Origin: Mimachlamys varia
Taxonomy: Eukaryota; Mollusca; Bivalvia; Pectinida; Pectinidae
NCBI GenBank assembly: GCA_947623455.1
Contig: OX392541.1
Span: 8,808,719-8,872,718 of the forward strand
Direction: 5' to 3'
Length of the DNA stretch: 64,000 bases
Shown: piece by piece, positions 1 through 64,000 of the stretch
Position numbering within the stretch: position 1 is the first letter of the stretch
Layout: each line of letters starts with the position of its first letter
The notes under the pieces: model-generated
Databases searched by the model: none
What the model was told of the DNA's origin: nothing
Seen by the model: only the letters and a program-made list of their open reading frames with translations
Position numbers and translations under genes: made by a program

Positions 1-48
1 TGACATGAGAGGGGGCGGGTCCGGGTCGACACCATTTTCCCGCCTCAG

Positions 49-3000
49 TGTGATGACTCCCGACAGGGCCGTGCATAGTGTGGATGACACAATCAAGGAT
101 ACAATCAAAACTCTCCCAAAAACTGTTGACAAAATCATGCGTTTGAGGTATTTTAATTTTGTTTTTACAAATATTTGTGCTGACTATACCATGTAGGTAC
201 TTTGTGTGATACATATTTAGTTAACTAATTCACCCTGAAAACATATTTGAACTCTTCCAATTCGAAGGTTAGAATAGCTCATTGTACATTTCAGGGGTGA
301 AATCTTCAAATGCCTTTTAGAACTTTAAGGTCTAGTTTAGTTTAGTTTTGTATTGTTTAACAGTTCATCAAGAATGCTTGTACTTTAATTTAGGGCTCAT
401 GCAACACAGTAAAAAGGTACATTGAACAAAATAAATACCTCAAACCAATGTTATAGATATATTAATTGATGTACAGGATTTAAAAATATGTAAACATCAA
501 ACAAATTGGCTGCGAAATATATCATATTTTAGGCCTAGAATAACCAATGGGGGAGTTAATGAGTTAATGATTTCCTGACACTATAACCGTTTCCAGTATA
601 CTCTAACCTTGTATTACAGACAGGATGTCCAGCGACATTACGAAAAGTACCAGCGACCGTACCGTGGCGAGATGGGCATCCAGTCCTACAAACCAAACCA
701 GATAGAGCACTACTTCCTGGTGAGTGAGGCTCTGTAGTTTAATCACAAGTCAACTTATCTCAATTGTTCAGCCTGTTTATTTGTATGCTACAGTAAAAAG
801 TAATGTCAATTTGTGTTCTTACATATATATACGTGACCCAAATCAATGCTGATCTTGTTTGAAAGATTTTTCTTTTTTTAAATTATCACAAAACTTTCAC
901 TTCTGATAAAAAAAATCTGTATTTTTTCCCTGACATGTGACACATATAAAAAATTAGAAAAACTTCAAAGCATTGATTTTTTTGTAATATATTGCTATTT
1001 CAGTGAAATTCTTTCCCTATTCCTTCCGATGATTTTAATAATTAACCAATATACTGAACAAAAACACTGTGACTTGATTTTATGTAATTTGTTTATGACA
1101 ACAATAAGGCTGATTTGTTTGTGAACAGGTGAGGGCTATTCTAGATGACGTAGTGACAGCGTTCCTGGACTCGTACTTTAAGCCTCCCATTCCTCTGGTA
1201 GAGAAGGAGGCCTATACGTAAGTTATCATCATATAGCAAAAGTGTCTTAGAAAAACTGCAGTTATATACAAACAGAAGTTAAAGGGAGGTATTTGTATAT
1301 AGGGGAAGCCGCAATTGCAACATCTTTGGGGGGGGGGGGGGGGGGGGGGGATTTCCGGTAAAGGTGGGGGGGATATCCAGTAAGGAGGGGGGGGGTTCCG
1401 GTAATCTTTGAAAATCTACTCACTCGAATGCATGCGCCATGTTGTGAATCACGACATAGTTCAAATTTTCTTGGACTTTATTACTTTAATTATCAATTCT
1501 TCTATGTGGCCTTGTGTGCAGCCATTATGGACCATGACCTTTACACCATGTAACCCTCTATACATGCATTCGAGAGAGGAGATATCTGGAGATTACTGGA
1601 AATTTCCCTGCGATGTTGTGATTTAGAAAAGCTGCAGGTTAATGAGACAGGGATCGTTAAGGGGAGGTTACTGTAAAAAGGTAAAACCACAGTTTAGTGG
1701 GACAGGGATCCTTAAGGGGAGGTAACTGTGTATAGGTAAAAACACAGTACAGTGGGACAGGGATCCTTAAGGGGAGGTTACTGTGTGTAGGTAAAACCAC
1801 AGTACAGTGGGACAGGGATTATTAAGGGGAGGTTACTGTATATAAGGTAAAACCACAGTACAGTGGGACAGAGATCCTTAAGGGGAGGTAACTGTATATA
1901 GGTAAAACCACACTACAGTGAGACAGGGATCCTTAAGGGGAGATTACTGTATATAGGTAAAACCACACTACAGTGAGACAGGGATCCTTAAGGGGAGGTT
2001 ACTGTGTATAGGTAAAACCACAGTACGGTGAGACAGGGATCATTAAGGGGAGGTTACTGTGTATAGGTAAAACCACACTTCAGTCGGACAGGGATCCTTA
2101 AGGGGAGGTTACTGTGTATAGGTAAAACCACATTACAGTGAGACAGGGATCATTAAGGTAAGGTAACTGTATATAGTTCAAACCACACTACAGTGGGACA
2201 GGGATCCTTAAGGGATGGTAACTGTATATAGGTAAAACCACACTACCGTGGGAGAGGGATTATTAAGGGGAGGTTACTGTGTATAGGTAAAACCACACTA
2301 ACGTGAGAGAGGGATTATTACGGGGAGGTTACTGTATATAGGTAAAACCACACTACAGTGGGACAGGGATCCTTAAGGGGAGGTTACTGTGTATAGGTAA
2401 AACCACATTACCGTGGGAGAGGGATTATTAAGGGGAGGTAGCTGTGTATAGGTAAAACCACACTACAGTGGGACAGGGATCCTTAAGGGGAGGTAACTGT
2501 ATATAGGTAAAACCACATTACAGTGGGACAGGGATCCTTAAGGGGAGGTAACTGTATATAGGTAAAACCACAGTACAGTGAGACAGGGATCGATAAGGGG
2601 AGGTTACTGTGTATAGGTAAAACCACACTACAGTGGTGCAGCTTTTCACCCTGAGGTTTTGTTTTTGGCAGAGATGATATGGGAAGTGAGTGGTTGCTAA
2701 CATCTGTTTATACTGAGTGTCTGGTTGTGTGTTTGTGTACAGGGCATTGGTTGAAAAAGACAGCAAAGACCTGGAGAAGGCAGCCCTTGCTCTGTCCGAG
2801 AGAAAGGCAGTCCAGCTCATCATGGAGGAACTTGTCCTCGATGTAAGTCACCATGACAACACAGCTAGGATCTGTAGATATCACCATGACAACATTGCTA
2901 TGGACTGTAGATATTACCATGACAACATGGCTAGGTCTGTAGATATCACCATGACAACATGGCTAGGTCTGTAGATATCACCATGACAAGATGGCTAGGG

Positions 3001-6000
3001 TCCGTAGATATCACCATGAAAATATGGCTAGGATCTGTAGATATCACCATGATAACATGGCTAGGGTCTGTAGATATCACCATGACAACATGGCTAGGGT
3101 CTAGATATTACCAAGACAACATGGCTAGGGTCCGTCGATATCAACGTGACAACACAGCTAGGGTTTATAGATAACACCTTGAAAACATGGCTAGGGTCTG
3201 TAGATATCACCATGACAACATGGCTAGGGTCCGTCGATATCAAGGTGACAACACAGCTAGGGTTTATAGATAACACCTTGAAAACATGGCTAGGGTCTGT
3301 AGATATCACCATGACAACATGGCTAGGGTCCGTTGATATCAACGTGACAACATGGCTAGGGTGTGTAGATATCACCATGACAACATAACATCTAAAATGG
3401 TATGTTCCTTAAAAAAAATATTGAAATTTGAAATAAATCAGGAATTATAACATATATTATGATGCAGAAATTATGCATGTTTTCTCTGTTGCCAGGTAAC
3501 AAGTGACATGACCCAGGAGGCTGTAGATGAACAGAAACATACATACGGAATGGTTAGAAACATGGCCTTTAAGGAAGTGATGAGCAGGACAGAAGTACGT
3601 TACCAATCTCATCAATATCAGCAGTATATCTGATTCTCAATAATGTTTGTGTGGATGGCTAATCAATGTTGTTATGCCCCCGCCATGAAATGGGGGGGGG
3701 GGGGGCATATAGTGTTACATATGTCCATTCCGTCCCGTAATGTTGCATCCCATCGCGTTGGGTCCCATCACGTCCCGTCATGTCCCGTCATGTCCGTCAT
3801 GTCCCGTCATGTCCCGTCATGTCCCGTCATGTCCCATCATGTCCCGTCATGTCCCGTCATGTCCCATCCCGTCCCATCCCGTCCCATCCCTTGGTAATGT
3901 TACCAGCTGTTGGAGGGGGCATTTGTGTCTCACAGACATTTCTAGATTTATATTTAAACTGATGGTATATGAGGATACATATTACCTACTGACCTGTGAT
4001 AGAGAAGCTAACAATATATTTTGTTTCCTTAATAGAAGAAGAATTACACTAGATTCAGTTAAATATTAAGTATCAAGGACAAGTTCAGGGATGTCAGCTC
4101 AAGGTCACTTACTATTTTAGAAAATCCTTGTCAGGGATGAAGCGGCGTCATTTCCTGAGAGATATTGATCCAACTTTTGATCAATAACAAAGGACCATAA
4201 TATCTTTAACAAAGTTGTCCAGAATCTTTATCAAATCATCATTGTGTAAAAGTTATAGGGGGCCGGTAGGAGACATGTATTGCTTAAACAATAGTGTACT
4301 TGTTTATTCAGAATGATGGGAAAACAATGGAAAAAACACTCTTTTGTGATTTTGAAGAAATTATCAAATATTCTTTTTCTTGTACATGTTTGCAAATATG
4401 CTTTTTAGAAACCAAACATTAAATGATATCATCACTCAGAATACTATGATCAGACAAATTTTGGCACACTCATGTTTAAGCACATCACCAAACTTAAACA
4501 AATTAGACATTGGTACACTCACAATACTTGCTGTTGAAAGCAATATACAGCAATTGTAATTTAACAGTCATGACTAAGTTGAATGATTTCAATTTAAAAT
4601 TCACTTAATTTATAAAATGCATAAATATGTATGCATGTTTATAGTACATCAAAATTCTTTGTTTTCTGCTATTTTCTCACTAATATTGCCACACTTGGCT
4701 CAGTACAAGATTAAACATAATTTCACCCTGATTCCCTATGAATATTGTTCACATTGTTTTAGGCCATAGTTCTTGGAGAGGATCAGGGGAGACAACCCAA
4801 TGACCAGGGCTACAGTATGGTGACCAAGACATTCTTTGGCTACCAGCAACAGAGGAACAGACAAAGGTAAGCATATTACAGGTTGAGCTTTGTAACCGAT
4901 TTGTTCCAGAATTAACGATGTAGGAATGGCAGGAGGCCCCATTGGCCATCACCCATCAGGTATAAAAAGAAATTTATAGTACAAGGTATATAGGCAGATC
5001 TGGTTTTAATTCTATTTTATATACCCATGATATATTAAACAGATGCATGGCTCCCCACACCATTAATTATGGAATAGCCCTTGCTGAATTTTTAGGAAGT
5101 TTTTCTTTAGACTTTGAGGATGTTACCCGGGTAATTTGTTTAGGTTACTCCAATGTTTAGACCCTGCTGGAATGTGTTTTCATATTTGTATTGGTATTAT
5201 ATTTAAACTGTTGTCAATAGAGTTTTTCTGGTGACACTGAATGTAACACATAAAATCAAACCTCGTTATCTCAAACTTGGTAGGACCGTGGGAAAACTTG
5301 GAATTTTCCCAGTAATCAAGTTTTATGAGTTTGTATCTTTAGTGTAAGTTTGGCATGGGATCAATGAAATACTCGGAATAAACAGGGTGTTTGAGTTATA
5401 CAGGTTTGGAATAGTGAGGGTCCTGTGTATTCTGATTAATTAAGTTTTAGTAAAATTATTTCCTTGTTGCAAATTCTTTAAATAGAAATTAAGCAGATTT
5501 ATCATTTGTTTCAAATTATATCAATCCTGTTATGGGCCCACTCTTTTACTTTTGAACTGGACAAGAGTTAAACATTTCCAGTTTCTAAACTCTTTCAATT
5601 CAAAATCATATGGCAGTTATATGAAAACTGATTCCTTATAAAGTTTTTTTTTAATTTCAATTTTCTGTAGCATGTCTGAATACACTTCTTTTATGAAGAA
5701 TTAAGGCAAAACCTCATTCCTGGAATGTATATTATTATTATCAGTTTTTTGTCCTATCCAAAAATGTGAACAGTCAGCATGAAATGGAATCAGTTTTTTT
5801 TTGTCATATTATCATATGAAAATGGGTCAAGATCATCTTCAAGAATCAATGTCTGGTTTTTTAGAATTAGTTAAATACCACTTAAAACAAAAGAAATATG
5901 AATTGGGATCAATTCCCACTTCTCAGTGTAAATAAAAATATACACTGTACTTATTCTCTTGAAAGTTAATATAAATGACCTCATTAACCCCTAAATTTTC

Positions 6001-6204
6001 ATAATGGACTGTTCCAACCTGTGAACTGGATGAATTCAGAAGTATCTTCAGGGGTGAATGAGTTAAAATGTGATTTGTCCCCAACAGAATGGAGCTGTGG
6101 GGTCACTCCCAGCCATTCACGGCCAAGGCACCACCACAACGCATCAAAAAGAAAAAACCTGAAAAGAAGAAGAAGGAAGAAGTGGTGGAGGACGAGGGGG
6201 ATAA
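49..6204 (+). CDS. WD-repeat gene, exons 1-7: helical N-terminal region and lysine-rich linker
   Basis: These exons give about 236 residues. Exons 1-5 are rich in charged, helix-favouring residues (for example KYQRPYRGEMGIQSYKP in exon 2, then AILDDVVTAFLDSYFKPP in exon 3). There is no signal peptide or membrane segment. Exon 6 is polar (GRQPNDQGYSMVTKTFFGYQ). Exon 7 starts MELWGHSQPF and ends in a strongly basic then acidic run (RIKKKKPEKKKKEE followed by VVEDEGDK). Such a linker usually separates a docking region from a propeller. Exon 1 may extend further upstream, because its frame stays open to the window start. The intron after exon 7 is 6.6 kb, the longest in the gene, and I found no further in-phase exon in it. 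Confidence 0.8.
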
Positions 6205-9200
6205 GTAAGTTGTTTACCCTTTTGTTTTAAATATTACTAAACCTTTTTGTGTCATGTTGAATTTACTAATTTTATAGGAAGGGTAAATTTTCTAATGTCA
6301 TGGAAAGGGGTACATTTTTTTTATTTTATGGGAAGGGTGCATTTTTTTATTTTATTGGCATGGGAAATTTTCTAATTTTATGGGAAAGGTAAATTTTTCT
6401 CATTTTTTTGGGAAGGGTTCTTTTTATATATGAAGGGTAAATTACCATTTCTATGGGAAGGCTAAATTACTAATTTAATGGTAAGGGTAAATTACTAAGT
6501 TTCTAGGAAGGGTAAATTACTAATTTTATGGGAAGGGTAAATATGCTTTCAGATAGGATTGTCACTTTCTAATTTGTGTTGATGTGATGCATTATACTTT
6601 CCAGTATGGGTTAGATGTTATCTAAAAAAATTTGTGGCACGATATTAACATTTTATATTTTTCAGCTTAAACTTCCTTCCCCTCCCACCCCACCTCAGCC
6701 ACCCACCCCACCTCAGCCACCCACCCCTTGTTTAATTATTAAAAAATGGAAATATTGATTACATAGTTTTCAAATTTATTTGTATTGAAATTGCATTTCA
6801 GATTTCATATTTATAAAGATTCATTTTTTTTTGTGTACAATTTGAAAACATTATGCTAGCTGTTACATTGTAACTGCTCTTGGAAGATTAATAAAGACAC
6901 TATTTTTTTGTATTTAAAGTATTAATCGAATGAAAAGATTATTTCACTTGCAGACCTGCTTTTGATTTGCACAAAGAAACAAAATCAAGCATGCAGCATT
7001 TTGTAGTGTTTGTCACAAAACGCAGCTCCAAGGAACTCTCTACTTAGATTTCACTCCTTCATGGAATATCATAAGATATTGATATGAAGTAGAAAGTACT
7101 TCAAAGTTGTATTAATATTCGTCTTCAGTAGTACATGTGCTGGAACCTTAACAAAGATGTTGAAAGTGAGATTTTAATGAATATTAGTAAAATTAAAAAT
7201 ATATAATTAAAAAACAATATCAGTCAGGTGATTTGATATGATCTATGGACTTTTATTTCTCAACCTATTTTAGACCTTTTGATTTCTGTATTCTTGAATT
7301 TCTGGCCAAAGGTTTTGATTTTGTAAGATATTATTTAGAGATGTTTTAATTAGTTGCTCAGTAGTGTCACTGTCACCAGTGCATGATGATAATGAAAGCT
7401 AAACAGACACAAATATTATCTTCACTTGTTTGATGATTTGGCAGAGAGAGGCGATTTTGAGGAGGAGGTAAAGTATTTGATGTAATAGCTAGCACTTCAG
7501 GACATTACTGGATTACTTAGTTTGATGTAGATTAATTATTTTTTTATTTATTAAGGGAGATCATTCGTAATTGAAGGGAGGTAATTGGGTAGTCCCCCTT
7601 TGTTTCCAATTTTGTAACGGTTTACATAAGACATGTAACAAAGGACACTACTTCATTATTTCCCTTCATGTATATCATATATATGTATGGTATGCTATTT
7701 TAAGGGGAGGTAATTGGTAATGAAAGGGAGGTAATTGAATAGTTTCCCTTTGATACAAACTTTTATGTAAGTATACATGAGACATGATTAAAGACACTAC
7801 TCTCTTACTTCCCTTTATTAGTATATATACTGTACATATGTTATTTCATTTTAAGGGGGGGGGGGGGTATTTTTGCAATTTAAGGGAGGTAATTGAGTAG
7901 CCTCCCTTTGTTCAAATCTTTCATATTAGTATACATGAGACATGGACAACATTCCTGTATCCAGTTGAAACAGTTGTATTGGGTAGTACAGACATATCGT
8001 ATAATGAACTAACGCCAAACCATGGGCATAGTAAAAAAAGGAATATTATATTCTTCTGTTACACAATTAATTATAAAACATATCTTAAAATCTGCATCTG
8101 GGTGGACATTGTTTCAGAAAGAATAACACAAACTAGTATGAGTCAGCAATTAAGTTACGGTCGGTATACTTGTTTGGTCACCCATGTCTGGACCCCTCAA
8201 ACTTGCTGAGGTCGATAGTTGTTTTTAGGTTCAGCTGTTTCAACTGTATATGCAAATGTACCCATGATTAAAGACATTACTGGATTACTCCCCTTCATGT
8301 ATATTAGTATATGGTATGTCATATTAAGGGGAGGTAATTGAATAATCTCTCTTTGTCATCAACTATTAATGATAAATATAGTTTTGACATCTCAAGAATT
8401 AAAATGCATAAATTACAATATGATGAAATGTCATAATATATAAAAGATTTTTATTTTGGTAAGTTAGAGGTGTTTTTTACAGTAGATTTTAGAATATTTT
8501 CTTTCATCCTCTAGATTGTTTAGTTGATTTTTGTTTTATTTACTACATTTAAATGATCTATTTTATTGCATCAGAATCTACAGATAGGTTTCATTAAAAT
8601 ATAATAAATCTATTTCTTTAAATTACAAACTATTTGTATTCACTGGGTGTTATATCTTGGCTGAATAGATAATTGTGCAATATTCAATTCAAAATAAATA
8701 TTTTAATATCTAATTTTTTTTTTCTCTTTATTGTTAATGAAAAATCCAGCATGACTTCAATAATATATAGACTTTTAAATCATTTAGTTTAGATTTTTCA
8801 TAATTAAAATTAATATTCTGATTTTTTTTCATTTATATATATAAGGGTTTTCCCTGACCAGCAAAAACCTGCATTTTTTAATCCTATATTGCCAGAGGAC
8901 TCCCAAAATTGAAAAAGTGTTTCTCTATATCATGTGTGATGCGAGTCCCAGGACTCTTAAATATATAAAATTTGAGGATTTCAAGGAAAACCCTGATAAA
9001 TATTTAGGAAAGACCTTTGTACGAATGTCCATTGGTTGCTTAGAAATGTAATGAACAGTTCAATCAAAAGTATTTTATTTAGTTATAAATGTTCACATTT
9101 TTTATTGAATCAACCCATCACATAAATTAATGCAATATCTCTGTTCATTCAGAAGAATATATAAAAAACTATACATTATTACCTATATATAGCAGTACCT

Positions 9201-12200
9201 ATAAATTTTGATGTCATAAATGATGTCACAGATGGTCCTATGACATCACAATGGTGACAACAATATCAATGTAGACCCAACAAATGGTGGAATATTGTAT
9301 CTCTGAAAAAACATAATTCAGCAATGTTTCTAAGAATTCTGAAAAATATTAATTTAAGTAATAAATCAAAAATTTCTGATTTGAACAAATATCAAATATA
9401 TACCCGGTAGCAATGTTTCTTAAATTACTTTTTTTTAAAAAAAGGGTAAAATTCATTTTTTTATGATTTTTATTAGTTTTTTTTCCTTTTTAATTTAAAT
9501 CCATTTCATTCATTACTATTAAAACATACATCAAACACAAGAAGAGCAGTGTTGGTGACAGTAGTTGAGATATATGATGTTACATAGAACACAGTGTGCC
9601 CTTAAGGTTGACTACAATGGGTCACATAGACTAATGCTAGCTTGTTTGCACATACTGCACCATCACAATGGTAGAAAAGCTTGTCATCAGGAGGGGTAGT
9701 AATTGTGTGTTGCACCGCTAGTATCTATTGTGTTAGGAATATGCACAGTAGAGAGAAAATATCTGAATTAAATGTTAGACATATAAATGGTTTAGATAGC
9801 CATTAACATAAAAATGTATATACCAACATTTTTCATAGAAGCAGAGATTTGCCAGGCATTTATAGGTCTGGTACACAGATCTAGACCCATTCCCAATTAT
9901 AAATACAGTAAAACTCGAACTTGTGGTGGGACCTGAACAGAAGTTCGAGAAATACACTAGTAAAACCCCACTTACTCAAACCTGTAGTCCCTGAACTTGT
10001 GGTGGGACCTGATCAGTAGTTCGAGGAATACAGTAAAACCCCACTTACTCAAAATCGTGGTGGGACCTAATCAGTAGTTTGAGGAATACAGTAAAACCCC
10101 ACTTACTCAAACTTGTGGTGGGACCTAATCAGTAGTTTGAGGAATACAGTAAAACCCCACTTACTCAAACTTGTGGTGGGACCTGATCAGTAGTTTGAGG
10201 AATACAGTAAAACCCCACTTACTCAAACTTGTGGTGGGACCTGATCAGTAGTTTGAGGAATACAGTAAAACCCAACTTACTCAAACTTGTGGTGGGACCT
10301 AATCAGTAGTTTGAGGAATACAGTAAAACCCCACTTACTCAAAATCGTGGTCCCTGAACTTGTGGTGGGACCTGATCAGTAGTTTGAGGAATACAGTAAA
10401 ACCCCACTTACTCAAACTTGTGGTGGGACCTGATCAGTAGTTCGTGGAATACAGTAAAACCCCACTTACTCAAACTCGTGGTGGGACCTAATCAGTAGTT
10501 TGAGGAATACAGTAAAACCCCACTTACTCAAACTTGTGGTGGGACCTGATCAGTAGTTCGTGGAATACAGTAAAACCCCACTTACTCAAACTCGTGGTGG
10601 GACCTAATCAGTAGTTCGTGGAATACAGTAAAACCCCACTTACTCAAACTCGTGGTGGGACCTAATCAGTAGTTCGTGGAATACAGTAAAACCCCACTTA
10701 CTCAAACTCGTGGTGGGACCTAATCAGTAGTTTGAGGAATACAGTAAAACCCCACTTACTCAAAATCGTGGTCCCTGAACTTGTGGTGGGACCTGATCAG
10801 TAGTTCGTGGAATACAGTAAAACCCCACTTACTCAAACTTGTGGTGGGACCTGATCAGTATTTCGAGGAATACAGTAAAACCCCACTTACTCAAACTTGT
10901 GGTGGGACCTGATCAGTAGTTCGTGGAATACAGTAAAACCCCACTTACTCAAACTTGTGGTGGGACCTGATCAGTATTTCGAGGAATACAGTAAAACCCC
11001 ACTTACTCAAACTTGTGGTGGGACCTGATCAGTAGTTTGAGGAATACAGTAAAACCCCACTTACTCAAACTTGTGGTGGGACCTGATCAGTAGTTCGTGG
11101 AATACAGTAAAACCCCACTTACTGGAACTCGATCCTGATCCCTGAACTCATGATGGGACCTGATCAGTGATCATTTTCAGACAAAATGCATAATCTTAAC
11201 ACTTCAAATGAATGATGTGTTGTTTTTTGTGGATGGTTTTTTCTTTAAGATGATACAGTATTTCGTAAAAAAAAAACTTGAATGTTAAAATTTCCCCTCA
11301 TTGAAGGAAAATACTCACGCTATTTTCCCCATTTACAGTAAAATGTCAGCAAATTTTACCAATTTTAGGACAGGGTCCCTTTTCCGAAATACCTGGCAAA
11401 ATCCTTGAGAAGATATGGTAGCTATATTTGGCACACTGTATAATAGGAAGTTTGTCATTGGTATGGATAAACCCTTTCACCCCTACTTACCTTTAATAAA
11501 CTTTCCCAGGCACTGATCTGGTTGAGTTTATTATGGTTTACAGTGGTGCAAGAGATAACAGCTAGTTGGTGATCCTTGAATCACAGACATCGCCTGGTCA
11601 GTGGTTAACAGATTGGAAGCATTTTATTTTTCAAATTTATTAGAAACATCCATTTTTGAAAATTGTTATTAGACTGTTTATATCATTCTGTACATGATTT
11701 TGTGGCATAAATAATCTAAGACAAAAATATGCCAAAGGCAAATGTTCAAAGTCAAATTGGTTTTTTTTCTTTCCTTTTACGTTTTCAAATGATAACTGAT
11801 AGAGGTACAGTGCATTCCTTTTTATATCATGTTGCATTTGTCAGACAAAAACATTATATTAACAGGAAAGTGACATTAAAAGAAACATGTTTTTCCACTA
11901 AATCTAGTGCATTTCCAATCACTATAACTAAAAGTAAGCTATTCAATGTATATATGAAGATGTTTCAATCTATAAATAAGTGATTGATTAAAAAAACATG
12001 ATATTAAGAGGAATTCACCTCAAAATCCATGATATTAATGAAGTAAAATTACATAGATTATATAAAGGGGAAAATGGTGATTTGGAAAGATATGACATAA
12101 AGAGGAATGTGATATTAACAGGGGTGTTATTAAGTGGAATCCACTGTGCCATTATTTCATACAATAACAAGATGCTAATCTAACGTCAATCTTTAGCAAT

Positions 12201-15200
12201 AAATGAATCTTTTTTCTGTTTTTCCTATCCAGAGTTAAGTTAATTTCAGCGGTGCTCTTTATATTGAAATTTAAAGGCTAAGAAGGAAATGGCTTAAAAG
12301 TTTATTTCATGATTACTAAATGACCAAGAAATAAGAAATTGGAAAAACTTGATAATACATTATATGTTTTACTAGAACATTGGTTTGGTTATAAAATATA
12401 AATTTTGATAAAACAGTCAGTTTCATATAAAGTAAAAGAAATAACAAGTAATAACCAAATAATTTTGTCAAAAGCAGCTGTTTAAGGCACCTGACAGGTA
12501 GTTTTTTAATTGGCTCCTATATGCATTTTCTGCTCAGCATGTCTGAGAGCTAATTTTCCAAAACTAATTAGCACTCGAGCTATTATATGAAATACAGTAC
12601 ATTAAAGTATACATGTATTCGTTTTTACATGTTTCTATATAATTGATACAGATTAATATTCCTGGTAGCCATGGTGATATTCCTGGTAGTCCTGATGATT
12701 TTCCTGGTAGCCATGGTGATATTCCTGGTAGCCATGGTGATATTCCTGGTAGCCATGTAACGTTAGTCCTTGTAGGTTGTAACATGATAGTAATAGTTCT
12801 GGTTACCGTAGTGATAGTCCTAGTAACTATGGCAATGTATTGTAGGGACGATGAGGAGGACCCAGACGTTGTAGTATTAGAGTATCATCAAATCATCCCA
12901 GTAGATATTAGAACCTATGACCCAGTTCGAACAGACACCCCAGACGTCAAGCAAAATAAACGCCTTTATCAGAATTATATGACCAAGGATGTGGAGTACT
13001 GGTCGGTGAGTACAGAATCTTATATTCAGAATTTTTCATTTGATGTTAAAAGTTTGTAGAAAAGTTTTGTTACAGGAAGGGAGGGGGTTATTTCACACAG
13101 AACAAAAAAGTTAAGAATCAACAGACACCTTTGAAGAACCTTGATTCTGAACTCTTGACCAACACTATTAGCTTAACCCGAACCTTGATTTTGGGTTTCG
13201 AATCTTGGATCTTCTGAACTCTTGACCAACATTTTAAAGATACCCAAACTTAGATTTTGCTCGTCTGACTAACCTCAAAGAATTAAAACTTTGTATATTT
13301 AAATACTTTTATTTAGCTTTTAGGCAAAAATATTTGTATCAAATGTGTCTTAACTCATTCATCACGTACGCTTCATAATGATCTATATGTATACCAACTT
13401 TTGAATTGTAGTAGAAATCTATGGGCCCGTGGTTCAAACCACGATATGATCACAACATTTTCTCTTTCTCCTCTTGCACAACAATGTGACAAATTTGTTA
13501 ACTCTGTGTTATATTGGTACTCAACTATCGGACAATTTGCCTACAGCTTATATACACTTAACTAAAACATTACTGGCTTTATGGGTATAAACATAGATCA
13601 CACAAGTACATGTATCTATTGCAGTATTTGTCCATGAATGAAGTAGATTGTTTTTTGTAAAAAGGACATTTTCTGTTATTTTAAATGAAAAGAGATGATT
13701 GTTTCCAACAGAGAGTAAATGCGACCCTAGAACGAATAAATCTCCCTAAAAGATGTGGCGGAGTCTTATCCATGTCTCGGTCACCGAATCAACGGTTCCT
13801 AGCCGTGGGAACCATTCACGGTAAGAAGCCCATGCACCTATATTCCATACTTATATAAAGCTTGAAATATTTGAAAACTGTGAAGCTTTGATGATTAGGT
13901 ACTTGGACTGAGTTTCACAAATTCTACACATAGACGTAACTTAAACATAGAATAACTTAGGTCATTCATGAGTTTTATTAAAGGTGGTAAATCAATGTGA
14001 AAATGGACGAAAATAGTAAAAGGGTTGAAATTTAATCTATACAAAATAAACTTGCATGTGTGTGGCAATATCTCAGATGAATCTGTATTTCACATTACTT
14101 TATTGTTGAAAAGCGAGGTGACATAATTACCCCTGATATGTACCAAATATCTGCCACCATCACCTGAGCTATTCAAAATCAGTTTCTTGGTTCCCTTTTT
14201 AACTGAGGATAATATTGCACAAAGTAACACACTACCCGTAGGTGTGTGTGTGTCACAGTTTGCTGTAGACATCTATAGGCAATTTTTGAACTGTTCACCA
14301 ATCACGGGTGCCTGATAATAGTATGTATAACACAGGGGCCTGATGATATATGTATAACACAGGGGCCTGATAATATTTTTTTAACACAGGGGCCTGATGA
14401 TAATATGTATAACACAGGGGCCTGATGATAATATGTATAACACAGGGGCCTGATGATATGTATAACACAGGGGCCTGATGTTAATAGGTATACTGTCAAG
14501 GGCCTGTATAACACAGGGGCCTAATGATAATATGTATAACACAGGGGCCTAATGATGATATGTATAACACAGGGGCCTAATGATAATATGTAAAACACAG
14601 GGGCCTGATGATAATATGTATAACACAGGGACCTGATGATAATATGTATAACACAGGGGCCTGATGATAATATGTATCACACAGGGACCTGATGATAATA
14701 TATATAACACAGGGGCCTGATGATAATATGTATAACACAGGGACCTGATGATAATATGTATAACACAGGGGCCTGATGATAATATGTATAACACAGGGGC
14801 CTGATGATAATATGTATAACACAGGGGCCTGATGATAATATGTTTAACACAGGGGCCTGATGATAATATGTATAACACAGGGGCCTGATGATAATATGTA
14901 TAACACAGGGGCCTAATGATAATATGTAAACTGTCAAGGGCCTGTATAACACAGGGGCCTGATGTTAATATGTATACTGTCAAGGGCCTGTATAACACAG
15001 GGGCCTAATGATAATATGTATACTGTCAAGGGCCTGTATAACACAGGGACCTGATGATAATATATATAACACAGGGGCCTGATGATAATATGTATAACAC
15101 AGGGACCTGATGATAATATGTATAACACAGGGGCCTGATGATAATATGTATAACACAGGGGCCTGATGATAATATGTTTAACACAGGGGCCTGATGATAA

Positions 15201-18200
15201 TATGTATAACACAGGGGCCTGATGATAATATGTATAACACAGGGGCCTAATGATAATATGTAAACTGTCAAGGGCCTGTATAACACAGGGGCCTGATGTT
15301 AATATGTATACTGTCAAGGGCCTGTATAACACAGGGGCCTAATGATAATATGTATACTGTCAAGGGCCTGTATAACACAGGGGCCTGATGTTAATATGTA
15401 TTTTGTCAAGGGCCTGTATAACACAGGGGCCTGATGTTAATATGTATACTGTCAAGGGCCTGTATAACACAGGGGCCTGATGTTAATATGTATACTGTCA
15501 AGGGCCTGTATAACACAGGGGCCTGATGATAATATGTATACTGTCAAGGGCCTGTATAACACAGGGGCCTGATGTTAATATGTATACTGTCAAGGGCCTG
15601 TATAACACAGGGGCCTGATGATAATATGTATACTGTCAAGGGCCTGTATAACACAGGGGCCTGATGTTAATATGTATACTGTCAAGGGCCTGTATAACAC
15701 AGGGGCCTGATGATAATATGTATACTGTCAAGGGCCTGTTTAACACAGGGGCCTGATGATAATATGTATACTGTCAAGGGCCTGTATAACACAGGGGCCT
15801 GATGAAAATACCTATGTATAATGATGAAAATACACAGGGGCCTGATGATAGTTGACCTGTTTCAGGGGATTGTATGATCTATGACACGTGGACGGTGCCA
15901 TGGAGACCAATCAAAGTGATAGTAAATAACCAGGGAGGAAACGACGCCATTTTATATATAGCCTGGAGTCTGGACAGCTCCCGGCTCATCACCACAACTG
16001 CATCGGTACGTATATTCTACACTTCTTTAGCTTGATTTAGAATCTTAATGTTTACAGCCCATATAAAAACACAGAAGGTCATATAACTAGGCTTTTAGTG
16101 ATGGTAGATAATAGATGACGTGGTATTACATTGACCTTCTGTAGTCACAAGAATTAAGAATTAAGGGAGTTTGATTGGTCTGTTTTAAAAAGGAATCAAT
16201 TTTTCGGAACTCCTCTGCCTTTTCCCCCCAACAACAATTTCTGAATGTCTAAAGTTAAATATTTGCATAAATGTATATATGATCAGATGTTACCAGCTGT
16301 GCATGTTCTCCTATTTGAAATTGTTGAATAAAGTTCACATAGAACCTGTAAAAGCATTCATTAGGGATTAGGTTGCCTTACAAACGCAGACTGAAGGCAA
16401 TCTCCCTTTTCGCTTAGAGGTACAGTATTGGACTGAAGAGCCGAAGGTTCGTGACAGGTTGGAGGCTCAACAATTTCAGCACTATCTTTATCACTATTCC
16501 TTGTCCCATTTCAAAACTTTCATTTAATGTGTAACACTATTAGTTAAAATCTTAACATTATAAAAGAAAAGTGTTATAATGATATTCTGAGATGGTTTTA
16601 CATGTACTTTTTATTGGTGTCCAGGGCCTGGTCAACGTGTGGTCATTCTTGGGTGGAGGACTGAGGAAGTCGGACACAAAGAGTCTTGGTATACAGCCGG
16701 ACTCTGACGGTCAACTCCCGAAACAGCTGGGACTGATGTTTCAGTTTGACGTAGATGAGAACGACTTCATGTTTTACCAAGGTGAGTTCAGGTTGTCTCC
16801 AGGTTTGTTTAAAACATTTTCATGACCTAGATCACCTTTCTGTTTTACCAAGGTAAATAGACTTGTCATCAGATTTGTGAAAAACATTTTTATGACCTTG
16901 ATTGATCATATTTCTGTGTGAGTGAAAGTTGTCTTAATTCAGATTCATTGAAAACATTTCCTTGACCTTGATCATATTTCTGGTAGATTCTTCCTTTTAA
17001 CCTTAGGATTTTATGATGTTGTAGCCATACAAGATAAAGTGTTTCACCCTTTGTAATTCTAATATACATGAAGCTTCCCAGGTACAATAACATGCATCCT
17101 CGATATCCAGGGGTTACGATCACCTATGTAATCTACACCCCTGGAATATATCATGGCAAAATTGAAAGTTCCCGGGTCTGCCACCTAGCGGTCGGTGTGT
17201 GTTGTGTCCCTTTGAATCACGTAATCACCACCAATTAAAATGTGTGTAACAAAACAGCTTCAGCAATGAATGTAAACATAGAAGAACATCTCATTCGGTT
17301 GATCTGTGAAAAATTCAAGCTTGATCAAATTAGACAGCATCAGGAAACGGTGATCCACGCACTGAGTCCTTCGTTACCGTAAATGTGTCGGTGAAGATTG
17401 TTCTTCTGTTTTACTGGTAAAGATCCATGACACAGTCGACACTGTGCCATGTTTGTTTACATTTTTTTCCAGCCATACCTAGCTGCATCCAATGAAAATT
17501 CTCTTCGCGGGATATACGAAATGTGGTCTATTTATGCCAAGGGTGAAGATGAGTGTGCGGATCGTAACCCTTGGCTAGCGAAGATGAATAACATGTAGTT
17601 GAAAAGGCACAGTGATTTTGGTTAAATTCTTTACAGTTAGATTTTAACCCTAGCTGTCATCCCCAGAAAACTTCAGTAGACTCAACCATGGATTGATATG
17701 GATATCGCCATTATGGTTCACGGTGGTGACTGTACATTTATGAACATTAATTGCTTAATTTCAGAATGTATGGAGTTCTTTTTGTTAACTCAAAGTAAAA
17801 TTCCATTAGAGTTTAACAGATTTTACTTAAGCTTGAGGCAATGATAAGTGTGTGATCTTTCTGCAGACTTTGATATAGTGGGTTAACAGCTCTCGTTTTT
17901 GAAGTTGGAGACAGTTTGGGAAATTTCCTTCCACTTATACATGTGACACTGCTATTTTATAATTTGAGGACCATTTGTGGGGCAGGAAACACCAAATTAC
18001 ACAAGAGCTACATGTGACACTGTAATTTTATTGTTTTAGGACCGTTTGTGGAGCAGGAAACACTCACACAGAGCTACCAGCCAACAGTGGCTGCTTTTTA
18101 CCCAAGCTTTACATTTTTTGGAATCCAGGTAAAAAAATATGGAAGGAAAATTTTTGCAAAACCCTCCAATTACATTTTGTATTATGGCCACCCAATAACA

Positions 18201-21200
18201 CAGTGTTAATCTGGATTGTATTTACTGGACTATAATTTAGATGTTATCTATACCACTGGACAATACCATGACATCATTTTAGCCCCATGTTGACCTACAA
18301 TATGTCAATACTTTGCACATCAACTAAAATAATACACATTGTAGCTTTATGTTAATAATTTAGCATATCTTGATTTTTAAAACAAATTCCTGTATGTTAA
18401 CATACAACGTGAAGAACTGTTGTGAAATAGAAAAAATGACTTGATTATGTATTAGATATCATCTGATAAATATAGCCATTGAACATCTGTCAGATTGTAT
18501 TTATCGTCAATATGAATGCAATCTGGGTGTCAAATGAATAATCACGATGTCCGAGCTAATGGATGTCATTCTATTGATCTTGCACCCGGAATGCATTCAT
18601 ATTGACAATAAATACAATCTGACAGACATTCAATGATGAAATAAAGCAGTTGAAATATTTTTTACAAATCTTAATGAGAATGTGCTGAAAGGGCACCTTT
18701 AAAAAAATGTCAAAGAACAGACTTGGAAGCCATTTGTTTTGTGTATTTTATCTCGTCTATGAAGAAATGCATCATAATATAATATTGTTTTACTTGTAGA
18801 ATATGATTTGCCTCGCTTTGGAGAATGGAGATGTCCTTAAGGCTGATCTGGAATATGCCCTCGGCAGTTCATCATCGACTAACTTTACGGAGGCCCCGAA
18901 AATCATCAACCAGATGAACTTTGTAAGATTGATTCATTTGGGAATATCTATTAATGTTTTCTACCTGATAAATATGTATAATTTAATTCAAGGTTCTTGT
19001 ATACTACTTTATCACAACTTATAGGTCATCTTAAATCAGTTCATAAATTATTATCCGTGGTTATAGGGCCTTAGCAACCAGCCATATTGTTCTCAAATCC
19101 CTACCAGGAGCATGCAACTAGTGCTGCCATTTCAGGCTCACAGCTAGCATTATACAACTTATAGCACTGCGCAACAACATACTCATTTACAGTTGAGTAA
19201 ACTGGAAAAAGTAGAGTAAAGTATCTTGTTCAAGGATTATACACAAGTGTCGGGGCCGGGACTCGAACTCACAACCCTTCAATCATGGGCCTGCGACTCC
19301 TACCTCTATACCACTGGGCCTCTAAACACCTGTCGCTATAAGAACACCACACCTTTTTCAGGGAAACCGGCTGGATGTTCTTATTAAGAAAAGTTCCCTA
19401 CCTCACTGATCTTCCAATACAATTCCAGTCTTTTAACCAACGACTTTGTTCCAGAAAAATGAAAACACACTTTATATTTATGATTTCAGATTGAAACTTT
19501 CCCTTGTACTGATGCTTTTATTAATCGCATCCATTTGTTTTTTTGTGAGTGGACAGTGTATTTATTAGGTCAAATAAGATATATGATTTTCAAGTACAAA
19601 AGAAAAGAGCTATTGTTAATGATCACAAGAAATGAATAGTATGTAAGATCACAAGTATAAGAAATTCAGGGAAAAAACACTTTTAAGGGGTTTGGAATTT
19701 TTTTTTTTAATTTTAATTTTACCAAAACTATGCTATATGTATATATACATGGCTACCACAAATTGGATTGAACAGACCCTTCAAACACCTAATGTGAATC
19801 CATTTAGGGCTGTTTCAGAATAAATCATATGGGAGTGGTTGGAGGCACAAAGTAATATTATTAAAAGTGATATAATTTTGGTGAGCAGATATGGTTTTAA
19901 CCCTACCATCCATGACTTTAATAATACAGGTGCCTTCCACCCACCCCCCCCCCCCCCCCCCCCCCACACACACAATTAATCATGGAATATCCCTTAGATA
20001 TCTTTATGAAAATATACACAAATCTTTTTCATTATGATTAAAAAAGTAGAATGAAATGTTTTAATCCCAATCAACTAAAAGCATTTAAATTTCCTGTCAA
20101 CGTCAGCCTTGTAAACTGCTCATACAATTTTCTTCAAGTAGTCTTTAAAGAATTGTTCCTGATTACTTGATTATACTTAAAAAGTTACAACAATAGACAT
20201 TGTTTGTCAATACAATCGACCCTTACATTTCAAAATGAACTATTCCAACTTTTGTATAATTGATTGACTGGGCTGTCCACAGGAGGAGCTTGAAGGTATC
20301 AACGTTATCGGGAAGGGAATCGAGGCCGAGCTCCTGAGACGTCACAAGACAATCATCATGTTCATCGGATACGTCGACAACATCAATCGCCTCGTCACCG
20401 TGGATGTGGACGGCTACATGATGCTGTGGAAGCTCGACAAGTAAGGCTTACATCCATGAAGATGATCATTTTGAGAACTTGATGTTTACATGGATGTGAC
20501 AAAGATTTACATGGCGGGTGTCTTCGACGCTTACTCTTCCGGAACACTTGGTCTTATTTTCTTGTACTTTTACAAGAGTCTCCATGTAAATCTTTCCTTT
20601 GTTCTTATTTTGCCCCTGGTTTAATCGATTTTGAGTGTGGATTATGATTTTGTTAACGCTTCGGTATTCTCTTATTTAATCCACGAAAAGGACAAGAGCA
20701 GTGAATGTTTTCTCTTGCTTAGCAGGCCATCATCAGTTTATACATTTTGTTTTGAATAAGTAAATGAAAGGAAGATTTGATAGAAATGTTTATATCACTG
20801 CTCAATTAACAGACTTCATTTCATAGCCAATTGTCTTGAAACTTTTTACATGTTTTCAAACTTTACTTTTTGTAGGACATTACTATTCAAAGTCATATTT
20901 ATGAGAGATGATAACTCTAGCTTGCATTCCCCAAAATTTTTTATAGCTGGCACACATGTTTGCAGAACATTGGTTATCAAGTGAATGTCATTGTAGACTT
21001 GAGTTAGGTATTGACTTACACTGTACACTGATGTGAAATTGTCTGATACTGTACACTGATGTGATATTGTCTGATACTGTACACTGATGTGATATTCTGA
21101 GTTTTCTGTGACAGTGAGAACATGACTACTACAGGATGGTATGTACCGGAGTTTAAGTACAGGATCGCCGCGTCTAAGGCCATGTATACACCCATTACCA

Positions 21201-24200
21201 AGGAGAAGCCAAAGGTAAAAGGTCACAGCATTGGTATATCCAATAGATGTTAAATCAACCTGATTGAAATCATATCTTGATCTCCGCGCCGTTTCGTAAA
21301 CTTCTCTCTGCTGCCTCAAGATCTGACAACATCCCATAGGGGGTCACGTTTTGGTGACTTATTGTATTAACCAAGAATCAAATTACCGCTGCCAGAATCT
21401 TGAATGCATAATCCTATCTTTGTGTTTAGTCATTTCATCACAAGCTTATAGGCAGTGCTGTGATAAAATGACTTGGTGCAGGTGACAGCGTCAAATGTCA
21501 TCGATTAGAAAAATCTACTAGAGTGTGATGTAAAGAGGTGACAAAGGTCACCAGAACATGACCTCTTATCATGCATGTTGTCAGATCCTTGTAAAAGAGA
21601 GTGAGAACAAGGTTCTTAATTTTAATCAGATAGATATTAAACAATCATAATGCAGAAATAAGAAATGTCACATCAGGAATTTTTCTGACCTTGAAGGGGA
21701 AACAAAGGTCTAATTTTAGCAACAAATTTAGTGAGATTGTCAGTGTTATTTTTGAAACAGTTCTCCATTTGAAATGCTGTAAGTTTTATCTTTGAAAAAT
21801 GCTCATATTATACATGTAAGTAGAATGTTAATATTGATCTGTTTTATTACTGTGTATATTTCAACCATGTGGCAATGTAAACCAAACATTTTACATAAAC
21901 ATTATGATACTACGTCATACTCATAAAATATATCTGGTCCGATGGTGCAGTGGATAGCGCACTTGCCTTTCACCAAGGTGGCTGGGGTTCTATTCCCCTA
22001 CCAAACGTGACAGGTATTGGGTCACCTGCCTAACCACATGGGCTTTTTCGGGTATACCGGTTTCCCCCCACAATAAAATCCCTCACACACTAGCATCAAG
22101 GCCAACAAGAGTGATTAATTCATAGTTGGACAACCTTTTTCATAATCCATAATTGCTGTAAAATAAATATATATATATTTTTTTAATACATCTGGTATTT
22201 ATAAACATGTTTTGTCGCTCAGTATATGATCAGATACTGTAACACTGGTTTTGTTACCCTCCAGATGATCTTTACCGACAGCCTGTCACAGATGCCGGGG
22301 GAACGTCCCCGGACCCGGCAGGAGATCGCCAAACAGAGGAAAACAAGTAATTCTATCTTATTACTAAAACATAACTCATTTTGTCTGGATTGTGTTGAGA
22401 AATATCTAAGACTCTGAGATTTATTGGGAAATATTTTCCTTTTAGGGCTATTCCAATAAAATATTTTCCCAAATCCAGGAATCCAAATTAGTTTCGTTAT
22501 AAGAAACCACAAGAAGTAATGGGCAAGAATATTAAAGATACCCTGGGTTGTGAGGTCAGGTAGATGTTTTACTGGAATAGCCCTTACTAGTTACTTATAT
22601 AGGTGGTCGGATGGTGCAGTGTATAGCACACTTGCCTTTCACCAAGGTGGCCGGGGTTCAATTCCCCAACCTGACGTGAAAAAGTATGGGGTCACTTGCC
22701 CGACCACGTGGGTTATCTCCAGGTACTCCGGTTTCCTCCCACAATAAGACCCCTCGCACGCGAACATTCGGACCAACAAGAATGATTAATATAAGTTGTA
22801 TAACTTGTTTCATTATTGTTGTAAAGTTTATATTTATATACTTATATAGGTCAAGATGACAGGACAACATCTGACTGGGTTAGTCAGCTTTAATCTAGAT
22901 GTGTCGACACCAGGTTCTGATTGATCCAGTCAGATGTTGTCATAGTCTCTTTAACTGGGTTAAAGTTTCCGTTAAATCAGAATTTTATTTTGTCTTCTCA
23001 TCCGTTCTTTTGAATAATTACTGTTAAATTCTGTATGTTGTGTATTTTACTTGTTTTCTAAATGTTGTCTTCTGATTTTTTTGCTATCAATAAAGCCAAC
23101 ATCCACAGCCGAAAATCATACTATAATGAGTTGCGACTATTTCTTATTACAGCACAGACCACTTTAGACAACATGCAACTTGGCGATCCTTGGCATAAAG
23201 AGATTCTAAGAGATAAAGGCCTTATTGTAAGTTTTTGTTGTAACCGAAATACTCTCTATACAGTTTAATCGTTTTGATCTAATAAGCATACAGCTGAGTG
23301 CTAACGCTGGTATAAATACACAAAAGGGGTGCGCTTAATAAAACCATGTACAGAGAAAACTTTCCATGTTTAATCTTGGTCAGAAAAAAATTGTTGTTTT
23401 TTAGGTCACCTGCCTGAAGGGCAAGTGAGCTTACACATTTATGGCTCAGTGTCGTCCGTTCTTCCAATTCGTGTCTCTTCTTATTATCTGAATTATCTGA
23501 ATTATTTGAAAGGCCCAGGGTACTGAAATCGGGCCTGTAGCATGATGGTATGAAGGGCTACCAAGTTTGTTCTGAATACTTTGACCAACTTTCAATGTCA
23601 CAGGAGTAAAATCTGTTAAAATATTTTCAAACAACTTCTTATCAATAACCAAAAGGCTGAAGGTACTGATATTTGGCATATAGCATGTTGGGATGAAGGG
23701 CTACTAATTTTGTTCAAATGAATGACCTTGACACAATTTTTAAGGTCACAGAGCTTAAATGTCTTAACATCTTCAAACAACTTCTTCTCAATAAACAAAA
23801 GGCTCTGAGTACTAATGTTGGGTCGGTAGTAATTGATTGGATGAATGAATGTGCTAATCTGTTTGAATTTGGTCCTGTGCTTAAATCTGACTGATCCGAA
23901 ATAAGTATATGTTTACAGTATTCATGAAATTTTAATTAATTTTTATACTGTGTGCTGAACTGTGCCACCAACTCAATATGTTGGCACACTCCAGAGGGAA
24001 ATTCCAATGTTTTTGTACCAATTCTTTCACATTGTCATTGAAACAGCTGTTTGTGTACGCGCCCAAGGGCGGTGTTAAGACCACCGGGGCCATGTTCCAC
24101 CTTGTCATGAGGCACATTGAGACGGACACGCTCTCGTCCTACGTGACACGCATGTACAAACCGATAAAGGTAGGTGACACTGGTTTTCTTGTAAAAACAA

Positions 24201-27200
24201 AAATGTCTGATATTTAGTGCTCATAGTAAAAGACGCTGTTTTTTAAGTTTTGAAACAAGTTTGTACATGTATAATGTTTTATACGTTGATTTGCCAGTAC
24301 AATTTGTGTTTGTTTGGAGCTAACAATATTTATTCAAAATTTTCAGGAATTTCCTGTTTCTGATTTTTTCTACTAATATTGGTTAAAAAATGGCAAGTGA
24401 TAGCTCTGAATCGGCATGCTCGCCAAAAGACGTGCATGAATCAATGTGTTAAACTTTAAAGCCATGCCCATTTTGGATCAAATTTATTTTCATTTGTTAT
24501 ATTGTTATTTAAAATTGACAGCATATTTTATCTCTTTGCTTCTTCTGTTACCAAATCATGTTTTATTGTGTCATGATCGCAGTATCTTGATACCGTACAG
24601 TGTCATGACTGCAGTGTTGTGATACGTACAGTGTCGTGACTGCAGTGTTGTGATACAGACAGTGTCGTGACTGCAGTGTTGTGATACGTACAGTGTCGTG
24701 ACTGCAGTGTTGTGATACAGACAGTGTCGTGACTGCAGTGTTGTGATACAGACAGTGTCGTGACTGCAGTGTTGTGATACGTACAGTGTCGTGACTGCAG
24801 TGTTGTGATACAGACAGTGTCTTGACTGCATTGTTGTGATACAGACAGTGTCGTGACTGCAGTGTTGTGATACAGACAGTGTCGTGACTGCAGTGTTGTG
24901 ATACGTACAGTGTCGTGACTACAGTGTTGTGACACATACAGTGTCGTGACTGCAGTGTTGTGATACAGACAGTGTCATGACTGCAGTGTTGTGACACGTA
25001 CAGTGTCGTGACTGCAGTGTTGTGATACAGACAGTGTCATGACTGCCGTGTTGTGATACAGACAGTGTCATGACTGCAGTGTTGTGACACGTACAGTGTT
25101 GTGACTGCAGTGTTGTGACACTTACAGTGTTGTGACTGCAGTGTTGTGACTACAGTGTTGTGACACGTACAGTGTCGTGACTGCAGTGTTGTGACACATA
25201 CAGTGTCATGACTGCAGTGTTGTGATACAGACAGTGTCATGACTGCAGTGTTGTGATACGTACAGTGTTGTGACTGCAGTGTTGTGATACGTACAGTGTT
25301 GTGACTGCAGTGTTGTGATACAGTGTCGTGATTGCAGTGTTGTGACACGTACAGTGTCGTAACTGCAGTGTTGTGACACGTACAGTGTCATGACTGCAGT
25401 GTTGTGACACGTACAGTGTTGTGACTGCAGTGTTGTGACACTTACAGTGTTGTGACTGCAGTGTTGTGACACGTACAGTGTTGTGACTGCAGTGTTGTGA
25501 CACGTACAGTGTCGTGACTGCAGTGTTGTGACACATACAGTGTCATGACTGCAGTGTTGTGATACAGACAGTGTCATGACTGCAGTGTTGTGATACGTAC
25601 AGTGTCGTGACTGCAGTGTTGTGATACGTACAGTGTCATGACTGCAGTGTTGTGATACAGTGTCGTGATTGCAGTGTTGTGACACGTACAGTGTTGTGAC
25701 TGCAGAGTTGTGATACGTACAGTGTAATGACTGCAGTGTTGTGACACGTACAGTGTTGTGACTGCAGTGTTGTGATAAGTACAGTGTTGTGACTGCAGTG
25801 TTGTGACACTTACAGTGTTTGACTGCAGTGTTGTGACACGTACAGTGTCATGACTGCAGTGTTGTGATACGAACAGTGTTGTGACTGCAGTGTTGTGATA
25901 CGTACAGTGTCGTGACTGCAGTGTTGTGATACGTTCAGTGTTGTGACTGCAGTGTTGTGATACGTACAGTGTAGTGAAATGTATCATCATGTTAGTGTAC
26001 TGTTGTAGTCCTTATGATATTTTATCTTACAGGTAAAGCACACAAAGTTGTTTGAGCCCAAGATGTCTACCAATGGTCGGGACATGATCTTCATGATGCT
26101 CTTCCCTTCCTACCCGCCGAAAGGTGATCATCAGTCACTGGCCTGAGACTTAGTTTCTGCAAACGTATTGTAAATCAGGAAATTTCTCAGTCAGATATTC
26201 AGGCTTTGATTCTCAAATCTATTTTCTCTCAATATTGAATTTGTCTTCACGAGTAATTTCTGTGTACTGTGAAAGTCAATATTTTCGTGTTTGGAATTTT
26301 TCGCTTAGTCAGCCTCCAAACTGTTCGCGGAGTGAAATTTTTCGCGCTGTCAGTCATGCTGTTTTGCACTGTGTACCTACATTACTGTTAGGCACTGTAG
26401 AGTCTGAGTGGTGTTGAATAGTGTGGATATATTAGTGGGGAAATTAAGCTTATCAAATCATTATTTATTTTACTCTTATCAATGACATTTCTAGTTAATG
26501 ATACAAGTCCAGCTTGACATTTTTGAAAAAATATCTCAATATTTTTTTTCAGGAAAGTTTTCACCCATAAGTACCTTGATCTACACATTATACAGGAGTG
26601 TGCAAAATACATGAATTTTTAAGCTATGTGTTTTGTTGATATTTGTATAAGCTGAACATGAGAAGTAGTGTTTTGTTGTTTGTGTTGACAGCTGCCCACC
26701 TGACCGTTGTTGTGTGTGACCTGACGATCGGGGAACTGAAACCGTTCCGTCGGGACATCCACCTTACAACTGCAGAGTACAACGACATCCTAGAAAACAA
26801 TGTGGTCCAATATGATGTGAGTTTAAATACATGTCACATTTATTAGAAAAATATGTATCCCTCAATTATTGTGCATGTCCTTATTTACGTTTTGGATTGC
26901 TGACTCATTTGAGAGCGGGTATATTGTGATTATTGTACTTAGTGTGGCTGTGCTTACGCTTGTTTGTGAAAAAATTGTTTATAACGAAACCCTGGTAATC
27001 ATCTAAATATACATATACTCTCCTTCATGGATGCCCTTTCTGTGATGTAAAAAAAAGATTTTTTTTTTATTTTACTCTTATCAATGACCTTCCTAGTTAA
27101 TGCTACAAGTCAAGCTTGACATTTTTGAAAAAAATATCTCATAAGTACCTATACACATTATACAGGAGTGTGCAAAATACATGAATATAGTAAATATTTT

Positions 27201-30200
27201 AACAGGCAAATTTTAAATGATGTCTAAACGCTTTAAACTTTATTATTTATAATGTGTATCATGAAGGCATGTACATGTACATATGTACGTGTAATTATTT
27301 AACAATTTATTATTTTTCCACCAATATAATAACAGTATGGCTGACTGATGGACAAGTCCTAAATTGAATAGTATGTTGTAGTCTTAGTAAACTCTCTAAT
27401 ATTTTTTTACACCTGTATGAATTAATTAAATTATATTTGTAATATTTACGATGGGCAGTCCAATTTACAAATGACCTGTGCAGTATATACTTGCATGTGG
27501 ACTTTAGGCCAGGTACTTTGTCTGTTTAGTCATACATGATTTAATTTTCACCTGCCTGTCATCAAATAAATTTAAAGGTTTGCCTGTCTCTTTGTTTGGG
27601 TAAGGGTACTGTATTCCAATATCGAGAATTTCGGGGGTTTCTGAGATGTTACAACTCTGCGCTTGCGATCGATAAATAAAAGTGTGGATCATTATAGCTT
27701 TTTAGAAAGGGAAATATATAGGGAATGGATGGAAGCTGTTCGTTTTTCTATAGTATGAACGGAAAATAAGTTTTTATGACTGTTTTGTAACGAGGTCCAG
27801 GTATTTTCTGCCACGGAGTTGCATACCTTCTCTCTTTTCAGTGTCTGATAGTCGAGTTTTTGTGAAATTTAACCGCTTGACGTATCAAGCTGAAATTTGG
27901 CAGTTATTTTCATTATGGTTTTAGATGATTAATAACATAAAAAGAAAATTGGAAAATTTAGTTGATATATTTTAGTTTATTTTTTCAAATTTCGCTATAT
28001 TCTATAGATATATATATATATGGTTATTATCCTGGCCATAAGTGCCTGTGAATGTACAAATTTTAGTGGTTATTTTATTTTAGCAGTTTTTGCGCTGAGA
28101 GTATTCCCCTAAATTATGAATGCAGTTATTACCGTTTCTGTATATTGCTCTCTACAGCAAGAATTTTGAGTAACTAATTCATTAGTGCACTTTTATATTT
28201 ATCTGTTAAAATTTGGTTTAATATGTGCCAAAATTTCAGTGAGCATAAATAAGTATGTTTACATTATTTCTAGCGGTAGGTGAACCCTCACTTCTTTTGT
28301 TTGTTTTTGTATGCAATTATATAAGACATGTTTCATTTGTTTGAAGGTGAGCCAGACTTATGGACCAACAGGTTCGTCCTACATAATGGTGAACATCCGT
28401 GGTGAGTTGAAGGCATTTTCCCTGACAACGGGACGACAAGTCATCATGATGGAGCGTGAGGAAGACAGATTCTCAGGTAAACACTAATTCTTCTGGACTC
28501 TCAGGTAAACGTTATAGAAAACTTTATTCCTCCTGGACTCTCAGGTAAACACTAATTCTTCTAGACTCTCAGGTAAACATTATAGAAAACATTATTCCTT
28601 CTAGACTCAGGTAAACACTATAGAAAACAATATTCCTTCACGACACTCAGGTAAACATTATAGAAAACATTATTCCTTCTGGAGTCTCAGGTAAACACTA
28701 TAGAAAACATTATTCCTCCTGGACTCTCAGGTAAACATTATAGAAAACATAATTCCTTCTGGACTCTCAGTAAACACCATAGAAAACATAATTCCTTCTG
28801 GACTCTCAGTAAACACCATAGAAAACATTATTCCTCCTGGGCTCTCAGGTAAACATTATAGAAAACATTATTCCTCCTGGACTCTCAGGTAAACACTATA
28901 GAAAACATTATTCCTCCTGGACTCTCAGGTAAACACTATAGAAAACATTATTCCTTCTGGACCCTCAGGTAAACACTATAGAAAACGTTATTCCTTCACG
29001 ACTCTCAGGTAAACACTATAGAAATCATTATTCCTTCTGGACTCTCAGGTAAACACTATAGAAAACATTATTTCTTCTGGACTCTCAGGTAAACACTATA
29101 GAAAACATTATTCCTTCACGACTCTCAGGTAAACACTATAGAAAACATTATTCCTCCTGGACTCTCAGGTAAACACTATAGAAAACATTATTCCTTCACG
29201 ACTCTCAGGTAAACACTATAGAAAACATTATTCCTTCTGGACTCTCAGGTAAACACTATAGAAAACACTATTCCTCCTGGACTCTCAGGTAAACACTATA
29301 GAAAACATTATTCCTCCTAGACTCTCAGGTAAACACTATAGAAAACATTATTCCTCCTGGACTCTCAGGTAAACACTATAGAAAACATTATTCCTTCTGA
29401 ACTCAGGTAAACATTATAGAAAACATTATTCCTTCTGGAGTCTCAGGTAAACACTATCGAAAACATTATTCCTCCTAGACTCTCAGGTAAACACTATAGA
29501 AAACATTATTCCTCCTGGACTCTCAGGTAAACACTATAGAAAACATTATTCCTTCTATTCCTTCTGGACTCTCAGGTAAACACTATAGAAAATATTATCC
29601 CTTCTGGACCCTCAGGTAAACACTATAGAAAACATTATTCCTTCACGACTCTCAGGTAAACACTATAGAAATCATTATTCCTTCTGGACTCTCAGGTAAA
29701 CACTATAGAAAACATTATTCCTTCTGGACTCTCAGGTAAACACTATAGAAAACATTATTCCTTCTGGACTCTCAGGTAAACACTATAGAAAATATTATTC
29801 CTTCTAGACTCTCAGGTAAACACTATAGAAAATATTATTCCTTCTAGACTCAGGTAAACACTATAGAAAACATTATTCCTTCTGGAGTCTCAGGTAAACA
29901 CTATAGAAAACATTATTCCTTCTGGACTCTCAGGTAAACACTATAGAAAACATTATTCCTCCTGGACTGCCAGGTAAACATTATAGAAAACATTATTCCT
30001 TCTTGAGTCTCAGGTAAACACTATAGAAAATATTATTCCTACTGGACTCAGGTAAACACTATAGAAAACATTATTCCTCCTGGACTGCCAGGTAAACATT
30101 GTAGAAAACATTATTCCTTCTTGAGTCTCAGGTAAACACTATAGAAAACATTATTCCTTCTGGACTCTCAGGTTAACACTATAGAAAACATTATTCCTTC

Positions 30201-33200
30201 ACGACTCTCAGGTAAACACCATAGAAAACATTATTCCTTCACGACTCTCAGGTAAACACCATAGAAAACATTATTCCTCCTGGACTCTCAGTAAACACTA
30301 TCGAAAACATTATTCCTTCTGGACCCTCAGGTAAACACTATAGAAAACATTATTCCTTCTGGACTCAGGTAAACACTATAGAAAATATTATTCCTTCTGA
30401 ACTCTCAGGTAAACACTATAGAAAACATTATTCCTCCTGGACTGCCAGGTAAACACTATAGAAAACATTATTCCTCCTGAACTCTCAGGTAAACACTATA
30501 GAAAACATTATTCCTTCTGGACTCAGGTAAACACTATAGAAAATATTATTCCTTCTGGACTCAGGTAAACACTATAGAAAACATTATTCCTCCTGGACTG
30601 CCAGTTAAACACTATAGAAAACATTATTCCTTCTGGACCCTCAGGTAAACACTATAGAAAACATTATTCCTTCTGGAGTCTCAGGTAAACACTATAGAAA
30701 ACATTATTCCTTCTGGACTCTCAGGTAAACACTATAGAAAACATTATTCCTCCTGGACTGCCAGGTAAACATTATAGAAAACATTATTCCTTCTTGAGTC
30801 TCAGGTAAACACTATAGAAAATATTATTCCTTCTGGACTCAGGTAAACACTATAGAAAACATTATTCCTCCTGGACTGCCAGGTAAACATTGTAGAAAAC
30901 ATTATTCCTTCTTGAGTCTCAGGTAAACACTATAGAAAACATTATTCCTTCTGGACTCTCAGGTTAACACTATAGAAAACATTATTCCTTCACGACTCTC
31001 AGGTAAACACCATAGAAAACATTATTCCTTCACGACTCTCAGGTAAACACCATAGAAAACATTATTCCTCCTGGACTCTCAGTAAACACTATCGAAAACA
31101 TTATTCCTTCTGGACCCTCAGGTAAACACTATAGAAAACATTATTCCTTCTGGACTCAGGTAAACACTATAGAAAATATTATTCCTTCTGAACTCTCAGG
31201 TAAACACTATAGAAAACATTATTCCTCCTGGACTGCCAGGTAAACACTATAGAAAACATTATTCCTCCTGAACTCTCAGGTAAACACTATAGAAAACATT
31301 ATTCCTTCTGGACTCAGGTAAACACTATAGAAAATATTATTCCTTCTGGACTCAGGTAAACACTATAGAAAACATTATTCCTCCTGGACTGCCAGTTAAA
31401 CACTATAGAAAACATTATTCCTTCTGGACCCTCAGGTAAACACTATAGAAAACATTATTCCTTCTGGACTCAGGTAAACACTATAGAAAATATTATTCCT
31501 TCTGAACTCTCGGGTAAACACTATAGAAAACATTATTCCTTCATGACTCTCAGTAAACATTATAGAAAACATTATTCCTCCTGGGCTCTCAGGTAAACAT
31601 TATAGAAAACATTATTCCTCCTGGACTCAGGTAAACACTATAGAAAACATTATTCCTCCTGGGCTCTCAGGTAAACATTATAGAAAACATTATTCCTCCT
31701 GGACTCTCAGGTAAACACTATAGAAAATATTATTCCTTCTGGACTCAGGTAAACACTATAGAAAACATTATTCCTCCTGGACTGCCAGGTAAACACTATA
31801 GAAAACATTATTCCTTCTGGACTCTCAGGTAAACACTATAGAAAACATTATTCCTTCACGACTCTCAGTAAACACTATAGAAAACATTATTCCTTCTGGA
31901 CTGCCAGGTAAACACTATAGAAAACATTATTCCTTCACGACTCTCAGGTAAGTACTATAGAAAACATTATTCCTGTTGGACCCTCAGGAAAATTAATCCG
32001 AACTACATCCAAGACTATCAGTTTGTAACAGTTCTCCTTCGTGCCTTTCTACACTGTTACATTTTTTTACCAGTGTATTTATAAAAAAGCAACCATGAAA
32101 TCAACCTGACCTTCCCAAACTTCTTGGCCTTTGAGTTTATTTAACAGAATCGTTATGTTTCATTCCTTTTGTTTTTCATTAGAACTTCAGAAACTGACAC
32201 AGTACATATATGTTTGAAATGCTGGCTTTTCTAATATGTATTTTACATTGATGTTTGACCTGCTAGGTTTTCCGGGATGTCTTATTGACGCCTCGGATTG
32301 GGACCTTCCTCGGAACTTGGAGGTCAGTGTAACGTGTTCAAAGGGCAAGATGTATGCAGTTTTCTATGGACAGGTAACTATTTCCCACTCCAGATATCTA
32401 TTTCCCACTCCAGGTAACTATTTCCCACTCCAGGTAACTATTTCCCACTCCAGGTAACTATTTCCCACTCCAGGTAACTATTTCCCACTCCAGGTAACTA
32501 TTTCCCACTTCAGGTAACTATTTCCCACTCCAGGTACCTATTTCCCACTCCTGGAGATACAGAGGAAAATAATTGGGGTACATTTATGTAAGCAATTGAA
32601 ACGGTTCAAAGAATATACCAGGTACAGATTTGGACCAAAGCTAATCTCTGGAAAATTCGGCACAGGTAGTTTAAAGGTTCAAAAGTACCTGGCCGAAACT
32701 AAATTGCGGACTACTGCTAGTTCATCTTATTTCTTTCTAAAACTATGTCAATCAGTTTTTATCCTCCAAAACTTCGGACTTTTGGGTCTACCTATGGTTC
32801 AAAACAAGTGTGTTTGTTTAACATGGAATATTTCTGTTCCAAAATTACCGTTTCAACCGGCTATGTGAATGCAGCCTTGGTGTACTTAACCAATGTTCAC
32901 CAGCTACAGTTTCTAAACTCACCTGGCGTCACATTGGTAAAGTGTTGTAATATTGTGATTGTAATCTTTACGTTGTAAAATTTTGGCCTATACCTGGGCT
33001 ATTGGTCACCGAGGCTTATTGTAAACTTCACATTGTAACATTTTGGCCTATACGTGGGCTTATGGTCACTGAGGCCTATTGTAACTTTACATTGTAACAT
33101 TTTGGCCTATACGTGGGCTAATGGTCACCGAGGCCTATTGTAAACTTAACATTGTAACATTTTGGCCTATAGTATACAGTTAATTCATGCCCTTTTATAA

Positions 33201-36200
33201 TTAGTCAATAGTCAAAACTGTTTTCCCTCAGTGTTGGGACCAACTTGGGGAACTATTTCCCACGGCCGGAGGAAATTAGTATGTTCTTTTTGTAACCCGG
33301 ATCTCTGGAAATAGCTCTCTTCACATTCCAGAAGATGACGGCCTGTCAGAAAATGTCTAACAGTCAATAAAAGATGTTTACTGTCAGGAAATGTTGTCTG
33401 CATATAAACAAAAAGGCTTTAATCAAGATCAATGATACGCTTGGGCACAATTGTTTTCAAGGAAACATGTTTTAGTTCATGACGTCACCAGGCAAATAGT
33501 TTTAACTAATTCTTGGCTGTATATGAAATGCATTGGATTTAACATGAAAATAGTCAAATTTATTAAATATCATTTTATATAGAGTGTCAGATAACAATAT
33601 GGGCTATTGGTCACTGAGGCCTAGAATAAAACAGTATGGATCCAGATGTTTACAATTATTGAGTTAAATGGTTATTTAGTGTTTCTGGTTTAATACCCTA
33701 TATATAGCTAACTACCCTGGGTTTTTGTTGTCTTCCCTCAACTTTAAATCATAGATAACTCTCTTATATAAACCATGTAGAATTATTTAAAAAAAATTTA
33801 GTAATCATATCCCGTTCCTGTAATTTACGTGGTATCGAAGTTTTTATATTTAAGGAATACACTTTCCTTTTTCTGTTTGGCCTTATTCTACTTTTAGATT
33901 TAATGGAAATAAAAAGTTGTTCTTGGGGTAAATTCTGTTCAGCAATGAAAGTGAAAGTTTGATGAAAGTGTTTTGTATTTTTGTTTACAGAAAATTAACT
34001 ACATCTCCGTGGTAACCTTTACTGACACCAACACGTACCGACAGCGCCGAGCCTTGTGGAAGTCGTATGACGTGTGGTGGGTATTCTATACAGTGCCGAA
34101 CCATGTGTGTCGTTTGTCCATTCATGCTGAATAGGTTCTGTTTCATGAATGGGTGACAAAGTGTATCCGCTGTTGCTGAGTCACATCTTACAATGATTTC
34201 ATAGTAACAAAGTATCACGTGACCTATTCAAATCACCTTTTATCCGTTATTATGCATTGTCCCTTATGCGTCGTCTGTCTATAAACAATTTGTATTATTG
34301 ACTTCTTTTCAAAAGTCACTGAACTGATTTGAATGAATTTGGTCAAATTATATCTAAAAGGTAGTGTTACTTATAATTTTTCTCTTTTATATTAGATATT
34401 GACCCATAGTTTTGCTATCTCATATGCATGTTCCCTTGGGTCTATTTTTTCATGAAAAAGAACAAAACATAAGCTTAAGGTTGTAATTCCCAAAATGTAG
34501 AGCTATACTTCTTTGCACAATATTTAAGATTTTTGATACTTTATAAATATTGATCAAAAGTTATATAAAAATAAAAATAAATTTGTGAAAAAATCAAAAA
34601 AATTTAAAAAGGTTCAGCTTATGGATATGGCTGTTCAACTCATTTACCCCTGCAGTTTCATAATGAACTATTCCAATCATTGAATTGGAAGAGTTCAAAT
34701 GTGTCTCCAGGAGTGAATGAGTTAATTCTATGACGATGATATGTTGACAGGTTGGGGCACCAGGTGATCCCGATAGAACAGCGCTGTAACTTTGTCACCC
34801 AGGACCTCGTCGACGCACAACACCCGAGTGTTTACATGCGTGGGCTAATTCTCCAGGCTATGGATAATGCTATCATGCAGTCTGATGGTGTAGATTTTAC
34901 CCAGGAGTTTAAGTTTGAAAATCAAGCCATTGACAAGGTGCAGAATTACCTGGCTATGGAAGAATTGGTGAGTATTTGAATTATTTTCTAAATAACAGAA
35001 TTTGATTTACATCAAGTCCAAAATAATAACAAGTTAACTTATTCACCCCTGAAGACACATTTGGATTCATCCTGTTCAAAGGTTTGAATAGTTCATTATG
35101 AAATTTCAGGGGTGAATGAGTTAATTAATGTTGTTGGCCCGGATGAACATGTGCAGGGATCGTAATGTTGGATGAAACTGGAGTACCAGGAGAAATGTTT
35201 TCTGATCGGAATACTTTCTGTGTCTGGTGGGTGTGTTATACCACGGCCATGTTGCATGTTGAAAGCCATTTGCATCATTCACCATGCAATCTGACCAGCC
35301 AAAACCTTGCTTGATTGAGAAAACCGGTTTTGTTTATGCTAAAAAACTTAAATAAAATAGTCCTAATGCTTTATATTGTATCTCCAAAGAAGAATAGTTC
35401 GAAATTGTTTGGTATATTTCAGATTTTAAGTAGCTTGACCATTGGCTCTTTCACCCCTGAAATTTCATGATGAACTATTCTAACCTTTAAATGAGAAGAG
35501 TTCAAATGTGTCATTAGGGGTGAAAGAGACAACGATAGTGTTATTGCTTTTGTTTTGTTAATAATTTTTGCAGCACATCCTGCTATAGCTTCAATATTGT
35601 TATAACTCCTTAAAAGGACCTGTCAGCTATAATTGTCTTTGTGCGAATTTAAAGAAAAAGACAGATTGAATTTTGGAAGAAGACAACTTTTTTATTGTAG
35701 AAAATTGGTGGAATTTATAAATATACGTCATGGGTCTTTAAGCTTTCCATTACGACTTTTTCTGTCCTATTATGAATGATGGGATGACATACAAACCCCC
35801 AACCCCCAACCCCCAACCCCCACCCACACAACCCCTGTATCAAATAAACTTACAGTAAGATTCAAACAACCATAAATGTACATATTTTAGTACTTTTGTT
35901 TAGGTGATTTTCAGGCTGAAAGCATTTCTCTAAATTATGATTGCACTTGTTTCAATTTCTGTGTATTGCTTTCTACAGCAAGTGTTGTGAGTGTACAAAT
36001 TTAACATTGACCTTATCTGCTTAAATTCTGTTATTTGCTGAAATTTTAACAAAATAAGAACAAGAACAAGAACATTGACAGTTTCAGTGTTTATTCCTGA
36101 TACTGGGTATGTAATACTTAATTTCCTCTCCCCAGGTTGAGAACTCGAACCTTTTGGTAGACACCTCAGTGAAAGCTGTAGAGGAAGAACCTGATGACAG

Positions 36201-36243
36201 AGACAAAGCTAACTTCGCTCCTGAGGACTACCTCATCTCCTGA
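49..36243 (+). CDS. WD-repeat, probably axonemal protein (WDR93-like); 25 exons, 5' end outside window
   Basis: I joined 25 exons by GT-AG signals and reading phase. They encode about 961 residues without the N-terminus: 49-147, 620-719, 1129-1217, 2743-2842, 3496-3594, 4763-4866, 6088-6204, 12846-13005, 13712-13820, 15866-16005, 16625-16781, 18040-18128, 18800-18922, 20283-20440, 21115-21214, 22265-22346, 23153-23226, 24047-24169, 26033-26123, 26692-26816, 28347-28476, 32267-32373, 33991-34076, 34751-34967, 36136-36243. Every junction preserves one frame to a single TGA. WD-type strand ends (VNVWSF in exon 11, MMLWKL in exon 14) indicate a beta-propeller. A helical N-terminal region and a lysine-rich linker precede it. 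The layout recalls the ciliary central-apparatus protein WDR93, but that name is inference from general resemblance; the exon structure is seen directly. Other ciliary WD proteins remain possible. The first exon boundary (acceptor at 46-48) is the least certain. Confidence 0.82.
221..303. mobile_element. ~86-bp MITE, copy a
   Basis: A short inverted-repeat element: it starts TTAACTAATTCACCCTGAA and ends in the reverse complement, TTTCAGGGGTGAAA. The interior resembles the other copies (CTCTTCCAATTCGAAGG). It lies in the first intron of the WD gene. Confidence 0.65.
1328..1400 (+). repeat. Poly-G tract and G-rich satellite
   Basis: A run of 23 G (1328-1350) is followed by two decayed G-rich copies of GGGGGATTTCCGGTAA type. 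It lies in the intron after exon 3. Homopolymer lengths may be affected by assembly. Confidence 0.85.
1630..2640 (+). repeat. Minisatellite, ~56-bp unit, about 18 copies
   Basis: Units contain GTAAAACCACA, then CAGTGGGACAGGGATCCTTA, then AGGGGAGGTTACTGTGTATA. Point differences between copies are common. It fills most of the intron between exons 3 and 4 and ends about 100 bp before the exon 4 acceptor. Each unit carries TATAG|GTAAAA, a donor-like motif. Confidence 0.9.
2843..3388 (+). repeat. Minisatellite, ~35-bp unit, about 16 copies
   Basis: The unit contains ATATCACCATGACAACATGG followed by CTAGGGTCTGTAG. The array begins at the 5' splice site of exon 4: the GTAAGTCACCATGACAAC of the donor is itself the first degenerate unit. 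Longer open frames across it in both strands are repeat artefacts. Confidence 0.88.
3693..3895 (+). repeat. Poly-G tract and decamer array
   Basis: A G13 run (3693-3705) is followed by a tandem array of the decamer CATGTCCCGT with variants (about 3765-3890, 12 or more copies). It is intronic, between exons 5 and 6. Confidence 0.88.
3900..4762 (+). other. Intron sequence, no feature seen
   Basis: AT-rich sequence up to the exon 6 acceptor, with no open frame of interest, no tandem array and no inverted repeat that I could recognise. Confidence 0.6.
4867..5979 (+). other. Intron sequence with a fragment of a dispersed repeat
   Basis: Mostly AT-rich. At about 5260-5400 the text (AAACCTCGTTATCTCAAACT, later GTTTGAGTTATACAGG) resembles one unit of the 59-bp array at 9.9-11.2 kb and a stretch near 37.4 kb, so it is probably an old copy of the same dispersed repeat. 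Nothing else was seen. Confidence 0.4.
5980..6066. mobile_element. ~86-bp MITE, copy b
   Basis: Ends are complementary: CTCATTAACCCCTAAATTTT on the left and TCTTCAGGGGTGAATGAG on the right, finishing in GTTAA. It ends only about 20 bp before the exon 7 acceptor, so it borders or supplies the branch-point region. Confidence 0.7.
6240..6545 (+). repeat. Degenerate tandem repeat, ~26-30-bp unit
   Basis: About ten decayed units built on ATGGGAAGGGTAAATT plus ACTAATTTT lie just after exon 7. Divergence is high, so the array is old. Confidence 0.75.
6546..7535 (+). other. Intron sequence with a short CACCCCACCTCAGC repeat
   Basis: CACCCCACCTCAGCCACC is repeated about twice near 6680-6725. The remainder is AT-rich and I see nothing in it. 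Confidence 0.5.
7540..8360 (+). repeat. Tandem repeat, ~150-bp unit, four copies, one interrupted
   Basis: Each unit starts near AAGGGGAGGTAATTG, has a CTCCCTTTGT segment, then TATACATGAGACATG, then GACACTACT and TTCCCTTCATGTATAT. Starts fall near 7555, 7700, 7852 and 8320. The third unit breaks after GAGACATG (about 7945) and resumes at CCATGATTAAAGACATTACT (about 8262). Confidence 0.75.
7947..8262. mobile_element. ~315-bp inverted-repeat insertion inside the 150-bp tandem array
   Basis: The left end has CAGTTGAAACAGTTG (about 7961) and the right end its complement, CAGCTGTTTCAACTG (about 8232). The insertion splits a tandem unit whose two halves join logically across it. No transposase frame is present. 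The exact ends and target duplication were not resolved. Confidence 0.6.
8361..9895 (+). other. AT-rich intron sequence, nothing recognised
   Basis: Long A/T-rich stretch of the 6.6-kb intron. No in-phase exon with splice signals, no array and no clear inverted repeat was seen. Confidence 0.55.
9900..11168 (+). repeat. Minisatellite, ~59-bp unit, about 21 copies
   Basis: Units contain AATACAGTAAAACCCCACTT, then ACTCAAACTTGTGGTGGGAC, then CTGATCAGTAGTTCGAGG. Variant positions (TTTGAGG versus TTCGTGG, CTGATC versus CTAATC) recur in blocks, which shows amplification of multi-unit segments. A few units carry an extra GGTCCCTGAACT insertion. Confidence 0.92.
11169..12640 (+). other. AT-rich intron sequence, nothing recognised
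   Basis: Short frames here have no supporting features: no homology that I recognise, no splice context in phase with exons 7 and 8, and A/T-driven composition. Confidence 0.55.
12655..12836 (+). repeat. 21-bp minisatellite running into exon 8, in frame
   Basis: About five good copies of GATATTCCTGGTAGCCATGG plus T (12655-12765) are followed by decayed copies up to about 12836, nine bases before the exon 8 acceptor. The period is a multiple of three and the frame is open through exon 8, so it could read GSHGDIP repeats followed by a hydrophobic stretch. The hydrophobic stretch is itself made of decayed repeat units. It is most likely intron. Confidence 0.8.
12846..21214 (+). CDS. WD-repeat gene, exons 8-15: beta-propeller region
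   Basis: These exons give about 345 residues. Exon 8 is acidic (KDDEEDPDVVVLEYH). Exons 9-11 read like propeller blades: GGVLSMSRSPNQRFLAVGT, then GDCMIYDTWTVPWRP, then ILYIAWSLDSSRLITTTAS and GLVNVWSFLGG. Exon 12 (QSYQPTVAAFYPSFTFFGIQ) and exon 13 (NMICLALENGDVLKADLEYA) continue the strand pattern. Exon 14 ends MMLWKLDN, a second clear WD strand, and exon 15 holds GWYVPEFKYRIAASKA. Phases 0, 1 and 2 alternate and all close correctly. The intron before exon 10 holds a 1.5-kb minisatellite that ends only about 10 bp from its acceptor. An imperfect copy of the exon 12 start lies directly upstream of exon 12. Confidence 0.82.
13006..13711 (+). other. Intron between exons 8 and 9
   Basis: Contains a short local repeat of AACCTTGATT / GAACTCTTGACCAACA type (13130-13235) and a weak half-copy of the ~86-bp MITE near 13355-13410. 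Otherwise nothing was seen. Confidence 0.45.
14318..15855 (+). repeat. Minisatellite, 28-bp and ~46-bp composite units
   Basis: The basic unit is CCTGATGATAATATGTATAA plus CACAGGGG. In the second half it alternates with a 46-bp form carrying ACTGTCAAGGGCCTGTATAA. A block of about 334 bp is repeated: the rare TGTTTAACAC variant occurs at 14841 and again at 15175 with matching neighbours. The array ends about 10 bp before the exon 10 acceptor. Antisense open frames across it are artefacts. Confidence 0.92.
16010..16610 (+). other. Intron between exons 10 and 11, nothing recognised
   Basis: AT-rich intron; no array, element or alternative exon was seen. Confidence 0.5.
17095..17586. mobile_element. 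Non-autonomous TIR transposon, 492 bp, with 9-bp target duplication
   Basis: The left end reads CATCCTCGATATCCAGGGG and continues TTACGATC. The right end is its complement with 4 mismatches over 27 bases (ending GCTAGCGAAGATG). The 9-mer AATAACATG lies immediately outside both ends (17086-17094 and 17587-17595). No transposase frame is present. A 9-bp duplication with long TIRs is typical of Mutator-like elements; the superfamily assignment is inference. Related copies are at 49941 and 52914. Confidence 0.82.
17940..18010 (+). pseudogene. Decayed duplicate of the exon 12 acceptor and first codons
   Basis: This 71-bp segment is tandem to 18011-18080, which holds the real exon 12 start. The shared order is ATGTGACACTG, an AT-rich stretch, AG|GACC, TTTGTGG then GCAGGAAACA. 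The copy keeps an AG acceptor and an open frame but has no donor of its own. Confidence 0.75.
18477..18635. repeat. Foldback element, ~52-bp arms
   Basis: CATTGAACATCTGTCAGATT on the left is matched by the complement of AATCTGACAGACATTCAATG on the right. The arms continue through TATTTATCGTCAATATGAAT to about 52 bases each with few mismatches, around a ~55-bp loop. It lies in the intron before exon 13 and looks like a small MITE. Confidence 0.8.
19050..19330 (-). mobile_element. tRNA-derived SINE, minus orientation
   Basis: On the minus strand, GCCCAGTGGTATAGAGGTAG fits a pol III A box and GAGTTCGAGTCCC a B box, about 45 bases apart, as in a tRNA. The downstream tail has CCTTGAACAAGATACTTTAC and GTTTACTCAACTG segments. 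It lies in the intron after exon 13. The 3' limit is uncertain. Confidence 0.6.
19331..20282 (+). other. Intron sequence with poly-C/CA tract
   Basis: A long C run of about 24 bases near 19943-19967 is followed by (CA)n. The rest, up to the exon 14 acceptor, is AT-rich. A weak half of the ~86-bp MITE (AAAATGAACTATTCCAAC) lies near 20234-20252. Confidence 0.6.
20460..20680. repeat. Dispersed repeat family D, copy 1
   Basis: This is homologous over about 200 bp to 62655-62870: both have GAGAACTTGATGTTTAC, GACAAAGATTTACA, GGCGGGTGTC, ACGCTTACTC, GAGTCTCC and TTAATCGATTTTGAGT in the same order. The parts GATTTACATGG and CCATGTAAATCTTT are complementary, so the core can fold. Confidence 0.75.
21017..21100 (+). 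repeat. Short tandem repeat, ~27-bp unit, three copies
   Basis: TACTGTACACTGATGTGATA then TTGTCTGA is repeated, ending about 15 bp before the exon 15 acceptor at 21112-21114. Confidence 0.8.
21253..21636. mobile_element. Palindromic MITE family P, copy A
   Basis: Ends are inverted: CTGATTGAAAT on the left, ATTTTAATCAG on the right, with inner complementary parts (GATCTGACAACAT ... GTCACG against AACATGACC ... ATGTTGTCAGATC). The same structure is present near 40560 and 50813. It starts about 40 bp after exon 15 and encodes no protein. Confidence 0.75.
21935..22170 (+). mobile_element. tRNA-Glu-like SINE, copy 1
   Basis: The head has A box GATGGTGCAGTGGATAGC, an anticodon-arm-like CTTGCCTTTCACCAAGG (loop containing TTC, as in tRNA-Glu) and B box GGGTTCTATTCCCC. 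A second domain holds ATACCGGTTTCCCCCCACA and the tail is AT-rich. It is in the intron before exon 16. The head is tRNA-derived, but this is not a functional tRNA. Confidence 0.8.
22265..36243 (+). CDS. WD-repeat gene, exons 16-25: C-terminal region and stop
   Basis: These exons give about 380 residues. Exon 16 is arginine-rich (GERPRTRQEIAKQRKT), exon 17 has LDNMQLGDPWHKEILRDKG, and exon 18 (LFVYAPKGGVKTTGAMFHLV) looks like another propeller strand. Exons 19-23 alternate strand-like segments (SYIMVNIRGELKAFSLTTG, then KGKMYAVFYGQ). Exon 24 is the longest (217 nt) and helical (MRGLILQAMDNAIMQSDGVD). Exon 25 is acidic and ends APEDYLIS before TGA. The exon 23 donor is taken at GTGGGT (34077), because only this choice gives an open frame into exon 24. 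Exons 21 and 22 are each followed directly by a tandem array built on their own 5' splice site. Confidence 0.82.
22604..22838 (+). mobile_element. tRNA-Glu-like SINE, copy 2, with 12-bp target duplication
   Basis: The architecture matches the 21935 copy, with A box GATGGTGCAGTGTATAGC, B box GGGTTCAATTCCCC and second domain TCCGGTTTCCTCCCACA. It is flanked by direct repeats TACTTATATAGG at 22592-22603 and 22839-22850, so both ends and the insertion mechanism (LINE-type target-primed) are clear. Confidence 0.88.
23401..23835. repeat. Dispersed element with ~150-bp internal repeats
   Basis: Two and a half internal copies share AACTTCTT.TCAATAA, CAAAAGGCT, GGTACTGATATTTGGCATAT, ATGAAGGGCTACCAA and TTGACCAACTTTCAATGTCA-like segments. 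It begins with AGGTCACCTGCC. No coding sequence was seen. Such elements are abundant in bivalves, which is knowledge and not something visible here. Confidence 0.6.
24580..25975 (+). repeat. Minisatellite, ~31-bp unit, about 45 copies
   Basis: The unit is GTACAGTGTCGTGACTGCAG plus TGTTGTGATAC. Nearly every unit contains a CTGCAG palindrome. Two sub-forms (GATACAGACAG and GACACGTACAG) are arranged in blocks. It occupies most of the intron before exon 19. The long antisense frames across it are periodic artefacts of a 93-bp triple unit. Confidence 0.93.
26455..26617 (+). repeat. Intronic duplication, copy 1 (upstream of exon 20)
   Basis: It shares about 130 bp with 27065-27190: TTTTACTCTTATCAATGAC, CTAGTTAATG, AGCTTGACATTTTTGAAAAA and ACAGGAGTGTGCAAAATACA. 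This copy has a 35-bp extra segment, TTTTTTTTCAGGAAAGTTTT and neighbouring bases. Confidence 0.8.
27062..27190 (+). repeat. Intronic duplication, copy 2 (downstream of exon 20)
   Basis: Same orientation as the copy at 26455-26617; the two flank exon 20 (26692-26816), which is not itself duplicated. Confidence 0.8.
27191..28346 (+). other. Intron before exon 21, with a dispersed segment near 28060-28175
   Basis: The stretch with CTAAATTATGAATGCAG and GTATATTGCTCTCTACAGCA is clearly related to 35890-36000. The remainder is AT-rich, with no other feature seen. Confidence 0.5.
28470..31985 (+). repeat. 40-bp minisatellite of splice-site units, about 87 copies
   Basis: The unit reads TCTCAGGTAAACACTATAGA then AAACATTATTCCTTCTGGAC. 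The first unit is the exon 21 donor itself (TTCTCAG|GTAAACAC at 28470-28484), so the array propagates an exon-intron junction. In each unit CAG|GTAAAC follows a pyrimidine-rich run. Higher-order structure exists: rare variants CATTGTAG (30097, 30888), CTCAGGTTAAC and CTATCGAAAA recur with an offset of about 791 bp. It fills nearly all of the 3.8-kb intron. Confidence 0.95.
32371..32555 (+). repeat. 20-bp minisatellite built on the exon 22 donor, about 9 copies
   Basis: The unit CAGGTAACTATTTCCCACTC begins with the real 5' splice site CAG|GTAACT at 32371-32379. Each copy therefore ends CCCACTC and is followed by CAG|GTAACT, a pyrimidine tract joined to an acceptor-donor pair. Confidence 0.93.
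32600..33980 (+). other. Intron before exon 23, with a 60-bp triplicate
   Basis: At about 32985-33175 a ~60-bp unit (ACATTGTAACATTTTGGCCT then ATACGTGGGCT and TGGTCACCGAGGCCTATTGT) is repeated three times; a fragment recurs near 33598. No coding potential was recognised elsewhere. Confidence 0.65.
34637..34725. mobile_element. ~86-bp MITE, copy c
   Basis: AACTCATTTACCCCTGCAG at the left pairs with CCAGGAGTGAATGAGTTAA at the right; the middle has TTGGAAGAGTTCAAATGTG. It ends about 25 bp before the exon 24 acceptor. Confidence 0.75.
35034..35124. mobile_element. ~86-bp MITE, copy d, opposite orientation
   Basis: It begins TTAACTTATTCACCCCTGAA and ends TTTCAGGGGTGAATGAGTTAA minus its last base. 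The interior (GTTTGAATAGTTCATTATGA) runs opposite to copy c, about 70 bp after exon 24. Confidence 0.8.
35446..35530. mobile_element. ~86-bp MITE, copy e
   Basis: CTCTTTCACCCCTGAAATTT on the left and TAGGGGTGAAAGAGAC on the right, with the same interior (ATGATGAACTATTCTAACC, then AGAGTTCAAATGTGTC). Confidence 0.78.
35795..35832 (+). repeat. (CCCCCAA)n microsatellite
   Basis: ACCCCCAA-type heptamers are repeated about four times, followed by a CACCCACAC tail. It resembles telomeric arrays only superficially and lies in an intron. Confidence 0.75.
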
Positions 36244-36268
36244 TCCTGAGGACTACCTCATCTCCTGA
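36219..36268 (+). repeat. 25-bp duplication spanning the stop codon
   Basis: CTGAGGACTACCTCATCTCC plus TGATC occurs twice in tandem. The first copy encodes the last residues and the TGA stop; the second lies just after the stop, as UTR. Confidence 0.9.
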
Positions 36269-36289
36269 TCCTGAGCTTACTCTTCTAGA

Positions 36290-36470
36290 GGGACACAACT
36301 CCGGTCTGTCATACACACAGTTATGTCGGTGTAGAGGGTACCCACCCAAAGGGACACAACTCCAGTCTGTCATACACACAGTTATGTCGGTGTAGTAGGT
36401 ACCCACCCAAAGGGACACAACTCCAGTCTGTCATACATAGTAATTACATACAGTTATGTCGGTTATTTCT
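36290..36470 (+). repeat. 61-bp tandem repeat in the 3' UTR, 2.5 copies
   Basis: The unit holds GGGACACAACTCCAGTCTGT, CATACACACAGTTATGTCGG and GTACCCACCCAAA. The third copy diverges with a TAATTACATA insertion. Confidence 0.88.
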
Positions 36471-37387
36471 ACTCAATAGACCAGGATTTTGAGAGATGTC
36501 TGAGGTTTACTTAAGATCTTACCAAATTAAGAATAGAAAGGCTTAAATTCTTTCACCACAGGATCTTACATGGAGGGAGCAGAAATGGATTGTCTAACAT
36601 AAGACAACGGAAATAGAGATGTCTTAATCTCCTAAGACAACTGCCTAACACAAGGTAGCAAAACAAGATATGTCTTCAGGCTCCATAAAACCACTGGTAA
36701 CTTGTACAAGCAAAAATGGAATTTTTGCCAACTTTTTAAAATTTCCATTGGGGAGATTACGCGTGCTCAGAATTGAAAACATAAATAATATGTATACATG
36801 TACATTCAGAGGAAAAATAACACTTTTAAATGGCTTCTTTTGAGCTCTTCTCTCAGATGAAATCATCAGATCTTTAAAAATAGGAACAAATAAGCAGATT
36901 CCAAAGTTGAAAATGCAATATTTTAGGGTCCAAAATCGGGAGTTCCCCTCCTAAATAGGGTGGGTTGGCAAGTGTGTGGAAATGTCTTAGGCATCGTAAA
37001 ACATACTGTCTTAATTAAGAAGCAGCACAAACAAAGATGTCTTAGGCCCTGTAAGTCAAATGTTTAATGTAAAGAGATGTTGTCTACCTCAATAAGACTA
37101 GTCCCTAGCATTTCAAATTGAAGAAACTGCCATATTACTATTATATCAGACTTAATTGTACTCTAAATCCATAGTAATGTGTTTGACAAATATTTGTTTT
37201 TGTGTTTGCAAATTGATGATAATTTTATTTCTTGTTTTGTTTGACGTCTGATATGTTTATTGCTATATATCCTATAAAGGTACAGTGTAGTAAGGTTAAA
37301 TGTCTTCCACTTTAAAATTATGGACTTGTTTTGATCTGAAGATTTAAGTTGATGTTTATGTCTATATTGTGCTCTTCTGAATACATG

Positions 37388-37393
37388 AATAAA
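37388..37393 (+). promoter_or_regulatory. Candidate polyadenylation signal AATAAA
   Basis: This is the first AATAAA downstream of the WD-gene stop codon at 36241-36243. No earlier canonical hexamer was seen in the 1.14 kb between them. Confidence 0.5.
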
Positions 37394-37412
37394 CACCGGT
37401 GAACCTTGTTAT

Positions 37413-38300
37413 CTAGAACTTATATAACCCGAAGATCCTGTTTGATTCGAAGTAATTTGTCAGTCCTGGCCAAGCTGTACAATGGCATTCCAACTCATGT
37501 AGCTTGAATACTCTGTTAACCAGAAGTTTTACCACGGTTCAGTCGGCTTCAAGAAAATGAGGTTTAGCTGTAGAAAGAAAGGCACTATAATTTCCTATGC
37601 TATATGCAGCAATTTGATAGCACATATCTTGGAGTTTAAAAGATGGAATTTGATAATTTTTTTGTTAGAAATATTATAATCATATTTTTGACGTTTTGTT
37701 CAATTGCAAAAATATAAAAATAAAAAAACCAAAAAGGTTGAATAAATTAAGTGAAGCTTGATAGCTTGATTCGCTGTGCCGTACATGGGACAGAGGTTTT
37801 CACATTTTTCACAATAAAATGACAAACATTAATATTTTATCGGCCAGATTCAGTCCTGATATTCAAATTTGATCATACAGTCATTTATTAATTAGTCCCT
37901 CATAAGAATTATACACCAACATATGTCTTTATAGGTTTAATTCATTTATTTATTAAAAATATGTATATTAGTATATATATACATAAGTAGGGGATTGGTG
38001 TCTGGGAACTTCGAAGATAAAAGATATATTTATGCATCAAAATCAACTATTAAATCACATTTTAATGATTGTTGTTAGAGTTAGAAATATTGTCAAAACA
38101 AATTTCCAATATCAGTAATATGAATGATATTATCAACTATATCCTTCTTGTTGCCATATGACACATATATCTCATGAACTTCCTGGTTATTTAAGTGTTA
38201 GCATTTTAGTAACTTCAATTATATGTGTACCATATTTGATTTAATAATCACCCTGGGAGCTTATAGAAATAATAAAAACAAAGTGAGCAGAGGTTCATAT
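37413..38300 (+). other. Intergenic; one dispersed-repeat fragment
   Basis: At 37395-37565 phrases such as CCTTGTTATCTAGAACTT and GAATACTCTGTTAACCAGAA resemble the repeat seen near 5270 and in the 59-bp array. Otherwise AT-rich with nothing recognised. Confidence 0.4.
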
Positions 38301-38319
38301 ACAATAAAATATAAATATA

Positions 38320-38344
38320 ACCCCCCCCCCCCCCCCCCCCCCCC
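38320..38344 (+). repeat. Poly-C tract
   Basis: Uninterrupted C run of about 24 bases. Confidence 0.9.
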
Positions 38345-38359
38345 ACAAAATGGTCATTG

Positions 38360-38790
38360 GTGATATTTGACCCTTTCACCTTGACTAATGACCTCAAAAC
38401 TCTAATCACATGCAGAACCAGATTGTGTGATGATATGGTGTGAATATGATCTAAATCTGTCCAGAGGGCCATGAGATATCTTGTACAAGCACAGTTGCTT
38501 GCGTTTCTGTCAGTAAATAATAAATATATATGTGTGTGAAATGAGCCTCCCATTACAGTAATACATTCTGTAATGGGCCGCGGCTCCATATATATATATA
38601 CATTTTTTTATATACTGACAGAAACTCAAGCAACTGTGCTTGTACACAAGCTTTTTATTCCCAAAGTGGTCTGTAACCTTTGACCTTAAACTTGACCGAT
38701 GACCACAAAAATCTAATCAGGTATAGAACTTCATCGTTTGATGCTATGTTGTGAATATGAACCTAATCTGTTGAGTACATTATCTTGGTG
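38360..38790. mobile_element. Element with flanking direct repeats and a central foldback
   Basis: Two same-strand copies of a ~100-bp segment (TTTGACC, CTTGAC, ATGACC, AATCTAATCA, GATG.TATGTTGTGAATATGA, CTAATCTGT) lie at about 38365-38463 and 38675-38775. Between them, TTGTACAAGCACAGTTGCTT near 38483 is the complement of AAGCAACTGTGCTTGTACA near 38628. Shorter palindromes (CCCATTACAG / CTGTAATGGG) lie inside. Confidence 0.7.
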
Positions 38791-38799
38791 TGATGTAAG

Positions 38800-39500
38800 T
38801 ATATGAAGGATTACAGAATGTATATAAAAAGAAAAAAAAAATCATTCTTTTGTGTTGGTACATTTTGGTAAAGGGTTCGGATCTCCCAGATTAGGGAAAA
38901 AAGATGAGCAAGAGATTTGGTGTTTTAAAATTTGATCAAGTATGGTATCATATCTTTGGACTTGTTAACCTGTGCACAATTGTATAAATGTATTTTTAAG
39001 TTAATTTATTTCATTTTAATAGTTTTTATTGCTTTATTATACTTGCAATGCTGTAAATCAGCTAAAATTCACATGTTACATTGCACCACCCTTTATCAGT
39101 TGTAAATAATTATTATAAATTATACGAAATAGTATATATCAAGTAACTTTTGAAGGTCATTGATTCATTATTGAGAATGTTGTGAGCAGTTTTGTGTATA
39201 ATATTCATCCAGGGGTTTTTTTGCAGGGTGTTGATAATTTTTTTGCAGATTTTGTATGAGTGTTAAAAATGAAAATGCCAAAATTTTCAATATTGTGATT
39301 GTCATTTGCTCATGTCAACGCCACTGACAGGCAGGCAATACTATTATACAGCTGTCATATGTGACACTTTTTTTCCTGGATCCCTTGGACGATCTCTTAA
39401 AATATTTTTTACTTTATGAGCAAAAATGTTTTCAGATATTTTATGCAACACTGAAAAAGTGTTTATGACTTATGGACAGCTGGTTCTGTGTCTAAAAGAC
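38800..39500 (+). other. AT-rich intergenic, nothing recognised
   Basis: No array, element or coding signal was seen. Confidence 0.55.
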
Positions 39501-39519
39501 AGTTTATGTGTTAGAAAAT

Positions 39520-40055
39520 ATCATAAAATACCCTAGTTCATGTGTTAGTGACAGCTGGTTCATAAGTAAATGACAACTGGTTCATGTGTTAGTGACAGCT
39601 GGTTCATAAGTAAATGACAACTGGTTCATGTGTGAGTGACAGCTGGTTCATAAGTAAATGACAACTGGTTCATGTGTGAGTGACAGCTGGTTCATGTGTT
39701 AGTGACAGCTGGTTCATGTGTAAGTGAAAGCTGGTTCATGTGTTAGTGACAGCTGGTTCATGCGTTAGTGACAGCTGGTTCATGTGTTAGTGACAACTGG
39801 TTCATGTGTTAGTGACAGCTGGTTCATGAGTAAATGACAACTGGTTCACATGTAAATGACTGTTAGTTCCTATGTAAGTGGCAGCTGGTTCATGTGTAAG
39901 TGGTAGGTCGTTCATGAGTAAGTGACTCCTGGTTCATGCATAAGTGATTGCTGGTTAATGAGTAAGTGACAGCTAGTTCATTTGTTGGTGACATTTAGTT
40001 AAATGTGTAAGTGACAACTAGCATGTGTGTGTAAGACCAGCTGATGTGTGAGTGA
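39520..40055 (+). repeat. Minisatellite, ~22-bp unit, about 22 copies
   Basis: The unit is TTCATGTGTTAGTGACAGCT plus GG. Copies degrade steadily towards the right end, where GTAAGTGACAACT variants fade out. Confidence 0.9.
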
Positions 40056-40544
40056 CAACTCTCGAGTAAAAGAAAAAAAATGGCTTGTTTGTGTGTTTAA
40101 ATGACATTTCAAGTATAATTGATAACTAGAGGAATTTATATATGACAGCTTGTTCATAATTACTTAAAAAATACCTAGAACCATTACAACATATATAGAG
40201 TTTGATGGGTATTTGCTAAACCTTGGCTTATTGCTGTATTTTTAAAACTGTGTACTTGGTGCTTATGACCTTGTTATCATTAACACTGTCCAATGGTTAT
40301 TGGCCGCTATAGATAATATAAAGACACATATATAGACTCTAATATCCTATCACTGTATCACATTGTATCATTTTACGAAGACAAGTCTAAATAGTTTCCC
40401 CCACTGCATAACATATTTATAACTGGGAACTGTATTGAAATACTGAAATTGTGTAAGTGTCACTGCATGGTGTCGATTGAAATTTAGCATATTGTGAAAT
40501 GAAAACCTGTGTCAATTTGTACATGGGTTTAAACTTGGCCCTTT

Positions 40545-40945
40545 GTAGCTTTAATTTCCCCCAGATCCTAATTGTTGCCCTGTTGCCATGACAACTTCCA
40601 GTAAGGGGTCATGTTCTGTTGAACTTTTGCATTAACCAATCAAATGGCTGCTTACAGAATCTTGAAAGTTAATGTTAGTGGGGGGGGGGGGGGGGGGGGG
40701 GGGGCTTGCATAATCATAACAGTTTGTTATAAATCATTTCACCATAACAAGGTCATTTGCATGTTGTGAAAAAATGGCTTTAGTTGCTGAAGATCATATT
40801 GTCCATTTGACAATTTGCCTCAAGTGTGAAGTACAAAGGGTGCAAAGGTCACCAGAACATGACCTCTTACGGGATGTTGTCAGATTCTTATGTAACCGAG
40901 TGAGAATAAGGATCTGCATTTTAATCAGATTGACTGTAGAATAAA
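40545..40945. mobile_element. Palindromic MITE family P, copy B, containing a poly-G run
   Basis: AAGGGGTCATGTTCTGTTGA and ATTAACCAATCAAATGGCTG match family P. The right part GGTCACCAGAACATGACCTC, then GATGTTGTCAGATTCTTAT and ATTTTAATCAGA is nearly the same as at 21.5 and 51.1 kb. A 25-base G run (40680-40704) sits inside. The left end is degraded. Confidence 0.7.
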
Positions 40946-41360
40946 TCAGACGTGTGCATATTTCTGATTTATACATTTATTCATACACCCTCCAGAGTAC
41001 ATCCCTTTGATCAATTCCTCACCGGTATATTGAATTCATAATTTTCTTAAAATTTTGCATATATTGATGCAAAGATGAATTACTACTTATAATTATGTAA
41101 ATTTATTCATGCTTAAAAGTTTATAGTGACTAAATTATGCAATTTAAAAAGCACAAAATCACATTTCAAATATCATTGTACATTTGTGTTATGTACTTAT
41201 ACGTTACCTATGATAATTATTCAGATCTTCCGTCCTACTTTAGCAATGATTTATATGGAGAAGTTGTATTTTAGTTAAATCTGTGTACATATATTAATGT
41301 TATTCTACAAGTATGTATTTTAAAGAGCCAGGTCCAAAACGTGGAAATGCGGACGCTATG
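40946..41360 (+). other. AT-rich intergenic, nothing recognised
   Basis: No array, element or coding signal was seen. Confidence 0.55.
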
Positions 41361-41364
41361 TCCC

Positions 41365-41520
41365 GTGTACCAGTGAGAAAGTGTAAAAATGAGAATTGTC
41401 CCGACTGAAGTGTAGGTAATTTGAGAAAGTGTAAAAATGAGAATTGTCCTGACTGAAGAGTAGGTAATTTGAGAAAGTGTAAAAATGAGAATTGTCCCGA
41501 CTGAAGAGTAGGTAATTTAG
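41365..41520 (+). repeat. 51-bp tandem repeat, three copies
   Basis: The unit contains GAGAAAGTGTAAAAATGAGA, ATTGTCCCGACTGAAGAGTA and GGTAATTT. The antisense open frame across it only reflects a period that is a multiple of three. Confidence 0.92.
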
Positions 41521-41554
41521 AACCAGACAAAAGTTGGGGTCTTGGTAACAATGA

Positions 41555-41912
41555 AGGTGACTGTGACCAGCCGTTAGATTTGGTGACTGTGACCAGCCGT
41601 TAGAGTTGGTGACTGTGACCAGCCGTTAGAGTCGGTGACTGTGACCAGCTGTTAGAGTTGGTGACTGTGACCAGCCGTTAGAGTTGGTGACTTTGACCAG
41701 CCGTTAGAGTTGGTAACTGTGACCAGCCGTTAGAATTGGTGAATGTGACCAGCCGTTAGAATTGGTGAATGTGACCAGCCGTTAGAATTGGTGATTGTGA
41801 CCAGCCGTTAGAGGTGGTAACTGTGACCAGCCGTTAGAATTGGTGAATGTGACCAGCCGTTAGAGGTGGTAACTGTGACCAGCCGTTAGAATTGGTGAAT
41901 GTGACCAGTCAG
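41555..41912 (+). repeat. Minisatellite, 26-bp unit, about 14 copies
   Basis: The unit is GGTGACTGTGACCAGCCGTT plus AGAGTT, with GGTGAATGTGACC variants in the right half. It directly follows the 51-bp repeat. Confidence 0.93.
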
Positions 41913-42590
41913 AACTCTCCACCAAGTGTTTCAACAATTTCACCAATAGAATATTATATCATAGCAAGCATGAAGGCATACAGATAGATTTTTAAGATAG
42001 CAACAGCCGACTTAAAAAGCCTTTCAATTTGACTGTTTCACAAGTAACAGGTGCTTTTGTTGTACATTTTATGATTAAACTGACTTCCATCAACAAGGTG
42101 GCTCACTTTGAGCCTTGCTGTACACAGCAAATATACGCGCAACACCTGGACGGATAATTATACAAAGCGACAATGAACACTTAGATGCAGCACTTTAATT
42201 TATAAAAAATGTTTGACAGTGGGGTAATATTGATTCAAGCAAAGGCATATTACATATTTGTCAGAATGAAATTTCTACAGATTAAAATATGCTGGTGTGA
42301 TAATGTGGCAGAGTACATAATGTACTATGCTTGGAATAAAAATGTCATATAAAACACTTACCGGTTGTGTGAAAGAATCTGGACGTAAATCATAGTTTCC
42401 AATTTGAAGAATATGTTTACGAATATGGTACCTGTTTATTATCGTGATAAAAAATATTTGCCATCAATGACCCGTTCAGTCCTGTCATATGACCATGTCA
42501 TAAATATGCATTACACACGTGTAATAACACTATTGTGATGTCATACACAAATGACGTCATATGATTGTCTTGATATTGAAAATTGTTCCG

Positions 42591-44029
42591 TTAGGCCATA
42601 CCAATTTGATTTATTGTTCGTCGGATTTACCGCTCCTATTTTGGAAAAATGAAATAAAAGTAAAAGTAAAATATTACCGCTCCAATTTTAGGGTCAATGA
42701 AAAATGACGAATCCGGATATATTTTACAATGGTTCAAAACTTAGAAAACGCCATTTCGGATCATTCGAATGTTTGAAATTAAGGTAAAAATGGTATTTTA
42801 AGCGTTTTTTTCAGCAGCAACACAAGGGAAATGCGCGACGAGGCTTTTTCAGTTGTGAATTAAGAAAACTGAGAATGCGACAAAATTGCTTTTTATCGTG
42901 TTGATCACTACATAATCCGGTTGCCATAATGTATTGCAAAATACCGCAATAGATAACTTATCGTTCCAAGATCTCTTGATCAAATAAACAAAGTACGACA
43001 ATAATAACACCTCTATATTGAATTTCAAATCGATACTCTTCTCAAGCAATCGACCCAATTTGGCAGACATCAATGTCATTTCATCAATCTTATTTTAGTA
43101 GAAAAGGCCTAATTTTGATAGTTAAAAAACGTTTTTGTTATTCATGTTTTGTATTACCATTCGAACTCTCTTCCAGATGCCATAGTTACTTAGCCATCAG
43201 TAGTCAGAACATTTAAATCCCGAATGGATGAACACTGGATTCATGATGCTTATTCAACCACGAGATAAACAATAATGAACTTATTCATATATGGGACGTC
43301 AGCTGATGAACTGATATTTATCTTTCTGTTTTGGATATATAGTACACAAATAATGTTTGTGTCCATTAATATTATTATTAATATCATTGCAACTCAAAGG
43401 TTATGTCAGCAAAACACCTAGTGTCATACATCTAGCCTTCAGGATTTGTTTTATATAGCGGTATATCATACCACGGATTTAGATTAGACTATCTAAGTCC
43501 GTGAGCATACATATATTTTGTCATCATTAATTTATATCATTTCAATCAAATATATATTCTGCATGAATAGAAGCATCTTAATATATACAAGAAAAAAATG
43601 GGGTTGTTAACTTGAATGAATAACCTTGGGTCCTCTAATAAGAAGGTAATTCAAGAACGCTTTTCTCTCAAATGCTGTTTTATTGCACAGCAATATGCAA
43701 GTAGTTTGTACCATGGAAATTATTTTAAAAAACCGCTACCACAGTTTAAATACGTGTACTATTTGGTGCATCGTCGGATACCCACAGTTGATCTCGCTTC
43801 GCTAACTCACTCAAGCGAGATCAACCGTGGGTATCCGACGATGTATTTGGTGATTCATTATATCAATAGTCAAACAATTATTCTGACATTTAATTTTTTG
43901 AAAACTACCGCTCGCTAGAAATTTTAAGGAATTCAAAATTTTTGTAAAAACAAAAAAATTGCGCCCGCTCACTCCAATTTTAAAATCTCATTTTCCGAAG
44001 AACAACAAATCAAATTGGTATGGCCTTAA
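42591..44029. mobile_element. 1.44-kb TIR element without transposase
   Basis: The left end GGCCATACCAATTTGATTTA and right end CAAATCAAATTGGTATGGCC are inverted repeats of about 28 bp with 1-2 mismatches. The flanks read TTAG on the left and TTAA on the right; a TTAA duplication is possible but one base differs. Related sub-motifs inside (ACCGCTCC, CCAATTTTA) occur in both halves. No long reading frame is present, so it is non-autonomous. Confidence 0.75.
43769..43843. mobile_element. 75-bp palindromic mini-element with 9-bp target duplication
   Basis: Arms of 31 bp (CATCGTCGGATACCCAC then AGTTGATCTCGCTT) match their complement at 30 of 31 positions around a 13-bp loop. TATTTGGTG lies directly outside both ends (43760-43768 and 43844-43852). 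It is nested in the 1.44-kb TIR element. The tip CATCGTCGGATA resembles CATCCTCGATAT of the 9-bp-TSD family. Confidence 0.88.
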
Positions 44030-44112
44030 AGTAGAAATTTGCCTGTCTTAATTATTAAGAATGAAAGTGAAAGTTTAAGTGTATTTTGTCATGAATTAAT
44101 TATGTGATAAAT

Positions 44113-44247
44113 AGAATCTTACACTTGTGTCAATGCAATATGCAATTTATTAAACTTTTTGAATAATTTAATATGTCAATCGCCTAAAGGCTTGTGACAT
44201 GTTAAATTATTGAATTTATTACCTTGACACCCGTGTAAGATCCTCTA
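44113..44247. repeat. Foldback element
   Basis: GAATCTTACACTTGTGTCAA on the left and TTGACACCCGTGTAAGATCC on the right are complementary. Inner arms AATTTAATATGTCA and TGACATGTTAAATT flank a short loop. Confidence 0.78.
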
Positions 44248-44249
44248 TA

Positions 44250-45565
44250 TATATGTTCTATACTACAGCAATACTTTGGCTTTATAGTGAGGTAGCAGTG
44301 TTAAGGTTTGTGTGTAGTCTGTCTGTTTTCCAAGGGACTGGAGAATAGTTGTATATATACACTCTGTGACAGTAAACATGTTTAGATGTGTGTGGGGGGG
44401 GGGGGGGTGAAAGTTTGTGTGTGTGTGTGTTCGAGTTTGCCTGCTTACATGAGATGCAGGGGGAAGTGGCCGGTGCTCAGTTCCCGTTATATTTTGTAGT
44501 AGTATATATATAGCTACTGGTTAGACTTGGATTACTAGATTGAATGAAGAAGAAAAGCTTTAAATTGTCTTCCTTATTATCAATTAAATAAAAGAATATG
44601 AATATATATTTCTATCTCATGTCTTTTTTTGTTTTAAGCTTACCTGGCCTGGTGCTCATGTTATTAATATAATCTTTCACTCTTGTGTGCCTGTCAACCT
44701 TTTCCATACAAAAATATACTACTTCTGAAAGGCTAATCAGATTTGCTCAAAGTTCTAACTTGTTGATGGGGTTTGAAAAGATGTTTCTCTGTTAGGTGTT
44801 TAAGTTCTGACCTCACAACAACCAGGACTTTTGCACGAAATAACCCATTTGTACTTCGTAGAATTTTTCTTCCAATGTTTTTATGCCTTTTTCACAGCTT
44901 TAACAAGACGTGTTATATCCGTTATTTTGCCCCAACTCTGTTTTGGGGTCTGTTACTTTTACGATCTTTTCAATGTTCATTGGTAATAGAGTTTGTTTAA
45001 AACAGCACATCTCATTGTTTTGGAGTACTTAAAAAAGCATATATTTTGAAAATCTAATCTTGACCTCCGTACAAAAACATCTGGTCTAAAAAAACGTGCC
45101 TAAAATATATAGTATTAGTTTTCTCTTGGCTTGTAGGGATATACGGACACATAGACCCTGTCTGGTTTTCATAGATCTAGACCCCATGAAGCCGACTGTA
45201 AGGGGTCCGAGCCCTCGAGCTCTTTATCAGGAGATAACGAATTTGTCAAACTGACAGTCTTTTAATACTTCTTTTCCACAAATTTTAAGTTGGCTTTGTG
45301 AGTTTTATGTATGTAATTATTGAGGCAGTGTCCAAATCAGTACCCAAATTGGATCATTTTTGCCCCCGGAAAAATAACAAAACAACCATTTTTAAATCAA
45401 TGAATGTGAAGATAATCCATGTCTTAGAATTAATATCATTCACCATATTTTGTCAACAGCTGGTTGCTTTTTTAAGTTCGAATAGCACAAGAAAATGAAA
45501 ACCAAAGTCATAAGTCAGTGTTTTAGAAAATGGCGGGAGTTTCAGTATTCTCTCGTTGCATGTGC
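44250..45565 (+). other. Intergenic with G and GT tracts, no gene recognised
   Basis: A G14 run near 44394 and (GT)n near 44418. A 75-codon open frame at 44773-45000 has no recognisable homology or splice context and was not called. Confidence 0.45.
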
Positions 45566-45569
45566 CTTT

Positions 45570-47095
45570 ATAGACTCCGGCAGAGTGGGGATTAAAGAAA
45601 TATATATAGACCCCGGCAGGGTGGGGATTAAAGAAATATATATAGACCCCGGCAGAGTGGGGATTAAAGAAATATATATAGACCCCGGCAGAGTGGGGAT
45701 TAAAGAAATGAAGACCCCGGCAGGGTGGGGATTAAAGAAATGAAGACCCCGGCAGAGTGGGGATTAAAGAAATATATAGACCCCGGCAGAGTGGGGATTA
45801 AAGAAATATATAGACCCCGGCAGAGTGGGGATTAAAGAAATATATAGACCCCGGCAGAGTGGGGATTAAAGAAATATATAGACCCCGGCAGAGTGGGTAT
45901 TAAAGAAATGAAGACCCCGGGAGAGTGGGGATTAAAGAAATGAAGACCCCGGCAGAGGGGGATTAAAGAAATGAAGACCCCGGGAGAGTGGGGATTAAAG
46001 AAATGAAGACCCCGGCAGAGTGGGGATTAAAGAAGTGTAGACCCCGGCAGAGTAGGGATTAAAAAAATGAAGACCCCGGCAGAGTAGGGATTAAGGAAAT
46101 GAAGACCCGGCAGAGTGGGGATTAAAGAAGTGTAGACCCCGGCAGAGTGGGGATTAAAGAAATGAAGACCCCGGCAGAGTAGGGATTAAAGAAATGAAGA
46201 CCCGGGCAGAGTAGGGATTAAAGAAATGAAGACCCCGGCAGAGTCGGGATTAAGGAAATGAAGACCCGGGCAGAGTAGGGATTAAAGAAATGAAGACCCC
46301 GGCAGAGTGGGGATTAAAGAAATGAAGACCCCGGCAGGGTGGGGATTAAAGAAATGAAGACCCCGGCAGAGTGGGGATTAAAGAAATGAAGACCCCGGCA
46401 GGGTGGGGATTAAAGAAATGAAGACCCCGGCAGGGTGGGGATTAAAGAAATGAAGACCCAGGCAGAGTAGGGATTAAAGAAATGAAGACCCCGGCAGAGT
46501 GGGGATTAAAGAAATGAAGACCCCGGCAGAGTAGGGATTACGGAAATGAAGACCCCGGCAGGGTGGGGATTAAAGAAATGAAGACCCCGGCAGAGTGGGG
46601 ATTAAAGAAATGAAGACCCCGGCAGGGTGGGGATTAAAGAAATGAAGACCCAGGCAGAGTAGGGATTAAAGAAATGAAGACCCCGGCAGAGTGGGGATTA
46701 AAGAAATGAAGACCCCGGCAGAGTAGGGATTACGGAAATGAAGACCCCGGCAGAGTAGGGATTAAAGAAGTGTAGACCCCGGCAGAGTGGGGATTAAAGA
46801 AATGAAGACCCCGGCAGAGTGGGGATTAAAGAAGTGTAGACCCCGGCAGAGTGGGGATTAAAGAAATGAAGACCCCGGCAGAGTAGGGATTACGGAAATG
46901 AAGACCCCGGCAGAGTAGGGATTACGGAAATGAAGACCCCGGCAGAGTAGGGATTACGGAAATGAAGACCCCGGCAGAGTGGGGATTAAAGAAATGAAGA
47001 CCCCGGCAGAGTGGGGATTAAAGAAGTGTAGACCCCGGCAGAGTGGGGATTAAAGAAATGAAGACCCCGGCAGAGTGGGGATTAAAGAAATATAG
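45570..47095 (+). repeat. Minisatellite, ~32-bp unit, about 47 copies
   Basis: The unit is GACCCCGGCAGAGTGGGGAT then TAAAGAAATGAA. Linker variants (ATATATATA, ATGAA, GTGTA) and AGGGATTACGG forms occur in blocks. A multi-unit block recurs with an offset of about 193 bp (near 46459 and 46652). Confidence 0.94.
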
Positions 47096-47529
47096 ACCCA
47101 CAAGATATCCGATCAGAAAGAATACAAATTAGAAGGGTGACGAATAACTCTACCAGAGCTACCTTGGCCTGTGCTTATGAAACCGTTCTCATGCTCAAGC
47201 ATGGATTTTGTGCTCAAAACAAATTTCTTTGGACTCACTTACATGATGTCAAACGATCAAAAAAGGAAAATTAAACATTGAAACCAGTATTCGGCTTAAA
47301 GTCTCTTCAACTGCTTTACGAACCTTTGACAAAACAAGTTTGATGATTAATTTATATGAACACGAAACCATGCTTGAAGAAAAAAAATCGTTGCTTGTGC
47401 ATGAGAACGGTTTTATGAATACGGACCCAAGTTGGTCGCCGATGATTGACTCTCAGTTCTGCTACCTTCCTCCTTCGTTTTTCAATGTCTTCGTCCCCGA
47501 AAACACAATAACCAGTTAAAGCCTAGGTT
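47096..47529 (+). other. Intergenic, nothing recognised
   Basis: A pair of related phrases, GAAACCGTTCTCATGCTCAA and its near complement GAGAACGGTTTTATGAATAC (about 47180 and 47404), suggests an old inverted-repeat element of about 250 bp. Nothing coding was seen. Confidence 0.4.
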
Positions 47530-47650
47530 CGGTTATTTCCAATGCTTTATTGTAACGGTAAAAAGAACACGTAGCGACCAGGCCGGAGTTCTAACCCGGG
47601 ACCTTCTGATCTCTAGACAAACACTCTACCAACTGAGCTGCCTGGTATCA
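47530..47650 (-). mobile_element. tRNA-like SINE head or tRNA pseudogene
   Basis: On the minus strand, GGCAGCTCAGTTGGTAGAGT fits an A box and D arm, GGGTTAGAACTCCGG a T arm, and ACCAGG with CCTGGT an acceptor stem. The anticodon arm is poorly paired and position 33 is not T, so a functional tRNA is unlikely. The trailing AT-rich part towards 47530 may be a SINE tail. Confidence 0.55.
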
Positions 47651-48084
47651 CGTACATACAGTTTTCATCACAAAGATAAATAAGTGTTCTGAAGTACATG
47701 TAAGTCGTCACGCTGACATGATGGTTTTGTTTCATTTTGTGTAATGTTCTATCAATAGCTTAGGTAAGTAAGGATGTACTTTCATGTAGTATGTTATGGT
47801 GTATGGAACAATGTATGTTGTATGTGTACACGTGTGTTTCACGTGTTGACCAAGCCAGATGAAGTTCAGTGTTTGTCGGAAAACATTCTGGTATTTCGTT
47901 TGGTGTACCTATCAAAAGTGAAATGAGCAGACGGTTTGATAACTGTGAACTTACAACGGGGAATTTCATTCTCTTAAATGATTTGTTTCCTAAATCGTGA
48001 GTTTAGAGCCTGGGAATTTTGTAGTGAATAATTGTGTGGAGACCTGTCCGTTTCATCAGTACAGGTAAGCGAACACCCTAGCTA

Positions 48085-48282
48085 GCACCACAGGGGCTAG
48101 GCACGGACCCTTTGTCACTATGAAATGATTGTCAAATAATTATTTACCTCTCTCGAATATAGCCCCTCCCACTACTATATGTATGTGCCACAGATATTTA
48201 GTAGTCGGAGGGCTTATAAATAATTATCTGACAATCATTTCATAGTGACATAGGTCCGTGCCTAGCGCCTGTGCCTGGCACA
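48085..48282. repeat. Foldback MITE, ~75-bp arms
   Basis: CTAGGCACGGACC, TGTCACTATGAAATGATTGT and AATAATTAT on the left are matched in complement by ATAATTAT, GACAATCATTTCATAGTGAC and GGTCCGTGCCTAG on the right. The arms extend outward through CCACAGGGG and CCTGTG. A central loop holds CCCCTCCCACTACTATATGT. Confidence 0.85.
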
Positions 48283-48299
48283 CCTTTGACGCTCGAATC

Positions 48300-49550
48300 T
48301 AGAAGTTTAATACCTCGATACCCCCATATATATCTTTTATAAGGTTTAATAATGTGTATAAACAGCGGATAAAAAGTGTTTGTATTATTTACTTGTGTGC
48401 ATGCCTTTATTATAAAGTGAAATTGGAGGGATTAACGCCATATATCGCTCAAAATCCCGAAACCAAGCCCCTGTGTATGGAATTGCACGAATTTAACTTT
48501 TAAGGCATCATGTAGTATATAATCCAATAAATAGACGATAGATGATTGTCTACAGGTCACTGTTTGCGAGACTGAAGTTGAAAGTTTCAACCATTTCTTT
48601 CAAACTTTGTGTATTTTCCTGTTCGATTCGACTATTATTTACATACTTTACAATCTCGATATTGTCATCGATTTCTTTTAAATTTGTTTTATGTTGAAAC
48701 CCATTAAGACAATGAAAACTGTGATTTCCTCGTGACATTACGATTGAACAAAAAGAAAGAGTTTATTTTGTTTGTGTAGCAGTTTTGGAATTTGAGTGAG
48801 AAAACATCAACACACACTTAGGGAGTTCCTTCCCATTCATTTGTGCGTCTACAGTCATCATACATTAATGTTCCCTGTATTTATATCACTTCATTCAGAA
48901 GTGTGTACACTTTTACTCATTACTGCTTACTAACCATAATGTTGACACTACTTCCATGAATTCGAAATGTTACTTATATGTTGAATTGCAATATTCGTGA
49001 CCTATATCGTCCCAAACTTCAAACTACCTGTATGCCATATCATGCCCGTAGTACATTGAGTACGTTCGCACCGGAAGGTCAATCCTATTCTTTGTGGATT
49101 TTTTTATAGGCCATAGATTGTCCTGAACTTTAATAAAGCATTTAAAGCGTATGTAATGTACCGAGTAAAGCAATCGGAAATATTTCTCTGCCGGAAATTC
49201 CTGTTGGAGCTATATATGCTCGACATAAAGTACGTATGACAGAAAGAGCTACTGGGCAGAGGGACATGTCACATACATGTATAAAACAGCTCCACGTTAT
49301 ATAAATATACATCTAAATCTACTGTTAGTGTCGAAATTGTAACATTTCTGTGTAATTCGGGAATCATATCGACAATGTTGAAATTTATTGTAGTATTGTA
49401 CTAATACAGAACGGATTGGTTGTGTGGTAATTATGACGAGTCTAAATTTATACAAAAGATAAAAACAAGTCAGTTCAAAATAAACTCTTATGCTTCTTTT
49501 TAATCGAAAATCAATACATAAATTTCAAAATTATCATGTTACTCATGACA
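48300..49550 (+). other. Intergenic, nothing recognised
   Basis: Mixed-composition sequence with short open frames that lack support. Confidence 0.5.
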
Positions 49551-49554
49551 ACTT

Positions 49555-49690
49555 TGTATGACGTCACAGCTGAATTCGAAGGATATCGATTCACACTACT
49601 TCCGTGGCGACAGTGACACTTCCGGTCTCTAACATCCCCAGTGTGAAGATAAGGTGAGTGTACCGTCCGAGTGAATTCCGTTCTCGTGTC
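49555..49690. promoter_or_regulatory. Promoter-like cluster of CRE and ETS motifs
   Basis: TGACGTCA (49560-49567) lies with ACTTCCGTGG and CACTTCCGGT (ETS core CCGGAAGT on the minus strand) within about 70 bp, in locally higher GC. I could not attach a transcript to it. Confidence 0.25.
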
Positions 49691-49940
49691 CACAAAACTT
49701 CACCCTACGGGAATAAATAACGTTGACAATATCTAAATATAGCGTATCCTTCTTATTATAAAACAAAAGGCCAGGTGGGCCTTATTGCTCACCCATCATT
49801 TGATATTTCATAATTAAAATTGGACTAAGAGGAAATGTACTTAGTGTAAGCTAAAACAGGCTGCCGTGATACACTGTGCTTAGTTGTACCGTCAAATCGA
49901 ACACATTCTTTCAATAGTTAAACGACAGACGAACATGACG

Positions 49941-50460
49941 CATCCTCGATATCCAGGGGTTACGCTCACCGACGCTCTCTACACATCCTCGATATCCAGG
50001 GGTTACGCTCACATACGCTCTACACATCCTCTATATCCAGGGGTTACGCTCACCTACCTCTCTTCACATCCTCGATACCCAGGGGTTACGCTCACCGACG
50101 CTCTCTACACATCCTCGATATCCAGGGGTTACGCTCACCTACGCCCCTTCACCACTGGAATTATACATATGTCATGGCAAAACTGGAGGCTCGCCTTGCT
50201 GATGAGACAAGGAAACTGGTTCGACCCTTTGATGTACATCAAAAAAATCTCGTGGTCACGTAACGGTAAAATTTGAGAGGCTGTGACTCCTTTGTAATCT
50301 TCAAATGACAGGCATGCAGGCAAGCTGTTGGTCTAGTTTTTTTTAGCTGAGCATACCTTCAGTTTTGCCATGCCATAGTATAGGGATGTAGAGAGCGAAG
50401 GTGATCGTTCAAGTTCACGTTCTTCATTTACCAAATCGTAGCCCCTAGATATCGAGGATG
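49941..50460 (+). mobile_element. TIR transposon of the 9-bp-TSD family; left TIR amplified about 5 times
   Basis: The left end consists of about five tandem ~43-bp units starting CATCCTCGATATCCAGGGG. The right end has the single complement ending CCCCTAGATATCGAGGATG. Flanks AACATGACG and AACATGACA match at 8 of 9 positions. Subterminal CATGGCAAAACTG and CAGTTTTGCCATG are inverted too, so the element is largely palindromic around a central unique part holding ACTGGTTCGACC and CTTTGTAATCTTCAAA. Confidence 0.82.
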
Positions 50461-50812
50461 AACATGACATGAGAATAATGTAATTTAGAACAATACATTC
50501 TGAGACTTCACCAAGTGTAACAATAAATAAAGTATGGGATTTTACCGCGCACTGATGAAACAAGAAATTTTAATGATATTATCTTTACATCTTATTCTTA
50601 TTTTAGAAAAAAAAGACCAATGCCGGCTTGGGACAATTTCGCAATTGTAGCCAAGATCATTACTTATTACAACATTCTTTTATTCAATCAGGGTGGTCTG
50701 TTTGTTTATTTTCTAGATGGGAGCTTTAGAACAAACGTTGCTACATGTATAACCGAAAACGGTTGTTGGTAAAGTTCTCGGCATATAATTACCAAGAACA
50801 AACAGATGGATC

Positions 50813-51182
50813 TAATTACAATCATATCTTGATGTCAGCGACCTTCCGCAAACTTCTCTCTGCTGCGTCAAAATCTGACAACATAAGGGGGTCACGTCCA
50901 GCTAACCTTTTGGATTAGCCAATCAAATTACTACTTTCAGAATCTTGAATTTGAATATTTGACGCGACAAAGCTTGTATAATCTTATCTGTACGTTTAGG
51001 CATTTCGTCACAAAAAAATAAACGTGCAATCTTGTGACGAAGTGACATGCTGCAGATGACAGCGCCATTCTACTAGTGTGAAGTAAAGAGGCGACAAAGG
51101 TCACCAGAACATGACCTCTTATGGATGTTTTCAGATCCTTATGTAATGGAGTGAGAGTAAGGATCTGTATTTTAATCAGAAT
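50813..51182. mobile_element. Palindromic MITE family P, copy C
   Basis: The left part is CAATCATATCTTGATGTC, AAACTTCTCTCTGCTGC, ATCTGACAACATAAGGGGGT; the right part is GGTCACCAGAACATGACCTC, ATCCTTATGTAA, GTATTTTAATCAGA. A central inner hairpin (CATTTCGTCACAA / TTGTGACGAAGTG) is present. ATGGAT occurs just outside both ends. Confidence 0.78.
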
Positions 51183-52910
51183 GGATAAAAAAATATAAGG
51201 TTTATCAATTTTTTTAATGGCACAACCTTCAATCTTATCTTGTTTGGCGAATGATGGATTTGCAAAAATAATTGATTGCATTGCTTTCGATTTGCTCACA
51301 AGGATTTTTTCGTCTTTCCATGGGAATGAAAGAAACAAGAAACGATCGTTAAGTTGCCCCGTTATATAATCACATAAAATGCACCTTGAAAAGAAAATCC
51401 ATTTTTATGATTATGAACTTGTACCACCTGGCGTTGATGGTACAGTGATGAGTTTACCATCGTCGGGAACCCACGGTACACTTTATTCGGACATTTCGAC
51501 CAATCAGAATGGTCGTTTCTCGTGACACTCTGTTAGATCATTTTACCGTGACCACGACAAGTATATTTCTGTAGACATGACGCCGATATCAATCGCCGTA
51601 TAGCATGACCTTATATTTTAATCACAATCGACACAATTATAACACAATCGACAGGTTTTGTTGACAGGCGGTTCTACAAATTAAACGGGATACCCCGGCG
51701 TGATTTCCGGCTGTTTGTAGTCACGGATCAAACTATCGATATGATTGGCTACTATTTTAGCAAGAAAACGGGAGTTTCTTTCCATTTTGGCCCACGGGAT
51801 GCAAATGCAGTTTACTTACTTGTTAGAACTCTCCGTCGACTCGACGATGATGCTGTGTAGTTTGATAGTATGCGACGTGTGGTGAGTATGTTGGTCTCTA
51901 TTAGGTTCGTCATACCTCACGCGCAGTGACGTCACTTGACCTATATCTGTGTTAGTGGCGATGACGTGCTTCTCCACCATACCACGACGGAAGTACTCGT
52001 TGCGGCTGTATATAGATATATATCCGATAATGAGATAATGCTAATAATATCGTCTGCCCTACGTACTCCGGAAGCCATTGTAAAACTTCCCGTCTTTTGA
52101 ATATTTACTTTACTTGATAAAAATGATATGTGATTCTTTATTAAAACTTAAACATAGAAACATGGTCTGTTGAGTCCTACATCCTGTTGAAAAAAAAGAT
52201 GTATCTACCCACTTGCAAAGAAAGTCAAAGTTGAATCATGCTGGGATATCTAAAGGCGTGTTGGTATCTGTAATAGTCTGATTATGGAGAAAGCCAAAAA
52301 AGGCATGCTGGGAAAATTGTATCTTTACATCTTCAAAAAGAAATTAAGCCGAACAACGTACAGGGGTATGCATGCTTTTTTTGCAGAAAGGCAGGGTTAT
52401 CGAAGGATTAACTTCAATCTGTTTTTCATGTTATTGGGTCATTTCACAAAATATCGGAATGTACTCTAATCATAAACCGAACTTTTATCTAGAGTACACT
52501 CCGTTTTTTGTGTGTTATGTCTCAATAAAATAACAATATAATCCCAATAATTTAATCTTTTCCACATAATCCCTGTGAAAATCAATTTTAATTGTGGTAC
52601 TTTTCCTTATAACGCTGTTGTAACTGGTGACGCCATTTTTTACGTTATGAGGTAATAACACAATTTTTAAGGTAATAACAATGCCTCTTACAAACAATTA
52701 TATGAATATGTAACATCCCCATGCCAAGTATACAAACGTTTACTCACGGAGAAAACTTGATTTCCTCGGACCTGCCGTTGTCGCCTATGAGAGTGACCAA
52801 AAGTTCCCCGTATGACGTACTGGCGAAATATGACACGTGGATCTCCACATAGTACTCATGTGCTGAAACAGACGCGTACAGGTGTAGAAGTCGAGAACAT
52901 GCACCAACAT
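51183..52910. other. Intergenic with a possible promoter or 5' exon on the minus strand
   Basis: Around 51820-52085 local CpG content rises, with TGACGTCA (about 51926) and a minus-strand AACAAGTAAGT (about 51817-51827) that would make a good 5' splice site after an untranslated exon. No coding exon in frame was found downstream on that strand, so this is only a lead. Confidence 0.25.
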
Positions 52911-52913
52911 AAT

Positions 52914-53637
52914 CGTCCTAAATATCCAGGGGTTACACTCACCTACACTCTCTATACCCCTGTAATCATTCTCGATATCAAGGGGTTACGCTCACCTACG
53001 CTCTATATACCCATGGAATCATCCTCGATATCCAGGGGCTACGCTCATCCTACGCTCTCTACAAGCTGAAATCATCCTCGATATCAAGGGGTTACACTCA
53101 CCTTACACTCTCTACGCCCCTGGAATCATCCTCGATATCCAGGGGTTACGCTCATCTACGCTTTCTACGCCCCTGGAATCATCCTCGATATCCAGGGGTT
53201 ACGCTAACCTTCGCTCTCTACACACCTGAAATCATCCTCGATATCCAGGAGTTCCGCTCACCTATGCTCTATACACCCCTGAAATCATCCTCGATACCCA
53301 AATGTTACGCTCACCTACGCTCTCTACATCACTGAAATCATCCTCGATATCCAGGAGTTCCGCTCACTTACGCTCTCTACAACCCTGGAATATTTCATGG
53401 CAAATCTCAAGGCACGCTAAGGTAAAAAAAAAAACGATCAATAGATCGATCAATGCCTGTCTTTTGAAGATTACAAAGACGCCATAACCGACTTCAAAGC
53501 TTGTCAGTTTTTACCGTAATGTGCCCACGAGATTCGAACCAGTCGTCTTGCCTCATTAACAAGACGAGTCTTCAGTTTCTTCATGACATATTCCTGGAGT
53601 ATAGAAGGGTTTGTGTATTCTCTGGATATCGAGGATG
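52914..53637 (-). mobile_element. TIR transposon of the 9-bp-TSD family; opposite-end TIR amplified about 8 times
   Basis: About eight tandem ~55-60-bp units (ATCCTCGATATCCAGGGG, then TTACGCTCACCTACGCTCTC, then TACACCCCTGGA) run from 52914 to about 53400. The window-right end is the single complement GGATATCGAGGATG. The central part (GATTCGAACCAGT, TTTGAAGATTACAAAGACGC) is the reverse complement of the centre of the 49941 copy, so the amplified end is the opposite one. A related 9-mer pair at the flanks (CAACATAAT / CAAAATGAC) is too decayed to prove a duplication. Confidence 0.78.
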
Positions 53638-55580
53638 CAAAATGACGTCGTGCATATTAAACAGTATTTCCTTTTAGCACGTGCCAGGCATATTGCTTTG
53701 TTCTATTCCCGAAAATCAATAGGTTATGAAGATAAGAAACGATGAGACTGACGGAAGGTAAAAAAAACCCAGCTTGCAGTGTACGTGTAAATTGTCTACT
53801 TTTATCCAGTATCCATTGTATAAAACATTTGTATCATTTTAAAAGCATTTAACTGCATTCTGTTTCGTGTTATAAGCGACATGAACGCCCAATGCATTAC
53901 AGGAAAATAGCACGAATCGCGCTAAAAGGGTAATTTCACCAAAAAATCTTCCCGGAAGACGAAGTCGGCGGTTGACTGAGGATTGATCATGCCTTGATAT
54001 TCCGTGGTCGCACATGGTCGAGGAATGGTCTTCCCTAAAAAGACATCGTAGCTCATTTTTTGACAAGTCAAAAAACTGCGCCTCGATCTAAAAGTCGTAC
54101 CGAGAGCGTCAAAAGAGCTAGCAAGGTCGAGGAAAGGACGTATTGGTCGAGGGACCATTGAGCCTAGAGGGGAGATAAGCGAGGTTCAATCTTCTCGAGC
54201 GAGAACTGATTGCGCGCATGGTCGTGCAGCTCAAAACTTACTCGATCCATGCGACTTAGCTTCGCTCTTTTGCAATCAATCTTCACTCTTTTTCGATCAA
54301 ACCTCGAGTTGCGCGACTTGTCGCTAGAACCGTTCGTTCCCTATAATTTTTCCTATGGGCACAGCTAAATTATTATGGTGCATTCCATGTCCGCTTAAGC
54401 TTCGATCAATAAAGATCGACCCTCGCTTAAGTTGCGACCTTATATTTCTTCATAGTATACCTTTTCTCTCTTCATATTTACCGTGGTTAGCATTGCTGCA
54501 ATTTCAGGGTTGCGATGTATATAACATAGCATGATAAACACGATAGCGTCCATGGTTCTTTGTAGGCTAGGCAAAAACGTATGGCCGGCGCCCAGTCGCC
54601 GCGCGTTTTGATTCGGTCGTAGTGGATCGCACGTTAATCCGGGCGATTATGACATATCTGCGTGTAGCTCGGGCGAGAATCGGTCGGGGAAAGATCTAGA
54701 ATCGAGAGTACAGATCGAGGCTAGAACTTTCAGATCGCATTGAGGTCGTATAGATCGAGTGTATGTTGCAAATCATACGAAGCTAGATCGGCCAAGATTG
54801 AGACTTGGTCGGCCGTGGTCGCGTGCTTGCGAAGAAAGATCACCGCGAGATCGACGCTATATTGCAGGCTCATCGAATAGATCGGATCTAGGTCGTGTTA
54901 AGATCGAGTGAATAAACGCAGCTAGAGCGTAATGGTATGTTGCGCGTCAAAATAGCGTAAAGGACGCAAATAGAGCGTTCACATCGAAGGTCATACGAGA
55001 TTACATCGAACACATATCTAGAGCGTACACAGAAATAAATGGTTAGATCGTATGGATTTTGTCCGCGATTGTCGCGTGTGGTTTTTCTAGGTCATACTTG
55101 GTGAACTTCCCCCTTTATGCATGCATGTTAATCTTTGGCCGACTTCACTGCTGATAGGGATACGAATCGTCTTTCTACATATGTATGTACGTGGTGTCAG
55201 ATTGGTGACAATACATTGTTTTGGACGATAGGACTACTTTTCGAGGCAGACAGTGTGTAATTAAAAGCTTATGCTTGTACTAACAACGCCTTTTCAGTTT
55301 TTAATTATTTTAATTCGATTTTACCAAATAGGTGATTTAAATTAAATAAAGTGTGTATAGTTCCCGTCCAAACGAGAGTTCGGCATGATATGCATTGTTT
55401 TTTTAACCTTCATCTCACGTTTGTATTCATCCTCGTTTCGGGTTATAGTCCTTTGCGCCAAAACGGAATTTACTTGGTTTATATAGTGACACTTCAGCGC
55501 AAATGTTAATATATTGGTATAGAATGATGTATTTGTATAGGGAATATTTACAATTAAGAAGTTCAAACTATCAAACTACC
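53638..55580. other. Intergenic; CpG- and GATCG-rich stretch at about 54080-55050
   Basis: Dozens of GATCG, TCGAG and AGATCGA words occur on both strands in this kilobase, in contrast to the AT-rich surroundings. There is no exact tandem period and no convincing open frame. It may be a decayed repeat or foreign segment. Confidence 0.5.
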
Positions 55581-55694
55581 CTTGTTTACTCATTCACTAC
55601 TTTGACTTAATATTGAACTATTTCAACCGTCGTCAGCATTCCTAGAAAGTTCCTGCAGAGGGGTTTTTACCTCCGAAATAAGAAAATACATAAA

Positions 55695-55888
55695 TTTTAT
55701 TTAATTTACCAATGTACAACAATTATGAAGTTATCAAACTGAAGTTTGCGCGGGAGAAACCGGCGTACCCGGAGGAAACCGACGTGGTCGGGCAGGGGAC
55801 TTCATACCTTTTCACGTCTAGTCGGGGAATCGAACCCCGACCGCCTTGGTGAAAGGCAAGGGCGCCATACACTGCACCACCCGACCAC
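55695..55888 (-). mobile_element. tRNA-Glu-like SINE, copy 3, in the probable lipase 3' UTR
   Basis: On the minus strand: GGGTGGTGCAGTGTATGGCG (A box), CTTGCCTTTCACCAAGG, GGGTTCGATTCCCC (B box) and CCGGGTACGCCGGTTTCTCC. The tail ATAATTGTTGTACA leads into AAATAAAATT. It has the same family and head-to-tail structure as the copies at 21935 and 22604. Confidence 0.8.
55696..55701 (-). promoter_or_regulatory. Candidate polyadenylation signal for the lipase gene
   Basis: Minus-strand AATAAA, about 350 bp past the stop codon, within the AT-rich tail of the SINE. No earlier canonical hexamer was seen after the stop. Confidence 0.4.
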
Positions 55889-56048
55889 CCTCCAAAATAG
55901 GTACGGGTGCCCTTAATTGACCAGAGTAGGCATATATATTTAACATTATAATGAGAAACCTTAGAAAATACTACAAAATGCAAAAGCGAATGGAAATGCT
56001 GTCTTGAATTGGAAGAATTCAACTGTGTCCTGGGGGTTGAAACATTAA

Positions 56049-59000
56049 CTAACCACAATAGGGCGTCTTCCCGGCTGTGCCCAGGTAGAATGACCCTCTG
56101 TGGCTAGTCTGGTCAGCCTCGTACCCCATCACTGGGCATCCATCGGAAGGACAGCCCAAGCAGGCGCCATTATTGAATTGTGACGCAGAGGAGCACGTGT
56201 GGGCGTAGAATTTACAAGGCGAGTTGATAGATTCGATAAACAAGTGTATGGCTCGGGAATGACTGCATGAGATGCTACCAGCGGCCCCTGAAACATAAAA
56301 GAAGCCGATTATCATTTTATTTCCACAATAAGAGAGCACAGGGAAGATCTGCGAGACTTAACGTATGGCTAAGTTCAAACCTACATGGTTTTACACCTGA
56401 ATCCAGAGGATCGTAATATGCTATTTGAGATAGGGTCACTTTTGAAGAAAGAAACAATATGTAGAATTGGTCAAATATAAATGCTTAAAAGAAAAATACA
56501 ATACGATTTAATTACAAAGGGTACTGTTAAAAAAGTTCCTAAAATTGCTCAATGTCGCAAGCCATTCTCAGTTTGAGCAAACACCAAACAACAGATAGGG
56601 AGCGGTTACATCACCTTGTTGTATTCCCTTGAACATGTCAATTTATAAGATGTGGTCATTTTTGACGAAAAACACATTAAACCCATGTTAACAATTTATC
56701 CATGCAGGAAGGTGGAGGGCAAAAATGATTTATCTGAGCAACTTCATTTAATGTTGGGGAAGAATGTCGTTATGACCTAGTAAATTGGCAAAGCTTTACA
56801 AGGCCGGTACACATGACTGACCCACAAATGTCACTCCTCTCATTTGTTACATTTTAAAAACGAGCTGACTTTGCTGTTATCTACTACATGAATCGTAAAA
56901 TACGACTTTGCGGGAACCACCTACCGGATAAGGTTTTGCTGCTGTGCCCTAGCCTTTTCTTTTGGTTACAAAACAACTAAAACAATCTGCTACACTCGTT
57001 GCGTTTTTGCGATCTCTGCATTTCGCTCTGCTTAGAATTAACTTCTGGTTTTGGGGGAAGAATAGGTTAACCCGTTGTCAGTATAATGTGACCAGGTGGG
57101 GTGCTCTGCTGGAGCCTTTGGCAGTATATTTAAATGTTGTAGCACTTTAAATCGGCAAAAGATCCGGACTATCGCAAGAAGGCTGACACAAACATACCGC
57201 AGACTTCCTGATGGACACGCATTCAACACATACCCACATCGCAAAAATCGGGACGGTGTCCTTGAATGACGTAAGCTGTTAATAGGACGTAAAACAACCA
57301 AACCAAACCAAACCTAGCATCTGACAATACTTCACCTCGACGCGTAAGTTTATGGGCTTTATCCCCAGGCTTGGATATACCAAAACCTTCCATGGTTTAC
57401 AGTCTAATGTGACCTAGCGGAATGCTCTACTGGATGCCTTTAGCCCCACTTTCATCATCGTTGACCAAGTTAAGGGAATTCTACATAGCAAAATATTAAA
57501 ATGTTAAAATATTATTTGTAACTCAAAAATCTCCTTAGGTAGCATTACAGAAGTTAAGGTTTTCCTAACTTCTGCAATGTTCCATTTGGAGATTTTTAGG
57601 TCAAGGGGTTTCCTGAAGTTGATGCGCATTGATGAAACCGGGACTAGATCCGCGCCATCATAAGATTTCAGTGACTGCAACATACACTGCCTCAGCCAAA
57701 ATTTCCCCAAACATCACACATACATGGTTATACAACAAACACCAAGGCACGCCCTTAGATGGAGAAAGGCAATTATACCCGATACAGTCATTACCGAGAC
57801 AACCCAACAATGGTTCTTGTTGAATATCAATGGTATTCAGCCAATAGCAAAACCAATTATTCCCCTCTTTCATTTTTTGGGGGAATTAAAAAAGATAGGG
57901 AAAGGGGTTATTTCTAAAAATTATAGAACAAGCTTAAATATCAATTATATATCACCTCCAATAGACCCAGCGAGAATGTTGCCGAGGGCGCTGGCAAGTG
58001 GTTGGACAGAACATCCCGGCTGATGCTGACCTCCGTTAGGGTAGAAGTCCACATTACCGACAGGGTCCTTCAATCCATAACCTACAACACAATAAGGTTT
58101 AAATAATAACCAAATCACATAGCCCGAAATCATCTGGCCCATATCAGACATCTACCTGTCAAAATGTCCAAGTCTGGTGTTAAGGCCAGAGGAAACTCGG
58201 GCTAAAAATCGCATAGACCGAGTTTGCTATGGTCCCAAACCATTCCAGACATCTACTTGTCAAAAGGACCAAGTCCGGTGTTAAGGGCATAGTAATGTCG
58301 CGCTTCAAATCACATAACCCGAGTTTCCACTGGCCCACACCAAACATCTATCTGTCAAAACGTCTAAGCCCGTTGATGTTAGGGCAGATGAAACTCGGGC
58401 TAAAAATCGCATAAATCGACTTTTCCCTGGCCCCAAACCATACGAGACATATGTCTGTCAAAATATCTTAAAGGGACAAGCGAAGCTTGTTAACGTTTTT
58501 ATATCACCAAATATTGTATACAATTGTAGTTCGGTAATCCTTGTGAACTATTAATACCGATATTTTGACAAACCTTGATGTTTTCCATGCGTTTTTCAAT
58601 TAATAATAAGGAAATCCTAAATCGTCCAACCCATGCAAATGAGACGAACACTTTGACCCCACGGAGCATGCGTGTTTTCAGGTTAACAAATTTCCCTTCA
58701 GAGGGCCCCTTTGTGTGCGGACTTTCAATAATATAAGCTTTTGTTAGTTTGAAATTTACCAACACAATTTCTAGTGGGACCTAATAATAATCAAATATAT
58801 CATAATTGTTGATAACGTATTTCCTTAATTTAACATACCTTGAAAGAAGTACGTGTGAAATCAAACTCCTCGTTTCCTGGCGTCCAATTGTTTACAACAC
58901 ACATATGTGGTCGCGCCAGGTCAGGTGGCGCAGTTATTTCGTGCTATATTTTGATGTCGCTATATTTGGAGCTAAATTGCCTCTTTAAGTCTGTTGTTAG

Positions 59001-61295
59001 GGCCAGAGTAAACTCGGACGTCAAATCACACTGACCATAGCAGTGACCATTGCCATTGTTACCCACTCTACTAGGCACACTTTACTATTACATCGTAGTC
59101 AATCTATTATTTTCGTCACGAACATGTTGTAGTTCATTAACCGTCTTCAGTGATTTTCTAGCCAGGTTCAATCAAGGACAACGGGAGTTTTATTACAATA
59201 TGATATGAATGATGAATTAAAGGAAAATAACCTGTCAAATAAACGAACAGTCTAACCGGAAGTTATGAGTGTCCCACCTCCACTTTACGGCATGGTTACA
59301 GAAAAGGAACATGTAAACTTGGCATGTACACCTTTCCATACAGTGATTTCCATCGGAGTACTATCGTTTGTCCTTTCATTTCTGATAAAGAACACTCAAT
59401 GGTATTTTCTTTTCATTTTACTGTGTTTGTTTCGAAGTTATTGAAAATGTTCGTTCCGTTTGAATTTGGTTTTGCACTTTAAGAGAACCCGAATATCACA
59501 GTACATACACCAGTTTGACCTTTGACTATTGAGAACGTACCCGACACGCCAACGAAAGCTGACCCGTCTGTGTGGATGACGTCAACAAAGGTCGCGTCCG
59601 ACTGGTCAAGTCTTTGGTTAGTGGGCTGGCCACTAAAGTCAGGCTCTGCTGGGTCCAGTGCTGTAAAATTAACGTCATTTTCGGTGAAAGTATTTAAAAT
59701 TTTAAGTACGGCGATATGGATTACATAATTCCACTACGAGGAAAAGGAAGTTGAGAACAAGATTAAAAGAAAATGTCACCAGCAATCTTTATAACTGCTC
59801 TTCTACTGTCAGTTTGCCGGAAATACGGCGGGACTTAGGTAATACGAAACTATATTCTTCTAACTGGATGGCCTAGGCCATTTATTAGATCAAGAAGTAT
59901 TCAATGATATTTGACACTCAAATTATATTTCTGCAGACGACAACCTAAAAAGTATACACCATAGAAATGAAGACCGTCACGAGCACCCTGTAATGACGCG
60001 TGATATTGCAGACGACACTGAAATACATACCTGAAATACGGCCGATTCCCTTAACTCGATAGCCAATGTGTCCGGCAATCTGAGCCCCGAGACTGTGGCC
60101 AATGATGTGAACTCTGCTGTAGTCGAGCGATCTGTTGTCATGAAGATACGTCAGCGTCTTTGCAACTTCCGCCCCGACCAGGTAGGTGTTCCCTACAGCA
60201 TGGCCGTACGTCTGCTTACTTCCGCCCTCCCAATCTACCACGATCACGTTAAAGTCACCCTGAAATGTTTGTCGATTTACCAGAACAATTGCATATACGA
60301 TAGAACCTATGAAATAAATATTGGCTACAAAATCGATGGAATGAAACCACTTCACCGTTATGCCCGGGACCTTTCCATGATTAAATTAGACATCAATCAT
60401 GTACGAACGCAATTGAAGACACCCAATTTAAATGTAGGTATTTGATTGGTCTATTATTAAAAGAAACACTAACCAAAAAATACAGTGCACGTTTTGCATG
60501 TGTTTTGAAAACTAACAAGGCGCGACATCCAATTTCGCATCCAGTCAATTGTAGCATGGCGGTACCACGCTACCTTTTGCCATATGTTATATTCCAAGGA
60601 TGCATAGGTTTGGTTTAATTTGTGTGTTACGTCCCATTAACAGCTAATAAAAGTCATTTAAGGACGCCCTCTGTGGTGTATGCGATGCGAGTACGAGTGC
60701 ATGTGTATTTTGGGAGGCTTGTAATAGGTCGAATATTTTGCCGATTTTAGAGTGCTACCACACTGAGGAATACTGGCGATGGCACCAAGCAGAACACCCC
60801 GCCCTGACACAAGGATGCAGAGTTCATAAAAGAGGATAATGACGTCAGATCAATGTGACACCAAGAGTTTACAGATAGTTACAAGTTACGGGACACCTTA
60901 AAAGGTTAATTGGCAGAAAAAGTAATGGCCGATTTGGACTTTTTTTTTACCTTCTTCAAGAGCTCGTTCGTCATCTGTACCACCCAGTCGTCTGATCCAG
61001 AGTTGAGGTAGCCATGGATTACGAGTTTGGTGTCCTTGGACGCGTCAAATAACGATGCAAAGTGGCCAACTTGACTAGGATACTCGTCCAAATTAAAATT
61101 AACGATCGGGGAATGCGCGTGCGCGCGTGTGAATATTTTCATATGCGTGTTCACCTGGCCTGGATCTTGAGGGACGGGAACGAGTCCGTGTGAATTGAAA
61201 CAGCCGAATTCCGGTAAACATTCCGTGTTACGTTCCTGAACATTTTGTCCAGCCGCATACACGATCAAGCACACGTACACCGCGAACTTCAGCAT
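56049..61295 (-). CDS. Secreted pancreatic-type lipase, 5 exons, 352 residues, complete
   Basis: Exons in transcript order: 61295-60951, 60259-60031, 59660-59541, 58081-57956, 56287-56049; all junctions are GT-AG and in phase. Residues 1-16 form a signal peptide ([16 protein letters not shown]), followed by the family's N-terminal [19 protein letters not shown] precedes GHSLGAQ with the nucleophile Ser171; LDPAEPDF supplies Asp194; CSH supplies His283. FVDVIHTDG and VDFYPNGG are further pancreatic-lipase signatures. Cys255 and Cys281 bound a 25-residue lid. Translation ends at [13 protein letters not shown], just where mammalian enzymes continue into the PLAT domain, so colipase-type binding is not expected. 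This points to an extracellular triglyceride or phospholipid esterase, probably digestive or yolk-related; the substrate cannot be told from sequence. Start: first ATG before the signal peptide. Confidence 0.93.
57072..57316 (+). repeat. Dispersed repeat family R, copy 1, with (AAACC)n tail
   Basis: It shares GGGGTGCTCTGCTGGAGCC-, GTAGCACTTTAAATCGGCAA-, GTGTCCTTGAATGAC- and AGCTGTTAATAGGACGTAAA-like segments in the same order with the complement of 60606-60785. It ends in short-period AAACC repeats, like the 3' tail of a LINE or SINE. Confidence 0.7.
57525..57599. repeat. Hairpin, ~34-bp arms, 4-6-bp loop
   Basis: AAAAATCTCCTTAGGTAGCA plus TTACAGAAGTTAAGG pairs with CCTAACTTCTGCAATGTTCC plus ATTTGGAGATTTTT. 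It is in lipase intron 4. It may be a tiny foldback element or an RNA hairpin. Confidence 0.7.
58113..58470 (+). repeat. ~100-bp tandem repeat, 3+ copies, in lipase intron 3
   Basis: Units start ACATCTACCTGTCAAAATGT, continue CCAAGTCTGGTGTTAAGG, GAAACTCGGGCTAAAAATCG and end TGGTCCCAAACCAT. Starts fall near 58148, 58248, 58342 and 58446. A detached fragment (TGTTAGGGCCAGAGTAAACT) lies near 58992. Confidence 0.8.
58500..59520 (-). other. Rest of lipase intron 3, nothing recognised
   Basis: No exon-like segment, array or clear element was seen apart from the detached repeat fragment near 58985-59030. Confidence 0.5.
60606..60785 (-). repeat. Dispersed repeat family R, copy 2
   Basis: Complement of the family at 57072: minus-strand AGCTGTTAATGGGACGTAA and AATCGGCAAAATATTCGACC match. 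It is in lipase intron 1. A further fragment (TCATTTAAGGTCAGTG, GTATGCGATG) lies near 63326-63357. Confidence 0.65.
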
Positions 61296-61379
61296 GGCTG
61301 TGGATTGCGCTCTTGACAGGGAAACACTAGCACGGACCGACGAGACCAGGGAAATAATTATCAGCGATTATTTCAGGGC

Positions 61380-61990
61380 GTCTTATTTGGGCATTTGTCA
61401 CCTACATGTACACCTGTCGCGAACACATTTTTCACAGAATGTACCTAGCAATGTTAAGTCATGATAGTATTGTTCCTAATCTTAAAAATAGTGTTACTAA
61501 ACAGGACAGACCTGACGAAAGCAGGTTTTTCCATCATCTCCAAACTTGTTTACATTGGACGTTAATTACTTAAAAGAAAATGAAATACTAAAACAGACTT
61601 TAGTTGAGGGCAGTCCGTGGTTTTATGAACTTGACCTAGCCAATATTCACTGAGGCCGAAGGTCGAGGTAAATATTGTTCAGCTCACGTCTGTTAAACCG
61701 TGAATCGCCCGAAACCAAAATTTGAATTTGATTATTATATGAGTTTAACTGATTTGTCAATGAAATTAAAAAAAACATTGAAATTAATTTAAAAAAAAAC
61801 CAACAATTCATGTTCAGAATAAAGAACAAGTGTAACATTTTTTCTCACTAGTAATTATATACTTGTTTAATAAAATATCATATCTATAATATAATAGGTT
61901 ATTACATAATTAAAATGTCACACTATTACTCATTGGTCTAATCTGGATCACATGACATCAATTATTCCCGTTGCAATACCTTACGGCGTC
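61380..61990. other. Upstream of the lipase gene, no clear core promoter
   Basis: Only a weak TATA-like ATAATTATT near 61352-61360 (minus strand) lies at a plausible distance from the ATG. Poly-A and T-rich runs lie near 61770-61800. Nothing else was recognised. Confidence 0.3.
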
Positions 61991-61997
61991 ACCGAGA

Positions 61998-62192
61998 TGT
62001 TAATATAACGTATCTTCAGATCCGTGAAATGTCAATATAACGTATCTTCAGATCCGTGTAATGTCAATATAATGTATCGTCAGATCCGTGAAATGTCAAT
62101 ATAACGTATCTTCAGATCCGTGAAATGTCAATATAATGTATCTTCAGATCCGTGAAATGTCAATATAACGTATCGTCAGATCCGTGAAATGT
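61998..62192 (+). repeat. 32-bp tandem repeat, six copies
   Basis: The unit is TCAATATAACGTATCTTCAG plus ATCCGTGAAATG, with TATAATG and ATCGTC variants. It lies about 700 bp upstream of the lipase start. Confidence 0.93.
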
Positions 62193-62654
62193 TGTATTAG
62201 CCCCCCCTGTAATTCAGACACTAACACACTCATAACACGACGAAAACATAGAGTAATTAAGAGTCGGATTCTTTTTATTTTATTTTTTAAATATAACAAA
62301 TAACTGCAATGAAAAGGTCAATGTTGCACTAGTTCTGCATTCTGAATATGAATTTTCGATGTCGATTATTTTCTTTTCATTAAAATCGTTGCGCTTGTGT
62401 AGCACAACCAATACCGTGGAAACGAAATCGATCACGTTTTCCTTCCAAAAGTTCATAAATATTTTTTAGCCTCTTCTTCAAACGAAAAAAATAAGGGTAA
62501 ACGTTATCAGGAGTACAAATGTACTCATGTGTCATCTGTAGGTGACCTAAATATGTTTGGCGATAAGATTTATTCTAAAGAGGCGCTGAAAGGGACAGTA
62601 ATAATCAGCAAAACTCATTTAAGGCCATGCTTCCATGTGTGTATTTGTTGTAAT

Positions 62655-62870
62655 GACTATGATACTCGTTTTGAGAACTTGATGTTTACTTGGATGTGAC
62701 AAAGATTTACACGGCGGGTGTCGTCGCTGAAGCAGAAGACGCTTACTCCTCCTGAACACCTGGTCTTATTCTCTTTTGTTTTTTACGAGAGTCTCCGTGT
62801 AAATATTTCTCTTGTTCATATTTTGCCTCTATTTTAATCGATTTTGAGTTGGGATTATGGTTTTGTTGAC
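62655..62870. repeat. Dispersed repeat family D, copy 2
   Basis: Same order of segments as 20460-20680 (GAGAACTTGATGTTTAC, GGCGGGTGTCGTCGC, GAGTCTCCGTGTAAATATTT, TTTTAATCGATTTTGAGT). This copy has an extra GCTGAAGCAGAAG. Confidence 0.75.
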
Positions 62871-62894
62871 GCTTTGGTATTCTCTGATATTTCA

Positions 62895-63020
62895 TGCGTC
62901 CCGGAGACCGGGTATGTTGTGTATATTTGCCGGATACAGGGTTTGTTGTGTATGTGCCCCGAAGACGAGGTATGTTGTGTATGGCTGGCGGAGACGGGGT
63001 ATGTTGGTGTATTCCCCTCT
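62895..63020 (+). repeat. Degenerate ~33-bp tandem repeat, four copies
   Basis: Units are built on CCGGAGACCGGGTATGTTGT plus GTATATTTG. A detached copy (GGGAACAGGGTATGTTGGTG) lies at 63953-63972. Confidence 0.75.
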
Positions 63021-64000
63021 CAGTGATAGCGCGGAACTGATGCCGAAACTACATACTGGGCATGTGACTCGTTTTGACCATTTAAACACTGTAAAAAATT
63101 TGAAATATTTCATAAAGATTACAAAAAAAAAATGAGCGCCAAATGAAACGTTTTCTTTCTGGCTGCTGGTTTCATTATACTCATTCCAATCATCTATTTT
63201 GAAGACTATACGCGAAGAAAAAAATAAAAGCTGCAGATATCCAAGGTCAAAACAAAACAGCATGACAAATAGGCATTGACACTGTGTTTACTATTGTTTT
63301 CTCCCCGGGTTCTCTTTCCAGAGGTCATTTAAGGTCAGTGTCTCGATGTATGCGATGACTTGAGTTGATGAAAGCCTCGTTGTGGTAGTACGGAACTGAT
63401 ACCGGAAGTCCGACTCTCTTCCACTACTTACTTAAACCTGGTACGTAGTTAAGTGATCTAGGCCGGTAAGATCACGTTAAAAAGAGACATACTTGTACCA
63501 AACTGGTGTGAAGTATAACATATACTTAATGCAGGTCACACGTTCTTGAAGGACGAACATTAAGCACGAAGATATGCTTCTGAAGTGTTGGGTTAGACGG
63601 CCTCTTAACATCGCAGTAAGGGTTATTAGATGTATAACAAGTGACAATTACTGAAAATAGTATGCTGCTATCGTTTGAATTCTCGGCAAAAAAGAGCAAC
63701 AAAGTGCACTTAGTATTTGTTTGTCTGTCCAAAACACTAGTTGAAGCAGTTAACGTTATGATTGTCCTCAAGGACTGAAAGGGGAGGACCGACCGGGACA
63801 GGAAGGGGATATTTAATATTATCCCGCCTTTCTGGGTCACGTGTCTAATGCATTGCTATTATGCTGTTCAAAGTCCTATTTATAAACATGTAAGGCCACC
63901 AAAGGTGGTGCAGCCATGTGTTTGTGTAAACCTGCATGTGTGGATATTGACCGGGAACAGGGTATGTTGGTGTACCTGCCTTCTTGTGTCAATTTGTCAA
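63021..64000. other. Intergenic, nothing further recognised
   Basis: Contains a fragment of family R near 63326 and short open frames with no support. Confidence 0.5.

Follow-up and report, generated by a model that had tools for sequence, protein, structure and literature searches.

Minisatellites of exon-intron boundaries, known as 'mirages', have been described in amphioxus. According to the part of PMC3087553 consulted, they hold many AG/GT units, regular splicing is reportedly not disturbed, and donor-side and acceptor-side examples are both known, with 6 and 3 units in a globin example. For recursive splicing, the fly ratchet consensus is quoted as (Y)nNCAG|GTAAGT in the consulted portion of PMC5126111. 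Intron gain by AGGT tandem duplication (the Rogers model, with cases in fission yeast and potato) is treated in the sections of PMC4974935 available to us, and those of PMC6905558 describe a length-variable minisatellite with a 27-bp unit in intron 3 of an abalone TSSK1-like gene. A literature search covering titles and the beginnings of abstracts, mostly of papers outside subscription, gave no account of donor-anchored arrays in a scallop or another bivalve.

We analyzed a window of 64,000 nucleotides of the scallop Mimachlamys varia, in which a tandem array starts at the donor of a coding exon. Like the amphioxus mirages, as far as they are covered by the consulted text of PMC3087553, this array abuts an exon-intron boundary and has AG|GT intact at 80 of its 89 junctions, and an acceptor-side array is present in the scallop genome too (locus L009). 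The scallop case differs in being found in a mollusc and not a cephalochordate, in having 89 units compared with the 6 and 3 of amphioxus globin, and in that a genome-wide pattern count was made and copies spaced 64 bp apart run over at least 10 kb (on contig C1). With recursive splice sites, as presented in the same part of PMC5126111, the units share a pyrimidine tract and a CAG joined to GT. Unlike those sites, they form a tandem array at an exon end, lie in a 3.8-kb intron and carry GTAAGT (the donor side of the fly consensus) in one of 89 cases. As in the Rogers model, the duplicated segment contains AGGT, and in fission yeast there are several copies of 24 bp; in the Rogers cases covered by the PMC4974935 text, however, the new intron forms inside an exon or at an acceptor boundary, whereas the scallop copies are intronic and downstream of the presumed donor. 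The abalone case is likewise a minisatellite in a mollusc intron, but the consulted sections of PMC6905558 do not describe donor anchoring for it.

The array at the donor of exon 21

The features at this boundary were as follows.

28347..28476, forward strand: exon 21 of the window, coding, ending AGATTCTCAG (tblastn to P0001, P0003 and P0004; spliced frame)
28477..31987, forward strand: tandem array anchored at the donor, made up of 89 roughly 40-bp units with the consensus GTAAACACTATAGAAAACATTATTCCTTCTGGACTCTCAG (TRF, unit tables)
30042..30677, forward strand: 636-bp block with an exact second copy 791 bp further on (30833-31468)
31948..31987, forward strand: final unit of the array, with a CAG|GTAAGT donor, ending CCCTCAG with G as the next base
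32267..32373, forward strand: exon 22

TRF reported a single array at 28479-31992 (period 40, 88.8 copies, 89% matches). The number of units varied with the method, being 89 when cut at the junctions, 88 with a stricter regular expression and 87 in the alignment. The sequence-only reading had proposed about 87 copies of a 40-bp unit starting at the exon 21 donor, and was right in number, start and unit, as unit 1 starts at that donor (28477). It had also noted CTCAG|GTAAAC in nearly every unit; CAG precedes 88 of the 89 units, and CAG|GTAAAC is found in 77. The hexamers following the junction were GTAAAC (78 units), TAAACA (6, one G lost), GTTAAC (2), TTAAAC (2) and GTAAGT (1). There were 45 distinct unit sequences among the 89, and adjacent junctions were 28-49 nt apart. 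The final unit reads GTAAGT... CCCTCAGG, and CTCAGG is common to its end and the end of exon 21; it may preserve the single-copy start of the intron. Between the array and the first base of exon 22 lie 279 bp of repeat-free intron. The window outside the array gave just 11-12 bp matches to the unit, which was therefore rejected as a dispersed element, and a 29-base piece of it was absent from the viral contigs searched.

The spliced frame of the gene model was open over 17 exons, including across the exon 21/22 junction, and the whole model was 87-92% identical to three scallop homologues. In three scallop proteins exons 21 and 22 are joined without an insert, and those relatives may lack the array. 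In the alignment at this junction, which took in nine of the 24 proteins found, three oysters had an acidic or longer stretch that was not array-like. The host appears to be a scallop WD-repeat-like gene with weak beta-propeller matches, on which a link to cilia is unproven. Exon 21 is presumably ended by the first donor (28477).

Donor-anchored arrays elsewhere in the gene and genome

Three further features of the same gene lie at or near donors.

32374..32553, forward strand: nine 20-bp units (GTAACTATTTCCCACTCCAG) starting at the donor of exon 22, the second donor-anchored array
16770..16902, forward strand: exon 11 donor duplication, a 70-bp unit present 1.9 times, made up of 12 nt of exon (TGTTTTACCAAG) and the intron start
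2843..3386, forward strand: 33-bp array beginning 5 nt past the exon 4 donor GAT|GTAAGT

The exon 22 array shares nothing but CAG with its exon. In the exon 4 array, the internal units mostly had GTAGAT or weaker at the donor position, and no YAG|GTRA was found. Among the 17 arrays of the gene, merged by hand, 4 started within 12 nt of a donor compared with 0.34 expected (exact tail 2.9e-4; P of at least three, 0.0043), the 12-nt limit having been set after the arrays were seen and the exon 21 array being one of the four. None of the 17 ended within 12 nt of an acceptor.

Three spaced copies of CAGGTRAGT occurred 7272 times in the genome, compared with 387 for the reversed pattern (18.8-fold). 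The single word was found 42,303 times vs 9,630 reversed, so that the spaced triples amount to 17.2% and 4.0% of the single words, a 4.3-fold excess after normalisation. For CTCAGGTAAAC the counts were 1409 and 248 reversed, many of the matches lying within arrays of other units. At nine of 15 loci around further CTCAGGTAAAC places the upstream open frames were of equal length, and these nine look like one dispersed family.

Of 13 motif arrays outside the window, a non-random set drawn from the earliest listed matches on contig C1, six begin at an exon end (four of the exons with database support), four have no exon at the start and three are ambiguous; one locus, L011, was judged by letters without frames. 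Boundary arrays were present in conserved, unrelated genes, namely those for a T-type calcium channel, DNA-PKcs and an axonemal dynein. The unit of the calcium channel array consists of 45 nt of exon and 9 nt of intron in 42 copies; the first copy keeps two arginine codons, which presumably belong to S4, and the consensus copy is without them, as expected if the first copy alone is exon. The DNA-PKcs unit contains 20 nt of exon sequence, and the unit at locus L036 26 nt of open frame.

Origin of the array and alternative explanations

The array is probably a minisatellite of the 'mirage' type that arose when the exon 21/intron 21 boundary was amplified in tandem. A 40-bp duplication between two CTCAGG motifs, one at the end of the exon and one at +36, would have been the seed, and a trace of it would still be visible in the final unit; unequal exchange and duplication of the 791-bp block would then have expanded and homogenised the array. 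Growth would be tolerated because the exon is still ended by the first donor, so that every added copy would fall within the intron and be spliced out with it in a single step. That each unit resembles an acceptor (pyrimidines and CAG) may result from the joining of an intron stretch to the copied exon end and not from selection for splicing. Some findings speak against this account: the exon part of the unit is short (its last 10 nt match the last 10 nt of exon 21 at 8 of 10 positions, by eye), the exon 22 array has no more than CAG in common with its exon, and the splice core, as described below, is among the least variable stretches of the exon 21 array. The preference of the arrays for donors is beyond what neutrality alone explains. 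The earlier suggestion of a neutral array that had captured the junction comes nearest to the boundary minisatellite, but such capture is recurrent in the genome.

We then compared the variability of the core with that of the rest of the unit, as the sequence-only reading had suggested. The refuting outcome that it had named for the core did not occur in the exon 21 array, where CAG|GTAAAC was less variable (0.016 vs 0.075), the lowest of 40 rotations; in another alignment it was third lowest, and by distinct changes the deficit was marginal (6 of 49, p 0.054). Two L009 arrays gave low core values (0.008 vs 0.081 and 0.024 vs 0.077), and among the five arrays with at least 20 units the core was clearly the less variable part in three and not in the other two. 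Over nine arrays its rank ranged from third of 40 rotations to last of 66. The core took four of five changes in the neighbouring 20-bp array, and AGGT was kept in 2 of 22 units of the L017 array, whose exon assignment is ambiguous. A splice function of the units is unsupported, as core conservation is not general over the nine arrays and exon 21 is joined straight to exon 22 in the three scallop proteins.

It is quite improbable that the intron is removed stepwise via ratchet sites inside it. The likeliest such site would be the terminal CAG|GTAAGT at 31948; its use would take out the array up to that point in one step and regenerate a stronger donor 319 bp before exon 22. The joined acceptor-donor form proposed earlier did stand: there were 76 Y-rich YAG|GTRA sites in the exon 21 array and six in the exon 22 array, and none in the 21,393 bp of array-free intron sequence, for which a first-order Markov model predicts 0.7. 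The mean pyrimidine share at -20 to -5 was 0.73 over 88 units, a value reached by four of 22 real acceptors in this gene. The unit donors were average for the gene (matrix score 7.52, rank 11 of 21, with exons 1, 2 and 7 left out), whereas the terminal donor scored 12.6, above the best of the 21 real donors (12.31). The low core variability of the exon 21 array, and that in three of the five longer arrays, would also fit ratchet sites. The functional part was not supported. The intron measures merely 3.79 kb, a yTnAy branch motif is missing at 83 of 88 units (and at nine of 22 real acceptors), junctions at the observed spacing would be too close for unit-by-unit splicing, and the core is not conserved in other arrays. 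A functional ratchet array was rejected as the main reading. Productive 40-nt pseudo-exons, also proposed from the sequence, were rejected: the frame was broken in all 89 extensions of exon 21 and open in 19 of 825 whole-unit pseudo-exons of up to 400 nt.

Very little probability attaches to the array being a splicing regulator, in which some 80 decoy donors and pyrimidine tracts would bind U1 and U2AF, delaying or adjusting how the transcript is processed. The donor equals the real one in 77 of 89 units, and seven contiguous bases can presumably pair with U1, but the G loss in six units breaks AG|GT, the L017 array has mostly lost AGGT, and similar arrays stand in unrelated genes. Sequestration of U1 and U2AF, as the earlier reading had it, found no functional support, and a sponge was rejected as the main reading. 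It is unlikely that the array is an ordinary intronic minisatellite whose place at the donor is a coincidence in a minisatellite-rich genome. Thirteen of the gene's 17 intronic arrays are not at a donor, and of the 13 outside arrays four lack an exon at the start and three are ambiguous; against this stand the donor enrichment in the gene, the genome-wide pattern excess and the exon sequence within units of other arrays, and the chance array was rejected as the main reading. That the array is partly an assembly artefact, its copy number inflated by a duplicated block, is hardly probable; the exact 636-bp repeat would fit it, but the diversity of units and the occurrence of such arrays at many genome places do not.

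Beyond the boundary minisatellite itself, we consider it doubtful, though conceivable, that scallop 5' splice junctions are a hotspot at which tandem amplification is tied to transcription or splicing. Arrays would then be carried by perhaps hundreds of exon ends, a figure extrapolated from the first-listed matches of spaced CAGGTRAGT, with some arrays turning into ratchet sites or exon/intron seeds, for which the terminal CAG|GTAAGT of the exon 21 array would be a candidate.

Implications for splice junctions and repeat DNA

Boundary minisatellites, known from some amphioxus genes in the parts of the literature consulted, are now found to be recurrent in a mollusc genome. The arrays suggest that repeat DNA can be seeded at splice junctions, and they raise the questions of why donors do so more than other intron positions and how often boundary arrays give new exons or introns. 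They also offer a natural experiment on how the spliceosome, faced with dozens of identical donors, keeps to the first.

The intron 21 array and its host gene

The tandem array described in intron 21 from the sequence alone is real: it consists of 89 units of 40 bp (consensus GTAAACACTATAGAAAACATTATTCCTTCTGGACTCTCAG), runs from 28477 to 31987 and starts at the exon 21 donor. Exon 22, whose first base is 32267, lies 279 bp from it. AG|GT was intact at 80 of the 89 junctions and CAG|GTAAAC at 77; among the altered junctions, one G was lost in six, two read GTTAAC and two TTAAAC, and the junction of the final unit was CAG|GTAAGT. The units fell into 45 distinct aligned forms, and a 636-bp stretch had an exact second copy inside the array, offset by 791 bp.

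A protein search with the translated exons found relatives, including two from named molluscs. The identity of the 938-aa model was 92% with Mizuhopecten yessoensis, 89% with Pecten maximus and 87% with Ylistrum balloti, pointing to a scallop as the host. The host gene is uncharacterised, and its beta-propeller matches were weak. The gene model has 24 exons within the window, numbered relative to the window; the M. yessoensis protein begins further upstream. The spliced frame was open across 17 exons, the exon 21-22 junction included, and the proteins of three scallops, species that may lack the array, join these exons directly. At the place matching this junction, the oyster homologues P0014, P0023 and P0008 carry a mostly acidic stretch of variable length.

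Arrays at exon ends in the gene and the genome

The introns of the gene contained 17 TRF arrays (rows merged by hand). Four started within 12 nt of a donor against 0.34 expected (tail 2.9e-4), where the limit was chosen once the arrays had been seen and one of the four is the intron 21 array, the given finding:

2843, + strand: donor-anchored array, 33 bp (TRF)
16782, + strand: donor-anchored array, 70 bp, the unit including 12 nt of exon (TRF)
28477, + strand: donor-anchored array, 40 bp (TRF)
32374, + strand: donor-anchored array, 20 bp (TRF)

None of the 17 ended within 12 nt of an acceptor and two did within 20 nt. The arrays at 14303-15848 and 21009-21096 stop short of an acceptor by 17 and 18 nt, near the place of the pyrimidine tract. 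A dispersed minisatellite motif beginning CATCCTCGATATCCAGGGGTTACG was seen at three window places (17095, 49941-50144 and 52911-53391).

Thirteen arrays outside the window were examined, a non-random set from the first places among the matches listed on contig C1. Six of them began at the end of an exon:

L009: T-type calcium channel (phmmer 2.1e-61, two joined exons)
L012: DNA-PKcs (3.5e-19)
L064: dynein axonemal heavy chain (2.3e-40)
L063: CUB (5.3e-6)
L036 and L059: open frames, family match not significant

The exon at the array start was ambiguous in three (L010, L017, L061), and four (L011, L013, L060/L066, L062) had no recognisable exon there. The L009 unit comprises 45 nt of exon and 9 nt of intron; its first copy keeps two arginine codons, which we take to be part of the S4 helix, that are gone from the consensus copy. 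The same locus holds a second donor-motif array (24 bp x32) and an acceptor-side array:

L009, reverse complement, 4623-5096: 60 bp x7.9, 12 nt of intron end (TTATCTCTACAG) plus the start of a T-type calcium channel exon

At G000:C1:1020280-1030885 (genome and contig searched), CAGGTGAGT or CAGGTAAGT recurs from a CUB-domain exon onward for at least 10 kb, the copies mostly being spaced by multiples of 64 bp.

The pattern counts, taken over 975,302,275 bases of the genome, are of overlapping places and not of arrays; for repeats they are lower bounds. CTCAGGTAAAC occurred at at least 1409 places and its reversed form at at least 248; many of the matches listed sit in arrays of other units. Three CAGGTRAGT at 6-36 nt spacing occurred at at least 7272 overlapping places versus at least 387 for the reversed form, and single CAGGTRAGT at 42,303 versus 9,630, giving triple-to-single ratios of 17.2% and 4.0%. 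Nine of the 15 loci fetched around single CTCAGGTAAAC places (L015, L016, L018, L019, L023, L024, L025, L027 and L028) had identical upstream open-frame lengths and may be one dispersed element.

Splice-site form and conservation of the junctions

With a donor matrix applied to 21 real donors of the gene, 77 of the 89 unit donors scored 7.52, matching exon 21's own donor (rank 11 of 21), and the final-unit donor (12.6) exceeded all 21. The mean pyrimidine share ahead of the unit AG was 0.73, a value reached by four of 22 real acceptors; yTnAy was missing at 83 of 88 units and likewise at nine of the 22 acceptors. The sequence-only reading had noted joined acceptor-donor motifs with the form of ratchet sites, for which the consensus in PMC5126111 is (Y)nNCAG|GTAAGT. 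Within 1-34968, pyrimidine-rich YAG|GTRA sites numbered 76 in the intron 21 array, six in the 32374 array and two at true acceptors, both with exons starting GTAA; the intronic sequence not covered by arrays (21,393 bp) had none (0.7 expected). Thus, this form is far above chance, yet it is restricted to two arrays. A 55-bp array at 1646-2636, 428 bp past a donor, has 15 YAG|GTRA sites, none of them rich in pyrimidines.

In the intron 21 array, the CAG|GTAAAC core was less variable than the rest of the unit (0.016 versus 0.075; one-sided rank test, p 0.0035), and its variability was the lowest of 40 rotations, or third of 40 by a second alignment. It held six of the 49 distinct changes while forming nine of the 40 positions (p 0.054). 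The constancy of the core did not extend to all nine arrays: in the eight others, two of which have five or fewer units, it ranked 8/54, 9/24, 21/34, 34/64, 66/66, 27/38, 41/54 and 18/20. Among the five arrays with at least 20 units, mean core variability was clearly below the rest in three (intron 21 and both L009 arrays), equal to it in L036 and above it in L017. In our reading, the pattern over the arrays reflects homogenisation plus differences arising by chance, not selection, although the intron 21 array and both L009 arrays do lean the opposite way, toward core conservation.

Origin of the array

We commit to the intron 21 array being a boundary minisatellite. Exon 21 ends in TTCTCAG followed by G, and the final unit in CCCTCAG followed by G. 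Duplication between two CTCAGG copies could have seeded the 40-bp unit; the first donor would still have ended the exon, with later copies intronic by position and the array free to grow. When exon 21 was extended to the unit ends, the frame was open in 0 of 89 cases, and 19 of 825 whole-unit pseudo-exons of up to 400 nt had an open frame; use of internal sites would therefore mostly be harmful. PMC4974935 deals with intron gain through AGGT duplication. The array is alike in form to the mirages of amphioxus, which PMC3087553 describes as exon-intron-boundary repeats with AG/GT that affect both sides and reportedly leave regular splicing undisturbed. Going by titles and abstract openings in the open literature, what is new here seems to be the phylum of the host, the number of copies and the excess across the genome.
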